Assembly (NCBI RefSeq): GCF_001552135.1
Contig: NZ_BCQP01000043.1
Location: forward strand, 1 to 64,000
Length of the DNA stretch: 64,000 nt
From: Actinomadura chibensis NBRC 106107
GTDB taxonomy: Bacteria; Actinomycetota; Actinomycetes; Streptosporangiales; Streptosporangiaceae
Reading direction: 5' to 3'
The notes beneath the pieces were generated by a model, which did no database searches, had not been told where the DNA came from, and saw only the letters and a list, made by a program, of their open reading frames with translations. This document shows positions 1 through 64,000 of the stretch, in pieces (within the stretch, counting starts at the first letter, position 1; the number at the start of each line of letters is the position of its first letter). The translations under genes were made by a program, and so were the position numbers.

Positions 1-238
1 GGGTGCCCCAGACTGCGGCGTATTCCAGGTTGGCGGTGGCGGCGGGCCAGGAGCGGGACTGGATGGCGCGGGTGATGGTGAGGCCGTCGGTGACCATCGC
101 GTCCAGACCGACCTCGCGGGTGTCGCCCTGGGCCACCGTGTTCGTGGCGATCAAGCCCAGAGTGCCGTTCTTTCGCAAGAGAGAGGTCGCACCTTCACGG
201 CTAGCAATCATTGCCTGAACATGGCGCGACAGTGTGAA
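1..238 (-). pseudogene. Adenine-specific DNA methyltransferase fragment (DrmMI-like), truncated
   Basis: The minus strand is open from 238 to the left edge, with an in-frame stop at 239-241 and an ATG at 209-211. The 70 residues from that ATG include GLIATNTVAQGDTREVGLD and SRSWPAATANLEYAAVWGT. These segments are typical of the region after the NPPF/Y catalytic motif in Eco57I/DISARM class 1 adenine methyltransferases. Everything upstream of this region, including the SAM-binding and NPPF motifs, is missing. Family-like sequence begins near residue 6 (EGATSLL), so the break lies at about 190-215, just before the divergent recombinase at 241. The 3' part continues out of the window to the left. 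The fragment cannot methylate DNA alone. Family assignment is from remembered motifs. Confidence 0.62.
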
Positions 239-240
239 TC

Positions 241-1521
241 ATGAACGTCGACCACGCCCGCCGGTGCGCCCTCTACGCCAGGCTCAGCGTCACCAAGGAA
301 GAGTCTGTCTCAATCGCTCGCCAGCTCCGTTCTTGCCGCAGGTACGCTGAAGCTCGCGGTTGGGAGGTCGTGGGCGAGTTCGTTGACGACGGTGTCTCCG
401 CAACCGCCAGCCGCCCCGAGGATCGGAAGGGCTGGACCGCGCTCCTGGCCGCGGACGACTTCGATGCCGTGGTGATATGGAAGGTGGACCGGCTCGCGCG
501 GCGGGTACTGGACTTCCTCCACGCGGACGAGATGCTGCAGAAGCGGGGCGCGGGTCTCGTCGCAGTCGAGGACCCGATTGACATGACCAGCCCGCAGGGA
601 CGCGCATTCGCGGTGATGCTCGCCGTGTTCGGGGAGATGGAGGCCGAGGCCATCCGGGCACGGGTGCGTGCGGCTCGGGCTCAGCTGATCAAGGACGGTC
701 GCTTTGTGGGTGGTGGCATCCCGTATGGCTACCGTTCGGCAGCGAACCCGGACGGACCAGGCCGGGTGCTGGTCAAGGACCCTGAGCGTATCGGGTGGCT
801 GATCGATGCCGTCGCGATGGCCCTCCGTGGCTCCACCGTCAACTCCATCGCGACGTGGCTGACCGTCCAGAACGCACCACTTCCCGATGGCCTGGAGACC
901 AACCGGCGGGCAGGCGGCGTTGCGTGGAACCGGCAAACAGTGGACGGGCTCTTACGTAACCCGATTCTGGCAGGGATGACCCCGCACAATCCGGGACGAG
1001 CTCGGAGCGCCAAGCGCGTGGATCCGTTCGCGGTGGTCCGCGACGAGCAAGGCACCCCGGTCGTCAATAAGTCGCTGGCCGTCATCACGGTCGAGGAGTT
1101 CTCTCAACTGCAGCACATCCTCGACTCGCGCACCAGCCCGCAGGCCCGCAAACAGCGCGACCGGGAGAGGACGAGCCCGTTCCTGTCGCGTGTCGCCCAC
1201 TGCGACGACTGCGATGTGTACATGTGCCGAGGCACAAATCAAAAGCGACCTGTCCTCTACTGTCCGAGGTGCAAACAGACGCTAAGCCGAACAACGCTCG
1301 ACCCCTACCTCGTACAGCGCCTTCTGTCAGAGCGGGGGAACGAGCAGTTCGCGGAGTCGACCGTTCAGGTGTGCTGGGACGCAGCCGGCACCGACGAGGC
1401 AGCGCGGCGAGAGATTCTTCTATCCCAGCTGGACAGCCTGCGTATCCGCCGAGGCATCGTAGGGCGCTACTTCGATGAGGAGCGTGTTCTCCTTCGCTGG
1501 AAGCGGCATGATAGCGGTTGA
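241..1521 (+). CDS. Large serine recombinase
   Basis: A 426-residue site-specific recombinase. The N-terminal resolvase domain (about residues 8-150) has the catalytic serine at 16 in YARLS. A recombinase domain follows (about 160-290). Residues 320-347 form a zinc ribbon with two CxxC pairs (CDDC and CPRC). The C-terminus is short for a large serine integrase (usually 450-600 residues), so the coiled coil may be trimmed. It starts only about 30 bp from the break in the methyltransferase fragment. This is where serine integrases normally sit, next to their own att site. It could therefore have integrated into the methyltransferase gene or invert a segment of it. DISARM drmA begins 82 bp downstream on the same strand. 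Confidence 0.9.
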   Translation: MNVDHARRCALYARLSVTKEESVSIARQLRSCRRYAEARGWEVVGEFVDDGVSATASRPEDRKGWTALLAADDFDAVVIWKVDRLARRVLDFLHADEMLQKRGAGLVAVEDPIDMTSPQGRAFAVMLAVFGEMEAEAIRARVRAARAQLIKDGRFVGGGIPYGYRSAANPDGPGRVLVKDPERIGWLIDAVAMALRGSTVNSIATWLTVQNAPLPDGLETNRRAGGVAWNRQTVDGLLRNPILAGMTPHNPGRARSAKRVDPFAVVRDEQGTPVVNKSLAVITVEEFSQLQHILDSRTSPQARKQRDRERTSPFLSRVAHCDDCDVYMCRGTNQKRPVLYCPRCKQTLSRTTLDPYLVQRLLSERGNEQFAESTVQVCWDAAGTDEAARREILLSQLDSLRIRRGIVGRYFDEERVLLRWKRHDSG

Positions 1522-1603
1522 TCTCCGCTCTACCGAACCGTCTCCCGGAGGGGGCCACCGAGGAGCTAACTCGTTGTCGGCTCCTTGCGGCACACTGTGA
1601 CCT

Positions 1604-4600
1604 ATGACGGAGGGAACTGCTGACGCCGCGGGGCCGCAGGCGCCGTACGAGCTGAACTTCGAACTAGACGGTTCTTCGTATGCGGTGCGCGAGAACCTCG
1701 TGGACATCCTTCGGCGTGAATTGCTCGGCCCGATCCGCGGGCCGGAGGAGACGCTTCCGTTCAGTCCGCGTTCGCAGTACCTCGTGGGTCATATCGCGCC
1801 GGTCAAGCTCGCAGGTTCCGCGCAGGCGGACGATGGCTCGGAAGGGTCCCCCGAGCGCGGTCAATTGATCGAGACGCGAACTGATGATCACGCTGCCCAT
1901 GACCAGCGTGGTGTTCCAGCGTTCGCCGCCGATGAGACCGGGGCCGACGCCGAAGACGACGACACTGAGGACCGGACGCCGAAGCAAGGATTGATGGTTC
2001 CCGCGTCGATGGGGTTGCGGTTTCAGGTTCCGACCGATCTTGAGTCGTTCACAGTGACAGCGTCTTGGGGGGCCTACGCGTCGATCGAGACGGGCAAGGT
2101 GACCAAGGCCGGCCGTCGGATCCGGCACTACCAACGGACCCCGATCAAGGTGCGGCGCGCCATAACGCTCGCTGACCTGAAGCCCGGTCGTACCTCGACC
2201 GTTTCGCTCCGCGAGTCGATCTGTCTGAGAGTGGACCGGTACGAGGACCCGGAGTTCGGGCGCGTTCTCGTGGAAATCGCGTTGTGCAACGACCGTGAGA
2301 CGCCGACGCCGATCCCGATCAACATGTGGATGTTCCAAACCGAGCTCCGCGTCGACGCGGGCGGAGCAGAGGTGTTCCTGCCCGTCCGAGATGTGATGGA
2401 CCACGTCTGGCCGGAGCATGACGACGAGGTCAAGCGGCTCAATCTGCAGTATCGCAATCGGCTGGAGTTCGCGATCGGCCGTACCTGCTCGGTTGACTGG
2501 GTGGTGCGAAAGGGGGCCAGGCGGGCGACCGAGGTGTCGACTACTTGGTTGCCGGTGGCCGAGACGCCGCAGACCAGGGCGCTGTCGGCCGCCGATGCGC
2601 GGGCCGCCGACGCACCTGAGGAAGTGAAGCTGCTCGGCCGGGCCGTCATGTCGATGGACGCACTGTCGCTGGCGACGTCCGACGAGGTGCGTGCAGGGTT
2701 GCGCCCGCTGATCGACGGTTACGAGGTCTGGCTCGACAAGCAGACGCGGACTGCCGCCTCACTGCCCGCGCACTTACGGGAGAGCGCCGAGCTCGCGCTG
2801 TGGGAGGCCAGGCAGGCTCACCAGCGGCTGGTGGACGGTCTCGAGCAAGTCGCGAGCGACCAGGAGGCGTTGCGCTGCTTCCAGTTCATGAACCGGGTGA
2901 TGCGTGACCAGCGCATAGCCTCGCAGGTCGCCGCGACTCGCGCATCGGACTCCGCGATCACGATCGCGCAGGCACAAGCCGAAGTCGCCGCGAAGGGCGC
3001 GGATGCGGCGTCGTGGCGTCCGTTCCAGCTGGCCTTCATCTTGATGCAGCTCGGCGCGCTCACCGATCCGACGGCTCCGCTGCGCAGCGCCGATCATCAG
3101 GCGCGGGTGGAGCTGCTGTTCTTTCCTACGGGTGGCGGTAAGACAGAGGCGTACCTGGGGCTCGCGGCCTATACGTTCGCGATCCGCCGCCGCAGGGGCA
3201 TCGTGGCATCGGCTGATGGGCCGTTGGATGGACGTGACGGTGTCGCGGTGCTGATGCGATACACACTGCGGCTGCTGACCGCGCAACAGTTCCAGCGTGC
3301 AACGGCCCTGATGTGCGCCGCCGAGTTGGCGCGGCTGGAAGACGAGGGCACGTGGGGTACCGAGCCGTTCCGGATCGGGCTGTGGGTCGGCACGGACGTC
3401 AGCCCCAAGCGGTTCGAGGAAGCCGATGAGCAACTGACCAAGGCCAACGAGTACGGCTCGCACCGGTTGACGGTGCTGCAGATCCAGCGGTGTCCGTGGT
3501 GCGGCACTCCGATCACTGCGGCGCAGGTGAAGACGGATGTCACCGTGCGGCGCGTTTTCGTGTACTGCGGTGACGAACTCGCGCGCTGCCCCTTCGCCAA
3601 GGGCGGCGCCGTCAGCGAAGGCCTGCCCGTGCTCACCGTGGACGAAGAGGTCTACCGGCTCGCCCCCGCATTCGTGATCGCCACGGTCGACAAGTTCGCC
3701 CGGCTGGCCCGCGAGGGCGAGGCCGCGGCGTTGTTCGGGTACGTGAGCCGGCGCTGCGGCAGGCACGGGTATGTGCACCCGGATTACGTCAAGTGCGATG
3801 TCAACACGACGCACCCGAAGAGCAAGGACGGGCATCCGGCCGCGACGGTACGGCCGGTGGATCGACTTCGTCCGCCAGATCTGATCATTCAGGACGAGCT
3901 GCACCTGATCACCGGGGCGCTCGGCACCTCGGTGGGCCTGTTCGAGGTCGCTGTCGAGACACTGTCATCGTGGGAGACCCCGGACGGTGACCCGGTGCGG
4001 CCGTTGATCGTGGCGTCGACCGCGACAGTGCGGAATGCTCAAGATCAGGTGCGGGGCCTGTACGGCAGGCAGGTGGACATCTTCCCTCCGCAGGTGCTGG
4101 ACGTGGCCGACACGTTCTTCTCGCAGGAAGTGCCGATCGACCGCGACAACCCCGGACGCCTCTACGTCGGTGTGAGCGCGCAGGGAGTGCGCCTGTCGAG
4201 CGCGGAGATCCGGGTGTCGGAGGTCCTGCTGTCGGCCGGCCAGCTGCTCTTCGACCGTGCCGAGGCGGCGGCCGACCCGTACATGACCCTGGTCGGCTAT
4301 TTCAACGCGACCCGGGAACTGGCGGGCATGGCCAGGTACATGGCCGACGACGTGCAGACGCGCGTCAAGCGGCCCCGTCAGGGCTCCGGCTTCACTCCGC
4401 GCCTGGGCACTTCCTTCGGACTTCTCCACCTTGGGGAGCTGACCGCCCGGATCGCGTCAGCGGAGGTCGGCCGCACCCTCGACCGCCTCGGGCTCGAATT
4501 CGACGTCGGCTACGACACGACCAAGGCCCTCCGCGCCCGGCTGGCCGCACAGGAGGCCGGCAAGAAGGTGCCCAAACGGACCGAGATGCCGTTCGATGTC

Positions 4601-5368
4601 GTCCTGGCGACGTCCATGCTGCAGGTCGGCGTAGACGTGCAGCGCCTGGGGTTGATGCTGGTAGTCGGGCAGCCAAAGAACACAGCCGAGTACATCCAGG
4701 CGTCGTCCCGGGTCGGGCGTGACGCCTCCGAACGGCCTGGCCTGGTCGTATCCCTGGGGAATTGGGCACGGCCCCGAGACCTGGCGCATTTCGAGCAGTT
4801 CCGTCACTACCACGACACCTTCTACGCCCAGGTCGAGGCACTGTCGGTCACGCCGTACTCCCCGACATCACTGGCACGGGGAATCGATGGGCTACTGGTA
4901 AGCGCAGCGCGTGTCGTACAGGCGCCGCTCACCGACGGGCTGTCACCGGAGCGGAACGCCTGGCGGATCAAAGATCAGCGGGACGCCGTTGAGGCACTGG
5001 CCGAGCGGCTCAAGGCACGTATCGCCGCGGCCGCCCAGAGCGACGAAGCCGCCAAGCAGGCAAGCGACCTGCTGGTCAACCGCATCGACAGATGGAGCCA
5101 GCGCGCCAAACACGCCAGCGACTCCAGCAGGACGCTCGTCTACGAACGCACCGGCGACGGCGACCAGTACCTGCCTTTGATCATCAGCCCAGAGAACTCC
5201 CAAGCGGGCGTGGGCCGCACGTCGCAAGCGCCGTTCGTGATCGCGAACTCGATGCGTGAGGTTCAGCCGGAGGTCAACGTGCTGGTCAGCCCGCTGCCCG
5301 AACGGTTGTTCGCGCGGACACCCGATGACGCGCCGGAGTGGACGCTGCCCGCGGAGGAGGACGACTGA
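1604..5368 (+). CDS. drmA: DISARM helicase DrmA
   Basis: A 1254-residue SF2 helicase, the core ATPase of the DISARM anti-phage system. Visible motifs are Walker A FFPTGGGKTEAY (about residue 507), a DEAD-type box QDELH (about 763), motif III STATV, and motif VI QASSRVGRD (about 1031). A CPWCG cysteine pair near 629 suggests a zinc-binding insert. Length and architecture match DrmA. The stop codon overlaps the drmB start (TGATG). In known DISARM, DrmA and DrmB form a DNA-binding complex that recognises free 5' ends and restricts unmodified phage DNA, while a methyltransferase marks the host. No intact drmMI, drmMII, drmD or drmE is visible in the window. Confidence 0.93.
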   Translation: MTEGTADAAGPQAPYELNFELDGSSYAVRENLVDILRRELLGPIRGPEETLPFSPRSQYLVGHIAPVKLAGSAQADDGSEGSPERGQLIETRTDDHAAHDQRGVPAFAADETGADAEDDDTEDRTPKQGLMVPASMGLRFQVPTDLESFTVTASWGAYASIETGKVTKAGRRIRHYQRTPIKVRRAITLADLKPGRTSTVSLRESICLRVDRYEDPEFGRVLVEIALCNDRETPTPIPINMWMFQTELRVDAGGAEVFLPVRDVMDHVWPEHDDEVKRLNLQYRNRLEFAIGRTCSVDWVVRKGARRATEVSTTWLPVAETPQTRALSAADARAADAPEEVKLLGRAVMSMDALSLATSDEVRAGLRPLIDGYEVWLDKQTRTAASLPAHLRESAELALWEARQAHQRLVDGLEQVASDQEALRCFQFMNRVMRDQRIASQVAATRASDSAITIAQAQAEVAAKGADAASWRPFQLAFILMQLGALTDPTAPLRSADHQARVELLFFPTGGGKTEAYLGLAAYTFAIRRRRGIVASADGPLDGRDGVAVLMRYTLRLLTAQQFQRATALMCAAELARLEDEGTWGTEPFRIGLWVGTDVSPKRFEEADEQLTKANEYGSHRLTVLQIQRCPWCGTPITAAQVKTDVTVRRVFVYCGDELARCPFAKGGAVSEGLPVLTVDEEVYRLAPAFVIATVDKFARLAREGEAAALFGYVSRRCGRHGYVHPDYVKCDVNTTHPKSKDGHPAATVRPVDRLRPPDLIIQDELHLITGALGTSVGLFEVAVETLSSWETPDGDPVRPLIVASTATVRNAQDQVRGLYGRQVDIFPPQVLDVADTFFSQEVPIDRDNPGRLYVGVSAQGVRLSSAEIRVSEVLLSAGQLLFDRAEAAADPYMTLVGYFNATRELAGMARYMADDVQTRVKRPRQGSGFTPRLGTSFGLLHLGELTARIASAEVGRTLDRLGLEFDVGYDTTKALRARLAAQEAGKKVPKRTEMPFDVVLATSMLQVGVDVQRLGLMLVVGQPKNTAEYIQASSRVGRDASERPGLVVSLGNWARPRDLAHFEQFRHYHDTFYAQVEALSVTPYSPTSLARGIDGLLVSAARVVQAPLTDGLSPERNAWRIKDQRDAVEALAERLKARIAAAAQSDEAAKQASDLLVNRIDRWSQRAKHASDSSRTLVYERTGDGDQYLPLIISPENSQAGVGRTSQAPFVIANSMREVQPEVNVLVSPLPERLFARTPDDAPEWTLPAEEDD

Positions 5369-7425
5369 TGGCCGACACTCCCGCCCCTGGGTCATCGGAG
5401 ATGCTGCACGACGCCGAGGAGGTGCTCGACCCGCTCAGCGACGTGGAGGAAGGCGTCACCAAGAACCGCGCCAAGGTCGGTTCCGCACGCCCGTCCTCGC
5501 TGCTCTACACCTACGGTCCCGGCGCCATCATGGACCTGCCGGGATTCTCCGTGATGCCCGCTGGTCTGGACGACTGGGAACCGATCTGGAAACGCCGTGA
5601 GCACGTCCCGACGATCCTGGAGCCCCGGCTGCTCAAGGTCGTCCGGCTGCATCTGGGTTCGCAGGTCGACGCGTTGAGGCCGTACCCATGGCAACCAAAA
5701 CGCGGCGGGACGTCCACCGAAGGCAACGACCTCGGTGTGCCGGCGCGCGTGTTCCCGCAGTGGTTCCGCTGCACCGGGTGCGACTACCTCGGCCCCCTGA
5801 CGAGGTTCAGCTACACCAACACCCACCCCTTCCGCCCCGATCTGGCCCAGTTCACCCATAAGAACTGCCCAGGCCGAGGCGGGAAGCGCACAGCCTCGAC
5901 TGGACGCAGGCGAGAGAGCCCTGCGGTCCCGGCCCCGCACCTGATGACCTGCGCCAATGGGCACCTCGACGAGTTCCCCTACAAGCTATGGGTGCACCGG
6001 GGCGCCTCATGCCCCAAGGCCGAGAACCCGGACCTGAAGATGCGCGACGCCAACGTCGGTAAGAGCGTCGGTTCGATCATCGGATGCGTCCCCTGCGGCG
6101 CGACCCGCGGTATGGCCGAGGCCCAAGGCGCCACCGGGCGCGGGCGCATCCCACAGCAGTGCCGTGGCCGCCACCCCCACCTCAACGCCTTCGACACCGG
6201 CTGCAACGCGCGCCCAGCGATGATCATGATGGGTGCGTCCAACCTGTGGTTCGCCTCCACTCAGCGGATCATCGTCATGCCGCGCACCGATGCCGAGGAG
6301 GCGGAGGCACTGGCCGCCAAGCTTCGCGGCGAACTCGGCGTCGAGCAGGTGCGACAATTCGGCGACCAGATCCCGGTGATCCGAGCACTCGCCAAAGCGC
6401 GCGACATCGACGTTGACGACGTCACCGACGAGGACATCGCCGGCGCGGTCGCGCATGTACTCGCCCCGGCCGACTCCGAGGAGGTCCGCCAGGAGAAGTT
6501 GGCCAACTGGGACCCCGTGGAACTGCTCGTACCCGAGTGGCGGTACCTGCAGAAACCAGCGCTGTTCCCACAGCAGCAGAACTCAAGCGGCCTGATGGTC
6601 ACCGAGACGGCGCGCGGACCGGAACTGCACGACGGGATCAGCCGGGTGGTCGCGGTCAACCAGATGAAACGCGTCAACGCCGTTCTCGGCTTCACCCGTC
6701 TCGACGAGATGGACCGCGTCAACGATCTGGAGAGCCGGCTGGTCAAGCTCACCCGCTCAGGCAAACCGGCCTGGGTACCCGCCACCGAAGACCGCGGCGA
6801 AGGCATCTTCCTGCAACTCGACCTTGAGAAAGTCCACGCGTGGGAACAGATGATTCTCGGCACGTCCACATGGCGGGCACACCGTCAAGCGCACCGCCGC
6901 AACTTCCAGCGACGGTTCTCCGAGACCGCCGAACGCGTCGACCCGGACACACGACTTCCCGCGCCCCGCTACTGGCTGCTGCACACCTTCGCGCACATCC
7001 TCATCCGCGAAATGGCGATGTCCTGCGGCTACGGCGCGGCCAGCCTCAGCGAACGCATCTACGGATGGGCTCGGACACCACAACGTGACGCCGCCGCCGG
7101 CCTCCTCATCTGCACAACCGCATCCGACAGCGAAGGCACACTCGGCGGACTCGTCGCGCTCTCCGAACCCCAGCGCCTGCAAAGATTGGTTCTATCCGCA
7201 CTCCGCCGAGCCGCACGATGCTCATCCGACCCCGTCTGTGCGATGCGCACCCCCAGCGACCCGGAAGACTTCCTGCACGGAGCCGCCTGCCACTGCTGCA
7301 CGTTCGCCTCGGAAACCTCCTGCGAGAAGGCCAACCGCTTCCTGGAGCGACGCTTCCTGCTCAGCCTCCCCACCGCCACGGGAGAGCCCGTGCCCGGGTT
7401 CTTCGGGAGCGTCAGTGACCTCTAA
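5368..7425 (+). CDS. drmB: DISARM protein DrmB (DUF1998)
   Basis: A 685-residue protein starting at the ATG that overlaps the drmA stop by one base. An in-frame upstream ATG at 5338 would lie inside drmA and is less likely. The N-terminus has the DrmB signature RPSSLLYTYGPGAIMDLPG. A CTGC motif lies near residue 135. The C-terminal DUF1998 region ends with a cysteine cluster around CHCCTFASETSCEKANRFL. DrmB partners the DrmA helicase in the DISARM core. The 3' end overlaps drmC by 11 bp, so the three genes are translationally coupled. Confidence 0.92.
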   Translation: MADTPAPGSSEMLHDAEEVLDPLSDVEEGVTKNRAKVGSARPSSLLYTYGPGAIMDLPGFSVMPAGLDDWEPIWKRREHVPTILEPRLLKVVRLHLGSQVDALRPYPWQPKRGGTSTEGNDLGVPARVFPQWFRCTGCDYLGPLTRFSYTNTHPFRPDLAQFTHKNCPGRGGKRTASTGRRRESPAVPAPHLMTCANGHLDEFPYKLWVHRGASCPKAENPDLKMRDANVGKSVGSIIGCVPCGATRGMAEAQGATGRGRIPQQCRGRHPHLNAFDTGCNARPAMIMMGASNLWFASTQRIIVMPRTDAEEAEALAAKLRGELGVEQVRQFGDQIPVIRALAKARDIDVDDVTDEDIAGAVAHVLAPADSEEVRQEKLANWDPVELLVPEWRYLQKPALFPQQQNSSGLMVTETARGPELHDGISRVVAVNQMKRVNAVLGFTRLDEMDRVNDLESRLVKLTRSGKPAWVPATEDRGEGIFLQLDLEKVHAWEQMILGTSTWRAHRQAHRRNFQRRFSETAERVDPDTRLPAPRYWLLHTFAHILIREMAMSCGYGAASLSERIYGWARTPQRDAAAGLLICTTASDSEGTLGGLVALSEPQRLQRLVLSALRRAARCSSDPVCAMRTPSDPEDFLHGAACHCCTFASETSCEKANRFLERRFLLSLPTATGEPVPGFFGSVSDL

Positions 7426-8119
7426 TCCCCAAAGCGCGCTCGGTGAATACCTCACGGCCGGTGAAGCCGCGGGCCTCGCGATCCAGCTTTCCAGCGGCCA
7501 GCATGTGGTCAAAGCGCTGGGTGCCATCAGCGTTTCCCGTCGCGACCGCGTACGCGAGTTACTGAAGGCCGCCCAGATCGGCCATGCCGATCCCGAGCGG
7601 TCCGCCGCCGTGCTCCACGCCATCGCCGGGGCCAAGGCCGTTCCGCATGATCTGGTACCGGTCTGGACCATGCCCGGCAACGAGGCCACGACCGGTCACC
7701 TCACCGGCGAGTTTCACCGCCTCGTACAAGCCGCCCGCCAGTCCGTCACCTGCGCGACCTACAATTTCGAACCCACTTCCCAGATGTGGACGGTGCTCAG
7801 GCACGCCTCCGAGCAGCCCGGTGTCGCCGTCACCGTCTACGTCGACGGTGCCATAGCCGATATGACCACGGTCAAGGCCCAACTTCCCCGCGCCACGATC
7901 TATAAGTCCGCCACGTTGCCGGACGGCAGGCAAATCGTCAGCCACGCCAAGTTCGTCATCATCGACCATCAAATACTGCTGCTGACCAGCGCCAACTTCT
8001 CCTACAGCGCCGAAAACCGCAACATCGAATTCGGCCTCCTCGTACGCGACTCCGCCCTCGCAGGAGCCGTCGAGGCCACCATGACCAGTAAGCACGGAAC
8101 GCTGTACGAACTGGCTTGA
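7415..8119 (+). CDS. drmC: DISARM protein DrmC (phospholipase D-like)
   Basis: A 234-residue PLD-superfamily protein. The start is GTG 7415, inside the end of drmB and preceded by GGGAG. Longer in-frame starts reach back to 7085 but translate into drmB-shadow sequence. One HKD motif is clear: H177-x-K179-x4-D184 in SHAKFVIIDH, followed by LLTSANFS. That is a single catalytic half, as usual for DrmC, so a dimer would be needed for a full active site. DrmC is the third core DISARM gene. It was reported as dispensable for protection in one tested system. No methyltransferase follows it. Confidence 0.9.
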   Translation: MTSNPQSALGEYLTAGEAAGLAIQLSSGQHVVKALGAISVSRRDRVRELLKAAQIGHADPERSAAVLHAIAGAKAVPHDLVPVWTMPGNEATTGHLTGEFHRLVQAARQSVTCATYNFEPTSQMWTVLRHASEQPGVAVTVYVDGAIADMTTVKAQLPRATIYKSATLPDGRQIVSHAKFVIIDHQILLLTSANFSYSAENRNIEFGLLVRDSALAGAVEATMTSKHGTLYELA

Positions 8120-8260
8120 GAATCTGATGCGCCCCCGCTCGCTGGAGGCCTGGCCCTGTGATGCGCACGTATATGGATAAAGCCTTCGGAATGCGCGACG
8201 GGGCGGATTGATTGCGTACGGTGAAGTGACCGTAACGCCCGCAGAAGGTAACTCCAGGAG

Positions 8261-8388
8261 CATGAGGCTGCTCTGTGCCTACAAACGGCGGGTGTGGAGT
8301 TGAAGGTGGTGCAGGAGATGCTGGGGCATTCCAGCATCGTGCTGACCGCCGATACCCACACCAGTGCCCCGCCCAGGTCTTGTAGGGC
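8261..8388 (+). pseudogene. Tyrosine integrase C-terminal remnant
   Basis: The + frame reads HEAALCLQTAGVELKVVQ, then EMLGHSSIVLTADTHTS. This is the C-terminal catalytic box of actinomycete phage/ICE integrases (normally RHxAA..., LGHSS, TADTYTSV). The nucleophilic tyrosine position reads histidine (THTS), and nothing of the rest of the gene remains upstream. The relic ends about 90 bp before a tRNA 3'-half repeat. That is the usual layout of an integrase gene next to attL/attR, so it probably marks the end of an old integrated element to its left. No other gene is visible between drmC (8119) and this relic. Confidence 0.75.
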
Positions 8389-8475
8389 TTCTGTTCCTGC
8401 ATCCTGTCCCAGGGGCCCGTCCCGGCCCCAGGCATGATCAACCAGCGCGGCGTAGAGCGCGGTTGCCCTGGTCGG

Positions 8476-8655
8476 GGGTGGTGGGTTGCTTGAGACTCGA
8501 ACCCACAACCTACGGATCAAGTCGCCTGCCCTCGGATCAGAGCAATGCGTCAGTATCAGGTTATTCCGCTCTGTCCACGTCCAGCGCCATCCCATGCCGC
8601 CAGCTCCCGGTCCTTGCCAGTCCTTTCGAAACTGCCGAGCAGACAACGAGCCGAA
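8476..8655 (-). repeat. tRNA 3'-half repeat, copy A
   Basis: Read on the minus strand, the copy ends (8481-8518) with a T-arm and acceptor strand of a tRNA: GGTTCGAGTC T-arm, then CAAGCAACCC and ACCA. It lacks D-arm and 5' acceptor strand, so it is not a functional tRNA. The other end (8627-8655) carries a conserved GAAACTGCCGAGC/GACAACGAGCCG block, shared with copies at 50206 and 53026 in the same orientation. The middle is only weakly conserved. It probably derives from a tRNA att site. Confidence 0.7.
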
Positions 8656-8770
8656 TGGTCGTACGGCGCCTGTGGATAGGCGTCCACGCGAGCTGGCGAG
8701 CATTCATGTCCGGCGGCACTCGGGCCGCCTCCCAGTGCTGGGGTTGGGAGGCGGTCGGTGCGGTCCTGCG

Positions 8771-8953
8771 CTAGCGGTAGGCGGGGAGGGCGGTGAAGAA
8801 GATGATGAGGGTCGTCGCCGCGGCGCCGCCTCCGGCGAGGACGGCGGCCGGGACCGAGGCGCCGTTGGCGCGGGAGGTGAGGGCGGTGCCGAACGCGATG
8901 TTCAAGGCGACCGACAGGGCGAGGAGGAGAAGAAGAATCTGTACGCTGCTCAT
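8771..8953 (-). CDS. Small membrane protein, unknown function
   Basis: A 60-residue protein starting MSSVQILLLLLALSVALN. It has two predicted transmembrane helices (about residues 4-24 and 34-56) joined by a short polar loop with RANGAS. A longer in-frame start at 9016 exists, but the extension is proline/glycine-rich and unlike the membrane part. Similar tiny two-helix proteins are common in actinomycetes, often beside regulatory or NTPase genes. It diverges from the HTH/NTPase gene at 9092, with about 140 bp between the two starts. Its function is not known. Confidence 0.6.
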   Translation of the reverse strand: MSSVQILLLLLALSVALNIAFGTALTSRANGASVPAAVLAGGGAAATTLIIFFTALPAYR

Positions 8954-9091
8954 GGGGATGGACGCTGGTGGTCCACCTGGGGGTCCACCCACCTTCGCGA
9001 TGAGGTTCGCTTCCACACTCCGCTGACCTGCCGTCCCGCATTAGGGTCGATGGGGGTCCAGTACGCCGGGGGCGGACGGGAGTGGACGGGG

Positions 9092-12000
9092 ATGACGGAG
9101 GCGGGCTACTTCGGGCGCATCGAGCGGCTTGTCGAGGTGCGCGACGGCCTGCTGGAGCGCGAGCCGTCCAACCGGGCGATCGCGAGACGGGTCGGAGTGA
9201 CGCCCACGACCGTCTCGTCCTGGCTCGGCGGGAAGAAGTTCCCCAAGACGGTCGATCCGGTGCTGGTGGTCGTCAAGCTCGTCTGGGCGCAGGCGAAGGC
9301 GCGCGGCAAGCTGGACGACGAACTGGCGTCCTTCTTCGAGGCGGACGCGTGGCGCGACGCCTATGACGCGGAGGCCCGGCGGCGGGCCGACGCGGTGGGA
9401 GCCGCCGTGCGCGGCGGGCAGGCCGCGCGGGCACTGGCCGAGGACGCGGCGGGACGTCCGCTCCACGAGTTCGCCGCCGATCCGCTGGAGTTGGAGGTGC
9501 ACCGGGCGATCGACCTGGGCGAGGCGTCGGCCGGGTTACACGTCCTGCCCAGTTATGTTCGACGACCGCACGACGAGCGACTGGACGAGGTCGTCAGCCG
9601 TGCGGAGCGGGGTGCCAGCGGCGTCGCCGTGCTGGTCGGCGGATCGTCCACCGGCAAGACGCGGGCCTGCTGGGAGGCCGTCCAGCGGCTTCCGGACGGT
9701 TGGCGGCTCTGGCATCCGATCAGCCCCGGACGTCCCGACGGTGTGCTCGCCGACCTCGACCGCGTCGTTCCCCGCACGGTGGTCTGGCTGAACGAATCGC
9801 AGCACTACCTGCTCCATGCCGGCTTGGGGGAGCGGGTCGCGGCGCGGCTCCGGGAATTGCTCCGGGACGCCGATCGGGCCCCCGTCCTCCTGCTCGGTAC
9901 CATCTGGCCGCAGTACTGGCGGACGATCACCGACGAGCCCGAGGACGGCGACCCTGACCTGCACGGGTCGGCTCGCGCGCTGCTCGCCGGTCGCGGCATC
10001 GCGGTTCCGGACGCGTTCGAGGGCCGCGCGCTGCTCCAGGCCCGGCGCGCCGCCGACCACGATCCCCGTATCGCCCAGGCCGTCGAGAAGGCGTCCGGCG
10101 GGCAGATCACGCAGTACCTCGCGGGCGTGCCCGCACTGCTCCTGCGGTACCAGACCGCCCCTTTCGAGGTGAAGGTCCTCCTGCACGCCGCCATGGACGC
10201 TCGCCGATTCGGTCTCGGCCCCGAGTTGCCGCTAGCGTTCCTGGAGGCGGCGACCCCCGGCTACCTGACAGACGCGCAATGGGGCCGAACGAAGGACGGC
10301 TGGTTCTCCGAAGCCCTGGAGTACGCCGGGACATCTGTACACGGACTACCAGGGCCATTGGCCAAGGTCCGGCCCAGGGGCTCGCTCCGGGAACACGGTC
10401 CTGTCTATCGGCTCGCCGATTCCCTGGAGGAGGTCGGACAGGAGGAGCGCGCGGCCGTCCTCCCTCCGGACACCTTCTGGTACGCCGCCGCCGAAACCGC
10501 ACCCCCAGAGGCGGTGCAGGACCTCATCCCCGCCGCCTACATCCGGGGTCTGGTCAGGTTCGCGACCGGTTGGTGCAGGCGGGCCGCGGAGGCGGACGGC
10601 GGCGTCGGCGGACACTGGGCGGTCGGCTGGATCCAGCACTACGCCCCGGAGACGATGGCCGACGCGCTGGCCTGGGCCGTACGGCGCTCCAGCCTGTCGG
10701 ACGCGATGCACGCGACGCTGCTGTTCTGGAGGATCGACAGATGGGAGGACCCGGAGAAGGCGGGCCTCGCTCGGGAGTTCGCCCGGCGGGTCGCCGCCGA
10801 GGTCGGCCTGAGCTCGCCCGGACCGCTGAGTGACCTGCTGGACCAGTATCTGCACGGCGAGGAAGCGGCGGAACTGCTCGCCCGCGATCCGGCGCGACAC
10901 GTGCCCCTCGCGGATCTGGACGCGGCCCGCGCCCTGCTCCGGACCTTGCGGCGGATCGATGCTCACGACCAGGCCGACGTTCTCGCGGAACGCATCGCGG
11001 ACTCCGCCGTCCGCGATCCCGACAGGTTGGGGAGAGCCCTGTACATCCTGGAGGGGGAGGAGGCCGCGGAACGACTGGCGATACGTTCCGTGAACACGAC
11101 CGGCACACGGGACCCGAGGGCCCTCGCGATGGTCCTGCGGGACTTGGAGCGTGCGGCCCCCGAGTCCCTCCGCGCCTATCTCGATGACGTTCCGGTCGGG
11201 GCCGTCGATATCAGCGAGCCGATGTGGGCGGCGGGGCTCGTGCGAACCCTCGGCGATATCGGTGCGCAGGACCAGGCACGGTCGCTTCTGGGCAGGATGA
11301 TCGATGACTGCGTTCCGGAGAATGCCTTCGAGCTCCTCGCCGGGCTCCTGGAGATGGGCGTCCTCAAGGCCGCGTTGCCGGAACTACTCGCCAGCCCCGC
11401 CGTTCTCACCACCCTCGGCTCTCACCTCGAAGCTCTCCGCTGGGTGCTGGAGGCGCTGGACGACGACACCAGAACGAGCTTGATCGACCGGGTGGTGACA
11501 GGCACCACGCGGCCCTTCACCAAGCTCCAGGAGTTGAAGTGGGTGCTGCCCGTGTTGTCCGAGCCCGACGCCGGGCGGCTGCGGTCCCATCTCGTCGCGA
11601 CGGCCGACCTCGACGACCCGGCCGTGCTGGCTCAAATCCTCCCCGAGCTCGGCGACGACGCCCTGGCGGCCGCTCTGGAGAAGGTCGACGTCTCCACCGT
11701 CCGACTCGACGATCCCGCCGGGATCGTCGTCCTGCTCGCGGCGTTGCGCGACACCGGCGGCACCGACCGCGTCGGCGCACTGCTCGACCGCGATCCCGCG
11801 CGGCACATCGCCATGGCCGACACGGACGCGGTCATCGCGCTCCTGCGACTCTTCGTCGACCTGGACGCGACCCGCCAGATCACCACCCTCATCCGGCGGC
11901 TGGAACACCCGGCCCCCGAGATCCGGCTGAACGGCCCCCGCCTGCTGGAAGCACTGCACGAACTGAACCTGCCGTTCGCAGGCGTCGCGGACGGCCTCGT

Positions 12001-12451
12001 CGCCACCGCGGGCCTCACCTCCGCCGATCAGGTCGCGGACCTGCTCGGCACGCTCCTCGATCTGGACGCCGGCGCGCAGGTCACGGCGCTGCTCGAACGC
12101 CGTCCCGCCTCGTGCCTCCGCTGGTCGGACACACGGATGGAACGCCACTTCCTGCCCCGCCTGCTCGGCCTGCTCGTCTCGGCCGGAGCACTCCAGGAGG
12201 CCGACCGCCTCGCCGACTGGATCAGCGAGACCGCCGGCCTCTCCCGCCGGGGAACCGTCGGCGACCTGGCGGGCGCGCTGCGAGAACACGGCTTCACCGG
12301 GCAGGTCGAGGCCCTCGCCGACCGGGCCGCCGACTCCGGCGAGTTCGACCTCGCACAGGCGATCAGCCCTCGCGTCGCCGAGCTGTACCCGTACGGCCGA
12401 GAGCCGGACGGCACCCCGTCCCCACGCTGGGACTGGCACGACCTCGACTGA
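9092..12451 (+). CDS. HTH / P-loop NTPase with helical repeats (STAND-like)
   Basis: An 1119-residue protein counted from ATG 9092. ATG 9050 is an alternative, and longer frames run into the tRNA repeat. Residues about 26-50 form a helix-turn-helix (NRAIARRVGVTPTTVSSWLG). Walker A is GGSSTGKT at 183-190 and a Walker B-like strand TVVWLNESQ at 229-237. The last 500 residues contain degenerate helical repeats with RDPARHV/I-x-(L/M)-A-D-x-D-A-x-x-A-L-L, seen clearly at about 590 and 905. A switch-like NTPase with a repeat sensor and N-terminal DNA-binding head is the general plan of STAND regulators and some anti-phage ATPases. No experimentally characterised homologue is recognised. It lies between a DISARM element boundary and the dormancy island. 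Confidence 0.75.
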   Translation: MTEAGYFGRIERLVEVRDGLLEREPSNRAIARRVGVTPTTVSSWLGGKKFPKTVDPVLVVVKLVWAQAKARGKLDDELASFFEADAWRDAYDAEARRRADAVGAAVRGGQAARALAEDAAGRPLHEFAADPLELEVHRAIDLGEASAGLHVLPSYVRRPHDERLDEVVSRAERGASGVAVLVGGSSTGKTRACWEAVQRLPDGWRLWHPISPGRPDGVLADLDRVVPRTVVWLNESQHYLLHAGLGERVAARLRELLRDADRAPVLLLGTIWPQYWRTITDEPEDGDPDLHGSARALLAGRGIAVPDAFEGRALLQARRAADHDPRIAQAVEKASGGQITQYLAGVPALLLRYQTAPFEVKVLLHAAMDARRFGLGPELPLAFLEAATPGYLTDAQWGRTKDGWFSEALEYAGTSVHGLPGPLAKVRPRGSLREHGPVYRLADSLEEVGQEERAAVLPPDTFWYAAAETAPPEAVQDLIPAAYIRGLVRFATGWCRRAAEADGGVGGHWAVGWIQHYAPETMADALAWAVRRSSLSDAMHATLLFWRIDRWEDPEKAGLAREFARRVAAEVGLSSPGPLSDLLDQYLHGEEAAELLARDPARHVPLADLDAARALLRTLRRIDAHDQADVLAERIADSAVRDPDRLGRALYILEGEEAAERLAIRSVNTTGTRDPRALAMVLRDLERAAPESLRAYLDDVPVGAVDISEPMWAAGLVRTLGDIGAQDQARSLLGRMIDDCVPENAFELLAGLLEMGVLKAALPELLASPAVLTTLGSHLEALRWVLEALDDDTRTSLIDRVVTGTTRPFTKLQELKWVLPVLSEPDAGRLRSHLVATADLDDPAVLAQILPELGDDALAAALEKVDVSTVRLDDPAGIVVLLAALRDTGGTDRVGALLDRDPARHIAMADTDAVIALLRLFVDLDATRQITTLIRRLEHPAPEIRLNGPRLLEALHELNLPFAGVADGLVATAGLTSADQVADLLGTLLDLDAGAQVTALLERRPASCLRWSDTRMERHFLPRLLGLLVSAGALQEADRLADWISETAGLSRRGTVGDLAGALREHGFTGQVEALADRAADSGEFDLAQAISPRVAELYPYGREPDGTPSPRWDWHDLD

Positions 12452-12519
12452 GCTGGAAGCGACGGGCCGTCTTCATGAGCCCATCGTCTGCTCTTGCTGG
12501 GCCGGGCTCCGTGTAGTGG

Positions 12520-13032
12520 TCAGTCGGGGCCTATTCGGCTTCGGTCCGGGTGGCCCGGGGGTTGGGGGAGTACCGGCTCGACCCGGTACAGGGACGGCAT
12601 GCCCGCGCTGCGCGGTGCGATCTCACGGTGTGTACCGGCGAGGGCGGCGATCAGGTCGCGGGCGGTGACCAGGCCGACCAGGGCGCCGTGCTCGTCGGTC
12701 ACGGGCGTGTAGTCGGTGCCGGCCTCCAGCATGGCCCGGGCCGCCTCGGCCACGGTGGCCCGCGGGCGCACCGCGGCGGGGTGGCGGTGCGGCAGGAGGG
12801 TGGTCACGGGACGCCGGGCGTCGCGCGGGGTGGTGGCGTTCCAGGCCGCGGTGAGGGTCTGGGCGTCGACGACCCCGAGGAAGCCGCCCTGGACGTCGGC
12901 GACCGGCAGGTGGTGCACCTCGGCCTTGCACATCAGCTCCCAGGCCATGAGCACCGATTCGTCCTCGGCGATGGTGAGCAGGTCGCGGGACATCAGTTCG
13001 GCGACGGCGCGCCGCTCCAGCGGCTCGGTCAT
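12520..13032 (-). CDS. CBS domain protein
   Basis: A 170-residue protein with two CBS domains in tandem (about residues 10-65 and 80-135). Typical sequences are VAELMSRDLLTIAEDESV and VTDEHGALVGLVTARDLI. CBS pairs bind adenosine nucleotides and serve as energy sensors; several CBS-only proteins belong to the mycobacterial DosR regulon. A GAGGGGGAG ribosome site precedes the ATG. It lies 34 bp after the SHOCT protein gene on the same strand and is probably co-transcribed from the box at 13403. Its target is unknown. Confidence 0.85.
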   Translation of the reverse strand: MTEPLERRAVAELMSRDLLTIAEDESVLMAWELMCKAEVHHLPVADVQGGFLGVVDAQTLTAAWNATTPRDARRPVTTLLPHRHPAAVRPRATVAEAARAMLEAGTDYTPVTDEHGALVGLVTARDLIAALAGTHREIAPRSAGMPSLYRVEPVLPQPPGHPDRSRIGPD

Positions 13033-13066
13033 GGCTCCCCCTCTTCGGCCCTGTGCCGCCCGTACA

Positions 13067-13351
13067 TCAACGCAGCTTCGCGAGCCGTTCGTCGTACTCC
13101 TCGGTGCTGATCTCGCCGCGCGCGTACCGCTCGGCGAGGATCTCCCGGGCGCGTTCCCGTTCCGGCGGCGGCTCGGCCCGGCGCTGCGTCGCGGCGCGGA
13201 CGACCAGCCATACCGCCGTACCGATCACGGCGACCCAGAACAGCGTCATCAGCGTTCCCCACAGCCACATCCAGCCGGTCCAGCCGTCGTTTCCCATGTG
13301 CCCCCAGCGGTCGCCGTCCCCGGCGATCGCCAGCGCGTACCCGATGTTCAT
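13067..13351 (-). CDS. SHOCT-domain single-pass membrane protein
   Basis: A 94-residue protein starting MNIGYALAIAGDGDRW, with AGGAGG well placed upstream. One transmembrane helix is centred on residues 30-50 (WLWGTLMTLFWVAVIG). A short C-terminal SHOCT domain follows (EILAERYARGEISTEEYDERL). SHOCT tails are oligomerisation modules of no specific known function. A longer ORF extends to 13531, but its extra residues overlap the regulatory box and the divergent USP gene. It is the first gene of a minus-strand pair with the CBS protein, 51 bp from a DevR-like box. Confidence 0.85.
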   Translation of the reverse strand: MNIGYALAIAGDGDRWGHMGNDGWTGWMWLWGTLMTLFWVAVIGTAVWLVVRAATQRRAEPPPERERAREILAERYARGEISTEEYDERLAKLR

Positions 13352-13402
13352 GGCGGAACCTCCTGACGTCTCCAGCCTGCGTCCCGCGCGCGTGCGCTCC
13401 CA

Positions 13403-13416
13403 GGGCCGAAGGTCCC
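13403..13416. promoter_or_regulatory. DevR/DosR-like box, divergent
   Basis: GGGCCGAAGGTCCC, an imperfect 14-bp palindrome of the GGGAC-N4-GTCCC plan. It lies 51 bp upstream of the SHOCT gene (minus) and 75 bp upstream of the USP gene (plus), so it could serve both. Confidence 0.55.
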
Positions 13417-13491
13417 GCGGATCGGCGGACCCAGGCCTCTGAACAACGCGTCCGCGGGCGGTGAGGCTCAGAGGAAAGGAGGTGGACGAGA

Positions 13492-14373
13492 ATGGACGGA
13501 CGAGAGGTCCTGGTCGGTTTCGACGCTTCACCCGCCGCCGCGAGCGCGGTCCGCTGGGCGGCGGCCGAGGCGGTCCTGCGAGGGGTGCCGCTGCGGGTCT
13601 GCCATGCGTGGAACTGGCCGTATCCCCAGCGCTCCCAGGACGGTGACGCGCTGGAGATCGTCCGGCGCATGGGCACGCTGACGCTGGACGACGGCGTCCG
13701 GCTCGCCCGGGAGGCCGCTCCCGGGCTGGAGGTGCGGCCCGTGCTGCTGCGCGGCACGCCGTCCGGTGCGCTGCTGGACGCGTCGGCGGACGCGGCGCTG
13801 ATCGTGGTCGGCGCCCGGGGGACGGGCGGGTTCGACAAGCTCCCGCTGGGGTCGGCGGCCGTGCACGTCCCGGCGCACGCCGCGCGCCCGGTGGTCGTGG
13901 TGCCCGCCCGGGAGGGGCCCGAGCGCGCGAAGCGGGTCGTCGTCGGGATCGACGGCTCCCCGGCCAGCGAGGCGGCGCTGCGCTTCGCGCTGCGGGAGGC
14001 GCGGCTGCGGGGCGCGATGGTGAGGCTGGTGTGCGCGTGGTGGGACCCCGGCGCGCTGCCCGGGCCCGACCGGCTCCCCTTCACCGACCCCCAGGCCGTC
14101 AAGGAGCAGGCCAAGGCGCGCTTCACCAGCTCTGTCGGGCCGTGCCTGGTCGACTACCCCGACGTCGCGATCGAGGAGCGGTTCGTGAGGGAGCGCGCCG
14201 GGCGCGTCCTGGCCGACAATGCCCAGGACGCGGCGTTGCTCGTGGTCGGCGACCACGGGATCGGGTCGTCCCCCGCGACCCTGCTCGGCGCCGTCACCAG
14301 GACGGTGCTGCACGAGCTGCCGAGCCCCGTCGCGGTCGTCCACGAGGGCGACCCGGAATCGGAGGAGTCATGA
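13492..14373 (+). CDS. Tandem universal stress protein
   Basis: A 293-residue protein with two USP domains (about 1-140 and 147-285). The first has a full ATP-binding signature G-x2-G-x9-G-S (GARGTGGFDKLPLGS). The second (GDHGIGSSPATLLGAV) lacks the final GS and may bind poorly. Tandem USPs of this type are hallmark members of the mycobacterial DosR regulon. The start is supported by AGGAGG, and a DevR-like box lies 75 bp upstream. It overlaps the flavodoxin gene by ATGA. Confidence 0.92.
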   Translation: MDGREVLVGFDASPAAASAVRWAAAEAVLRGVPLRVCHAWNWPYPQRSQDGDALEIVRRMGTLTLDDGVRLAREAAPGLEVRPVLLRGTPSGALLDASADAALIVVGARGTGGFDKLPLGSAAVHVPAHAARPVVVVPAREGPERAKRVVVGIDGSPASEAALRFALREARLRGAMVRLVCAWWDPGALPGPDRLPFTDPQAVKEQAKARFTSSVGPCLVDYPDVAIEERFVRERAGRVLADNAQDAALLVVGDHGIGSSPATLLGAVTRTVLHELPSPVAVVHEGDPESEES

Positions 14374-14867
14374 TGCGAGTGCTGGTGGCGTACGCGTCCG
14401 AGCGCGGCGGGACCGCCGAGATCGCCGACTGGATCGGCGCCGCGCTGCGCGAGGCGGGGCTGAACGCCGATGTCCGCCCGGCCGGGGAGGTCGCGGCGCT
14501 GGACGGCTACGACGCCGCCGTCGTCGGCGGCGCCCTGTACGCGGGGCGGTGGCATCGGGAGGCGCGGCACTTCGTCCGCCACTACGGGGACGCGCTCGCG
14601 CATCGCCCGGTGTGGCTGTTCAGCAGCGGGCCGCTTGACCACACCGCCGAGGAGAGGGAGATCGATCCGACGGCCGGTGTCGCCAAGTTCGCCCGGCGGC
14701 TGCACGCCCGCGGCCACGCCACGTTCGGCGGACGCCTCTCCCCGGACGCCGGCGGATTCCTGGCGTCCAAGATCGCCAAGCGGTCCAGCGGCGACTTCCG
14801 CGACCGCGACCAGGTCGCCGCGTGGGCGTGCGACATCGCCCGGGCTCTGCGCGGAGCCGAGGTATAA
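14370..14867 (+). CDS. Flavodoxin-domain protein
   Basis: A 165-residue flavodoxin-fold protein. The N-terminal FMN phosphate loop is VLVAYASERGGTAEIADW. Further family segments are VVGGALYAGRWH (about residue 50) and LFSSGPLD (about 87). It resembles the HemG/flavodoxin_5 group rather than a small electron-carrier flavodoxin. The start overlaps the USP stop (ATGATG; the second ATG is equally possible). It is co-transcribed with the stress protein and likely acts in low-oxygen redox metabolism. The partner is unknown. Confidence 0.85.
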   Translation: MMRVLVAYASERGGTAEIADWIGAALREAGLNADVRPAGEVAALDGYDAAVVGGALYAGRWHREARHFVRHYGDALAHRPVWLFSSGPLDHTAEEREIDPTAGVAKFARRLHARGHATFGGRLSPDAGGFLASKIAKRSSGDFRDRDQVAAWACDIARALRGAEV

Positions 14868-14957
14868 GCACGCGCCGCCCTCGGAGTGACCCCGGTCAAC
14901 CCCGGCCCTTTCCGCGGTTCGAGACGCTGCCCCTGCAGTCGGGGCCGCGAATGGTGA

Positions 14958-16745
<1,788 letters not shown>

Positions 16746-16787
16746 CCGGGGTACGAACTGACACGCCGCCCAGAGCCGTGACGATCC

Positions 16788-17723
16788 TCATCGGCGCCCC
16801 TTCAGCCGCTCGGTGAGCAGCGCGTACAGCACCGCCTGGGCGGCGGGCAGCCGGTTGGCCGCCTGCCGGAACGCCAGCGAGCGGCCTCCGTCGATGACGC
16901 CCGCGGTGACCTCCTCATCGCGATGGGCGGGCAGGCAGTGCATGAAGACGGCGTCGTCGCGGGCCTGTCCCATCAGCCGCTCGTTCACCTGGTAAGGCGC
17001 GAGCGCCTTCCTGCGCCGTGCCTGTTCCCCGTCTGGGTCGCCCATGGACAGCCAGACGTCGGTGTAGACGACACTGGCGTCCTTGACGGCCTCGGCGGGG
17101 TCGGTGGTGAGGACGAAGCCGCCACCGCCGCTGTCCGCTTCGGTGGCGGTGAAGGTGATGGCCGCGTCCGGCGGCGCGTATCCGGGCGGGGTGGCGACGG
17201 CGACGTCCATCCCGGCGAGGGCGGCGGCCTCCATCAGGCTGCGGGCGACGTTGCCGCCGTCCCCGAGGTAGGCGATCCGGTGGCCGCGCAGGGTCCCGAA
17301 GTGCTCCTGGATGGTGAGCAGGTCCGTGATGGCCTGGAGCGGGTGGTGTCCGTCGGTGAGCGCGTTGATGACCGGGACGGCCGCGGCCACGGCCAGGTCG
17401 GCGACGTCGGTGTCGGCGAAGGTGCGGATGACGATGGCCGCTGCGTAGGAGCTCATCACGCGGGCGGTGTCGCCGATGGTCTCGCCCCGGCGGAGCTGGA
17501 GTTCGCCGGGCCCGACCGGGACGGGTGTGCCGCCGAGCCGGGCGACCGCGGCCGCGGTCGACAGGCGGGTCCGGGTGGACGGTTTGGCGAAGTACATCGG
17601 CACGATCTGGTGGGCGAGCAGGTGGCCCGCGGATCCGGGTTCCTCCTCGAAGCCGTCGGCCAGCTCCAGCAGGAGGGTGAGGTCGTCGGCGGTGAGGTCG
17701 GCGATGCGGAGCAGGTCTTTCAT
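16788..17723 (-). CDS. argF: Ornithine carbamoyltransferase
   Basis: A 311-residue transcarbamylase converting ornithine and carbamoyl phosphate to citrulline, or the reverse in arginine fermentation. The carbamoyl phosphate loop is KPSTRTR (about residues 47-53). HHPLQ (about 126) and the ornithine-binding HCLPAH (about 266) are intact. The length is normal. There are no other arginine genes nearby. It is last in a minus-strand run after a coiled-coil protein and a USP, with a DevR-like box at the head. That context favours a catabolic or stress role over biosynthesis (inference). GAGGTGATC precedes the start. Confidence 0.92.
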   Translation of the reverse strand: MKDLLRIADLTADDLTLLLELADGFEEEPGSAGHLLAHQIVPMYFAKPSTRTRLSTAAAVARLGGTPVPVGPGELQLRRGETIGDTARVMSSYAAAIVIRTFADTDVADLAVAAAVPVINALTDGHHPLQAITDLLTIQEHFGTLRGHRIAYLGDGGNVARSLMEAAALAGMDVAVATPPGYAPPDAAITFTATEADSGGGGFVLTTDPAEAVKDASVVYTDVWLSMGDPDGEQARRRKALAPYQVNERLMGQARDDAVFMHCLPAHRDEEVTAGVIDGGRSLAFRQAANRLPAAQAVLYALLTERLKGRR

Positions 17724-17745
17724 GGGATCACCTCGTCGTGTCGGG

Positions 17746-18597
17746 TCATTCGTAGGGGCGGACGACGGCGACCGGGCAGTGCGCGTGGTGGATCACGCCG
17801 TGGCTGACCGAGCCGAGCGGGACGGAGCGTCCGCGCGAGCCCACGACGACCAGGGCGGCGCCCGCGGAGACCGTGGCCAGCGCCTCGATCGGGTGCCCGG
17901 CGACCACGTCCTTGACGACCTTGACCTGCGGGTAGCGCTCCCGCCACGGCGCGAGGGCGGTGGCCAGGCGGCCGCGCAGCGAGTCGGCGAGGATCGGCCA
18001 CTCCACCCGCGCCTCGATCGCCAGCGCCGGCGGGCGCCAGGCGTGCACCACCCGCAACAGCCCGCCCCGGACGGCGGCCGCGGCGAAGGCGTGGTCGAGC
18101 ACCGGGGCCGGGTCTTCGGCCAGGTCCAGGCCGACCACGACCTCGTCCGTGGCGGTGTCGCCGCCGTCGCGGACCACGATGACGGGGCCGGGGTAGTGCC
18201 CGGCCAGGCGCAGGCTGGTGGAGCCGAGCAGCAGTCCGGTGAAGCCGCCCCGGCCCCGGTGCCCGACGACGACGGCGGTGGCCTCGTCGGCGTACTGGCG
18301 CAGCCCGGCGGCGACGGTGCGGTCGTGGACGAGCATGGTCTCGACGCGCAGAGCCGGACGGCGGCGCAGCGCCAGGGCGCGGGCGTCCTCCAGGATCCGG
18401 TTGCCGGATTTCACCAGGGCCTCGGAGATGCCGTCGGTGGTGTGCCCGGGACGGTCCAGGGTGGCCGTCTCCACGACGTGGAGGATTCGCAGTGCCGTGC
18501 CGGTGTGTGCGGCTTCGTCCGCGGCCCAGCCGATGGCGTGGTCGGAGGACGCGGAGCCGTCGGCTCCGGCCAGGATCGTGGTTCGTCGCGTGGACAT
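17746..18597 (-). CDS. Tandem universal stress protein
   Basis: A 283-residue protein with two USP domains. ATP-binding signatures are visible in both: GHRGRGGFTGLLLGS (about 123-137) and GSRGRSVPLGSVSHGV near the C-terminus (about 255). GAGGAGA precedes the ATG. It is only 15 bp from the end of the upstream coiled-coil gene and 22 bp before argF. The three genes therefore look like one transcript headed by the box at 18921. It is distinct in sequence from the USP at 13492. Confidence 0.92.
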   Translation of the reverse strand: MSTRRTTILAGADGSASSDHAIGWAADEAAHTGTALRILHVVETATLDRPGHTTDGISEALVKSGNRILEDARALALRRRPALRVETMLVHDRTVAAGLRQYADEATAVVVGHRGRGGFTGLLLGSTSLRLAGHYPGPVIVVRDGGDTATDEVVVGLDLAEDPAPVLDHAFAAAAVRGGLLRVVHAWRPPALAIEARVEWPILADSLRGRLATALAPWRERYPQVKVVKDVVAGHPIEALATVSAGAALVVVGSRGRSVPLGSVSHGVIHHAHCPVAVVRPYE

Positions 18598-18612
18598 GTC
18601 CGTCTCCTCAGG

Positions 18613-18837
18613 TCAGTGCGGTCGGTGGGATGCCAGCGGCGGCAGCAGGAGCAGCTCGTGCGCGCGCCGCGCCGCCGGGGCCGCCGCGCCGCTGTCGGGG
18701 GAGTCGAGGGGAGTGCCCTCCAGGGCGGCGGCGAGCAGGCGTACCGCCTCGGTCAGCGCGGCGACCTGCCGCTCCAGTACCGCCACCCGGTGTTCGAGGA
18801 CCAGGACCGGGGACTCTGGGATGATCTGCCTCGCCAT
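18613..18837 (-). CDS. Small coiled-coil protein
   Basis: A 74-residue protein starting MARQIIPESPVLVLEHRVAV. A heptad-like stretch (LEHRVAVLERQVAALTEAVR) predicts a short coiled coil, followed by an Ala-rich tail. The start was chosen at the ATG preceded by GAGGAG; the longer frame to 19131 runs through the regulatory box and the next gene. It is the first gene of the unit with the USP and argF. No family is recognised; it could be an oligomerising accessory protein. Confidence 0.6.
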   Translation of the reverse strand: MARQIIPESPVLVLEHRVAVLERQVAALTEAVRLLAAALEGTPLDSPDSGAAAPAARRAHELLLLPPLASHRPH

Positions 18838-18920
18838 CGTGACGCTCCTCTGCGTTGGCGCGCCGCCCGTTGCCGACGCTTCGCCGATCCCAGCGTCCGC
18901 CGCGCGGCCGCCCGTCCGTA

Positions 18921-18934
18921 GGGACCTTTGTCCC
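18921..18934. promoter_or_regulatory. DevR/DosR-like box
   Basis: GGGACCTTTGTCCC, arms GGGAC/GTCCC matching the mycobacterial DosR core exactly. It lies 83 bp upstream of the coiled-coil/USP/argF unit. Confidence 0.65.
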
Positions 18935-18964
18935 GGTGCGGGCGGCGTCCGTCCTTCATCCGAG

Positions 18965-19339
18965 CTATCGGCGGTCGCCCTTGCCGGTCGTCCCGGCGTG
19001 CCGCGGGGTCTTGCGGAAGGTGTCCCGGCGCTGGACCGAACTCTCCATGCGGGCCCGCAGCCGGGTACCGGCCAGGCCGATGGCCTCCTGCATCGAGGCC
19101 GCCGCGGCGTGGGCGTTGACCGGGACCCCATTGAGATCGACGCGGAGCGAGACCAGATTGGGCCTGGGCACGGCGGGGTCGTGGTGCACGCTGAGCGTCA
19201 CGCTGACGTGCAGGACCGGGCGCGGTGCGTGCGCCAGCACGCGGGTGACGATCTCGTGGGCGCGTCGCACATCGTCCTGGGCCACATCCGTGGTGGCCGT
19301 GACCTGGATGTCGAACTGCTCTGGAACTGTGCCAGGCAT
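18965..19339 (-). CDS. Ribosome hibernation promoting factor (HPF/RaiA family)
   Basis: A 124-residue protein, start ATG 19339 with GGAGG upstream. The sequence has the S30EA-type fold segments VLHVSVTLSVHHDP and VSLRVDLNGVPVNAHAAAAS. An MQEAIGLAGTRLRARM helix leads to a basic tail. It lacks the C-terminal dimerisation domain of long HPF, so it is a short form. Such proteins bind the 30S decoding region and idle ribosomes in hypoxic or stationary cells; a mycobacterial HPF is DosR-controlled. A DevR-like box lies 65 bp upstream. Confidence 0.72.
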   Translation of the reverse strand: MPGTVPEQFDIQVTATTDVAQDDVRRAHEIVTRVLAHAPRPVLHVSVTLSVHHDPAVPRPNLVSLRVDLNGVPVNAHAAAASMQEAIGLAGTRLRARMESSVQRRDTFRKTPRHAGTTGKGDRR

Positions 19340-19404
19340 TGGGAGCCTCCTTCTGCGCGTGGGCCGGTGACATGAACTTTGGCCGCGCGCGGCGGTCGGC
19401 CCTA

Positions 19405-19418
19405 GGGACCTTGGCCCC
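19405..19418. promoter_or_regulatory. DevR/DosR-like box
   Basis: GGGACCTTGGCCCC, with one mismatch in the right arm. It lies 65 bp upstream of the hibernation factor gene. Confidence 0.5.
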
Positions 19419-19472
19419 GGGGGACCCGGCCGTTGGGCCCGGCGCCGCCGCCCGTGGCGCAGACGATGGCGC

Positions 19473-19486
19473 GGGACGAAGGTCCC
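19473..19486. promoter_or_regulatory. DevR/DosR-like box
   Basis: GGGACGAAGGTCCC, perfect GGGAC/GTCCC arms. It lies 58 bp upstream of the small gene at 19545 and the P-type ATPase unit. Confidence 0.65.
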
Positions 19487-19544
19487 CGCGGCCGGTGACC
19501 TTGGGGCGCTGATCCGCGCGTCCGGCCCGTTCGATCCTGAGGGC

Positions 19545-19727
19545 ATGACAGACAGGCCCTCGGACGCGTGGCCGTTCGCCTTGCCGACCGATGGCATCGG
19601 GCTGAGCGAGGAGAGCCTCTACCTGCGGTTCTTCGGCCCGAACCGGGGCATGGCGAGCACCGTGGCCGGACGAGTCCGCCTGATCCGCGAACCGCGCCCG
19701 TCGGCCCTGCCGCGCCGCCTGCGCTGA
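19545..19727 (+). CDS. Small protein with GNAT-like motif
   Basis: A 60-residue ORF just downstream of a strong DevR-like box and 12 bp before the P-type ATPase gene. It contains LSEESLYLRFFGPN. This is the signature found in GNAT-type acetyltransferases fused to acyl-CoA synthetases (typically LSPES-x-YLRFF). The rest of a GNAT domain is absent. It is therefore either a truncated leftover or a short stand-alone peptide that kept the motif. Codon use looks coding. Function is unknown. Confidence 0.5.
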   Translation: MTDRPSDAWPFALPTDGIGLSEESLYLRFFGPNRGMASTVAGRVRLIREPRPSALPRRLR

Positions 19728-19739
19728 CCGGGGGATACC

Positions 19740-22424
19740 GTGCGAAATCACCATTCAGGCGTCGGGCACTCCGCGGACCCGGGCACGGCGACCGCCGATC
19801 CGCGCGAGCCCCTGGCGCTGCTCCGCAGGGAACTGCACACCGGCGACCGCGGCCTGTCGGGACGCGAGGCGGCCCGGCGGCTGGCCGTGTACGGGCCGAA
19901 CCGGGTCCGGCGGCGCGAGGGGCGGTCCCTGCCCCGCCTGCTGTCCGCCCAGTTCCTGCATCCGCTGGCGCTGCTGCTGTGGGGCGCGGGCGCGCTCGCG
20001 TTCGTGGCCGGGACGCACGTGCTGGGCTGGGCGATCCTGGCGGTGATCGTGATCAACGCGGTGTTCGCGCTGCTCCAGGAGCACCAGGCCGAGCGCGCGG
20101 TCGAGGCGCTGGCGGCGTACTTACCCGAGCGGGCCGACGTCGTCCGGGACGGACGCCGGCAGGCGGTGGAGGCGGCCGAACTCGTCCCGGGCGACCTCAT
20201 CGTCCTGGCGGAAGGGGACAAGATCCCCGCCGACGCCCGGCTGACCGACGGGGCGCTGGAGATCGACCTGTCGATGCTGACCGGCGAGTCCGCGCCGGTG
20301 GAACGCGTGGCCGCCCCGTCGGAGCAGGGCGTCACGCTGGTGCACGAACCGAACCTGGTCTTCTCCGGGACGACCTGCACCGGGGGAGAGGCGCGGGCGA
20401 TCGTGTTCGCGACCGGCGGGCACACCGAGCTCGGCCGCATCGCCGCGCTCAGCCAGCGCGCCCCGCGCCGCGACAGCCCGCTGGAGACGCAGGTCAAGAA
20501 GGTCGCCTGGCTGATCGCCGCGGTCGCGGTCGGCATGGGCGCGGTGTTCCTGCTGATCGGCACGCTGGTCGGCCTCCCGCTGCGGGACGCGCTGATGTTC
20601 GCGATCGGGCTGCTGGTCGCCAACGTCCCCGAGGGCCTGCTCCCGACCATCACGCTGGCGCTGGCGGTCGGCGTCCGGGTCCTGGCGAAGCAGGGCGCGG
20701 TGGTCAAACGGCTCAGCGCGGTCGAGACGCTCGGCTCCACGAGCGTCATCTGCACCGACAAGACCGGCACGCTCACCCAGAACCGGATGCGCCTCCAGGC
20801 GTACTGGACCCCGCGGACCGGCATCGCCTCCGGGACGCCGCCCGCCGAACTGGCGCGCGCGATGACCGAATGCACCACGACCTCCTACACCGAGGACGGC
20901 GAGCTGCAGGGCGATCCGACGGAGATCGCACTGGTCGAGGGCAGCGGCCCGGACCTGCCCGCGCGGCTCGCGGCCCGGGACGGCCGCCGCCGCGCGCTGT
21001 TCCGGTTCGACGCGCGGCTGCGGCTGATGTCCACCGTCGCCCGGCACGACGACCGTCTCACCGTCTACGTCAAGGGCGCGCCCGAGGCGGTGCTGGCCCG
21101 CGCGTCCGGCGCCGATCGCGACGCGGTCATGGCCGTCGTCGCCGACCTCGCCCGGCGCGGGCTGCGCGTCCTCGCCGTCGCCGTGCGGGACCTGCCGCCC
21201 GGCGCGGACGCGCCGGCCCGCCGGGAGGACGCCGAGACCGGGCTCCGCCTCGTCGGGCTCGCCGGACTGTACGACCCGCCCCGCCCGGAGGTCGCCGACG
21301 CCGTCCGCCGCTGCCACGGCGCGGGCCTGCGCGTCCACATCGTCACCGGCGACAACGGCGCCACCGCGGCCGCCGTCGCGGCGGAGGTCGGCATCGGCGA
21401 GCCCCGGCTGCACGTGGTCGCCGAGTCCGAGCGGATCCACGACCACGAACTGGACGAGCTGCTGACCGGCGACGCCGAGATCGTCTTCGCCCGGTCCTCC
21501 CCGGAGACCAAGCTCAAGGTCGCCGACGCGCTGCGCGCGCACGGCCGGATCGTGGCGATGACCGGGGACGGCGCCAACGACGCGCCCGCCCTGCACCAGG
21601 CCCACATCGGCGTCGCGATGGGACGCTCGGGCACCGACGTCGCCCGCGAGGCGTCCACGATGGTGCTCACCGACGACGACTTCGCCACCATCGTCACCGC
21701 GATCGAGTCCGGACGCCGGGTCTACGACAACGTCCGCAAGTTCATCCTGTACATCTTCGCGCACGCCGTCCCGGAGATCGTCCCGTTCCTGGTCTTCGCG
21801 CTCAGCGGCGGGCTGGTGCCGCCGCCGCTCACCGTCCTGCAGATCCTCGCGATCGACCTCGGCACCGACACCCTCCCGGCGCTGGCGCTCGGCCGCGAAC
21901 CCGCCGAGCCCGGCATCATGGACCGCCCGCCGCGCCCGTCCTCCCAACGGGTGATCTCGCGGGACATGCTGCTCCGCGCCTGGGGCTTCATCGGCCTGAT
22001 CTCCGCCACCCTGGTCATGTCGGTGTTCTTCTACGTGCTGTGGCGCGCGGGCTGGCATCCCGGCGATCCCACCGGCAAGGGCGACGCCCTGCACCACGCC
22101 TACCTGACCGCGACCACCGCCACGTTCGCCGGGCTCGTCGCCTGCCAGATCGGCACCGCCATGGCCGCCCGCACCGACCATGCCTCCCTCCGCCAGGTCG
22201 GGCTGACCACCAACCCGCTCCTGCTGGCCGGCATCGGCTTCGAGGTGCTCTTCGCCGCCGCCCTCATCTACCTGCCGCCCCTGCAAAACCTGCTCGGCAC
22301 CGCCGCCCTGCCCTGGGACGTCCTCGCCATCATCGCCGCGTTCCCGATCATCGTCTGGGCGGCCGACGAACTCCGCCGACGCCGCCGCCGCGCGTCCGCG
22401 GACAAGGGCGTCATGCTCCGGTAA
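19740..22424 (+). CDS. P-type cation ATPase (CtpF-like)
   Basis: An 894-residue type II P-ATPase, start GTG 19740. The actuator domain has MLTGESAPV. The phosphorylation loop is [13 protein letters not shown] (Asp near residue 340) and the hinge is [12 protein letters not shown]. Helix M4 reads [15 protein letters not shown], which fits the Ca2+/Na+/K+ pump branch rather than heavy-metal pumps, and no N-terminal metal-binding domain is present. About ten membrane helices are predicted, with the last six after residue 650. In Mycobacterium tuberculosis the related CtpF is DosR-induced. The box at 19473 fits the same control. Transport direction and ion are inferred only. Confidence 0.9.
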
Positions 22425-22553
22425 TGGACGGCGTACGGCTCGGATTTGGACGGCCGCGCCATTAACGTCCGTCCCATACGGGGCGTTGCCGAAACTCCAA
22501 TAAGACGGCGTCCCGATCATCTCCGGGAGCCCATGCTCCTTGACCGCGTTTTC

Positions 22554-22567
22554 GGGACTTTCGACTC
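22554..22567. promoter_or_regulatory. Weak DevR-like half box
   Basis: GGGACTTTCGACTC has a perfect left arm and a poor right arm. It lies 71 bp upstream of the GTG start at 22639. Confidence 0.3.
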
Positions 22568-22638
22568 TGATGGCCGGGCCGGTCTCCGGCCATCCTGATA
22601 TTCACGAGCGGCGCTTCCACCAGACGAGGGGACAGGCC

Positions 22639-23154
22639 GTGAAAGAAGTAATCGAGGTTCCGGCGCCGCTGGGACGGCAGCACCGGCGATGCGCGGCGGG
22701 ACTGGCGCGGCTGAGTACGGCGGTGGACGGCGCCCCCGCGCGGCCGCGGTCGGCGGCCGCCGGCGAGGCGGCCGAAGAGGTCCTCGCGCAGGCGCGAGCG
22801 GCCGCCGCCGTGGTGCTCGGCTCTCTCAACGGGACCGGCCGGAAGACCCCCGTGACCCGCTTCCTGGCCTGCCGCCTCGACCGGCTCGCCATGGCCGCCG
22901 ACGAGATCGCCGAAGCGGCCGCGGCCGACGACGCGGCCGCGCTCAGCCGCAGCACCCTGCGGTTCCGGGTGCTGACGACCGCCATGTGGAAGGTGCTGCT
23001 CGCCGTGTACCGGCGTCCGCTGACCTCCTCCGCCGTCGCCTTCGGCCGGAGTGGGCGACCCGGACCCTCAGACGTCGCGACCGGCTCACCGGCCGCGGCC
23101 GGATCCAGGCGGCCGCCCTCGTCGTCCCGTTCGGCTTCTTCGTCCTGGTCCTGA
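22639..23154 (+). CDS. Hypothetical helical protein
   Basis: A 171-residue product starting at GTG 22639 after GAGGGG; an ATG at 22540 is in frame but overlaps the putative box. The middle is Ala-rich and helical (LACRLDRLAMAADEIAEA), followed by a basic, Ser/Pro-rich tail. The tail may be a frameshifted end, because the +1 frame ends nearby with a hydrophobic segment (ALVVPFGFFVLVLMG). If a frameshift exists, the protein would carry a C-terminal membrane anchor. No family is recognised. It sits alone between the ATPase and the convergent Bpa-like gene. Confidence 0.45.
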   Translation: MKEVIEVPAPLGRQHRRCAAGLARLSTAVDGAPARPRSAAAGEAAEEVLAQARAAAAVVLGSLNGTGRKTPVTRFLACRLDRLAMAADEIAEAAAADDAAALSRSTLRFRVLTTAMWKVLLAVYRRPLTSSAVAFGRSGRPGPSDVATGSPAAAGSRRPPSSSRSASSSWS

Positions 23155-23325
23155 TGGGATAACCGGACTTACCAGTCCGGCCCGCCGATCCCCGAGCGCA
23201 CGGTCACCGCGTCCGGGCAGACCATCTACACGCGCGCTCCGGCCACGGCGCCTATCTGGGCCCGGCAGGGCCTACGGCGACGCCGGATCCGGTTCCGCCG
23301 GCCGTCCGAGCCGCTGAAGGGTCGA

Positions 23326-23679
23326 TCAGGGGTTTCCGGTCATCGGCCGCTTGGGCGGGTTCCCGTTGCCCTCGGCGAGGTGGGGGAGGACGCCGGTCAT
23401 GAGACCGTCCAGCCAGGCGAGGGCGGCCGCGCAGGCCGTGCGCGTGCCCGCGACGTCGGAGTGCTCGTCGAGCGGCGGGAGCAGCCCGCGCACCTCCTCG
23501 GCCAACGGCGGGGACACCGAGCGGAGCACCTCGTCCCGCAGGACGTTGAACATCGCGGCCGCCCGGTGCGCGCCCGCGTCGTCGGCGTCGTCGGCGTGCA
23601 GCTGCTCGTTCACGGCGGTGAGCAGCCGCCAGGTGCGCAGCAGCCGGAGGGGCGCGGTCACCTCGTGCCGGGCGTTCAC
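23326..23679 (-). CDS. Bacterial proteasome activator (Bpa)-like protein
   Basis: A 117-residue helical protein. The segment VLRDEVLRSVSPPLAEEVRGL and a later AALAWLDGLMTGVLPHL match the family pattern of Bpa/PafE (SPELVEELERL...LVGWLEGLFHGIQ). Bpa rings open the 20S proteasome gate and bring unfolded proteins for ATP-independent degradation. The canonical GQYL C-terminus needed for docking is absent (ends TGNP), and the protein is shorter than Bpa. It may be a divergent paralogue or may not bind the proteasome at all. It starts 39 bp after the oxidoreductase gene and shares its transcript. Confidence 0.5.
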   Translation of the reverse strand: MNARHEVTAPLRLLRTWRLLTAVNEQLHADDADDAGAHRAAAMFNVLRDEVLRSVSPPLAEEVRGLLPPLDEHSDVAGTRTACAAALAWLDGLMTGVLPHLAEGNGNPPKRPMTGNP

Positions 23680-23718
23680 GTCGCCTCCTCGCGGTCACGG
23701 CCCGGGCGGGCCGGCGGT

Positions 23719-24924
23719 TCAGGGCAGGCGGACGTGGCCGTTGCGGGCCTTCCAGAGGAAGTACTTCTCGAAGGCGAGCTTGGCCGCGTGGGCCTGGGGG
23801 CCGGGGATCAGCACGCCCGCCTTGCGGGGCGGGAGCATGCGGTCGGCGAGGATCATCACGCCGTTGTTGCCCGCGTCCATGACGCAGACGGCGGGGATGT
23901 CACCGAAGCTCTTGCGACGGGTCTGCTCCTCGCCGCGGATCCGGGCGGCGATGTTGGCCGCCGCCACGCGCGCCTGGACCTCGGTGGGGAAGCCGGTCTT
24001 GGGCACGCCGACCGGGATCGCCGTCGTCCACGGGACGTCCACGGCGGCGGCGATGCCGACGGCGTAGACGCTGGGATGGGCGACCGACTGGTAGGTGTCG
24101 CGCACCGGGACGAAGCCCTTGGCGTCGGCGAGCCCGGGCGTCGCGGCGATGACCCGCTGCCCGAGGAACGGCGGGATGATCACCGAGTAGGTGAAGTCGA
24201 GGGCGCCGCCGTCGGCCAGCAGGAGCTTGCCGGGCGACGCCTCGGCGAGTGCCGTTCCGGTGATCGTCCGGATGCCCTCCTTCTTGCAGAAGAGCTTGAG
24301 GAGGCGTTCGCCGCCGGGAAGCCCGCCGATGCCGAAGTGGCCGAGGAACGGTTCGGCGGTCACGTAGGTCAGCGGGACCCGCTTCTTGAGCCCGGCCTTC
24401 CTGAGCTGGTAGGCGGTGTTGAACAGGAACTCGTACGCCGCGCCGAAACAGCCCGTGCCCTGCGTCGCGCCGATGACGACCGGGCCGGGATCGTCCAGGA
24501 GGCGGCGCCAGCCCGCACCGGCCTCCTCGGCGTCGGGCAGCGTGGTGATCGTGTGGACGCCGTTCGCGGGCGTCGACCCGGGAAGGACGGCCGCGTCGTT
24601 GCGGTAGCCGGTGGCGACGACCAGGTAGTCGTACTCGTACGTCCCCGCCGTCGTCCTCACCCGCTTCGCGAGCGGTGCGATCGCCGTGGCCTCGGCGTGC
24701 ACGAACTCGACGCCGTGCGCCTCGAAGGTCGGGCCGAGCGGGAAGGTGATGTCGCGCGCGGAGCGCTTGCCGAACGGCAGCCAGATCAGCGAGGGATTGA
24801 ACAGGAACCGGTCGGACGCCGACACCACGGTGACGTCGACGTCGCCGTCCAGGGCGTGCTTGACGCTGATCGCCGCGGTCAACCCGCCGAAGTTCCCGCC
24901 GAGGACCAGGACCTTCTTCCGCAT
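23719..24924 (-). CDS. FAD/NAD-binding oxidoreductase, sulfide:quinone reductase type
   Basis: A 401-residue flavoprotein starting MRKKVLVLGGNFGGLTAA, the FAD-binding Rossmann loop. A second motif (YDYLVVATGYRND, about 105) and GTGCFGAAYEF (about 150) fit the SQR/NDH-2-like family. Only some SQR redox cysteines are visible, so sulfide oxidation is not assured. Ribosome site GGGAGAAGGTGA supports the start; the longer frame to 25191 overlaps the box region. A half site GAAGGTCCC lies about 70 bp upstream. It likely feeds electrons into quinone at the membrane. Confidence 0.82.
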   Translation of the reverse strand: MRKKVLVLGGNFGGLTAAISVKHALDGDVDVTVVSASDRFLFNPSLIWLPFGKRSARDITFPLGPTFEAHGVEFVHAEATAIAPLAKRVRTTAGTYEYDYLVVATGYRNDAAVLPGSTPANGVHTITTLPDAEEAGAGWRRLLDDPGPVVIGATQGTGCFGAAYEFLFNTAYQLRKAGLKKRVPLTYVTAEPFLGHFGIGGLPGGERLLKLFCKKEGIRTITGTALAEASPGKLLLADGGALDFTYSVIIPPFLGQRVIAATPGLADAKGFVPVRDTYQSVAHPSVYAVGIAAAVDVPWTTAIPVGVPKTGFPTEVQARVAAANIAARIRGEEQTRRKSFGDIPAVCVMDAGNNGVMILADRMLPPRKAGVLIPGPQAHAAKLAFEKYFLWKARNGHVRLP

Positions 24925-24993
24925 CGCGCTCACCTTCTCCCGCGAGGGCCTGCACTTCCAGGCTCGCGGAGTGCGGCCGGCCCGGGTACGCGC

Positions 24994-25025
24994 GAAGGTC
25001 CCTTCCGCGGAGGACGTTCGGTCCT
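24994..25025. promoter_or_regulatory. DevR-like half site and variant box
   Basis: Half site GAAGGTCCC (24994-25002) and a 15-bp inverted repeat AGGACGTTCGGTCCT (25011-25025). They lie about 70-86 bp upstream of the oxidoreductase. The spacing of the second is 5 rather than 4 bp. Confidence 0.4.
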
Positions 25026-25170
25026 CGACGCACTCGCGCGGCCCCGGCCTGCCACGAGTTCGAACGCGGCGGCGGACGCGATGTCGAGCCCGCCCGAGGC
25101 GACCACGCGCGGTGGACCACCGTCGTTCTTGACCAGACGCCGGAGCAGGTGCCGAACGGCCGGATCCGCA

Positions 25171-25184
25171 GGGACCATTGGCCG
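25171..25184. promoter_or_regulatory. DevR/DosR-like box
   Basis: GGGACCATTGGCCG, good left arm and degenerate right arm. It lies 54 bp upstream of the ABC transporter operon. Confidence 0.4.
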
Positions 25185-25238
25185 CGGCCATGCGGTGATC
25201 CCGTGCGTAGCGTCCAGAGCGAGCACGCGGGAGGCGCG

Positions 25239-26123
25239 ATGGGCAGGGTGGCGATACGGACCGAGGGTCTGACGAAGCGATACGGGTCCGTCCTGGCGGT
25301 GGACTCGCTCGATCTGGAGGTCGGCCGGGGAGAGATCTTCGGCTTTCTCGGCCCGAACGGCGCCGGGAAGTCGACGACCATCAGGCTGCTGCTCGGCCTC
25401 GCCCGGCCGACGGCCGGACGGGCATGGATCATGGACGTGCCCGTCGGCGACGTCGAGCGCGCGCACCGCCACGTGGGCTATGTCGCCGGGGACGTCGCCG
25501 TCTGGCCGCAGCTCACCGGTTCGGAGACGCTGACCTATCTGGGGAACCTGCACGGAGACGTGGACGTGCCCTTCCGGGACGAGCTGATCGAGCGGCTCCG
25601 GTTCGACCCCGCCATGCGGGCCCGCTCCTACTCCAAGGGCAACCGGCAGAAGCTCGCGCTGATAGCGGCGCTGATGACGAGGCCGGACGTGCTGCTCCTG
25701 GACGAGCCGACCTCCGGCCTCGACCCGCTGATGGAGGCCGAGTTCCAGGCGCTGGCCACCGAGGCCGCCGCCCGGGGGCAGACGGTGTTCCTGTCGTCCC
25801 ACATCCTCGACGAGGTCCAGGACGTCTGCCACCGGGTGGCCATCCTCCGGGAGGGGCGGCTGATCGAGGTCGCCGCCCTGGAGGAGCTGCGCGCCCTCGG
25901 CGGGACGGTGCTGGAGGCGATCGTGGACGGGCCCGTCCCGGACCTCGCCGGAGTGCCAGGGGTGACCGGGGTGGAGGCCGTCGACGGCGGGGTGCGGGTC
26001 TCGGTCACCGGCTCGCCCGCGCCCGTGCTGGCGCGGTTGAGCGCGTGCCCCCTGGTCCGGCTGCGCAGTCATGAACCGACGCTTGAGGACATCTTCCTGA
26101 GCTACTACGAGGCGGCGAAATGA
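25239..26123 (+). CDS. ABC transporter ATPase
   Basis: A 294-residue ATP-binding subunit. Walker A is GPNGAGKST (about residues 40-48) and the signature-like stretch is YSKGNRQKLALIAAL (an SKGN variant of LSGGQ). Walker B is VLLLDEPTSGLDP, and the switch His lies in FLSSHILDEV. The C-terminal extension is typical of ABC-2 exporters of the DrrA/CcmA type. The start is ATG 25239 after GGGAGG. It overlaps the permease start by ATGA. The substrate is unknown; a nearby DevR-like box suggests induction in dormancy. Confidence 0.93.
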   Translation: MGRVAIRTEGLTKRYGSVLAVDSLDLEVGRGEIFGFLGPNGAGKSTTIRLLLGLARPTAGRAWIMDVPVGDVERAHRHVGYVAGDVAVWPQLTGSETLTYLGNLHGDVDVPFRDELIERLRFDPAMRARSYSKGNRQKLALIAALMTRPDVLLLDEPTSGLDPLMEAEFQALATEAAARGQTVFLSSHILDEVQDVCHRVAILREGRLIEVAALEELRALGGTVLEAIVDGPVPDLAGVPGVTGVEAVDGGVRVSVTGSPAPVLARLSACPLVRLRSHEPTLEDIFLSYYEAAK

Positions 26124-27766
26124 CCAGGGCCGTACCGGCGCGCCGCCTCGCCACGCGACCGCGCGCCGAGGGGCGCCGCGCGACCGGAGTCAGGGTCGGC
26201 CTGCTGGCCGCACGGCTCGTCCGGCGCGGGGTGGGCTGGCTGGTGGCGGCCATCGCCTTCTACGTCGTGGTCCAGGTCGCCACCTACGAGCGGACCTATC
26301 CCGACGCCGCGTCCCGGCGGAAGCTGGCGGCGCTGGCGGACGACCCGGCCGTGCGGATGCTGCAGGGCGTTCCGCACGCGATCGAGACGACCGGCGGCTA
26401 CATCGTCTGGGACGCGGGCTGGGTGCTGGCCGCGATCGTCGGCATCTGGGCGCTGCTGGCGGCGGGCCGCCTGCTGCGCGGCGAGGAGGAGTCCGGCCGC
26501 GCCGAGCTGGTCCTCGCCGCGCCGGTGCGTCCGGTCCGGGTCGTCGGGGCCCAGTTCGCCGTGCTGGCGGGCGCGGCGGTCGCGGCGGGCGCCGCGGCGG
26601 CCGTCCCGCTGGCCCTGGCGGGGACGGGCGTGGCCGGTTCGGTGCTGTTCGGGCTGGGACTCGCCGGGTTCGCCGCGACGTCGGCGGGGGTCGCCGCCGT
26701 GGCCGCCCAGCTGTTCCAGGTGCGGCGGCGCGTGACGGGCGTGTCGGCCGCCGTGCTCGGCGTCCTGTTCCTGCTGCGGATGGCGGCCAACAGCGCCGAC
26801 TCGCGCGGTTGGCTGCGGTGGTTCACCCCGTTCGGCTGGCTGGACGAGCTGCACCCCTACCGGGACCCGGACTGGGCGGCGCTCGCCGTCTCGCTGACCG
26901 TTCCCGCCGTCCTCGCCGCCGTCGCCGTCGTCCTGCGGACCCGCCGTGACGCCGGAGGCGCGCTGATCGCCGAGCCGGACCGCGCCGACCCGCGGCTCCG
27001 GCTGCTCGGCGGCCCCACCGCCTTCGCCTGGCGCGGCGCCCGCGGGATGCTCGTCGGCTGGCTGCTCGGCATCGCCGGGTACGCGTTCGTCGCCGGCGCC
27101 CTGATCGCGACCGTCATCGACTTCGCCGCCGACGATCCGGACTACCGGCGCGTGCTCGAATCGCTCGGCTGGGACGCCGGGGACGTCGCCGCCGGGTTCG
27201 TCGGCGCCATGGGCATCCTGATCGGCCTGCTGATCGCGCTGTTCACGTGCTGGCGGATCGGCGCGGCCCGCGCCGAGGAGGCCGCCGGGCGCCTCGACCA
27301 CGTCCTCACCCGGCCCGTCACGCGCCGCCGCTGGCTCGGCGGGCACGTCCTGCTGACCCTGGCGTCCGCGCTGCTGCTCGCGTCGGCCGCCGCCGTCGCG
27401 ATGTGGGCCGGCGCCGCCGCGACGAACGCCCGCGTCGGCCTCGCCGACACGGTCGCGGCCACCCTCGCGCCGCTCCCGGTCGCCGCCCTCGCCACGGGGC
27501 TGGCGGTGCTCCTGTTCGGCGCGCGGCCACGGCTGACCGTGCCCGTTTCAGCGGCGGTGGCGGTCGCCGCCTACCTGATCGAGACGATCGGGCCCGCGCT
27601 GGACTGGCCGCGCCTCGTCCTCGACGCGTCGCCGTTCCACCACCTGGCCAACGTCCCGGCCGAACCGTTCAGGCCCGTCCCCGCGCTCGTCATGCTCGCC
27701 GCGGCGGCACTGCTCACCGCGGCCGGGCACCTGCTCTTCGAGCACCGGGACCTCGCCGGCGACTGA
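26120..27766 (+). CDS. ABC-2 type permease
   Basis: A 548-residue polytopic membrane protein with about twelve predicted helices in two halves (first about residues 30-280, second about 305-545). Long Ala/Val/Leu helices alternate with charged loops such as RRLLRGEEESGRAELVLAA. That segment resembles the conserved GEL/R region of polyketide/antibiotic exporters in actinomycetes (two fused ABC-2 permease units). It is translationally coupled to the ATPase gene. What it exports is not evident. Confidence 0.87.
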   Translation: MTRAVPARRLATRPRAEGRRATGVRVGLLAARLVRRGVGWLVAAIAFYVVVQVATYERTYPDAASRRKLAALADDPAVRMLQGVPHAIETTGGYIVWDAGWVLAAIVGIWALLAAGRLLRGEEESGRAELVLAAPVRPVRVVGAQFAVLAGAAVAAGAAAAVPLALAGTGVAGSVLFGLGLAGFAATSAGVAAVAAQLFQVRRRVTGVSAAVLGVLFLLRMAANSADSRGWLRWFTPFGWLDELHPYRDPDWAALAVSLTVPAVLAAVAVVLRTRRDAGGALIAEPDRADPRLRLLGGPTAFAWRGARGMLVGWLLGIAGYAFVAGALIATVIDFAADDPDYRRVLESLGWDAGDVAAGFVGAMGILIGLLIALFTCWRIGAARAEEAAGRLDHVLTRPVTRRRWLGGHVLLTLASALLLASAAAVAMWAGAAATNARVGLADTVAATLAPLPVAALATGLAVLLFGARPRLTVPVSAAVAVAAYLIETIGPALDWPRLVLDASPFHHLANVPAEPFRPVPALVMLAAAALLTAAGHLLFEHRDLAGD

Positions 27767-27785
27767 GCCCGGGACCCGACGGTCG

Positions 27786-27811
27786 GCGGCGGCCGGGAGG
27801 AGCGCCGCCGC
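27786..27811. terminator. Candidate bidirectional terminator hairpin
   Basis: A 7-bp GC stem (GCGGCGG at 27786-27792 with CCGCCGC at 27805-27811) and 12-nt loop in the 47-bp gap between the convergent permease and protease genes. No U-tract is present. Confidence 0.35.
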
Positions 27812-27813
27812 GT

Positions 27814-28953
27814 TCACACGGCCGCCGGGTCGCCGTGCCGGAGCCGGCCGCGGCGCAGCATCCCCTCGATGTCGGCGGTGGTGACGATGCCGACCAGCCG
27901 GTGGTCGGCGGTGACGACCGCGATCAGGTCGGCCGCGACGGGCGCCAGCTGAAGCAGCGTGATCATGGGGGCCTCGGGCGCGACGACGCGGTCGGGAGGC
28001 AGCGGGACGCTGATGTCCCGGAGCGGGATGTCGGCGTGCTCGGACGGGACGCGGCCGAGCCCGTCCACCGTGACGGCGCCGACCGGCTCGCCGGTCACGT
28101 CCAGCACGGGGAAGGCCGACTGCCGCGACCTCAGGGCGACGCCCTCGACGAACGCGCCCGCGGGCTGCCAGGCCCACCCGTGGTCGGGATACGGCGTCAT
28201 GACGTCGGCGACGGTCATCCCCTCCGCCGCCTCGTGCAGATCGGTCCAGCGGTCCTCGGACCGCGCCGAACCGGCGATGAACCAGCCGACGACGGCCAGC
28301 CAGAGCCCGTTGAACCAGTTCACCAGCAGCATGACGAGGAGCCCACCGCCGATCATGACCCGGCCCAGCGCCGTCCCGGCGCGCGCGGCGGCATGGTCGG
28401 CGCTCGCCCGGTCGCCGCCGCGGCGCCACAGGATCGCGCGCAGGATGCGGCCGCCGTCCAGCGGCGCGCCGGGCAGCAGGTTGAACACGGCGATGAGCGC
28501 GTTGCTCGCGGCAAGCCAGGCCAGCGAGGCGGTGATGATGTGCGGGACGCCCAGTTCGACGCCGCCCGCCGCGGCCGCGCCGAACAGGACGGCCGCGGCC
28601 GCGCTGGCCGCCGGGCCGACGCCGGCGATGCGCAGGTCCGCGCGGGCGTCGGGCGGCTCGTCGGCCAGGACGGCGACGCCGCCCAGCATCCACAGCGTGA
28701 CCGACTCGACCCGGACGCCGTGCCAGCGGGCGACGAGCGCGTGCGCGAACTCGTGCGCGGCCAGCGAGGCGAGGAACACCGCCGCGGCGGCGACGCCCAC
28801 CGCCCAGCGCGTCGAGGCGGCGGCCGCGGGATCGGCCTGGGGCAGGACCGACCGGGCGAGGAGGTCGGCGATCAACGCCATGATCACCAGGACGGACCAG
28901 TGCATCCCGACGGGAATGCCGAAGAGCGTTCCCAGTTTGAAGGTCTGCTTCAT
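27814..28953 (-). CDS. Site-2 protease (M50) with CBS domains
   Basis: A 379-residue intramembrane zinc metalloprotease. The active-site HEFAH lies at residues 67-71 within the second helix. The third ligand motif NLLPGAPLDGGR lies about 100 residues later. Five to six membrane helices occupy the first 225 residues. Two C-terminal CBS domains follow (VADVMTPYPDHGWAW and DRLVGIVTTADIEG). The M. tuberculosis homologue of this layout, Rip3/Rv2625c, is DosR-regulated. Such proteases release anti-sigma factors or other membrane substrates; the substrate here is unknown. A box lies 53 bp upstream. Confidence 0.92.
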   Translation of the reverse strand: MKQTFKLGTLFGIPVGMHWSVLVIMALIADLLARSVLPQADPAAAASTRWAVGVAAAAVFLASLAAHEFAHALVARWHGVRVESVTLWMLGGVAVLADEPPDARADLRIAGVGPAASAAAAVLFGAAAAGGVELGVPHIITASLAWLAASNALIAVFNLLPGAPLDGGRILRAILWRRGGDRASADHAAARAGTALGRVMIGGGLLVMLLVNWFNGLWLAVVGWFIAGSARSEDRWTDLHEAAEGMTVADVMTPYPDHGWAWQPAGAFVEGVALRSRQSAFPVLDVTGEPVGAVTVDGLGRVPSEHADIPLRDISVPLPPDRVVAPEAPMITLLQLAPVAADLIAVVTADHRLVGIVTTADIEGMLRRGRLRHGDPAAV

Positions 28954-29006
28954 AACGCACCTCCGATGCCACTTTCATCCTTACGCGGCGATACGGTGCG
29001 CTGTCA

Positions 29007-29020
29007 GGGCCGAAGCGCCC
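29007..29020. promoter_or_regulatory. DevR/DosR-like box
   Basis: GGGCCGAAGCGCCC, a palindrome with GGGCC/CGCCC arms. It lies 53 bp upstream of the M50 protease gene. Confidence 0.45.
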
Positions 29021-29051
29021 TTCGCGGCGGGACCCCCGGCCCGCGTGAAGC

Positions 29052-30191
29052 TCAGCCGGTGCCCCGGTCGGCGGCCTCGGTGGCTTCGGCGGCCTCGGCG
29101 CGCAGCGCGGCGACCTCGACGGTGAGGTCGATCCCGACCGGGCACCACACGATGCACCGGCCGCAGCCCACGCAGCCCGACGAGCCGAACTGGTCGTGCC
29201 AGGTGCCGAGCTTGTGGGTGAGCCACTGCCGGTAGCGGCTCTTGGCGGACGCGCGGACGTCGCCGCCGTGCAGATGGGAGAAGTCGGGGTCGAAGCAGGA
29301 GTCCCAGAGCTGCCACCGCTCGGCGTGGTCGCCGCTCAGGTCGGTGGTGTCGGTGACCCGCGTGCAGAAGCAGGTCGGGCACACCATGGTGCAGTTGCCG
29401 CAGCTCAGGCAGCGTTCGGCGACCTCGTCCCAGCGGGCGGCGTCCAGGCTGTCGGCCATCAGGTCGCGCAGGCCGAGGGCGGGCATCTCCCGGCCCATCC
29501 GCCCGGCCGCCGCCGTCACCTCGGCGCGGGCGCGGTCCACGTCGCCGGGGTCGGCGGGCGCCGCGCCGATGCCGTCCAGGACGAGGGCGCCCGCGTCGGT
29601 GCCCACATCCACGATGTAGCGCGGGCCGTCTTCACCGGTCAGCTCGGTCAGGGCGAGGTCGTATCCGGGGCCCGCCTGCGGGCCGGTGCCCATGGAGACG
29701 CAGAAGCAGGTCTCGCCGGGCTCGGTGCAGTTGACGGCGACGATGAACGCGCCGTCGCGGCGGGCGGCGTAGGACGGGTCGGCATGGCGGCCGCCGGTCA
29801 GGACGCGGTCCTGGACGGCGATGGCGCGCAGGTCGCACGGCCGGACGCCGAGCAGCGCCAGCCGTTCCGGTTCGGGCGGCCGGTCCCGGACCTCGAAGCC
29901 GTCCCCGGTCCGGGTCGCCTCCCAGAGCTTGACCCTCGACCGGTGCAGGAAGGGCTTCCAGGACTGCGGCCCGGCCGCGTGGGCGAAGGCCGCGCCGTCG
30001 TCCCGGCGGCGCAGCCGGTAGCCGCCCGGGCCGAGCCGGACGCCCCACCCGTACGGGAGCCGGTCGATCGAGTCCAGTTCGGCGAGGACGATGGCCTCGT
30101 CGCGGACGGTCGGCCCGATGACGGTGTACCCGGCGCGGCGGAGCGCGTCGTGCAGCGGCCCGAGGCCGGTCAGTTCCAACGTGGCGTTCAT
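29052..30191 (-). CDS. Hydrogenase beta subunit (4Fe-4S dicluster, HydB-like)
   Basis: A 379-residue iron-sulfur protein of group 3b (sulf)hydrogenases. It passes electrons between the NiFe core and the flavin subunit. Two 4Fe-4S sites are visible: CLSCGNCTMVCPTC (about 285) and CVGCGRCIVWCP (about 340). Upstream LGVRPCDLRAIAVQD and CFCVSMGTGP match the sulfhydrogenase beta family. The start ATG 30191 follows AAGGAG. The start overlaps the protease gene stop. It is the last gene of the hydrogenase operon. Confidence 0.88.
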   Translation of the reverse strand: MNATLELTGLGPLHDALRRAGYTVIGPTVRDEAIVLAELDSIDRLPYGWGVRLGPGGYRLRRRDDGAAFAHAAGPQSWKPFLHRSRVKLWEATRTGDGFEVRDRPPEPERLALLGVRPCDLRAIAVQDRVLTGGRHADPSYAARRDGAFIVAVNCTEPGETCFCVSMGTGPQAGPGYDLALTELTGEDGPRYIVDVGTDAGALVLDGIGAAPADPGDVDRARAEVTAAAGRMGREMPALGLRDLMADSLDAARWDEVAERCLSCGNCTMVCPTCFCTRVTDTTDLSGDHAERWQLWDSCFDPDFSHLHGGDVRASAKSRYRQWLTHKLGTWHDQFGSSGCVGCGRCIVWCPVGIDLTVEVAALRAEAAEATEAADRGTG

Positions 30192-30649
30192 GATGGACGG
30201 CTCTCCTTCACAGCGGACGGGAGCGCGGCGGCGATCCGGTCGGCGACGGCGGTGACGGCGGCGGCGACCCCCGGGGTCAGCCCGTGGCCGAGGGCGAAGT
30301 CGCGCCCCTCGATCGCGAGGACGCGCAGCCGGACGGGCATCTGCCCGACGGCGAGCCCGAGCGCGACGGCGTCGCCGAGCCCGAGGGCGTGGCCGGTCAC
30401 GGGCCGCCGGGCGAGCGCCGCGGTCTCGGCGCCGAGGTCGTGGATCCGGCCGGGGACGGGCGGCTCGGCGCGGACCGCGTCCACGACGATCGCGAGGTCC
30501 GCCCCCGCCCACAGCGCGATGAGCCGGGCGGGTTCCCCATCGGTCACCGCGAGCGTCGCGGCCACCCGGCCGCGCAGGGCCGCGACCACCGCCGGGCCCG
30601 CGCCGTCGTCGCGGCGGAAGTCGTTGCCGACGCCGATGACGATGGTCAC
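30188..30649 (-). CDS. Hydrogenase maturation protease
   Basis: A 153-residue endopeptidase of the HyaD/HycI family that trims the C-terminus of the NiFe large subunit after nickel insertion. The N-terminal [13 protein letters not shown] contains the expected nickel-binding acid. VVDAVRAEP (second ligand region) and [13 protein letters not shown] follow. The start GTG overlaps the large-subunit stop (GTGA), and the stop overlaps the next ATG. Having its own protease inside the operon implies a dedicated partner, the upstream large subunit. Confidence 0.85.
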
Positions 30650-31941
30650 GACCGGTCCACGGTGAGGTCGAGGAAGTGGGTGGAGCAGGAGATGCACGGG
30701 TCGTAGTTGCGGATCGCCTGCTCGCAGTGGTGGGTCAGGGCGTGGTCGTCCAGGTGCAGGCGGGTCGCGACGAAGCGGCGCAGGTCGTCCTCGATGGCGG
30801 CCTGGTTCTGCGACGTCGGCGGGACGATCCGCGCGGCCCGGACGAGCCCGTCCGGGCCGAGGTCGTAGCGGTGGTAGAGGGTGCCGCGCGGCGCCTCGGT
30901 GACGCCGTGGCCGGTGCCCTCCCGCGGCGGCACGGGCACGGCCGGGCGGGGCGGCGGCTCGTAGCCGTCGATGATCCGCAGGGCCTCATCCACCGCGTAG
31001 ACGATTTCGACGGCGCGGACCAGGACGCTGCGGAACGGGTTGCGGCACTCGGCGCCGAGCCCGGCCCGGTCGGCGGCCTCCAGCGCCAGCGGCGACAGCC
31101 GGTCCCGGTTGAGGGAGTAGCGGGCGAGCGGGCCGGTGAGGTACATGCCGCCGTCGCAGAAGCGGGCGTGCAGGGCGGTCGAGTGCGGCACCTGCTCCTC
31201 GACGATGTGCTCCTCGAAACCGGCGGCGGTGAAGGCGCGCCCGGCGCTGCTGCGGAGCGTCCCTTCCTCCAGCGGGTAGCGGTCGGCCGACAGCGCGAGG
31301 TATTCGTGGTCGTGGGTGAAGTCGGGGAACTCGAACCCGGCGGCCCATTCGACGGTGGTGAGCGCGTCGTCGCGGGCCCGCCGGAGCGTTTCGGCGAGCG
31401 GGCCCAGCTCATCGCGCCCTGGCGTCCGGTAGAAGCCGCCGACCCGGACGTTCACCGGATGGATCGCCCGTCCGCCGAGGACCTCCAGCAGCGTGTTGCC
31501 CGCCTTCTTCAGGCGCAGGCCGCGTTCGACGACGTCGCGGTGGTCGCGGGCGAGCTCGACCGCGCCGGCGTAGCCGAGGAAGTCGGGCGCGTGCAGCAGG
31601 TAGACGTGCAGGGCGTGGCTCTCGATCCACTCGCCGCAGTACAGCAGGCGGCGCAGGTCGCGCAGGACGCCGTCCACGGTCACGCCGCACGCCGCCTCGA
31701 CGGCCTGGCAGGCGCTCATCTGGTAGGCGACCGGGCAGATCCCGCAGATCCTGGCCGTGATGTCCGGTGGTTCGGTGTGGGCCCGGCCGCGCAGGAACGC
31801 CTCGAAGAACCGCGGGGGCTCGTAGATGTCGAGGCGCACCTCCTCGACGTCCCGGTCGCGCACCCGGACGTACATCGCGCCCTCGCCCTCGACCCGCGCG
31901 AGCGCCCCGACCTTCAGCGTCCGGTCATTGCGATGCGTCAT
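30646..31941 (-). CDS. hyhL: [NiFe] hydrogenase large subunit, group 3b type
   Basis: A 431-residue catalytic subunit. The N-terminal nickel ligands are in [10 protein letters not shown] (about 64-73) and the C-terminal ones in DPCISCSTH (about 415). A short tail of nine residues follows the histidine, and the protease encoded next would remove it. The partner arrangement (FAD subunit, small subunit, beta FeS subunit) is that of cytoplasmic NAD(P)-linked hydrogenases such as mycobacterial Hyh. That enzyme works fermentatively in hypoxia under DosR. Coenzyme choice cannot be read here. The start ATG overlaps the small-subunit gene by 17 bp. Confidence 0.93.
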
Positions 31942-32716
31942 CGTCGGCCTCCCGCACGGACGGTTCCTCGCGGAACGCGGCGACGTTGAAGGTGGACAGC
32001 ACCCGGTGCGCCTCGTCCTCGGTCATGTCGAGCCACGGCAGCAGCGCGCGGGTGTTGGGTCTGGTGCCGCCCCAGGCGGGGGAGGGGCCGAAGCAGCCGT
32101 AGCAGCCCCGCCCGTACGCCGGGCAGATGGCTCCGCAGCCCGCGTGGGTGATGGGCCCGAGGCAAGGAGTGCCGTGGGCGACCATCACGCACACGTTCCC
32201 GCGGCTCTTGCATTCGAAGCACACGCTGTGGCGGGGGACGTCGGGTCTGCGTCCGGTGAGGTGGGCCGTCAGCACCTCCAGGAGCTGCCGCCGGTCGATC
32301 GGGCAGCCGCGCAGCTCGAAGTCCACCGGCACGTGCGCGGCGACGGGCGTCGAGTCGGCGAGGGTGGCGACGAACTCGGGGCGCGCGTAGACCACGGACG
32401 CGAACTCCCGCACGTCGCCGAAGTTCCGCAGCGCTTGGACGCCTCCGGCGGTGGCGCACGCCCCTATCGTGATCAGCGTCCGGGACACCGCCCGCACGTG
32501 CCGGATCCGCTCGAGGTCGGCGGGCGTCGTGATCGACCCCTCGACCAGGGAGACGTCGTAGGGCCCTTCCCCGGCGGCGCTGGACGCCTCCAGGAAGTGC
32601 GCGATCTCGATCCGGCCGGTGAGGGCGAGGAGTTCGTCCTCGCAGTCCAGGAGGGTGAGCTGGCAGCCGTCGCAGGAGGCGAACTTCCACACGGCGAGCG
32701 TCGGTCGTCGTCCCAT
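31925..32716 (-). CDS. hyhS: [NiFe] hydrogenase small subunit
   Basis: A 263-residue iron-sulfur subunit starting [20 protein letters not shown]. The CDGC pair ligates the proximal 4Fe-4S cluster. Further cysteines occur in [43 protein letters not shown] and GCYGCFGP. There is no Tat signal or membrane anchor, so the enzyme is cytoplasmic as expected for group 3. Longer frames reach 33298 but overlap the flavin subunit. The gene lies 2 bp after that subunit's stop. Confidence 0.93.
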
Positions 32717-32718
32717 CG

Positions 32719-33564
32719 CTACAGCTCCCTGACGGTCGTGAGCGGTACGGCCCGCTCGTACGGCACGACGGGCCCGTCCCGGCAGATCAGCAGCGGGCCG
32801 AGCTGGCAGTGCCCGCACCAGCCGAGCCCGCAGCGCATGTTGCGCTCCAGCGACAGCCGGACGTCGGCGGCGGGCGTCCCGAGCCCGATGAACGCCTCCG
32901 CGGTGACGCGCATCATGACCTCCGGGCCGCAGACGAACACGACGGCGCGGGACGGGTCGACCTCGGCGGCGCCCGCCAGCGAGGTGATCAGGCCGACGTG
33001 GCCCGTCCAGCCCGGGGCGGGGCGGTCCGCGGTGACCTCGACCTGCGCGCCGCGTGCCCGCCACTCGTCGAGCTCGCCCGCGAACAGCAGGTCGGCGGGG
33101 GTGCGGACGCCGATCAGGACCGCGATCCGGCCGAAGGCGTCGCGGTCGGCCAGCGCCCGCAGCACCACCGGCCGCAGCGGCGCGAGCCCGATCCCGCCCG
33201 CCGCGATGACGAGGTCGCGTCCGCGCGCCGAGTCCGGCTCCCAGCCGGTGCCGAACGGCCCGCGCAGCCCGAGGACCCGGCCCGGCCGCGTCCCGCACAC
33301 GGCCCTGGTCACGGACCCCACGGCCCGGACGGTCTGCTCCAGCACCGGCCCCGTCCGGCTCACGGAGATCGGCACCTCGCCGACGCCGAACGCGTACATC
33401 ATGGTGAACTGGCCGGGCGCGGGCTCCGGGATGGCCGCCGCGACGGGCTCCAGGGTCAGCGTCACCGTGTCGGACGTCTCCGCGCGGTTCCGCGTCACCC
33501 GGTACGGGACGGGCGCCATCGGCGTCGCCTGCGGGGTCGCCTGCGGTGTCACTCGCGGGGTCAT
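32719..33564 (-). CDS. Hydrogenase gamma subunit (FAD/NAD(P)-binding)
   Basis: A 281-residue ferredoxin-reductase-like subunit. The FAD domain has [17 protein letters not shown] (about 58-74). The NAD(P) domain has [15 protein letters not shown] and [13 protein letters not shown]-terminal 2Fe-2S site is given by [12 protein letters not shown]...C, as in dihydroorotate dehydrogenase electron-transfer subunits. It connects the hydrogenase to NAD(P)H. The start ATG overlaps the upstream cyclic-nucleotide-domain gene (ATGA). The N-terminus contains a small [11 protein letters not shown] repeat that is probably disordered. Confidence 0.9.
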
Positions 33565-34043
33565 CGCGCTTCCTCGGGGTGCGCGTACAGGTCCAGCATC
33601 CGGACCCGGGTGGCTTCGAGCCGGTCCAGCATCACCGCCGCGAACCTCAGCGTCAGGTCGTGGCCGAGCCGGGGGTCGGCGGCGCACAGCTCCCGCACGC
33701 CCGGCCCGTCGAACTGGACGGCCCTCACCGGTTCCAGGGTGACGGCGCCGAACCTCCAGCGGTGCGGCGGAAACAGCCACGACCAGCCCAGCACCGCCGA
33801 GGCGGGCAGGGTCTCCACCACCACGGCGCCCCGGCCGGGCACCTGGAGGTCGAGCGCGACCCTGCCGGAGCGGAGCAGCCAGAACCGCTCGGCGGGTCCG
33901 CCTTCGTCGAAGAAGCGGTGCCCGCCTGGAACGGCCACGTCCTCGGCGGTCGCCGCCAGCGCGGCGAGGCGCTCCTCGGGCATGCCGCCGAAGAACCGCG
34001 CCTCAGCCAGCGCGCCGGCCGTGACGCCGCTCGTATGCTCCAC
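33561..34043 (-). CDS. Cyclic nucleotide-binding domain protein without HTH
   Basis: A 160-residue protein, start GTG 34043 after GAGGAGG. The domain begins [20 protein letters not shown] and continues through [22 protein letters not shown] and [13 protein letters not shown], the Crp-type beta-barrel. No C-terminal DNA-binding helix-turn-helix follows, so it is not a transcription factor on its own. Similar CNBD-only proteins head group 3b hydrogenase operons in actinobacteria. A role in sensing a nucleotide and tuning the hydrogenase is inference. It is the first gene of the operon, 142 bp from a perfect DevR-like palindrome. Confidence 0.85.
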
Positions 34044-34185
34044 CGGAACCGACCTCCTCTCGAAACGACCGCTGAACCGTCTCCGACCAGGACGACGCGG
34101 GCCCATCCTCGCCGGGCACGTGGTGCTTTCCGCGGCGGCCGCGCCGACGAACACCCTCATGAGAACCCGGAACGCCAAGATCACC

Positions 34186-34203
34186 AAGGGACCAAAGTCC
34201 CTT
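34186..34203. promoter_or_regulatory. DevR/DosR-like box, strongest copy
   Basis: AAGGGACCAAAGTCCCTT, an 18-bp palindrome with perfect 7-bp arms around CAAA. It lies 142 bp upstream of the six-gene hydrogenase operon. Confidence 0.7.
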
Positions 34204-34238
34204 CTCACCGCGAGCCGGGCGCGACCGGCGACCGCCCC

Positions 34239-34877
34239 TCATCCGGTCGACCCGGTGAGGACGCCGTAGGCGATGACGTTGTCCCGGTAGTGGCGGGTGC
34301 TCGGATCGAACTCCCCGCCGCAGGTCATGATCCTGATGGTCGGGTCGCTGGTGCGGCCGTAGACCTTCTGGGTGGGGAACCGGGACTTCGGGACCTGCTC
34401 GATCGAGGTGATCTGGAAGACGGCGGTGCGGCCGTCCCGGCGCAGGACCCCGACCTCGGCGCCCGGCTTGAGCCGCCCGAGGTCGTAGAACACGGCGGGA
34501 CCGGTGGCGCGGGTGTCGACGTGGCCGTAGAAGGCGGCCGGGCCGCGCTCGCCCGGTGCGGCGCCGCCGTTGTACCAGCTCGTCAGCGACGGCTGCGTGA
34601 GGGAGGGCTCCTGGACGGTGCCGTCGGCGTTCAGCCCGAGGGACAGGACCGGCGCGTCCACGCCGATGGCGGGGATCCGGATGCGGACGGGAGCCGACCG
34701 CGCCATCGGCGCCGCCGCCTCCGGGCTCGTCGCCGCGGAGCCGTCCCGGCCGCCTCCGGGCACGTCCGGCGGACCGCCGCCGCGATGGGACCCGAAGACG
34801 ACCAGGACGACCCCGATGATGACGGCGGCGGCCGCGATCGGCAGCCACACGCCGCCCCATCGGCGCATCTCAGCCAC
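34239..34877 (-). CDS. Class F sortase
   Basis: A 212-residue membrane-anchored transpeptidase. An N-terminal signal anchor (about residues 11-28) precedes a Pro/Gly-rich linker. The sortase barrel has AAFYGHVD (catalytic His region, about 118) and the catalytic cysteine in IMTCGGEFD (about 187). An arginine follows in STRHYRDN. TCGG is diagnostic of actinobacterial class F sortases. The gene overlaps the end of the upstream surface-protein gene by 8 bp, which suggests an enzyme/substrate pair. Confidence 0.9.
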   Translation of the reverse strand: MAEMRRWGGVWLPIAAAAVIIGVVLVVFGSHRGGGPPDVPGGGRDGSAATSPEAAAPMARSAPVRIRIPAIGVDAPVLSLGLNADGTVQEPSLTQPSLTSWYNGGAAPGERGPAAFYGHVDTRATGPAVFYDLGRLKPGAEVGVLRRDGRTAVFQITSIEQVPKSRFPTQKVYGRTSDPTIRIMTCGGEFDPSTRHYRDNVIAYGVLTGSTG

Positions 34878-35424
34878 CGCCCTCGCGGCGGCGGCGCAGC
34901 GCGACGGCGCCCGCCATGGCTCCGGCGCCGATCAGCACCACGCCGCCGAACAGCAGCGGGCTGGGCGCGGCGGTGGAGCCGCCGCCGGTCTGCGGCGGAC
35001 CGGACGGGACCGGCCCGGTGGGCGCCGGGCTGACGGGCGGCGTGGTCGGCGTCACCTGGTTGACCAGCAGGGTGGTGGAGGCGCTGACCGTGGTCCCGTC
35101 GCACAGCAGGCTGACGGTGTACTTGCCGGGCTTGGCGGTGGCCGAGGTCTTCACCGTGATCTTGGCGGCCCCGTTGAACGCGCCGTTCTCGGTGAAGGCG
35201 TCGGACTTGGCGACGGCCTTGCCGGTCCCGTCGGCGCAGATCGCGCCGACGGTCACGGAGGCGCCGCCGGCGTCGACCGAGGACGGCGTGACGGTCACGC
35301 TGGCCGCGGGCGGCGGACCGGTCGGGCTGGGGCTGGTGGCGGTCGGGGTCGGGCTCGGATCGAGGGAGCCGAGGCTCAGCGTGGCGGCGAGCACGGGCAC
35401 GAGGGCCAGCGGATTGAGAAGCAT
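34870..35424 (-). CDS. Secreted surface protein with sortase-type C-terminus
   Basis: A 184-residue exported protein. The signal peptide is MLLNPLALVPVLAATLSLG. A Pro/Thr/Ser-rich stretch follows, then a small beta-rich domain with two cysteines (AICADG and SLLCDG). The end has PPQTGGG, a hydrophobic helix and an RRRRE tail, which is the layout of a cell-wall sorting signal though the motif is PQTG rather than LPxTG. It is translationally coupled to the class F sortase. AGG-rich ribosome site CAGGAGGTG precedes ATG 35424. A DevR-like box lies 116 bp upstream. Confidence 0.75.
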   Translation of the reverse strand: MLLNPLALVPVLAATLSLGSLDPSPTPTATSPSPTGPPPAASVTVTPSSVDAGGASVTVGAICADGTGKAVAKSDAFTENGAFNGAAKITVKTSATAKPGKYTVSLLCDGTTVSASTTLLVNQVTPTTPPVSPAPTGPVPSGPPQTGGGSTAAPSPLLFGGVVLIGAGAMAGAVALRRRREGGG

Positions 35425-35540
35425 GGTGCACCTCCTGCGCGCCCTGAGTTCCGCCGAGGCGCGCTGTGGTCCGGGGGATTCCGATACCAGTGCAGCCCGT
35501 CCGGGGTCGGCGCCACAGGGGCGGAGGTCGCCTCCGGTGG

Positions 35541-35554
35541 GGGCCGAAGGTCCC
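35541..35554. promoter_or_regulatory. DevR/DosR-like box
   Basis: GGGCCGAAGGTCCC, identical to the box at 13403. It lies 116 bp upstream of the surface protein/sortase pair. Confidence 0.55.
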
Positions 35555-35582
35555 GCCCCGCGGTTCCGGCGGCCGAGTGCTC

Positions 35583-36167
35583 TCAGGCCGGGCGGTGGCG
35601 GCGCTGGTCGAAACGGTCCCAGGCCCGGTCCCAGGCGCGGTAGCGCCTGCGGTCCAGGCGGCGGCGCAACAGGAGGTAGAGGCCAAGCGCCGACAGTCCC
35701 GCCGCCACGGCGGTCGCCGTCGCGGTCACCACCACTTCGACGACCGTGCGCGCATGGCTCTGCGGCGGCGAGTCGCTCACCCGGTGCCGTGGCCCTGCCC
35801 AAACCCTGGGGTGATCACCCGACTCGACGCCGTGCCAGGTGACGTAGCGGCCGGTTCGGAGCGTCCCGTCCCGGTCGATCCAGATCACGGTGACCTCGCG
35901 CCCGCTCTGCAGCCGTCTGACCTTCACCACCGTGGCGTCCACACGGTGGCGCGCGGTGGCCTCGTATCGCTCCGCGCGTGCCCCCGCGTCCCGGGCATGG
36001 TGGACGGCCTGGACGCAGAGCGCCGGAGTGACCGCCAGGAAGACCACAAGGAGGAACAGACCCGAAAGCCACTGGACGCGATCCACGGGACGGCGCAGGT
36101 CGTTGTCGTCGAAACCGCAGCGGCGGCGCCAACGATCGACCCTTGACCACCATTTAGGCGATTTCAT
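35583..36167 (-). CDS. Rv1733c-like membrane protein
   Basis: A 194-residue protein with a cytoplasmic basic head and two transmembrane helices (about residues 32-55 and 140-165). Between them lies an extracytoplasmic loop with ARHRVDATVVKVRR and GREVTVIWIDRDG. This topology and the VQWLSGLFLLVV...ATPAL helix resemble Rv1733c, a DosR-regulon antigen of M. tuberculosis of unknown function. ATG 36167 has GGAGGA upstream; a TTG at 36191 is an alternative. Boxes lie 129 bp and further upstream. Confidence 0.72.
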   Translation of the reverse strand: MKSPKWWSRVDRWRRRCGFDDNDLRRPVDRVQWLSGLFLLVVFLAVTPALCVQAVHHARDAGARAERYEATARHRVDATVVKVRRLQSGREVTVIWIDRDGTLRTGRYVTWHGVESGDHPRVWAGPRHRVSDSPPQSHARTVVEVVVTATATAVAAGLSALGLYLLLRRRLDRRRYRAWDRAWDRFDQRRHRPA

Positions 36168-36296
36168 GGCTGCGTCCTCCGACTCTTCCAATATGAACGG
36201 CCCGTCGTAAATGGGTGGCTGTCACGGTCGACACGCGTCAAGGGCGATCGGACACCGTCAATCGTCAACGTCTCGCGGCGGTGTCGTCCGCCACAA

Positions 36297-36370
36297 CGGA
36301 CCGATGTCCTCGCCGGAAGTGTCCGAAGGTCCCGAACGGCGCCGCCCGCGGAAAGAGGGACGAACGTCCT
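36297..36370. promoter_or_regulatory. Cluster of DevR/DosR-like boxes, divergent promoter
   Basis: CGGACCGATGTCCT (36297-36310), half site GAAGGTCCC (36325-36333) and GGGACGAACGTCCT (36357-36370). The region lies between the Rv1733c-like gene (minus) and the SRPBCC gene (plus, start 82 bp from the last box). Confidence 0.6.
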
Positions 36371-36452
36371 TCGCCGCCGAGTGCGAAAGGCCCTGTGCCG
36401 CGGTCGGGACCGGAGAAAAGGTGAAGGTGACAGCTCGCTTGCGGAGGCGAAG

Positions 36453-37169
36453 ATGATGAGCACCATCGTTCGCGGAGCGGCGCTTCCCGTTCTCGCCGCC
36501 GGCGCCTACGCCGCTCTCGTGCGTCCCCGGCTGCTGCGCTGGGGCGCGACGGCGGAGGAGGCGGCGGCCGTGTATCCGGGCGACGATCTCGTCGCGGACC
36601 CGACCGGACGGTCGACCATGGCCGTCTCCCTGCCCGCGCCGCCGGAGAAGGTCTGGCCGTGGCTGGTCCAGATGGGCTGCGGGCGCGGCGGCTGGTACAG
36701 CTGGGACCTGCTCGACCACGGCGGGCGGCCGAGCGCCGACCGCATCCTTCCCGAGTGGCAGGGGACGGCGGTCGGCGACCGCCTGCCGACCGTGCCCGGC
36801 GGCGCGTCCTACTTCCTCGTCGAGATGCTCGATCCGCCCCGGACGCTCGTGCTGCGGGCCGACCTGGCGTTCCCGTCCGGGAAGCCGTTCGACCCGCGCG
36901 GCCCCATGCCCAAGGCGTACACCGACGGGATCTGGGCGTTCCACCTGAAGCCGCTGCCCGACGGCGGGACGCGGCTGATCGTCCGGACGCGCGGCCGGGG
37001 AAGGCCCGCCGCCCTCGATCGCGTCGTGGCCCGGCTCTTCGGGGAGCCCGCCCACTTCATCATGCAGCACCGGCAGTTCCGCAACCTTCGCCGCCGTCTC
37101 GTCGAAGACGCTCCGGCCGACGCGGGGCATTCGGCCCGCGTTCGTGAAACGACAGGAGAAGTCCAATGA
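36453..37169 (+). CDS. SRPBCC-fold protein
   Basis: A 238-residue protein. An N-terminal hydrophobic segment (VRGAALPVLAAGAYAAL) may anchor it. The START/SRPBCC-like core has SLPAPPEKVWPWLVQMG, LVQMGCGRGGWYSWDLLDH and DGGTRLIVRTRGRG. These proteins bind hydrophobic ligands; no ligand can be named. The start is ATG 36453 after GGAGG (ATG 36456 also possible). It overlaps the DUF1918 gene by ATGA. Confidence 0.8.
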   Translation: MMSTIVRGAALPVLAAGAYAALVRPRLLRWGATAEEAAAVYPGDDLVADPTGRSTMAVSLPAPPEKVWPWLVQMGCGRGGWYSWDLLDHGGRPSADRILPEWQGTAVGDRLPTVPGGASYFLVEMLDPPRTLVLRADLAFPSGKPFDPRGPMPKAYTDGIWAFHLKPLPDGGTRLIVRTRGRGRPAALDRVVARLFGEPAHFIMQHRQFRNLRRRLVEDAPADAGHSARVRETTGEVQ

Positions 37170-37369
37170 AGGCGAACAACGGCGACTGGGTGATCGTGCG
37201 AGGCCACCAGGTGGGGGAGGCGGACCGGAAGGCCCGCATCCTCGAAATCCACGGTGCGAACGGCGCGCCGCCCTATGTCGTGGAATGGGACGACGGCCAT
37301 GTCAGCACGTTCTTCCCGGCCGCGGACGCCGTCATCGAACGGCATTCCGCGACCCGCCCGCCGGGCTGA
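37166..37369 (+). CDS. DUF1918 protein
   Basis: A 67-residue protein starting MKANNGDWVIVRGHQVGE. It has the typical ARILEIHGANGAPPYVVEW and DDGHVSTFFPA of the DUF1918 family, a small beta-barrel found throughout actinobacteria and often near stress genes. The function is unknown. It is translationally coupled to the SRPBCC gene. Confidence 0.9.
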   Translation: MKANNGDWVIVRGHQVGEADRKARILEIHGANGAPPYVVEWDDGHVSTFFPAADAVIERHSATRPPG

Positions 37370-37428
37370 CCCGAAAGCGGTCGATCCCGCGAATGGCACG
37401 AATCAACGGCCGCGAGTGAGGTGGGACG

Positions 37429-38070
37429 ATGTTCACCGATCGGCACGATGCGGGACGTCAACTCGCGACCGCTCTGCGCCGGTACACCGGCGGCGACGCG
37501 CTGGTTCTCGGCCTTCATCGGGGCGGCGTCCCGGTGGCGGCCGAGATCGCCGCGTTCCTCGGCGCTCCGCTGGACGTGCTCGTCGTGTGCGAGTTCGCGC
37601 TCCCGGAGCTTCCCGATGTGCCCTTGGGCGCGGTCGCCGAGAGCCCGGCGTGCGTCCTGGACGAGGAAGCGATCCGGCGGGCCGGGGTAGGCGACGCGCG
37701 GATCCGCGCGCTGGAGCGGCGTGCGCGCGCGGACGCCCGGGCGCTCGGCCTGCGGCTTCGCGCGGGTCGCCCGCGCCGCCCGCTGACCGGCCGCGACGTC
37801 ATCGTGGTCGGCGACGGCGCGGCGTCCCGGCCGGTCGTGGACGCCGCCTGCCGCGACGCCCGGGCGGAGGGCGCCGGGCGTGTCGTCCTGGCGCTGCCCG
37901 CCGCGTCGTCGGCCGACGTCGACCGTCTGGAGACGGTCGCCGACGAGGTGGTGTGCCTTCTCTCCCCGGTCTTCTTCGCGGCCGCGAGCGACTTCTACCT
38001 GGACTTCAGGCCGGTCTCCGAGGACGAGTCCGTCCGGCTGGTCGATCGCGCGCGGATCGTCCCTTGTTGA
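37429..38070 (+). CDS. Phosphoribosyltransferase-fold protein
   Basis: A 213-residue type I PRTase-like protein. LVLGLHRGGVPVAAEIAAFL forms the N-terminal part of the fold. The PRPP-loop region reads VIVVGDGAASR, where canonical enzymes have DD(G)xxTG, so PRPP binding may be altered. It resembles the N-terminal half of Rv0571c, which is in the DosR regulon, without the extra hydrolase domain. The substrate base is unknown. It lies 59 bp after DUF1918 and may share that transcript. Confidence 0.8.
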   Translation: MFTDRHDAGRQLATALRRYTGGDALVLGLHRGGVPVAAEIAAFLGAPLDVLVVCEFALPELPDVPLGAVAESPACVLDEEAIRRAGVGDARIRALERRARADARALGLRLRAGRPRRPLTGRDVIVVGDGAASRPVVDAACRDARAEGAGRVVLALPAASSADVDRLETVADEVVCLLSPVFFAAASDFYLDFRPVSEDESVRLVDRARIVPC

Positions 38071-38243
38071 GCACCTGCCGAGGGGGCGCGCGGGGGAGTG
38101 TTTACCTCACGTGTGTTTCCCAAGATCCGGCTACGGGTTACCGTCGGCCCGTGGCAGCCGAAGGGTCGGTGGTACCGCGCCCGTCCGGAGGGACGGCGGA
38201 GCTCGTCGTCCGCGGGTGCGCGGCCCCGCGCGGCTTCGCGCCC

Positions 38244-38257
38244 GGGACCTTCGTCCC
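38244..38257. promoter_or_regulatory. DevR/DosR-like box
   Basis: GGGACCTTCGTCCC, perfect arms. It lies 57 bp upstream of the hypFCDE operon and implies co-regulation with the hydrogenase. Confidence 0.65.
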
Positions 38258-38314
38258 CGGCTTCGCGGCCGAGCGGCCCTGACCCGGCCGCGGGACGCGG
38301 AGGAGACTCGCCGC

Positions 38315-40645
38315 ATGACCGGTACGCGGACACGCGAGGGCGGCGGGACGACCGAGGCGCGGCGGTTCGAGGTCTGCGGGACCGTGCAGGGAGTGGGGTT
38401 CCGGCCGTTCGTGTACAGGCTGGCCCTGGCCTGCGGCATCCGCGGCGACGTGCGCAACAGCGGCGGGATGGTGGTGATCACGGCCGTGGGGGAGGCGCCG
38501 GTGCTGGACGACTTCGCGGCCCGGCTCGTCGCCGAGGCGCCGGGAGCCGCGGCGGTGACCGGGGTGACGGCGACGAGGCTGACCGACACGGTGGCGCCCA
38601 CCGGGTTCGCGGTCCTCGGCAGCGCCGCGGCCGGGTCGGCCCCCCGGGACGTGCCGCCCGACCTCGCCACCTGCGAGGACTGCCTGCGGGAGCTGTTCGA
38701 TCCGGGTGACCGGAGGTATCGCTACCCGTTCGTGAACTGCACCGCTTGCGGCCCGCGCGCCACGATCATCGCGGCGCTGCCCTACGACCGGGCACGCACG
38801 ACGATGGCCGCCTTCGCGATGTGCCCGGCGTGCGAGGCCGAGTACCGCGACCCGTCCGACCGCCGCTTCCACGCCGAGCCCATCGCGTGCCCGGCGTGCG
38901 GCCCCCGGCTCGGCTGGCATCCCGGCGGGCGGCGGGACGGGGAGGCCCTGAGCACCGCCGCGGCGGCGATCCGCGGCGGCGGGGTGGTGGCGGTCAAGGG
39001 CATCGGCGGCTACCAACTGGTGTGCGACGCCACCGACGCGGCGGCGGTCGGCAGGCTCCGCGTCGCCAAGGGCAGGGAGGCCAAACCGCTGGCCGTCATG
39101 GTCCCGGATCTGGCGGCGGCGCGGGCGCTCGCCGACCTGACCGCCGCCGACGTCGGCGCGCTGACCTCGTCCGCCCGTCCCATCGTGCTGGCGCCGCGCG
39201 CGGGCGGGCCGCTCGCCGCGCAGGTGTGCGACGGCCTGCCGGACGTGGGCGTGTTCCTGCCCTACAGCCCCCTGCACCACCTGCTGCTGCGCGATGTCGC
39301 CCGGCCGCTGGTCGTGACCAGCGGAAACCGCACCGGCGGACCGATGGTGACCGAGGACGACGCGGCCCTCCGCCGACTGGGCCCGGTCGTCGAGGGCGTC
39401 CTCTCCCATGACCGGACGATTCTCGCCCGCTACGACGACTCCGTCGTCCGCGTGGTGGCCGGGAAGCCGTCCACCGTGCGCCGCGCCCGCGGTCTCGCTC
39501 CGGCCCCGCTGCCGCTGCCGGTCGCCGCCGCCGAGCCGGTCCTGGCGCTGGGAGCCCAGCTCAAGCACACGTTCACCGTCGCCAACGGGCGGCGGGCGAT
39601 CGTCGGACCGCACACCGGCGACCTGGAGGACGCGGAGACCTACGCCGCCTTCGAGCACGCGCTGGAGCGCTGCCTGCGCGTCGAGGACGTGGAACCGGCA
39701 TACGTGGCGCACGACCTGCACCCTGAGTACCTGTCCAGCAAGCACGCGGCGCGATGGCCAGCGCGCCGCCGGATACCGGTCCAGCACCACCACGCCCATG
39801 TCGCCGCCACCGCCGCGGAACACGGTGTCATCGGCCCCTTCCTCGGCGTCGCCTACGACGGGCTCGGGCTGGGCGACGACGGCACCTTCTGGGGCGGGGA
39901 GATCCTCCTCGCCACCTACACCGGGTATCGGCGGCTCGGACGCTTCTCCCGTGCGCCGCTGTGCGGCGGCGCCGCGGCCGTGCGGCGGCCGGCCCGGATG
40001 GCGCTCGGCTACCTGTTCGGCGCCGAACCCCTCGACCACGGCGGCCCGGCCGCCGACCTCGCCGCCGACCTGGTGGCGCGGCTGCCCGAACGGGAGGTCG
40101 CCGTCGTCCGCCGCATGATCGATCGGGGGGTGAACTCGCCCCCGGCGTCCAGCGCGGGACGGCTCTTCGACGCCCTGGCCGCGCTGCTCGGGATCTGCGA
40201 CGACAACCGCTACGAGGGCGAGGCCGCGATGCGGCTGGAGGCGGCCGCCGCCGGACACGACGCCGCGGACCCGCTCGGCTGGAGGCTGGTCCGGCGCGGC
40301 GGGCTGTGGGTGTACGACTGCGCGGCCACGCTGCGCGACGCGCTCGCGGCCCGCGCGGACGGCGAGCCGCCCGGGCGGATCGCCGCCGCCTTCCACCGGA
40401 CCCTCGCCGCCGTCACCGCCGAGCTGTGCGACCGCGCCGCCGCCGACGCCGGCGTCGGCACCGTCTGCCTGTCCGGAGGCGTGTTCCAGAACCGCGCGTT
40501 CGCCACGGCCGTGGTCGGCGCGCTGGACGAGGCCGGGTTCGAGGTCTTCATCGGCGAACGGGTCCCGGTGAACGACGGCGGGATCAGCTACGGGCAGGCG
40601 GCGGTCGCGGCGGCGCGGCTGGCGGGCGCCCCGGAGAGGAGATGA
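38315..40645 (+). CDS. hypF: Carbamoyltransferase HypF
   Basis: A 776-residue enzyme making the cyanide ligands of NiFe hydrogenase from carbamoyl phosphate. The domains are in the standard order. First is acylphosphatase ([14 protein letters not shown]). Then come two zinc fingers (CEDC...CTACGPR and CPACEAEY...CPACGP). The YrdC-like domain follows, and last the Kae1-like domain with QHHHAHVAA (about 490). The start ATG 38315 follows GGAGGAG; the longer frame to 37880 overlaps the PRTase gene. It is coupled to hypC. Confidence 0.95.
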
Positions 40646-40650
40646 ACGGC

Positions 40651-40920
40651 ATGTGCCTGGGCATTCCGGGACGGATCGTCGAGGCCGACGACTCCTACCC
40701 GCGCATGGGCGTGATCGACTTCGACGGCGTCCGCCGGGAGGTCTGCCTCGCCTACACGCCGGAGGCGGAGGTCGGGGACTTCGTCATCGTCCATGTCGGC
40801 TTCGCGATCAGCACGGTGGACGAGGAGGAGGCCGCCCGCACCCTGGCGGTGCTCAACGCCATCCCCGACGCGCTGAGCGCCGAGCTGGCCGGCGGCGACC
40901 CGTCCGGGAGGGCCGGATGA
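40651..40920 (+). CDS. hypC: Hydrogenase assembly chaperone HypC
   Basis: An 89-residue chaperone that carries the Fe(CN)2CO unit with HypD and docks it to the large subunit. HypC needs cysteine at position 2, exposed by methionine removal. The ATG at 40651 gives MCLGIPG. The ATG at 40642 (MNGMCL), which overlaps the hypF stop, would bury it. The start is therefore set by chemistry, although 40642 is better coupled. The remainder ([12 protein letters not shown] and [12 protein letters not shown]) is typical. Confidence 0.92.
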
Positions 40921-42005
40921 GATATCTCGACGAGTACCGGGACCCGGTGCTGGCCCGGCGGTTGCTCGCCGACGTCCACGCCGCCGCCACCCGGCCCTGG
41001 ACGATCATGGAGGTGTGCGGCGGGCAGACGCACACCATCGTCCGGCAGGGCATCGACGAGCTGCTGCCCGCCGAGGTGCGCATGATCCACGGCCCCGGCT
41101 GCCCGGTCTGCGTCACCCCGCTGGAGACCCTGGACCGCGCCCTGGCGATCGCCGCCCGCCCCGAGGTGACCTTCACCAGCTTCGGCGACATGCTCCGCGT
41201 CCCGGGCACACGCGGCGACCTGCTCGGACTGCGGGCCAGGGGAGCGGACGTGCGCGTCGTCTACTCCCCGCTCGACGCCGTCGGCCTCGCGGCCGCCGAC
41301 CCCGACCGGCAGGTGGTGTTCTTCGCGGTCGGGTTCGAGACCACCGCCCCGGCCAACGCGATGGCCGTGCTGCGCGCCCGCGACCTCGGCCTGGACAACT
41401 TCTCCATGCTCGTCAGCCATGTGCTGGTGCCGCCCGCGATCACCGCCGTCCTCGACGCGCCCGACAACCAGGTGCGGGCGTTCCTGGCCGCGGGCCACGT
41501 CTGCGCGGTGATGGGCTGGAGCGAGTACGAACCCATCGCCGCCCGCTACCGGGTGCCCATCGTGGTCACCGGGTTCGAGCCCCTCGACCTGCTCGAAGGG
41601 ATCCTGATGGCCGTCCGGCAACTGGAGGACGGCCGCCACGAGGTCGAGAACCAGTACGCCCGCGCGGTGCGCCGCTCCGGCAACACCGCCGCCCAGGACG
41701 CGGTGCGCCGCGTGTTCCAGGTGACCACCCGGGCATGGCGCGGCATCGGCCCCATCACGGCGAGCGGCCTGTCGCTCGCCCCCGAGTTCGCGGACTTCGA
41801 CGCCGAACGCCGCTTCGCCGTCGGCGGGCTCGACTCCGCCGAGAACGCCGACTGCATCGCCGGCGCGATCCTGCGGGGGACCAGCCTGCCCACCGACTGC
41901 GCCGCGTACGGCACGCGGTGCACGCCGCGCCACCCCCTGGGCGCGCCGATGGTGTCCAGCGAGGGCACCTGCGCCGCCTTCCACAACGCCGGGAGAACAC
42001 GATGA
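40917..42005 (+). CDS. hypD: Hydrogenase maturation protein HypD
   Basis: A 362-residue scaffold with a 4Fe-4S cluster for assembling the Fe(CN)2CO centre. [11 protein letters not shown] (about 36-46), [11 protein letters not shown] (about 62) and [11 protein letters not shown] (about 139) are the three conserved motifs. The C-terminal cluster cysteines lie in ADCIAGAIL...[11 protein letters not shown]...GTCAAF. ATGA overlaps join it to both hypC and hypE. Confidence 0.95.
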
Positions 42006-43048
42006 CCGATCCGACCGCCCTGAGCTGCCCCGCACCGGCGGCCGAGACCGAACGGGTCCTGCTCGGCCACGGCTCCGGCGGACGCCTGATGGCCGAGCTG
42101 CTGCACGACGTGATCGCGGCCGAGCTGGGCGCGGACCGCGTCACCGAGGACGCCGCGGTCGTCGACACCGGCACCGCCGAAGTGGTGACCAGCACCGACT
42201 CCTTCGTCGTCACGCCCCGGTTCTTCCCCGGCGGCGACATCGGCTCCCTGGCCGTGCACGGCACCGTCAACGACCTCGCCATGCGCGGCGCCCGGCCGGT
42301 CGCGCTGACCCTCGCCTACATCATCGAGGAGGGCCTGCCGCTGGCCGAGCTGCGCGCCGTCACCGCGTCGGCGGCGCGGGCGGCGGGCCTGGTCGGCGTC
42401 CCGATCGTCAGCGGGGACACCAAGGTGGTCCCGCGCGGCGCCGCGGACGGACTGTACGTCACCACCGCCGGGGTCGGCGTCCGCCGGCTGGACGCGGCGC
42501 CCTCCGCCGCCCGGGGCCGTCCCGGCGACGCCGTCCTGCTGTCGGGACCGATCGCGCTCCACGGCACCGCGATCCTCAGCGCCCGGGAGAGCCTTGGCTT
42601 CGAGGCCGAGATCGCCTCCGACAGCAGGCCGCTGCACGCGCTGGTGGCCGCCATGCTCGACGCGGGCGGACCGGACGTGCACACCCTTCGCGACCCCACC
42701 CGGGGCGGGCTCGCCAGCGCCCTCAACGAACTGGCCGAGAGCTCGTCGGTCGGCGTCGACATCGCCGAGGACGCCGTCCCCGTCCCGCGCCCCGCGGCCG
42801 CCGCCTGCGAGCTTCTCGGACTGGACCCGCTGCACGTCGCCAACGAAGGCTGCCTGGTCGCCTTCGTCGCACCGGCCGCGGCCGACGCCGTCCTGCGGGC
42901 GATGCGCGCCCGCCCCGAGGGCGCCGAGGCCCGCGCGATCGGCACCCTCACCGACGAGCACCCCGGCCGCGTCCACATGCGCACCCTGCTCGGCGGCGTC
43001 CGCGTCGTCGACATGCTCGTAGGCGAACAACTCCCCCGCATCTGCTGA
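42002..43048 (+). CDS. hypE: Hydrogenase maturation protein HypE
   Basis: A 348-residue AIR-synthase-like ATPase that dehydrates the thiocarboxamide on its C-terminal cysteine to thiocyanate. GHGSGGRLM at the N-terminus and a final PRIC with the reactive cysteine are intact. [19 protein letters not shown] and [16 protein letters not shown] fit the family. It is the last gene of the hyp operon. hypA and hypB for nickel insertion are not in this window. Confidence 0.95.
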
Positions 43049-43082
43049 CCCCCTGAACCGCTGTGGCGTGGCCGGGCCTCCC

Positions 43083-43652
43083 TTACTTCACGACCCGGAA
43101 CCGCAGGTGCGTGACCGCGTCGGAGGCGATCACCTGGGTGCGCTCCAGCTCGATGTGTCCGAGGTCGTCCAGCAGCCGGGTTCCGGCGCCCAGCATGACC
43201 GGCACCAGGTTGATCTGCATCTCGTCCAGCAGCCCGGCGCTCAGGAACTGCCGTCCCGTCTGGGCGCCCATCACGATCACGTCCTTGTCACCGGCCGCCT
43301 CCCGGGCGGCCTTGAGGGCGGTTTCGATACCGTCGGTGACGAAGGCGAACGAGGCGCTTTTCATGGCGAGTTCGTCGCGGGCCTGGTGGGTGAGCACGAA
43401 GGTAGGTGCCGGATAGGGGGTGTCCTGCCAGTGGGGCAGGCCGACGTCGAACGTGCGCCTGCCGACCACGACCGCGCCGACCGAAGCCGAGATCGCGGCA
43501 ACGACCTCCCTGTCGCGCGGGTCGGGCCGGTCGGTGAACATCCACTCGTGCAGCCGCATGCCGCCCTTGCCCATGGGATGCTCCGCGCCGATGTCCGGTC
43601 CGGCGACGAAGCCGTCCAACGACATGCTCTTGTGCAGCACCACGACGCCCAT
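43083..43652 (-). CDS. Dihydrofolate reductase-family (RibD C-terminal) protein
   Basis: A 189-residue reductase-like protein. The fold is given by HKSMSLDGFVAGP at the start, GAVVVGRRTFDVG (about 60) and KDVIVMGAQTGRQFLSAGLLDEM (about 125), which provide the NADPH-binding region. It is a stand-alone yyaP/RibD_C-type protein whose substrate is rarely known. The start has a perfect AGGAGG. It is convergent with hypE and has no obvious box, so it seems to be outside the dormancy regulon. The 297 bp between it and the MerR gene hold no convincing gene. Confidence 0.88.
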   Translation of the reverse strand: MGVVVLHKSMSLDGFVAGPDIGAEHPMGKGGMRLHEWMFTDRPDPRDREVVAAISASVGAVVVGRRTFDVGLPHWQDTPYPAPTFVLTHQARDELAMKSASFAFVTDGIETALKAAREAAGDKDVIVMGAQTGRQFLSAGLLDEMQINLVPVMLGAGTRLLDDLGHIELERTQVIASDAVTHLRFRVVK

Positions 43653-43949
43653 CGAGACCTCCTGATCGTTGTCCTCAGGGACGTAGACCTCCTGGTCTCC
43701 GCGAACTCATCGGCGCGGATGGGGCGGACCTCGCAGGATCCTTCGCCCGGTAGGTCCGGTCACCGCCAGCCGCCGCGCGGGCCGCTGGCGGAGGGCAATG
43801 GTCTTCAGCTCGAAGCCCGTCGAGCACCTCGCCGCCGTCCTGGTCCCGCTCGGCACGGCCGCTCTGTCACAGCACCGGCTCAGGGCCTGCCGCGTCGCTC
43901 CGGGAGGTCCAACAGGACGCTGGTGCAAGCGTCGGTAGTCGCTGCGGGA

Positions 43950-44381
43950 TCAGTCCCGTTCGGGGCCCTGGTCGATGCGCTTCTGCAGTTGGGCGTTGAT
44001 GCGTTGGGCTTCGGTGAGCTGGTCCTGAAGGATGATGATGCGGCAGGCCGCCTCCAGCGCGGTGCCCTCATCGACCAGGTCGCGGGCGCGCTGGGCCAGG
44101 TGCAGCTGGTAGCGGGAGTAACGGCGGTGACCACCGGCCGAGCGTTGCGGGACGAACAGTTTGGCGGCGTCCAGGCTGCGCAGGAACCCCGGCGTGACCC
44201 CGAGAATCTCGGCGGCCCGGCCCATGCTGTAAGCCGGGTAGTCCTCATCGTCCAGCTTGTCGTCCAACCCGGTCTCCGGCTCGCTGCCTGTGTCGGTGTC
44301 AGCGTCGTCTGGTGCCGGTCCGGGCTGGGTGGGACCGTGCGCTGGGTCGGCGCCGGTCTGAATCGGGTGAGCTGCTCTCAC
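43950..44381 (-). CDS. MerR-family transcriptional regulator
   Basis: A 143-residue regulator counted from GTG 44381, which has GGAAGG upstream. The open frame reaches ATG 44498, but that part contains the hairpin at 44451-44481. An acidic, disordered N-terminus precedes the MerR winged helix (YSMGRAAEILGVTPGFLRSLD and GGHRRYSRYQLHLAQRARDL). A short C-terminal coiled coil (LTEAQRINAQLQKRID) serves dimerisation. No ligand domain is present, so it may be a constitutive or BldC/HspR-like regulator. Confidence 0.85.
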   Translation of the reverse strand: MRAAHPIQTGADPAHGPTQPGPAPDDADTDTGSEPETGLDDKLDDEDYPAYSMGRAAEILGVTPGFLRSLDAAKLFVPQRSAGGHRRYSRYQLHLAQRARDLVDEGTALEAACRIIILQDQLTEAQRINAQLQKRIDQGPERD

Positions 44382-44450
44382 AAAACCTTCCGTACTGTCT
44401 GTGGGGGGCGCGCGTTGGGCGTGTGCCGGATGTGTTCCGAAAAATGACGG

Positions 44451-44481
44451 GGCCCCGGCGCCAAAATGCAGCGCCGGGGCC
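44451..44481. repeat. Perfect 11-bp inverted repeat upstream of the merR start
   Basis: GGCCCCGGCGC (44451-44461) and GCGCCGGGGCC (44471-44481) with a 9-nt loop. The hairpin lies about 70 bp upstream of GTG 44381, in the leader of the MerR gene if that start is right. It could be an attenuator, an operator or a terminator. Confidence 0.6.
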
Positions 44482-44499
44482 ATGAGGTACAACACCAAC

Positions 44500-45178
44500 T
44501 ATCCGGCGCTGTGGCCGGTCCTTGTCCGCACCGGGCGCGGAAGGCCCGGGATGCGGGGGATCGCGGATGCGTGACCGCGGAACCACTGTCGAACGTGTGG
44601 ATCGCGGTACCCGCGCGGCGTGACTGGAGCCTGCGACGGGCGATCCCGGTGGTGCCGAGGCCCTCCTTCCGTGTTCCTCTTACCTGCGTTCTTTCCTTCA
44701 CTACCTTCAACCTGCCGGCGGCCCGTTGGCCACCGGGTGCGCAGACCGGCGCCGGGGTCCTTGGTACTGCGTCGACCCCAGCACGCCCGGTCCGCGCGAT
44801 CCATCTCACCGGGCAGTTCGTCCTCTGCCGCGTCTCATGGACTTGTTCCTCTACGATGACAGGAACTCTACCCCACTCCGCCGCGAATATCTACCCCGAT
44901 CACCACAGGTTTTCGAAGATCGTCTGTTGCGGTTCGCTCGCCGGGGTGTCGGGGCCATGGCGGCAAGCCCGAAGCATGCCCTCCGGCCTCTGGTCGACCT
45001 GGACCGAAGAGTGTCTCTGCCCGCGCCCACCTGGAGGCGGCATCACCTGCCCCTGGCGGCTCCGGGGGGCGCTGACTGTCTCGTCTCGCTCAGGACCCGC
45101 GAGATCGCCGCCCGCCGCCCCACCCGAAGTCGCCCGTCAGCCGAGCGCCGACCGGTGAAGGACGCGCGCGAGGGTTGG
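44500..45178. other. Intergenic stretch without a recognisable gene
   Basis: No frame on either strand gives a recognisable protein here; open frames are short or compositionally like antisense shadows. A locally AT-rich patch around 44860-44935 is unusual for this DNA and could be a promoter or degraded insertion. Confidence 0.5.
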
Positions 45179-45568
45179 TCAGAAGGACGTGCGGTCGCCG
45201 GTAGGGACGATCCGGTGGCCGAGCGGCATCAGCGAGATCGGGATCAGCTTGAAGTTGGCGATGCCGAACGGGATGCCGATGATCGAGATGCAGAGCAGCA
45301 CCCCGGTGGTGAGGTGCCCGAGAGCCAGCCACCATCCGGCGACGATGATCCAGATGACGTTGCCCAGGACGGAGGCGGCGCCCGCGTCCCGTCTCGGCAC
45401 GGTCGTCCGCCCGAACGGCCAGAGCGCGTATCCGGCGATCCGGAAGGACGCGATCCCGAACGGGATGGTGATGATGAGGATGCAGCAGATCACCCCGGCA
45501 AGCGCATATCCCAGGGCCATCCAGAATCCGGCCAGCACCAGCCACAGAACGTTCATCAGCGTTCGCAC
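45179..45568 (-). CDS. YccF-domain membrane protein
   Basis: A 129-residue protein made of two YccF repeats. Each has a membrane helix pair followed by a conserved IPFGIASFR or IPFGIANFK motif and a W/L-rich turn (WPFGRT, MPLGHR). Start GTG 45568 is five bases after AGGAGG. The family is widespread and of unknown function. It stands alone downstream of zwf. Confidence 0.9.
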   Translation of the reverse strand: MRTLMNVLWLVLAGFWMALGYALAGVICCILIITIPFGIASFRIAGYALWPFGRTTVPRRDAGAASVLGNVIWIIVAGWWLALGHLTTGVLLCISIIGIPFGIANFKLIPISLMPLGHRIVPTGDRTSF

Positions 45569-45740
45569 GGAGACCTCCTACAGCGTGCCACGCCACGATC
45601 GTAGTGGGACCGGCGCATCGGCCCTTCCGGCTTGTAAAGGAGTCGTGCCGACAAACGCGCTCCCTTGTGCCCATTCCCCCCATGTCGGGTCAACGGCACG
45701 ACAAAAGCGTCCAAAAATGTCGGCGGCTTCTTCTGGCCTC

Positions 45741-45754
45741 GGTCACCGGTGACC
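45741..45754. promoter_or_regulatory. Perfect 14-bp palindrome
   Basis: GGTCACCGGTGACC lies 173 bp upstream of yccF and 70 bp beyond the zwf stop. It is a candidate operator of an unknown regulator. It differs from the DevR-like boxes. Confidence 0.4.
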
Positions 45755-45823
45755 ATTGAGAATCGAACGCACGTCGGCATCGTCATTGCAGCACCCTCGG
45801 GCCCATATTCAGGCCCGTGCGCG

Positions 45824-47194
45824 TCAGTCGAAGGTGGTGGAGATTTCGTGCCAGCCACCGGGAACGAAGGTGGCGGCTTCGTCCGGCCCCCAGGTTCCTT
45901 TGGCGTAGGGGAGGGGCTGGGTGGGGAGGTCGAGGACGGGCTGGACGATGCGCCAGGATTCTTCGGCCAGGTCGAAGCGGACGAAGCGGCGGGGGTCGCC
46001 GGTCATCGCGTCGGTGAGGATGCGCTGGTAGGCCGCTTCCATCGGGCCCAGGACCTTGGTGAAGTCCACGCTGAGCGGGACTTGCCGGGTGCTGTCACGC
46101 CCGGGGACCTTGGCGAGCAGGTCGAATGTGACCCCCGCGTCAGGCTGGATGCGGAAACGGATCAGATTGGGCTCCGGGGCGCCGTCGAAAAAACCGATGG
46201 GCGGAGTGCGGAGTTGCGCGACCACTTCCAGGTCGGTGGTGCCCAGTGCCTTACCGGAGCGGATGTAGAACGGGACGTCGGCCCAGCGCCAGTTGTTGAT
46301 GCGCAGGCGCAGCGCGGCGTAGGTCTCGGTGGTCGATCCCTCGCGGACGCCTTCGGTGGAGAGGTAGCCGTCGTACTGGCCGCGGATGACATCGCCGGGC
46401 GTGACGGCCTCGACGGCGCGCAGCACCCGCCATTTCTCGTCGATGAAGGCGCGTGCGTCGGTCGACGGCGGCGTGTCCATGGCCAGGAGCGCGAGGATCT
46501 GCAGAAGGTGGTTCTGGACGACATCGCGGATCGTGCCATTGGCGTCGTAGAACGAGCCACGGTCGGCGACGTCGAAGTCCTCGGCCATCGTGATCTGCAC
46601 GTTGTCGACGTAGTGACGGTTCCAGATCGGCTCCAGGAGCATGTTCTCGAACCGGAACATCAGCAGGTCCTCGATCGGCTCCTTGCCGAGGAAGTGGTCG
46701 ACGCGCCTCAGATGGTCCTCGTCGAAGAACTTCAGCAACTCGGCGTTCAACGCCCGCGCCGACTCCAGGTCCTTGCCGAACGGCTTCTCGACGACCATCC
46801 GCGCGTTCCTGTTCAGGCCGACCTTGGCCAGGCCCGCGGCGACCGTCGCGAACAGCGCGGGAGGAACCGCGAGATAGTGGGTGAGGAATCCCGCGTCGCC
46901 GACCTCGCCGCGGATAGCGTCGAAGGTGGCGCCGTCGCTGTAGTCGCCCGCGACCAGCCGGAGGTTTTCGGCGAACTTCTCGAACGCCGCGTCGTCCACC
47001 TTGTCGTGCTTGGCCTCGCAGGCCTCGCGGGCCCGGCTTCGCAGCCCGTCCAGGTCGAGGTCGGTCTTGGCGACCCCCACGATCGGCTCGTCCAGCACCC
47101 CGTCCGCCGTCAGCTGGTACAACGCCGGCAGCAGCATCTTGTACGCCAGATTCCCGGTGATCCCGAACAGCACCATCGCGTCGGCTCGCTCCAT
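45824..47194 (-). CDS. zwf: Glucose-6-phosphate 1-dehydrogenase
   Basis: A 456-residue enzyme oxidising glucose 6-phosphate to 6-phosphogluconolactone. The NADP fingerprint is [15 protein letters not shown], where most family members have GDLA; here Asp is Asn. The substrate loop [10 protein letters not shown] with the catalytic His region (about 172-181) and [11 protein letters not shown] are intact. An unbroken frame runs upstream for some 2 kb, but the start is placed at ATG 47194 with a GAGGAGAAGG leader. Upstream frame content is a relic of a different gene. There are no pentose-phosphate neighbours (tal, opcA, pgl), so this is probably an accessory paralogue. Confidence 0.9.
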
Positions 47195-47229
47195 CGCAGG
47201 CCCCCTTCTCCTCGGCTGACAGCCTGCCG

Positions 47230-47800
47230 CCTCGGCCATCCGGAGAACAAGCGTCCCGCGGGTCGCATAGCGGTCGGGGCCAGAACGCGTCGCCTCGTCT
47301 CCATCGGTCCCCAAAAGGTCGCGAGCTCGGCGAGCCGATGCTTTCGTCCGGTCCCGGCGGCCGGTTGCCAGAGTGTGGACGGCGGTGGCGACGGAGATCT
47401 CCGGAGCGCCGAGCAGAGCGCGCAGGTCCATCTCGCGTCCGAGGCTGGGCAGCCAGACGAGGACGGGTGTGGTAGTACCGGTGGCCTCGGCGAGGTCGGC
47501 GTAGCCGCCGAGCTTGCGTGCGACGCGGGCGAGGGTTTCGGTGCCGGTGTCGTGTTCGAGGAAGAAGTCGAGCGCGCGGGCGTGCCGCCTGGGCCGGGTT
47601 CGGTCCAGCGGCCGAAGGCGTCCGGGCGGGCCAGGTCGCCCCAGTGCGCCGCGCAACGCTGCTCCGACCACCTCTGGTCCAGGGCCGTCCCGTCGGCGCG
47701 ATGGCGGGCGTGCGTCGTGTAGGCGGATGAAGAAGTCGCCGGACAGGCGCGGGCCGCCACCATCGTCGCCGCGCCGCGAAGCGGCGAGTTCGGCTGGGGT
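47230..47800 (-). pseudogene. Replication-relaxation family protein remnant, frameshifted
   Basis: Minus-strand pieces of a Replic_Relax (PF13814-type) protein appear in two alternating frames. First is [11 protein letters not shown] (about 47741-47706). The next frame gives [19 protein letters not shown] (about 47670-47605). The first frame then resumes with [19 protein letters not shown], ending in [11 protein letters not shown] (to about 47420). At least two frameshifts separate them. Such proteins belong to actinomycete plasmids and integrative elements, so this marks a decayed mobile element. The last frame continues without a stop into zwf. Confidence 0.65.
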
Positions 47801-48031
47801 CGGTTGCGGGAACTCCCTGGAGTTTGTGATCGCTGGAGTGAGGGTGAGTGGTTTGTAGGGGTGGCCAGATCGGTGATGCCGATGTGGTCGAAGAGGTGAC
47901 GGCTGATCGGGATTGCTGACGCGGGCTGGCGGCAGCGGGCGGCGCAGGCGCGTAGGTTCCTCCGCGCGGGGCGGGCCCATGGGGCCGCCGAGCAGCCGAG
48001 CAGTTGAAGCCTCCCAAGGAGCGTCATCGCG

Positions 48032-50128
48032 ATGACCGGACCGCATGTCGACCCCCAGTTCGGTGACGAGGAGTTGGGCGCCGCCGAACGACAACTGCTG
48101 CACGCCGCCGTCACCGGCACGCTGGTTGACCTGCGTACCGGCGATGTTCAGCGGGACGATCCCGCCCACGCGGCCGCCTGGGGGGCTGAGCGGACCGTGC
48201 GGGCCGGCGTGCTGATCGCTCTGCTCACCGGGCGACACACCACCGAGGGCGGCCGGATCCGGGCGGTGAAACTGCGTGGCGCCCTCATCACCGGCGAACT
48301 GGACCTGGAGGCGGTCGAGCTGGCCTGTCCGTTGCTGTTGGCCGACTGCCGTTTCGAGCAACCGGTTAACCTGTGCGGGGCCTCCGCGCCCGCGATCCGC
48401 CTGCCCGGCTGCCAGGTGCCCACGCTGGCCGCCGACCAGCTGTGCACCACCGGCGACCTCGTCCTCGATGGCCTCACCGCTGAGGGGGCCGTCACTCTGG
48501 GCGGTGCCCGTATCGGTGGGAGCCTGTCGTTGAAGGCGGCCCACTTGACCAATCCGGGCGGCCATGCGCTGCGGGCGGACGCGCTCACCGTCACCGAGAA
48601 CATGTGGTGCCGGGACGGCTTCACCGCCACCGGCGAAATCCACATCCCCGGCACCCGCATCGGTGGCCGACTCTCCTTGGTCGGCGCGCGGTTGTCCAAC
48701 CCGGGCGGGCATGCTCTGACCGCTGACGGCCTCACCGTCGAACACAATCTGGACGGCCGAGACGGATTCACGGTCCACGGGGAGGTTCACCTGCGCGGTG
48801 CCGCGATCGGCGGCACCCTGGACCTCACCCAGGCTCGGCTCAACGCCCCCGGCACCGATGCGCTGGCGGCCGCCAGGCTCACGGTCGGCCATGACATGTT
48901 CTGCCGTGACCTGTCCGTCAACGGCGAGATACGTCTGCCCGGCGCCCGCATCGGTGGCCGACTCGACCTGGGGCACGCGCACCTGACCAACCCGGGTGGC
49001 ACCGCGCTGACCGCCGATCGACTCACCGTCGACGACGGCGTGCTGGGCGAGGGACTCACCACGGACGGGCAAGTACGCCTTCCCGGCGCGCGCGTCGGCG
49101 GGGTGCTGGTGCTGGCCGGCGCCCACCTGACCAACCCCGGCGGGCAGGCGCTGAACGCCGACGGTCTCGTCGCGGACGGGGACGTTCACGCCACCGACGG
49201 GTTCACCGCCGAGGGAGAAGTCCGGCTGGTCGGCGCCCGCGTCGGCGGCCTGCTCTCCTTCGAAGCCGCCACGCTGATCAACCCGGGCCGTTGGGCGCTG
49301 TACGCCTTCCGACTGTCGGCCGGTGGTGGCCTGCACTGCCGGGGAGGGTTCAGGGCAGAAGGAGAACTGCTGCTGGCCGGGGCCCGCATCGACGGCTACT
49401 TCGACCTGTCCGATTCCATCCTCACCAAGCCGGGCCGCCAGGCCCTGGATTTCGAGGGAGCCACCGCACTAGCCCTGGTGCTGTTGCCTCGCCACCGGCC
49501 CGAGGGTGGTGTGGACCTCACCAACGCCCACGTCGGGATCCTCGAAGATGACCCGACGACCTGGCCCGCCTCGGTCCATCTGCGCGGATTCACCTACGAC
49601 AGTCTTGGCCTGCGCAGTGACAAGGCCGATGTCCGTACCCGGCTCGACTGGCTGGCCCGCGACCCCGACGGCTATGCGGCGCAGCTCTACGATCAGCTCG
49701 CCGCCGCCTACCGGCGTGCCGGAGAGGAGCAAGCGGCCCGCGATGTCGCGGTCGCCGCGCAGCGGCGACGCCGCGTAACGCTCAACCCGGCGGGCAAGGC
49801 GGTGAACTGGCTGCTGTTCCTGACCGTTGGCTACGGCTACCGCACCTGGCTGGCCGCCGTCTGGCTGCTCGGCCTGCTCGTACTCGGCACCTGGATCTTC
49901 AACGACGCCCACCCCCACGACCTGACACCCGTCGACGCCAACACTTCGGGATTCAACGCACTCGGTTACACCCTCGATGTCCTGTTGCCGATCGTGGACC
50001 TCGGCCAGCAGAGGGCCTGGCGGGCCCACGGTGCCGCCATGTACTGGTCCTGGGCGTTCATCACGGCCGGATGGGTGCTCACCACCGCCGTGGTCGCCGG
50101 CCTGACCGGCCTCCTCAAACGCCAATAG
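48032..50128 (+). CDS. Beta-solenoid repeat protein with C-terminal membrane domain
   Basis: A 698-residue protein. From about residue 158 to 500 it has seven tandem repeats of 48-49 residues. Each reads roughly GARIGGxLxLxxAxLTNPGG, then ALxADxLTV, then GFTAxGEVRLP. This pattern predicts a right-handed beta-helix. After it come a helical segment ([24 protein letters not shown]) and three hydrophobic segments (about 590-615, 640-655, 665-690), a membrane anchor. Homologues in Streptomyces are often labelled membrane-associated oxidoreductase, but no redox motif is visible. Ribosome site GGAG is upstream. Its role is unknown. Confidence 0.8.
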
Positions 50129-50205
50129 CCACCGCCGCAGCAACCACTCGGGCCAAAGTAAGCAGGCCAGGCACCCAGCAAACCGGACACTTTCTCGGTT
50201 CATCC

Positions 50206-50396
50206 AGGTGGGGGGTGGTGGGTTGCGTGGGACTCGAACCCACAACCTACGGATTAAAAGTCTGAAATTGTCGTGTCGAAACGGGTTTCACGGTGTCATT
50301 GTATGCCGAATTGTCCGCATCTCGCCCGATTTCCCTGCCGTCAAATGTTGCTGCATGCCGATTCGTTTCAGAACCGCCGAGCTGACAACGAGCCGC
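50206..50396 (-). repeat. tRNA-Lys(TTT) 3'-half repeat, copy B
   Basis: The minus strand reads GACTTTTAATCCGTAGG, then a T-arm with GGTTCGAGTCC, then the acceptor strand GCAACCC and ACCA. This is the anticodon loop to 3' end of a tRNA-Lys(TTT). The D-arm and 5' acceptor are absent. The far end (50370-50393) carries GAACCGCCGAGCTGACAACGAGCCG, shared with copies A and C. Confidence 0.75.
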
Positions 50397-50859
50397 CATG
50401 GCTGTTGTTGATCGCGTGGCTTGTTCGACGGTGGCCTCGCCTGACCTGTACGGACGGAGTTTCGGTAGGTACAGGGTGCGCGCCCCGCAGGTTCCCGCAG
50501 CGCAGCCCGCGTCATGTAGATCGAGGTCTTCCTTGAGCACACCGCAGACCACCGGTTGTGCCCGCTGTCCACCGTGATCAACGATCACGGGCCCGGCCGC
50601 CACATCCCCGCGGCGGCCGGTCGGCACACCTTTATTGACCGCTGCGGCGAGGTGCAGCGTCCTTGTCGCGCAGGTCGGGGACCTCGTCGGCGGAGCTGTG
50701 TGGTTTGAAAGAGTTCGAGAGCGGCCAGATGCTGGTCGGTGCCCTGGGACGGGCTCGGGGTGGGCCCGTTCGTACTTCCATGGTTCGGTCGGGGGAGCTG
50801 CCGAGGTACTAACATGATGCTTGACCTGCGTGGACGTAGCCTTTCGGCATGCGCAAGGC
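50397..50859. other. Gene-poor spacer downstream of the NTPase, with an inverted repeat
   Basis: No convincing reading frame is seen on either strand. A near-perfect inverted repeat, CCGTGATC-AAC-GATCACGG, sits at 50572-50590 and could be a terminator stem or the end of a lost element. Confidence 0.45.
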
Positions 50860-52968
50860 TTACCGTTGGCGGTCGATGCACTGGGTGATCTCGTCGATGG
50901 CCGGGCCCCAGTGGTCCCAGACGTCCTGGATCAGACGCTGGCCGTCGATCGCCTTGCCGCTGAAGCGGTACGGCTCGTGCTTCTTGCGCAGATAGATCAT
51001 CTGACCGTCCAGGCGCGCGATGCCGCGGGTCTGTAGGACTTGGACAGCGGCCTGGAAGTCGGTGCCCTTGAGGGCCTGACGTCCTCGCAGCTTGTGGATG
51101 AAGGTCCCGCGCTCGCCTCGGTGACCGTGCGCACGGGTGAGGTTCATGAACATATTTAGGAACCGGACCGCACGGTCATTGGCGTTGATCTTGTGAGGAA
51201 GTTCCAACGTCGCTCTGTAGCCGACCCAGGGATAGTGCAGCGTCGTGCCCTCGGGGACCCGCAGTTCGAAGGTCCCATTCCGCGGCTCCCTGGTGATCAT
51301 GTGAGGAAGGTCGAGGCCGGGGTTCACCACCTCGATCGTCACCATGCCGTCGCTGCCGCCGTTATCGGCTGCCGGCCCCACGCGATGAGCGAACTCAACC
51401 GCCATCCCCTTGATGGTTAGGGTACTGCAGTGGAGGAAGACGTCGGGGCCGAGCACGACCGGGGTTCGGCGCGCGGGGATCTCCAGCGTTGCCGAGGTCG
51501 AGACAGTCAGGTTTTCCACCGGGCCATGCAGGTGCAAGACCTGCTCGGTCTCGGGGATCATTGTGAAGGTCTTCTCGTAGGGTGCGTCCGCCTTCTGGAG
51601 GCTCATGGTGACCTCGTAGTAGCCGTCGTCGGTTTCGATCGCGGTCACCGTCGCCAGGGCTCCGCTGAATTCACCGGCGGTGATCGAGGCGTGCAGGGCC
51701 GCAAACGCCCAGTCGTCGATCATCGGGTCATCCTGGAGGGCAACCAGGTCAAACAGCAGACTGGAGTTGTTGCCGATCTCGATCAGGCGCTGGCCATTGA
51801 TGAGCGACCCGAGGAGCTGGGAGGCGGTGTAGGCGGCAAAAACCGTGCTGGCCCAGCGGCCCTCGTTGCGGAAGGGGTGGTCGGCCACGAACGAGCGGAT
51901 CTTCTCCCGATATTCGCGGCGGATCTTGAGGTCGGTGATGTGCGCCAGGTCGGGTTCCGGCCCGTTCTCCAGGTCGTGACACAGCCACCGCAGCTGCTCG
52001 TCGGGAGGGTAGACCACGGCGGGGTCCAGGCCGATTTCGTCGGCCAGCTTGGCCATCTTGTCCTGATCCCGCTTCAGCAGATCCTCCAGGACGCGCTGCA
52101 GTTCGATAAGACGGTCAGTGCCCTGGCCCGTCGAGCCGAAGTTCTGCGCGAGCGCGTAATGGTTGTCCTCGCGCAGCAGCACCGCCGCCACCGCGTCAAG
52201 GACTGGGGGATAGCCTGCGAACGTCTCGGCGTCCTGGCCGGACACCGACCCGGCCACCGAGTCCAAGACCGCATCCCGGGCCGCCCGGTAGTAGGTGCCC
52301 TCCAGCGTGGTCGACCCCGACCGCCGACTCACCACGCCATCGACGTAGGCGCAGCGCTCCTGCGGTCCGAAGTGGGAAATCTCCAGCCAGGCGGTTTCAA
52401 CATCCGCATCAGCCAGATCAAACCAGACCTCATCGAGGGTACGCTCCCGGCCGAACAGCACAAACCGGCAGCCGTGTTGATGTGCGGTCGCGATCGACTC
52501 CACGAAATCGGCCCAGGAGGTTCCCGACACCAGGGCCCGAGCCTCATCCAACGAGTCGATCAGGATCATCGGGCTAGATTGCTGCGCCAGCGTCCCCGGT
52601 ACGTCTGCGGAACCGAGATACTGCCCAAGGACATAGAACAGCGACGTGCCACTGACGGCCTTGTCCTGCTCCAACTTCCACAGTGGTGCCCCCAGCCGGT
52701 ACGACAGTTCCTCGGCCGTGCGGCTTTTGCCAGCCGCGCCGCGCGCGGAGACCAGGACCACCGGTGCCTCAAGCCCGCCGGGCCCCAGATACTCCTCCCG
52801 TAGCACCATGGTCGGAGGGACGAAGAGAGGCCCGCCATCGGCAACCTTGAATGCAGCCTGCGGGACGCCGGAGAAGCCCACCCTTCCCAGCGCCGTGACG
52901 AGCTTGGGGAACGAAAGCTGCGTGTCCACCGAGCAATTCCATCGGCTCACCCACCGGGAAGCAAGCAC
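50860..52968 (-). CDS. P-loop NTPase of unknown function, in a repeat-bounded cassette
   Basis: A 702-residue protein. Walker A is ARGAAGKS (75-82) and Walker B PMILIDSLDE (133-142). An arginine-rich sensor stretch follows (CRFVLFGRERTLDEVWFDL). This resembles AAA/STAND ATPases used in bacterial immunity, but no effector domain is recognised at the N-terminus, which is only about 65 residues. The C-terminal 300 residues are beta-rich, ending in a helical part (DGQRLIQDVWDHWGPAIDEI). Codon use is less GC3-biased than in the central island. Tandem repeats B and C flank the gene within 0.5 kb on one side and 0.1 kb on the other. Confidence 0.75.
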   Translation of the reverse strand: MLASRWVSRWNCSVDTQLSFPKLVTALGRVGFSGVPQAAFKVADGGPLFVPPTMVLREEYLGPGGLEAPVVLVSARGAAGKSRTAEELSYRLGAPLWKLEQDKAVSGTSLFYVLGQYLGSADVPGTLAQQSSPMILIDSLDEARALVSGTSWADFVESIATAHQHGCRFVLFGRERTLDEVWFDLADADVETAWLEISHFGPQERCAYVDGVVSRRSGSTTLEGTYYRAARDAVLDSVAGSVSGQDAETFAGYPPVLDAVAAVLLREDNHYALAQNFGSTGQGTDRLIELQRVLEDLLKRDQDKMAKLADEIGLDPAVVYPPDEQLRWLCHDLENGPEPDLAHITDLKIRREYREKIRSFVADHPFRNEGRWASTVFAAYTASQLLGSLINGQRLIEIGNNSSLLFDLVALQDDPMIDDWAFAALHASITAGEFSGALATVTAIETDDGYYEVTMSLQKADAPYEKTFTMIPETEQVLHLHGPVENLTVSTSATLEIPARRTPVVLGPDVFLHCSTLTIKGMAVEFAHRVGPAADNGGSDGMVTIEVVNPGLDLPHMITREPRNGTFELRVPEGTTLHYPWVGYRATLELPHKINANDRAVRFLNMFMNLTRAHGHRGERGTFIHKLRGRQALKGTDFQAAVQVLQTRGIARLDGQMIYLRKKHEPYRFSGKAIDGQRLIQDVWDHWGPAIDEITQCIDRQR

Positions 52969-53025
52969 GTATCCATCCCCAAAACCGCACTACCGCCAGC
53001 GGTACCACGTCGACCCTGGTCAGTC

Positions 53026-53199
53026 GGGGCGGGTTGCGTGGGACTCGAACACGCAACCTACGGATCAAGAGCGCTTCCGACGTAGCAGCCCGACAGGTCC
53101 AATGCCGTGCTGCGCCGCTTTGTCCGCATCCACCCCGTTGCGGTGCAGCCCGATGTCGCAGCGTCCCGTTCCCGAAACCGCCGAGCCGACAACGAACCG
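53026..53199 (-). repeat. tRNA 3'-half repeat, copy C
   Basis: The minus strand carries TTGATCCGTAGGTTG, a T-arm with one changed stem (GCGTGTTCGAGTCC) and GCAACCC. The other end (53172-53199) has GAAACCGCCGAGCCGACAACG. It is in the same orientation as A and B, and most like B in the central TGTCCGCATC block. Confidence 0.7.
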
Positions 53200-53305
53200 A
53201 CATGCTGTCGCCGCGGCCCATCCATGAACATGTATCGATCATCGGGACGGTACAGACGGCCCAGCCGAACTGGCCGAGCGATTGGGGCGGTGACTCGGTG
53301 GTCTC

Positions 53306-56300
53306 TCAACTAGCTGGCCTTGGGGGAAACCCGAGTGGTGGTTCGGGCTTATCGAGCACCCTGACTTCACGCCACATGTGCGCGAAGGTCTGATGCACGT
53401 CATGGATCCAGGAAGGCACCGAGCGCCAGTCGACGGTCACTTCGCGCTCGCCCCAGGCGACCTGCATGATCTGACGGTCTTCGGCGAAGTCGTCAACCAG
53501 GTCACGGCGGAGGAACAGCAGGTGTCCGCGCCACGGTTCTTCCGTGCGGAAGGTTGCTGAGGCGCATCTACCGTCGAAGCCGACGAGATCCAGGGTGCCG
53601 GGGAGCTGACGAAGTCGGAATCGGTCTGCGAACTCGAAGGACGCCACGTCGTAGGACCGCTCTAGGGCGGTCGGTGACTCTCCTTCGCCGGTCGCTAGTG
53701 TTACGGCCAACTGACCCAGCGCGATGCCCTCGCCTTGCTGGCGGTGACGCAACGTCGGACGCGAGTAGGCGTCATCTTCGTCGAAGTGCACCGCGAACCT
53801 TGGGCTCCAGGGCATCTCTCCTGCGAACACGCCCCGGATTGCCGGGAGTTCGGGGAAGAAATGATTACCGAGGTAGTCGAGCCCGCGGGCGAGGTCACGC
53901 GCGGGATCCACATCCGCCGGGTCCAGCAAGAGGGTGCGGAAGAATGCGAATACCGCTCGTCCCTCACGTCGATGCTGCAGAAACCCCTCGACCAGTAGCC
54001 AACCCCCAGTGACGCCGTGGATTTCTTCCGGCGACCACAGCTCCGCTGGCACGTTCACGGCACCGGTCCGGAGCCAAACCTCGTTGTCTATTGGGCTGGT
54101 GGGGGCCCACGCTGGAAGCTGGATGGTCGCCGCTGGTGGCTCAATAGGAAAGGTCGGGTCGATGTCGGGTTGCACGTGACGCCCGCCTCCGACGCACCAC
54201 CGATCCCGGTTACGCCCTGCGTCTGCGAGACGGCCGACGAGTTCGTAGTAGGCGATCCAGCCGTATTTCTTGCCGTAGCGCTCCACCTTCGCGCGGGCAC
54301 GCCCGAACCGGCTCGAGTCTTCGGCAATTGCCCGGTCGATGTCGCCTAGCAACGCAGTACGCCATCCCAGTTCCCAGACGCGGGCCATGACCTCGCCGCG
54401 GGCGCGACGGAAGTCAACGTGGTCGAAGTCGTAGTTTCCTCTGTCCTCGAATGCGGACCCGATCACGTAGTTCTCGAAGTCCATGCCGAAGGTGCTAACG
54501 CTTTCCTTGGCGTTCGGGTCGTCGTCGGCCATCACCGATGCAGGCGGTTTGGTCGCAAACGTCAGCACGAATGGATCGCACCTGCTGGGGACCGCACCCG
54601 GGTGCAAGGTTCCGGCGAGCTCGTAGGTCGCCCGTACGTAGCTGCGCAGCAGCTCATGGGAAGTTGGGGTTGACCCGCCGGTGAGGAAGTGGTCGTGTAG
54701 TTCGACGAGCCATCCGGCGAGCGCGCGCTCGAACGGCCCACCGGGATCTGGCATCTGGTGGGCACTGGCGGCACCGAATGCGGCTCCGACGACGCGTTCG
54801 ACAACGTAGGGGTCGTCCACATCGAGCATCTGGGTAGCGAGATCGAACAGTAGTTTCGGCTCGGGGCGGCCGTAGCGCTGCAGTGCCTTCGTCGCTAGAT
54901 CCCGCACGTCGTGATTGGTGGATGTCAGCAGCCACGCCATCGCGAGCGCGTCCAAATCGTCGCTGTCGTGGCGGTCCAGGGTTTCGCTCCAGCGCCTGGT
55001 CGCTTGTTGGATGTCGTCCACGATGTCGTCCTGGAGCGGGTTACCGGTGCGATGGCGGACCCATTCGGTCCATCTGCGGTCACGTTCCGGTAGCGGCACC
55101 AGGCGAAGGATCCGGTCGAGAAAGTTGGCGTTCAGCCGGTGCGCCGGGGATCTGCGGATCTCCCAGAGTCGGTCGAACGGATGTCGGCGCCCGTACCCGC
55201 GAGGCTCAGGGGGCCGCCAGTCCGTGGTGGTGAGCAACGTCGCGAGTTCATCGACCGTACCGTCATCGAGAAATCCAGACTCTGAGTTGAGTTCCTGCGC
55301 GAGCGCCCACGACCGATGCTGTTCCGGGGCGAGGCGCCAGAGATGGTGCGTGGTGAACCGGCGGGGCACCAGCCCGACGAGGTTGATGGCGACGTCCTCG
55401 CCAAGGGGGTGGCCGCCTTCGCCGAGGAGGGACTTCCACAAGGTCGGTTCCGCGAGTCGCTCCTCCGTCTCGGCACGGGTCATCTGCTCAAGGAACGCGT
55501 CGGCGATGAGATACCCGGCGAAGCGATCGAACAGGATTCCGGTCTGAGTGTCGTCACCTCCGTCGACCTCCTCGCGGAAGAGGACCCCTTCCTCTTCTAG
55601 ACGCCGGAACAGGCTCTCGTCCCAGTTGCTCTCGTTCGCGTCGAGGACCGCCTTGGCCTCATCGGACGGGAGTCGGCGGACGCGGCGCGTCCACATCCGC
55701 ATGGCTAGCGTGGCGAGGCGCCGCTTGATCTGGTCAGCGGGCACCGTCCTACGGGCGGGGTCTTGGGCAAGTCGCTGGGTCACGCCGTGGCGGTAGCGCT
55801 CGAACACGCCGACCAGGGAGGTTGGGAGTTTCTCGGCCCCCACCGGCTCCTTCCGATCGTGGTTTGCTGCTTCGCAGTACATGCGGAGGAACAGCGGGTT
55901 GCGGAACATCCTGATCGGTAGCCAGGTATCAGTAGTGTTGATCAGGTAGTCATTGAAGTAGGCCTGAACAAGGTCTCTGGCTTCGGACTGGTACCACTCG
56001 AGCTCCATGATCGTGGCCGTGTCCGGGACGACATGAGCTGCGAGTACCTCGCGGAGAGTGACGATCACCATCACGTTCGGGTAGTCGCCAAGTGCCGGTG
56101 CCAGCTCAGCGAGGAGCACACGCCACTGCGAAGGCCGCTCGGCTTCGTTCAGCCCATCGATGATTAGGGGAATCCGGAAGCCAGCACGGGCGCCAGCTGA
56201 GTTCAGCGCCTCCAAGAGGTCGTCGAAGCGCTCGACCCTCAGCCCAGCGATCCGTCGTGCCAGGTCATTGAGGTTTCCACCGGCTTGCAGGTGTCCGCCT

Positions 56301-57364
56301 TGGATAAATACCCCAGCTGTTGGCCGGTCAGCCGGAGCGGTCAACTGGGCGGCTAGATGCGTTTTGCCTTGCCCGGCAGCGGCGACGACTGCGATCAATG
56401 GGGCCTGGGCGTCCGTTTGCGTATCCCGCAGCCATTGGACGACGTCACGGATCTCCGCACCGAGCCCGGTAACGGCCAGAGACACCGGCAGGCGCCGTCT
56501 TCGTAGTTCGAGCACGAAGCGGCGAAGAGCGCGCGGTGATGTGGCGGGTGGCTGGAGGTCGGCGATACGCTCACGAACCTCGTTCGGCCGGAGGCTTCGT
56601 CCGGCATCGATGATCGCCCGCAGGTCGCGGACAAACCGGTCCAGGTCATCGGCGATTTCTTCGGCGTTGGCACGCACGTCGTCGCTGATGCCGGCGAGAG
56701 CGTCCCGGAGCGCGCCCGTTCGGAAGTTGATGCCCTCGGCGCGCTCATACAGCCAGCCGAACGATGCAGGACGCAGGAGAAGCCGGTCGATCCGATCTTC
56801 CACATGATGGGAGGTATGCAGCCGTGGCACCCACCGGGCCTCGACCGGTGCTACAGAACGCTTATGGGCCCTCGCAAGCGTGTCCGGGGCTAGGACGAGT
56901 TCCCCGAAGAAAGTGGAGCGGAGTTCGTCATACCCGGAGAGTTCAGCGTCGAAGTTCTCCGCAGCCCACAGTTTCGTGGAAATGCCCCGGGCGGGGCCAA
57001 GGCCATCGATCCACTCCTCGTCCTTTTTTGCCGGACGCTGAGGAAGGCATAGCACGAAGTCGGTCAGCCCGCCGACGTAATTGATCGCCTTATCGACAGA
57101 GTCCTCGATCTGTTTGCGTTGGCCCGCCGTAAACTCGTGATCTTTGGCGAGGATGAACCATTTGCACGACCAGCCCCATATTCGGCCCGGATCCCCGAGT
57201 GTTCCGGAGTGCTCGATCCGCAGGTAGAACTCGACACCGGGCTGATTGCGTCGTTCTCGGAGAGTGCCCAGCCCTCCGTAGCGGCGGGACACGATCGCCC
57301 GGGTGAGCACCTCGAAGTTCTTGTCGGCGGCGCCAGGAAGGCGCTCCAGATCAGTCAGATCCAC
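53306..57364 (-). CDS. Nuclease-STAND NTPase, Avs-like
   Basis: A 1352-residue protein counted from GTG 57364, which overlaps the upstream gene by 14 bp; ATG 57448 is also in frame. Residues about 15-160 resemble a Mrr/Cap4-type nuclease: FEVLTRAIV, then GVEFYLRI (E45) and WGWSCKWF (K68 of the S-x-K motif). The NTPase has Walker A AAAGQGKT (328-335) and Walker B PLIIDGLNEAER (399-410). The remaining 900 residues are helical and probably form the sensor, with no clean repeat visible. Avs (AVAST) proteins share this order of nuclease, STAND ATPase and phage-protein sensor. It is translationally coupled to a small protein and a radical SAM enzyme. Lower G+C suggests transfer. Confidence 0.8.
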   Translation of the reverse strand: MDLTDLERLPGAADKNFEVLTRAIVSRRYGGLGTLRERRNQPGVEFYLRIEHSGTLGDPGRIWGWSCKWFILAKDHEFTAGQRKQIEDSVDKAINYVGGLTDFVLCLPQRPAKKDEEWIDGLGPARGISTKLWAAENFDAELSGYDELRSTFFGELVLAPDTLARAHKRSVAPVEARWVPRLHTSHHVEDRIDRLLLRPASFGWLYERAEGINFRTGALRDALAGISDDVRANAEEIADDLDRFVRDLRAIIDAGRSLRPNEVRERIADLQPPATSPRALRRFVLELRRRRLPVSLAVTGLGAEIRDVVQWLRDTQTDAQAPLIAVVAAAGQGKTHLAAQLTAPADRPTAGVFIQGGHLQAGGNLNDLARRIAGLRVERFDDLLEALNSAGARAGFRIPLIIDGLNEAERPSQWRVLLAELAPALGDYPNVMVIVTLREVLAAHVVPDTATIMELEWYQSEARDLVQAYFNDYLINTTDTWLPIRMFRNPLFLRMYCEAANHDRKEPVGAEKLPTSLVGVFERYRHGVTQRLAQDPARRTVPADQIKRRLATLAMRMWTRRVRRLPSDEAKAVLDANESNWDESLFRRLEEEGVLFREEVDGGDDTQTGILFDRFAGYLIADAFLEQMTRAETEERLAEPTLWKSLLGEGGHPLGEDVAINLVGLVPRRFTTHHLWRLAPEQHRSWALAQELNSESGFLDDGTVDELATLLTTTDWRPPEPRGYGRRHPFDRLWEIRRSPAHRLNANFLDRILRLVPLPERDRRWTEWVRHRTGNPLQDDIVDDIQQATRRWSETLDRHDSDDLDALAMAWLLTSTNHDVRDLATKALQRYGRPEPKLLFDLATQMLDVDDPYVVERVVGAAFGAASAHQMPDPGGPFERALAGWLVELHDHFLTGGSTPTSHELLRSYVRATYELAGTLHPGAVPSRCDPFVLTFATKPPASVMADDDPNAKESVSTFGMDFENYVIGSAFEDRGNYDFDHVDFRRARGEVMARVWELGWRTALLGDIDRAIAEDSSRFGRARAKVERYGKKYGWIAYYELVGRLADAGRNRDRWCVGGGRHVQPDIDPTFPIEPPAATIQLPAWAPTSPIDNEVWLRTGAVNVPAELWSPEEIHGVTGGWLLVEGFLQHRREGRAVFAFFRTLLLDPADVDPARDLARGLDYLGNHFFPELPAIRGVFAGEMPWSPRFAVHFDEDDAYSRPTLRHRQQGEGIALGQLAVTLATGEGESPTALERSYDVASFEFADRFRLRQLPGTLDLVGFDGRCASATFRTEEPWRGHLLFLRRDLVDDFAEDRQIMQVAWGEREVTVDWRSVPSWIHDVHQTFAHMWREVRVLDKPEPPLGFPPRPAS

Positions 57365-57785
57365 CCTCGGCCTCTGCTGCCTGCCTCGGTCGTGGCGTTC
57401 CGTCCTCGTTCCAATCGTGGCGAGAGAACACCTCGACCCGCGCCCCAAGGTGGATGAGGACCTTCAAAAATCCCTGGACTTCAGACTCTTCGGTCCGAAT
57501 GCGAACAGTTGATCCGTTGCGTTCGATCGAGTAGTCGTAGCCGTAAATGTCGACATCGGACCGCCCCATGTCGTAGAGCTCTAGCTTCATCAGCTCATCG
57601 GCGAGGGCGGTGGGCATGCGCTCGTCCTGGCGCCGCCAATCGTTGTCGGGCCACTCGGCCTCGCCTAGGGGCTTCAAAGCCTCCATCCGCTCCATCGCCG
57701 CCTCCGCACCGGCCACCGTCTCAAACGTCCCGATCAGAACCAGATCCATCGAGTGCTCCGAGCCGTAGCTGTGCCAGATCCTCAT
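57351..57785 (-). CDS. Small conserved protein (DUF6375-like)
   Basis: A 144-residue protein starting MRIWHSYGSEHSMDLVLIG. This start pattern (IWxxYGSEHSxxLVxIGxF) recalls the DUF6375 family, as far as I can remember it. The rest is acidic, with a final basic GTPRPRQAAEAE tail. GGGAGG precedes ATG 57785, which overlaps the radical SAM stop (ATGA). The end overlaps the nuclease-STAND gene. No enzymatic motif is visible; it could be a substrate or partner for the radical SAM protein or a regulator of the NTPase. Confidence 0.6.
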   Translation of the reverse strand: MRIWHSYGSEHSMDLVLIGTFETVAGAEAAMERMEALKPLGEAEWPDNDWRRQDERMPTALADELMKLELYDMGRSDVDIYGYDYSIERNGSTVRIRTEESEVQGFLKVLIHLGARVEVFSRHDWNEDGTPRPRQAAEAEGGSD

Positions 57786-58675
57786 GCCGCCTCCCTCAGA
57801 GCTTGCACGGCGTCCAGGATGGAACCCTCGATCAGCGTTCCTTGTGGCGCATAGGCGTGGGGACGCAGGACGCCGGTAGCGTCAACGTGCATGTGCGCAT
57901 CCAAAGCACGTTCACCTGGGATGACCTCGACGGCCGACACCGAGGTCTCAAGCCCGGAACGCGAGATCGCGAGCCGCACCCCGGGCCTGGCAGTGCGTAT
58001 CCACCGAACAAGGCGCTCTGTATCGGCATCGGAGATACCAGGTGTGGCCGCGGTCGGCTGCTCGGGCAGCAGCAGGAGTTCGGATGCGCCGACGTCGACG
58101 GCGAACTCGGCGAGATCGTCAAGCACACCAATCGTGTCGGAGTTCACGACCGTGTTGATGCCGATCGGAGCGACTGAACGAAGCAGTGCGGCAGCGGAAA
58201 CCACCGCTGTGAACGGCCGACCTCGGAGCCGCTCGTAGATGCCCCCGACCCCATCGACAGACAGGCGCGCGAAGTGCACGGACCCCCGCAGAGCATGGGC
58301 GAGGCCCGGGGTCAGCCGATGCCCGTGGGTGGTGAAGGTCACCGCCATCGACGTCGACTCCGCGACCCGAGCGCAGAGCTGGGCGAACCCGCGGTGAGCG
58401 GTCGGTTCGCCACCTCCGAAACCGACGCCCAGGCATCCAGCACCGTCCAGCTCCACCGCCCAGGCGACCACACGGTCCACGTCCAGCGCGGCAGCCTGCT
58501 TGGGCGCATAGCAGTAGGCGCAGCGAAGCTCGCAGGCATTCGTCAACGCTACCGAAACGTAACGGGGGGCACGGGAAACCTGCTCGGGGCGTACCTGCAC
58601 GTCATCGAGCAAGACGTTCAACCCGGAAACCCGGTCGAACAGATGCACCCAGCTTTGGATAGACGGACCTTGCAC
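57782..58675 (-). CDS. Radical SAM protein
   Basis: A 297-residue enzyme with the 4Fe-4S motif CELRCAYC (C48, C52, C55) and the SAM-binding GGGEPTAHRGF (about 95). There is no clear SPASM cysteine cluster, and the viperin-type signature is not matched. The closest look is peptide- or protein-modifying radical SAM enzymes. The start is GTG 58675; its ribosome site is weak, so another start is possible. It is first in a three-gene operon with the DUF6375-like protein and the nuclease-STAND NTPase. A linked defence role is inference. Confidence 0.82.
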   Translation of the reverse strand: MQGPSIQSWVHLFDRVSGLNVLLDDVQVRPEQVSRAPRYVSVALTNACELRCAYCYAPKQAAALDVDRVVAWAVELDGAGCLGVGFGGGEPTAHRGFAQLCARVAESTSMAVTFTTHGHRLTPGLAHALRGSVHFARLSVDGVGGIYERLRGRPFTAVVSAAALLRSVAPIGINTVVNSDTIGVLDDLAEFAVDVGASELLLLPEQPTAATPGISDADTERLVRWIRTARPGVRLAISRSGLETSVSAVEVIPGERALDAHMHVDATGVLRPHAYAPQGTLIEGSILDAVQALREAA

Positions 58676-58869
58676 ATCATCGGCACCAGAATGCCACCGC
58701 TCAGGGACAGCACGCAGGGAGCGGCGCGAACTGAGCCGCCCGGTTGTCTGTGACGAGGTTCAAGGCTGTCGTGCATGAGTGGACGTAGCGGGTGGCGTTG
58801 GTGACGTCTGGCTTGGTTGAGGTGGTTTTGTCCCTTCTGAGGTGTTCCGGTGGAGCACACGATGGTCGG

Positions 58870-59214
58870 ATGGGACGTGGCCGGGGTGCTGGTGGCGTGT
58901 GCCGCCGGTGTGGGCATGGAGATCCGGTTTCGGGCCGGGCGGTGGGCGGCAGATGCCCCCCGGCTGGCGATGGGGCGAGCCACGGAATCTGGTACCTGCG
59001 GCTGGAACTGAGCAGCGCTCCGGGCGGGATCCGTCGGCGAGTCCGGCGGGGCGGCTTCCTCACCCGGAAGGCGGCTGAGGGGCAGTTGCGGCGGCTGCGT
59101 GGGCCGACGGGCAGTCCCTTGACGGTGGCGGAGTGGCTGGGGCGGTGGTTGGCGAACCATCTGGGGGCGGCGTCGGCGGTGGCCGGTTACGCCGAACATG
59201 TGGAGCGTTATCTA
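58870..59214 (+). pseudogene. Tyrosine integrase N-terminal fragment
   Basis: The frame from ATG 58870 reads CRRCGHGDPVSGRAVGGRCP, WYLRLELSSAPGG, RRGGFLTRKAAEGQLRRLRG, and LTVAEWLGRWLANHL. This is the N-terminal DNA-binding half of actinomycete phage/ICE integrases. It breaks at about 59214, where an IS30 remnant begins on the opposite strand. The catalytic domain is missing. It marks another former integration. Confidence 0.72.
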
Positions 59215-59540
59215 AGCTCGGCCGGGCGCTCCCGGATCGAGACCGCATCGCGGATCCGGCCGCGCTGCAGGCCGGCGGCGCTGGCCTTCTTGGAACGCCG
59301 CATCGTACGTCGTCGCCGCAGGTGAGCGGTCAACTCCTTGGCCAGCACGCCACGGGCCTGGATGAACAGGCTGCGGTAATTGGTCTCGTGCGACACCCGC
59401 ATCTCCTTTCGCTCGGGATAGGCGGCCTTCAACCAGCCGGAGATCTGCTCGGGCGACCAGCCCTCGACAAGCCTGGCGGCAACCACCTCACGCAACTCGC
59501 CGTCGCGCTGAAGCAGGCACCGCTTGGGGCGGCGGGTGTT
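59215..59540 (-). mobile_element. IS30-family transposase fragment
   Basis: The minus frame carries RRPKRCLLQRDGELREVVA, GWSPEQISGWLKAAYP, MRVSHETNYRSLF and a run of RRRRTMRRS, then SIRERPAE. These are the N-terminal segments of IS30 transposases up to the point where the DDE domain starts. The DDE domain is absent. HETIY is normally seen where this copy has HETNY. It interrupts the integrase fragment. Confidence 0.75.
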
Positions 59541-59544
59541 GTCC

Positions 59545-59703
59545 CAGGCACGAGCACGCGTCGAACTCGCCAGTGCGATCTCCGAGTACATCGAAGGCTT
59601 CTACAACCGCCACCGACGCCACTCCGCCCTGGATTACGTGAGCCCGTTACAGTTCGAAACCACCCACCCGTCGAGCCCGATCTCCTCACCCGCGAGTCCG
59701 TGA
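59545..59703 (+). mobile_element. IS3-family OrfB C-terminal remnant
   Basis: The + frame ends RARVELASAISEYIEGFYN, then RHRRHSALDYVSPLQFE and a stop at 59701-59703. This is the conserved C-terminus of IS3/IS2-type transposases (...EGFYNRxRRHSxLGYLSPxxFE). Nothing earlier of the gene remains. Confidence 0.75.
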
Positions 59704-59909
59704 AACCGGGGCAACACCAACGTGGCCGTGGAACAGTTGGAAGCTCACACCACCACCGGAACCCCGCAGATGCCTCGCCACCCTCGGACTCGCAATCGGA
59801 CATCAAGACCCAAACGCGAGAACGTCGGAGTCCTGCACCAGGGCGGAAAACCCTCAACCAGGACGAACATGCCGCTTGACTTGCACGGACGAAATTCTCG
59901 GCACTGTAG

Positions 59910-59925
59910 GGCGGGGTTCTCCGCC
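59910..59925 (-). terminator. Candidate terminator hairpin for jetD
   Basis: GGCGG (59910-59914) pairs with CCGCC (59921-59925) across 6 nt, 46 bp past the jetD stop. The stem is short and there is no U-tract. The rest of the 268-bp gap from the IS3 remnant to jetD shows no gene. Confidence 0.3.
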
Positions 59926-59971
59926 GGACTGGGGATGAAGACTTCCGCGGATGGCCTTCGAGGCCCGGCGC

Positions 59972-61225
59972 TCAGGGGCGGGCTCGGAGGGTGGTGCGCC
60001 CCGAGGTGTCGTCGTGGAGGTCGGGGCTCAGGATGCGGCGGGTCACGGCGTCATGCTCTTGGAACACGGCGTGGTGGGTGAGGCCGAGGTCGGACCGGAG
60101 GGAGGCGGCGAAGCGGTCGCGGAGGGGGACTGAGGAAGGGGAGGGGCCCGCTTCGGTGACGGTCTCGGCATCCATGGCCAGCAGTTCTGCCCCGTACTGG
60201 TCGGCTACCGTGGCGGCGATCTGGAAGCCCTCATGGTCGAGGTCTCCGGCGTAGCGGAGCCGGACGCCTTGGTCGCGGGCCAATTGCAGGAACACGTGGT
60301 CGACGGCGCGCAGGTGGCCGCTGGTGCAGGCCAGCGGGACGTCGGAGCCGCAGGCCATGGCCGCCTCCAGCACGGACGGGTTCTCGACGACCGTCACGGT
60401 CTGCGGGGCCAGGGTGGGGGGATCGCGGGTCAGGTCCAGCAGGGTCAGGGCGACCGGGACGTCGGACTCGCGGAGTCGGCGGTCGATGACACCGTCCGCG
60501 GTGGTACGGATGCGGTGCAACAGGATGGTTGACGTGAGCCGGTCGGCGAAGATCCCCGCTTCGGCCAGCAGCGCACGGGTGTGGTGGGGAAGGGTGGGCT
60601 CGGGGTGGCCGGTGACCTCCATGACCGCGTAGACCAAGCAGCCGCCGTTGAATCCGCCCAGGTCGAAGTAGTGCGGGTCGCCCGCGCAGTCGTGGGCGAG
60701 TTTCGGCAGACTGACCGGAGGGGTATAGGGCACGCCTTCGGTGACCTGGGCCAAGGCAGTGATGAGGCGGCGGGCCTTGGGGACGTCGGCGCCGATGCCG
60801 CTGGCTTTCAAGCGGCGGACCAGCCGGGGGAGGCGGGGGAACGCCGCGTCGGCGTGCTCCCAGAGTTCGCGGCGCTGCCCGGCTGCCTCCCGCCGGTCGG
60901 CGGCCAGATTCACCACGGGCCTGCCCGTGACCTGCTCGGCCAGGAGAGCAACCTCGTTCGCGGACGCCTCGGTGACCTGGAGGAGTTCGCGCAGCGGCAC
61001 GTCGGTCGTGGTGCCCTCGACGGTGACGGCGGAGCGGCCGCGGCGGCGCCGGGTGGAGGTGTCCAGGTATGTACGTAGCTCGGCCAGGGCTCCCAGCGGA
61101 AGGTCCGTCACTTTCAGGGTGACGATCTGGTCGGCGGACCGCCCCGCGCAGAGCCGGTCGTGCAGGGCCTTCCAGAAGGGGACGAAGTCCGGGTCCCGGG
61201 CGAACCCGGCGAGGATCCCGCTCAT
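59972..61225 (-). CDS. jetD: Wadjet type III nuclease subunit JetD (TIGR02679/DUF2399)
   Basis: A 417-residue TOPRIM-fold protein. The N-terminal region (about 1-170) is helical. The C-terminal TOPRIM part has the acidic residue in VTVVENPSVLEA (about 295) and the DxD-type motif in YAGDLDHEGFQIA (about 340). In Wadjet, JetD cleaves plasmid DNA that the JetABC SMC motor has looped; the Jet genes here belong to the DUF2397-2399 series (type III). The start ATG 61225 overlaps the jetC stop (ATGA). It is the last gene of the operon. Confidence 0.87.
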   Translation of the reverse strand: MSGILAGFARDPDFVPFWKALHDRLCAGRSADQIVTLKVTDLPLGALAELRTYLDTSTRRRRGRSAVTVEGTTTDVPLRELLQVTEASANEVALLAEQVTGRPVVNLAADRREAAGQRRELWEHADAAFPRLPRLVRRLKASGIGADVPKARRLITALAQVTEGVPYTPPVSLPKLAHDCAGDPHYFDLGGFNGGCLVYAVMEVTGHPEPTLPHHTRALLAEAGIFADRLTSTILLHRIRTTADGVIDRRLRESDVPVALTLLDLTRDPPTLAPQTVTVVENPSVLEAAMACGSDVPLACTSGHLRAVDHVFLQLARDQGVRLRYAGDLDHEGFQIAATVADQYGAELLAMDAETVTEAGPSPSSVPLRDRFAASLRSDLGLTHHAVFQEHDAVTRRILSPDLHDDTSGRTTLRARP

Positions 61226-64000
61226 GCCATTCCGTCCAGAGTGACCGGCCGGGGTTCGCCGTGGCCCTCCCACAGCCAGGGGATGGTGATGCGGTTGCGG
61301 CCGGAGGCGACGACCTGGTGGACCATGGCCCGGCCCGACTCCCGTTTGATCATGGGGGTGATGGACGGCATGGTGGCCAGCACGTCGAAGTCCCAGGAGC
61401 GCAGCAGCGCCAGCACCTGGCGCAGGTTGGGCTCGTCGAAGGCGGCGTCGATCTCGTCGATCGACAGCAGGCGCGGCCCGCGGTAGTCGCCCGAGTACAT
61501 GGACCAGGCGGCGGCCAGCAGCGGCAGCATCGTGGCGAGCCTGCGCTCACCGGTGGACAGCGTCTCCAGCGGGTTGGAGCGCGTGCCGACCTTGCGGAAT
61601 GCCTCGTTCGACGATCCGTCGCCGAAGGAGGAGTGGGTCACGAAGATGTCCCACTCGTGCCAGGAGCGGTAGTCGAAGGTGTGGGCGACCCGGTCGGGCC
61701 AGGGCTCGTCGGCCTTCGCGTCCATCCGCTGGCGCAGGACGGTGTACATCTCCTCGAAGGATCGGTCGGTCGGGGCCTCCTCGATGAGTTTGATCATGCG
61801 GACCGCGTCCTCGTCCTCTTTGCGCACGTCCCAGTCGACCTGGATGCCGACGTTCGCCACGCCCGTGCGGACGCCGTCCAGCGTCTCGCGGATCTGCCGG
61901 ACAAGCTCGCGGGCCGCCTCCCGGCGGATCTGGATGTCCTTGCGGAGCCGGGTGAACATGCCGGTGCGCATCGCCTGCTTGAAGTCGTCGCGCAGATCCT
62001 CTTCGAGCAGGGCGATGCTCGCCTCCAGAGACGCTAGGGCATCGCTTAGGTCCTCGCCGCGCACGGTGTCGGGCTCGGCGACGACGGCGCGGCGCCACTC
62101 GGTCCCCTCGATCGAGACGAGCATTACCTGGCGGTTGAAGCGGGCCAGTTCGCCACTGGTGTCGCGGGCGCTGTTCTCGACCGTTTTCAGTGCCCGGTCA
62201 CGGAACCGGACGAGCTGGGCGTGCCGGTCCGCGTGCGCGTGGCGGTCCGCCAGCAGCAGTCGCGACCACTCCAGGGCGGCGGTCAAGTGGGCCGGCCGGC
62301 CGGACGGGTCGGCGGTGATGCCGTCCGGCAGCGTGGCCAGACCCTCGTCGATCAGGCGGCCGAGGGTGCGAACGCAGCGGTCGCGTTGCTGCTCAGCGGC
62401 CCGGCGTTGCGGAGCGACGTTCTCCAGGGTGACCTCTGCCCTGGTCTGCTCCTTGTCGGCTTCCTCCTTCTCGGTGCGGAGTGTCTCGATCTCCGACTTG
62501 ACCCGGCTGAGCTGTTCGGAGAGCCGGTTCTTGGTGGTGAGAAGGTCGTCGTATTCGGCGCCGTAGAGCCTGCGCATCGTCTCGACCGCGGCCATGGCCT
62601 TCCTCGCTTTGGCGCGTGCCTGACCGGCCCGGTCGGACATCCTGGCGGCAGTGACCCGGGCCGTGGCGGCGGTCTGGTGATCGCGGCGGGCGGCCCGCAT
62701 CAGTTCGGTGCAGCGGAGAGCCGCCATGCGGCCGTCCCGGACCAGCAGTTCGAGCGTGCCGACCGCTCCGGCGTGGTTGTCCAGGGCGTCATGGGACGTG
62801 GGAAGCAGGGAACCGTCCGGGAGGGCGGCCGCCTTGTTGAGGGCGCCCAGTGCGGACCGGACCGTCCTGGTGGCCTCGTCATGCTTCTCGGCGGCGTCGA
62901 TGGCGGCGGTCTCGGCGCGGATGAGCGCCTCCTGAGCGCGATCTTCGGCGCTGTGCGCGGTGCGGACGGCGTTCACCGCGGAGTGGGGGAACCCGTTCTG
63001 TTCTCCGTCAGCCTCCTCCTGGGCGCGGGTGGCTTCCAGGCGGGCGGTCTCGCATTCTTGGGCGGATCGCCGCAGTTCCGCGGCGTTCTCCTCCGCCTTG
63101 GCCGCGGCGGAGCCGGCGGATCGTGCTGTCCGCTCGGCGTGCTCCAGGCTCTGCCGGGCTCGATCGAGCCGGGCGGAACGTGCGTCGGAGCGTTGCCGGA
63201 GGGTCGTCATGACCTGCTGGAGCGCGAGGTCCGCCTGAGCGGTGCGCTGCGCCGCCTGCCGCTCGGCGATGGAATGCTCGCGAGTCCGGCTGGCGAGGTC
63301 GTGGCGGGCCGAGGAGAGCGCCTCGTCGGTGGGCAGGGCATCCCGTTCGGTGGCCGCGGCGAGGACGTGGCTTTCGCGTCGGCTGAGTTCCTGGTCGGCC
63401 TGTCGCAGTTCCCGCTCGTGTTCGGCGAGGCGCTGCTCCAGTTCGGCGAGGCGCTGTCGCCGGGCGCGTTCCCGGGCAGTACGGCCGATGTAGGCCGCCT
63501 GGTAGCCCTCGGGACAGGCGGCGGTGAGCACCCCGTTGCGCAGGGCGCCGGGCGCGGGGGAGTCGACCGGGATCGAGCGCAGCAGCCGGTGGATCGCCTC
63601 GGCGGAGCCGCCCTCCTGCGCGTCGGGCTGGAGGAAGTCGGCCAGTGTCCGGTGCGGGGCGGACACGGTGGGGGTGAGGACGAGATCACCGGCAACCGGG
63701 CGACCGTCCGGCCTGATCAGCGCGTCGAGGAGGCCCGACGCCAGCAGGGCTCCTTCGAGCCGGTCGGCCTCCTCGGCGGAAAGGTGGCCGGCGAAGTCGA
63801 CGACGGCCCACAGGGGGACGCCGTCGTCGCCCGAGCGCGACCGCCATTGCGGTGCGGGCGGTACGGGGGCGGTCCGGCGCGCTCGCACCACGTCGGCGCG
63901 CAGTTCCTCGATGCCTGCTTCGACCGTTTTAATGACCTCGCGAGCCTCGGCGACCTGATGGTGCAGTTCCGCAGCGGCCGCCGCGTGGGCCTTGTGGGCG
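61222..64000 (-). CDS. jetC: Wadjet type III SMC-like ATPase JetC (TIGR02680), 3' part
   Basis: More than 925 residues are in the window and the gene continues beyond the right edge, so the N-terminal Walker A is not visible. The frame stays open to 64000. Long coiled coils (Ala/Glu/Arg-rich, about 63960-62100) form the SMC arm. The C-terminal head has the ABC signature-like LSTGERRLATMLPLL and Walker B GPRLLSIDEIDAAFDEP. JetC is the MukB-like motor of Wadjet, extruding DNA loops and detecting small circular DNA. jetA (DUF2397) and jetB (DUF2398) are expected upstream, to the right of the window. Confidence 0.88.
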   Translation of the reverse strand, partial: AHKAHAAAAAELHHQVAEAREVIKTVEAGIEELRADVVRARRTAPVPPAPQWRSRSGDDGVPLWAVVDFAGHLSAEEADRLEGALLASGLLDALIRPDGRPVAGDLVLTPTVSAPHRTLADFLQPDAQEGGSAEAIHRLLRSIPVDSPAPGALRNGVLTAACPEGYQAAYIGRTARERARRQRLAELEQRLAEHERELRQADQELSRRESHVLAAATERDALPTDEALSSARHDLASRTREHSIAERQAAQRTAQADLALQQVMTTLRQRSDARSARLDRARQSLEHAERTARSAGSAAAKAEENAAELRRSAQECETARLEATRAQEEADGEQNGFPHSAVNAVRTAHSAEDRAQEALIRAETAAIDAAEKHDEATRTVRSALGALNKAAALPDGSLLPTSHDALDNHAGAVGTLELLVRDGRMAALRCTELMRAARRDHQTAATARVTAARMSDRAGQARAKARKAMAAVETMRRLYGAEYDDLLTTKNRLSEQLSRVKSEIETLRTEKEEADKEQTRAEVTLENVAPQRRAAEQQRDRCVRTLGRLIDEGLATLPDGITADPSGRPAHLTAALEWSRLLLADRHAHADRHAQLVRFRDRALKTVENSARDTSGELARFNRQVMLVSIEGTEWRRAVVAEPDTVRGEDLSDALASLEASIALLEEDLRDDFKQAMRTGMFTRLRKDIQIRREAARELVRQIRETLDGVRTGVANVGIQVDWDVRKEDEDAVRMIKLIEEAPTDRSFEEMYTVLRQRMDAKADEPWPDRVAHTFDYRSWHEWDIFVTHSSFGDGSSNEAFRKVGTRSNPLETLSTGERRLATMLPLLAAAWSMYSGDYRGPRLLSIDEIDAAFDEPNLRQVLALLRSWDFDVLATMPSITPMIKRESGRAMVHQVVASGRNRITIPWLWEGHGEPRPVTLDGMA

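Follow-up and report, generated by a model that had tools for sequence, protein, structure and literature searches.

A Conserved Operon Linking a Radical SAM Enzyme and a DUF6375 Protein to an Avs2-like Nuclease-STAND Protein

Results

We analyzed a 64,000-nucleotide stretch of Actinomadura chibensis NBRC 106107 (contig NZ_BCQP01000043.1, positions 1 to 64,000; referred to here as the window). A preliminary description of this DNA had proposed that three overlapping minus-strand genes encode a radical SAM enzyme (rSAM), a DUF6375-like protein, and an Avs-like nuclease-STAND ATPase. We found the reading frames at the coordinates claimed: the rSAM stop codon and the DUF6375 start codon share the sequence ATGA, and the Avs gene, read from GTG 57364, overlaps the DUF6375 gene by 14 bp. 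The longest mechanically defined Avs reading frame starts 28 codons further upstream (TTG 57448), and the numbering E45/K68 given earlier for the nuclease is correct when the GTG is taken as the start. The genes and their features are as follows.

57782..58675, minus strand: rSAM gene, 297 aa from GTG 58675
58511..58534, minus strand: CX3CX2C [4Fe-4S] motif of rSAM (C48-C55), read from the sequence, conserved in 21/21 loci
57351..57785, minus strand: DUF6375 gene, 144 aa, with a predicted ferredoxin-like core
57750..57779, minus strand: conserved DUF6375 tail motif I-W-x-x-Y-G-x-E-H-S (residues 3-12), a putative rSAM target or partner-binding tail
53306..57364, minus strand: Avs2-like nuclease-STAND gene, 1352 aa from GTG 57364
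56960..57364, minus strand: N-terminal putative PD-(D/E)xK-type nuclease region (residues 1-135), with E45 in QPGVEF and K68 in W(S/Q)CK
56360..56383, minus strand: Walker A motif AAAGQGKT (residues 328-335); G331, K334, and T335 in 21/21 loci
56138..56161, minus strand: Walker B motif IDGLNEAE (residues 402-409); D403, G404, and E407 in 21/21 loci

The products are of the kinds described. The enzyme matches the Pfam family Radical_SAM (PF04055, 54 bits), the small protein is a true DUF6375 (PF19902, 189 bits over residues 1-132, against a Pfam gathering score of 27.5), and the large protein matches the PADLOC Avs2 model PDLC02164 (388 bits, 2.1e-116) over approximately residues 1-971 of the GTG-started protein, or 28-999 of the longer reading frame.

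Six PADLOC Avs2 models match the large protein, and the solved Avs2 structure 9o4e matches it by sequence over profile columns 321-964; its score against the NCBIfam Avs2 model (NF041813) is 255 bits, below the equivalog cut-off of 1000. In a Foldseek search, the predicted structure matched Avs4 (8dgf), with a sequence identity of about 11-13% and whole-model TM-scores of about 0.2. The protein thus appears Avs2-like by profile and NLR/Avs4-like by predicted fold. The Avs2 layout (an N-terminal nuclease, a STAND ATPase, and a helical C-terminal sensor) is present, with its motifs kept in 20-21 of 21 loci and a nuclease fold that is predicted at low confidence. Within the nuclease, E45 is found in 21/21 loci and K68 in 20/21 (Arg in Deinococcus QL22). 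Structure prediction gave the order a-b-b-a-b-a-b, with low confidence at residues 1-44, and the name PD-(D/E)xK is our reading of this predicted order together with the motif. The Avs alignment was made without the rows from plasmid records.

To judge from the loci examined, the three genes travel together. In a pattern scan of species genomes, rSAM, DUF6375, and Avs occurred in a fixed order and orientation at 21/21 DUF6375 loci, with Avs broken in two of them. These loci represent 20 organisms, because two (L015 and L016) are from Streptomyces sp. cf386. The rSAM and DUF6375 genes overlap by 4 bp in 20 of the 21 tabulated loci, including the window, and by 1 bp in the remaining one. Separate searches of 72,556 plasmids with rSAM and with DUF6375 returned the identical 16 records, of which 15 contain Avs. 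The gene order and orientation are also kept on plasmids of Vibrio, Deinococcus QL22, Synechococcus, and Picosynechococcus. On plasmids, no Avs of the type found in this three-gene module was seen without both partners (15/15 with both, 12 of them near-identical Vibrio copies). Co-occurrence across genomes held at every DUF6375 locus examined, and rSAM and DUF6375 were not found without the NTPase in unrelated contexts; the exceptions were a decayed copy with IS3 and copies in which Avs is broken. A broken or lost Avs with rSAM retained was seen at L008 and L011, on pDEIPE01, and on four Vibrio plasmids. The DUF6375 of pDEIPE01 has an altered C-terminus, and at L024 the DUF6375 reading frame begins only at residue 17. 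A search of 50,697 phage records with rSAM gave zero matches at 1e-10, and a pattern scan of viral contigs found no DUF6375.

Eight more distant Avs2-like loci lacked both rSAM and DUF6375 in the stretches fetched (8/8). Small reading frames upstream of the Moraxella Avs2-like genes were considered as hidden DUF6375 genes and rejected, as they showed no likeness by eye and zero matches to the DUF6375 profile. In an unrooted tree of Avs proteins, a branch with a long stem and 100/100 support separates 16 module rows from the 8 other Avs2-like rows; three of these 8 are long-branched, many rows have an unusual letter make-up, and module rows L015, L018, L019, L022, and L025 were excluded. Among Actinomycetota, the pairwise distances of the three genes correlate (r 0.86-0.93), and none of 5000 permutations gave values as high. 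This co-inheritance test used 21 loci and excluded L008, L011, L024, and L031 (broken genes), L006 (identical to L010), L042, L016 (a duplicate of L015), and all Vibrio records except L034.

The rSAM protein consists of an N-terminal HLFDRxSGxN segment, the CX3CX2C motif, and a short C-terminal part. C48, C52, and C55 are kept in 21/21 aligned module loci, and no auxiliary-cluster cysteine is conserved after residue 200 in the same alignment (zero cysteines in this part in 17/21 loci, and one to three in L015, L026, L027, and L032). It is the most conserved of the three proteins between Actinomycetota and other phyla (43%, versus 32% and 31% for the other two). Its top solved relatives in a sequence search of the PDB are the peptide maturases SkfB (6efn, 64 bits) and PqqE (6c8v, 52 bits), and viperin structures score below 28 bits. 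SkfB and PqqE possess auxiliary-cluster cysteines and are encoded next to a gene for a small ribosomal product, and viperin is not known to have such cysteines. The NCBIfam scores lie close together (MoaA 47.9, GeoRSP 45, mycofactocin 44, StsB 44, viperin 42, and PqqE 42 bits), the viperin score being under the cut-off of 180 for NF038283, and the PADLOC pVip model gives 53 bits. As judged from these scores, family models do not distinguish among MoaA, viperin, and peptide maturases as relatives of rSAM. In relatives, HLFDR is preceded by further residues, approximately C-K-I/V-R-L-S-x-A-G, which in the window lie in another frame, so the GTG-started protein is unlike its relatives before H11; the frame difference may be biological or may be a sequencing error.

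The AF2 model of DUF6375 has a mean pLDDT of 80 and a ferredoxin-like core in the order b-a-a-a-b-b-a-b. In a fold search it matched ferredoxin folds of a generic kind, most of them designed proteins, with no match reaching E 0.001, so that they point to no function; no sequence match in the PDB was better than E 0.25. The structure alignment lacks four plasmid-derived rows that the sequence set contains. The N-terminal tail is the most conserved part of the protein: when 16 Actinomycetota loci are compared with 5 others, identity is 75% over residues 1-12 and 27% over residues 16-132, and the strict pattern stands at residue 3 in 251 of 263 DUF6375 proteins among the matches listed. Some inflation of these values is possible: in the genome scan and the protein searches, though not in the plasmid searches, candidates were picked out with short words, the tail among them. 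Residues 1-10 have a pLDDT below 50, so the tail is predicted to be unstructured, and in tandem DUF6375 proteins the second copy lacks it (5/5). The tail could be purely a binding peptide, or it could fold on a partner or a metal. It contains no conserved cysteine, which, if the tail is modified, would make a C-C or C-O crosslink, epimerization, or a similar change likelier than a thioether.

PADLOC identified a complete Wadjet system near the window operon; an Upx-like gene adjoins L033, and a type IV restriction gene adjoins L007. Four of 10 chosen neighbors gave PADLOC matches at E 1e-15 or better, some through generic domains only. Among 111 neighboring reading frames, no Pfam family occurred in more than three, and for the PADLOC matches of neighboring reading frames the analysis covered 25 of 144 families. 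Filamentous Actinomycetota and cyanobacteria are frequent among the hosts, and the operon is plasmid-borne in several cases.

Discussion

Avs1-4 are described, in the part of the source on which we draw, as nuclease effectors that cause cell death when they detect a phage protein such as the terminase or portal (PMC12931631). A defense role for the operon is suggested by its membership in this family and by a few defense neighbors. The locus had been called a candidate undescribed defense system. In the literature searched, a partial collection with most subscription journals and bioRxiv outside its scope, we found no description of the rSAM-DUF6375-Avs arrangement and no paper that mentions DUF6375; because PADLOC would already name the large gene Avs2, "undescribed" fits the operon but not every part of it.

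The explanation that we favor, if tentatively, is that the operon encodes a three-gene, Avs-type anti-phage system in which rSAM modifies the DUF6375 tail and the modified DUF6375 serves as an adaptor or license for Avs. The large protein would be an Avs2-related bacterial NLR that detects a phage component through its helical C-terminal part; its STAND ATPase would then oligomerize, and the N-terminal PD-(D/E)xK nuclease would cut DNA and abort the infection. The rSAM protein, translated just ahead of DUF6375, would install a C-C or C-O crosslink, an epimerization, or a similar change on W4, Y7, E10, H11, or S12 of the conserved tail, and the product would bind Avs and set when it fires. The three roles suggested earlier for the enzyme fare differently, modification of the small protein fitting best, a viperin-like chain terminator finding little support, and modification of the nuclease itself being conceivable. 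The more specific and more doubtful statement, that an NLR-type receptor is licensed by an rSAM-installed modification on the tail of a ferredoxin-fold partner, would apply to at least five bacterial phyla.

A conceivable but unlikely alternative is that rSAM modifies Avs itself, for instance so that the nuclease stays inactive as long as there is no infection, with DUF6375 as the carrier or recognition subunit of the enzyme and the tail as a docking peptide. Consistent with this reading are the overlapping rSAM and DUF6375 genes, the higher conservation of rSAM between phyla, and the constant presence of both partners with plasmid-borne module Avs. On the other hand, the recognition elements of many peptide maturases are winged-helix domains, whereas DUF6375 is predicted to be ferredoxin-like (b-a-a-a-b-b-a-b in the model, compared with a PqqD-like RiPP recognition element, with ferredoxin-like matches that are weak and none at E 0.001 or better), and a docking subunit would be unusual in having a short motif at a fixed position (residue 3).

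We consider it improbable that modified DUF6375 is instead an antitoxin-like brake on a self-toxic Avs nuclease, released when a phage damages the modification or the protein. In favor of a brake, rSAM-DUF6375 accompanied every module Avs seen, and rSAM persists in copies whose Avs is broken or lost. However, Avs accounts for roughly three quarters of the operon, and by our arithmetic some six independent breaks would all fall within it with a probability of about 0.18 on length alone, which is unsurprising; gene length rules out these losses as proof of Avs toxicity. The altered DUF6375 of pDEIPE01 and the late-starting one of L024 also argue against a brake.

Less probable still is a real genomic linkage that serves a function unrelated to phages, such as competition among plasmids or, in multicellular bacteria, programmed death; the filamentous hosts and plasmid copies accord with it, but the Avs-type architecture and the Wadjet, Upx-like, and type IV restriction genes beside some copies do not. 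The least probable reading, in which rSAM, helped by DUF6375, produces a small molecule (a nucleotide analog like that of viperin, another antiviral metabolite, or a ligand of the Avs sensor), draws on the prokaryotic viperin matches (pVip at 53 bits, NCBIfam viperin about level with PqqE) and the viperin-like lack of auxiliary-cluster cysteines, but we do not favor it because the NCBIfam cut-off is missed and two peptide maturases outscore viperins in the PDB search, and it leaves the invariant DUF6375 tail unexplained.

If the licensing explanation is correct, bacterial innate immunity would include a post-translationally modified, ribosomally made cofactor. Avs proteins are a model for NLR-like phage recognition by bacteria, and an Avs group not found without rSAM and a tailed protein implies a further layer of control, with the modification as license, sensor, or brake; control by chemical modification was likewise not described in the partial collection of literature searched. 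DUF6375, for its part, gains a functional context from the operon.

The module resembles several known systems. It shares with Avs2 (AVAST type 2) the N-terminal nuclease, the STAND ATPase, and the long helical C-terminal part, but its Avs is set apart from the 8 other Avs2-like proteins by the long-stem branch of the unrooted tree and by its two partners, both lacking from the stretches fetched around those 8, and it scores under the NCBIfam cut-off. We know of no radical SAM partner of Avs4. With SkfB and PqqE it has in common the rSAM core and a small ribosomal product encoded alongside, but it lacks the conserved auxiliary-cluster cysteines of SPASM/twitch maturases, and its putative substrate is a folded protein of 130-144 aa with an N-terminal tail rather than a leader-core peptide. 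Prokaryotic viperin is also a radical SAM protein in phage defense, as proposed here, but the module rSAM is accompanied by a STAND nuclease and DUF6375. For FtsH ternary vWA-MoxR conflict systems, a radical SAM domain has been proposed, in the part of the report on which we draw, to act on a peptide effector, whose gene lies next to its own, by modifying it (PMC7159879); these systems are also NTPase-based, but with vWA-MoxR in place of a STAND nuclease.

Three overlapping genes on the minus strand

The minus strand at 53306-58675 carries three overlapping genes:

57782-58675 (-): first gene of the operon, radical SAM protein (rSAM; PF04055, 54 bits)
57351-57785 (-): second gene, bona fide DUF6375 protein (PF19902, 189 bits)
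53306-57364 (-): third gene, Avs2-like STAND protein (Avs; PADLOC profile PDLC02164, 388 bits)

These matches bear out the product set of the preliminary description, and the overlaps it gave were also right: rSAM and DUF6375 meet at ATGA, and Avs, read from GTG 57364 (1352 aa; the start used for residue numbers unless a 1380-aa ORF is named), overlaps DUF6375 by 14 bp. Against the NCBIfam Avs2 model, Avs scored 255 bits, below the cut-off of 1000. At the 5' end of rSAM (58646-58680, -), the frame differs from that of 16 aligned relatives before H11.

The three genes are linked across genomes and plasmids

A pattern scan built on the DUF6375 alignment and run over 84,980 genomes, one per species, returned 21 loci, two of them from the same organism; the scan is a sample and no census: of the two short peptide patterns it relied on, one falls within the conserved N-terminal tail (I-W-x-x-Y-G-x-E-H-S, residues 3-12). 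The preliminary description had proposed checking whether the three-gene neighbourhood is conserved, and we found the same order and strand at all 21 loci, with a related rSAM just before DUF6375 and a related Avs sequence just after it. Nineteen loci are from Actinomycetota, one is from a Candidatus Dadabacteria MAG, and one is on a Picosynechococcus plasmid. The identities of rSAM, DUF6375, and Avs to those of the window are so low in Dadabacteria (~44, 38, and 32%) and Picosynechococcus (45, 34, and 31%) that the gene order is either ancient or has spread widely by transfer of the three genes together.

Whole-genome searches agreed with the linkage seen in the scan and on plasmids. Counting in each case the genome used as the search start, DUF6375 turned up in 2 of the 296 genomes searched from the window's class. 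The rSAM profile matched 1 of 396 genomes from its phylum at E 1e-30 (the window's own) and, at E 1e-25, 3 of 339 genomes from the cyanobacterial phylum and 1 of 57 from the Dadabacteria phylum. A further cyanobacterial copy (genome G933) has all three genes. The database proteins listed also include Nostoc, Microcoleus, Thermodesulfovibrionales, and Shewanella, as names only.

We then searched 72,556 plasmids with each gene separately. rSAM (window and Vibrio queries) and DUF6375 (Picosynechococcus query) retrieved an identical set of 16 records: 12 from Vibrio (mutually near-identical), 2 from Deinococcus, and 1 each from Synechococcus and Picosynechococcus. A Vibrio Avs query matched 15 of these 16 at coverage of at least 80%, after which scores fell from 537 to 162 bits. 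In the sixteenth, Deinococcus peraridilitoris pDEIPE01, the C terminus of DUF6375 is altered, an IS3 element follows the gene, and no Avs match lies within the fetched stretch. Near the other four plasmid Avs matches (Haloplanus, two Moraxella, and Halobacterium), the annotation shows neither an rSAM nor a DUF6375 gene. The Vibrio plasmids belong to several species, and 11 of the 16 records are typed conjugative; on V. parahaemolyticus pVb677-tet, the module adjoins annotated drug-resistance genes.

Some copies are broken. Avs is disrupted on 4 of the 12 Vibrio plasmids (by an IS element in three and a split frame in one) and at two scan loci, by an insertion at about residue 209 of the 1380-aa ORF (L008) or by loss of about residues 430-906 of that ORF (L011). 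Locus L014 has a short Avs ORF (1104 aa), and at L024 the DUF6375 ORF begins only at residue 17.

The PADLOC Avs2 model detected four module copies and also four Avs2-like genes that are not part of the module. Of the latter, one is a second Avs2 in the window's own assembly (contig C30:157994-162271; 775 bits to PDLC02164); as that assembly is rated 5.9% contaminated, its two Avs2-like genes could in principle stem from different organisms. Neither BLAST nor profile searches found rSAM or DUF6375 in the stretches fetched around eight outside loci (these four and the four from plasmids). In a maximum-likelihood Avs tree, a branch with 100/100 support parts 16 module sequences from the 8 others. 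This unrooted tree has long branches for three outside sequences and an unusual residue composition in many rows. Among 16 Actinomycetota loci, pairwise distances correlate between rSAM and DUF6375 (0.86), rSAM and Avs (0.93), and DUF6375 and Avs (0.93), with none of 5000 permutations as high in each case. That the three products act together is the strongest inference we draw.

The DUF6375 tail is a candidate substrate of the radical SAM enzyme

The predicted DUF6375 model (mean pLDDT 80) has a ferredoxin-like core, b-a-(aa)-b-b-a-b, with pLDDT below 50 at residues 1-10 and 136-144. Foldseek matches were all of a generic ferredoxin-like kind, and none reached E 0.001. Conservation is highest over the first 12 residues of the protein: between the 16 Actinomycetota and 5 other loci, identity is 75% over residues 1-12 and 27% over residues 16-132. 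W4, G8, E10, H11, and S12 are invariant at all 21 aligned loci, as are S121 and H123, past the last strand.

Three database searches (120 of 227, 120 of 1843, and 120 of 2610 matches listed) supplied 263 DUF6375 proteins. The strict pattern [IV]W..[YH]G.EHS stands at residue 3 in 251 of those listed, the other 12 being 11 close tail variants and 1 protein cut short; such searches favour tail-bearing proteins, since candidates are picked by shared words. Five of the matches listed (P0146-P0150, 241-247 aa) are tandem proteins with two DUF6375 cores and a single tail, at the N terminus of the first core (degenerate in P0147). Their C-terminal motif, GAxVExFSxH, is variably altered in the first core and best kept in the second, which suggests that a protein needs no more than a single tail and a single C-terminal motif. 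The ferredoxin topology presumably places tail and motif at the same sheet edge, and the two could form one site.

The best solved relatives of rSAM in a PDB search were SkfB (64 bits) and PqqE (52 bits), followed at 29 bits or less by unnamed rSAM proteins, 5wgg, viperins, MoaA, and others. NCBIfam models, a less decisive discriminator of its kin, placed rSAM below cut-off in all 25 families listed (of 60), with 48 bits for MoaA, 44 for mycofactocin and StsB maturases, and 42 for viperin and PqqE. C48, C52, and C55 are invariant. The aligned module loci have no conserved cysteine beyond residue 200, which speaks against a cluster of the SPASM or twitch type.

The role of rSAM is the least firm part of our reading. 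Our preferred reading is that it modifies the tail of DUF6375, because this tail is conserved past any evident need of the fold, because it is fixed at the N terminus and single in the tandem proteins, and because the PDB search likens the core of the adjoining enzyme to peptide maturases. The lack of any cysteine in 197 of the 263 DUF6375 proteins listed argues against thioether chemistry on DUF6375. A conceptual precedent comes from the FtsH ternary conflict systems, in which a radical SAM domain has been proposed to act by modifying a peptide effector encoded next to it (PMC7159879). The literature searched, partial in coverage, contains no mention of DUF6375, and in searches of it for radical SAM partners of STAND/Avs proteins or in defence islands we saw no description of this operon.

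Neighbourhood of the operon

A Wadjet system had been noted beside the operon; it proved to be a complete type II system (JetABCD, -) directly upstream, with jetD and part of jetC at 59972-64000 and the remainder continuing to ~69087 of the contig. Among ten hand-picked long neighbours of other copies, four matched PADLOC at 1e-15 (type IV restriction, mads8, PDC-S68, and a GajB/DRT-like helicase), and the Deinococcus QL22 copy is followed by a Upx-like gene. At most 3 of the 111 neighbour ORFs share any one Pfam family.

Just downstream of the operon, 50860-52968 (-) encodes a 702-aa protein without a match of note in Pfam, PADLOC, or NCBIfam and with, by eye, a P-loop-like SARGAAGKS. ARAGORN found no tRNA in the 64-kb window. 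A 22-base sequence like a tRNA 3' end occurs three times, always on the minus strand, at 50220-50241, 53031-53052, and 8483-8504 (1, 0, and 3 mismatches; mean in shuffles, 0.00), and the two copies around the 702-aa ORF appear to resemble att scars of integrative elements. A 127-aa ORF at 59208-59591 (-) is, by its look, what we take to be an IS30-type transposase fragment.
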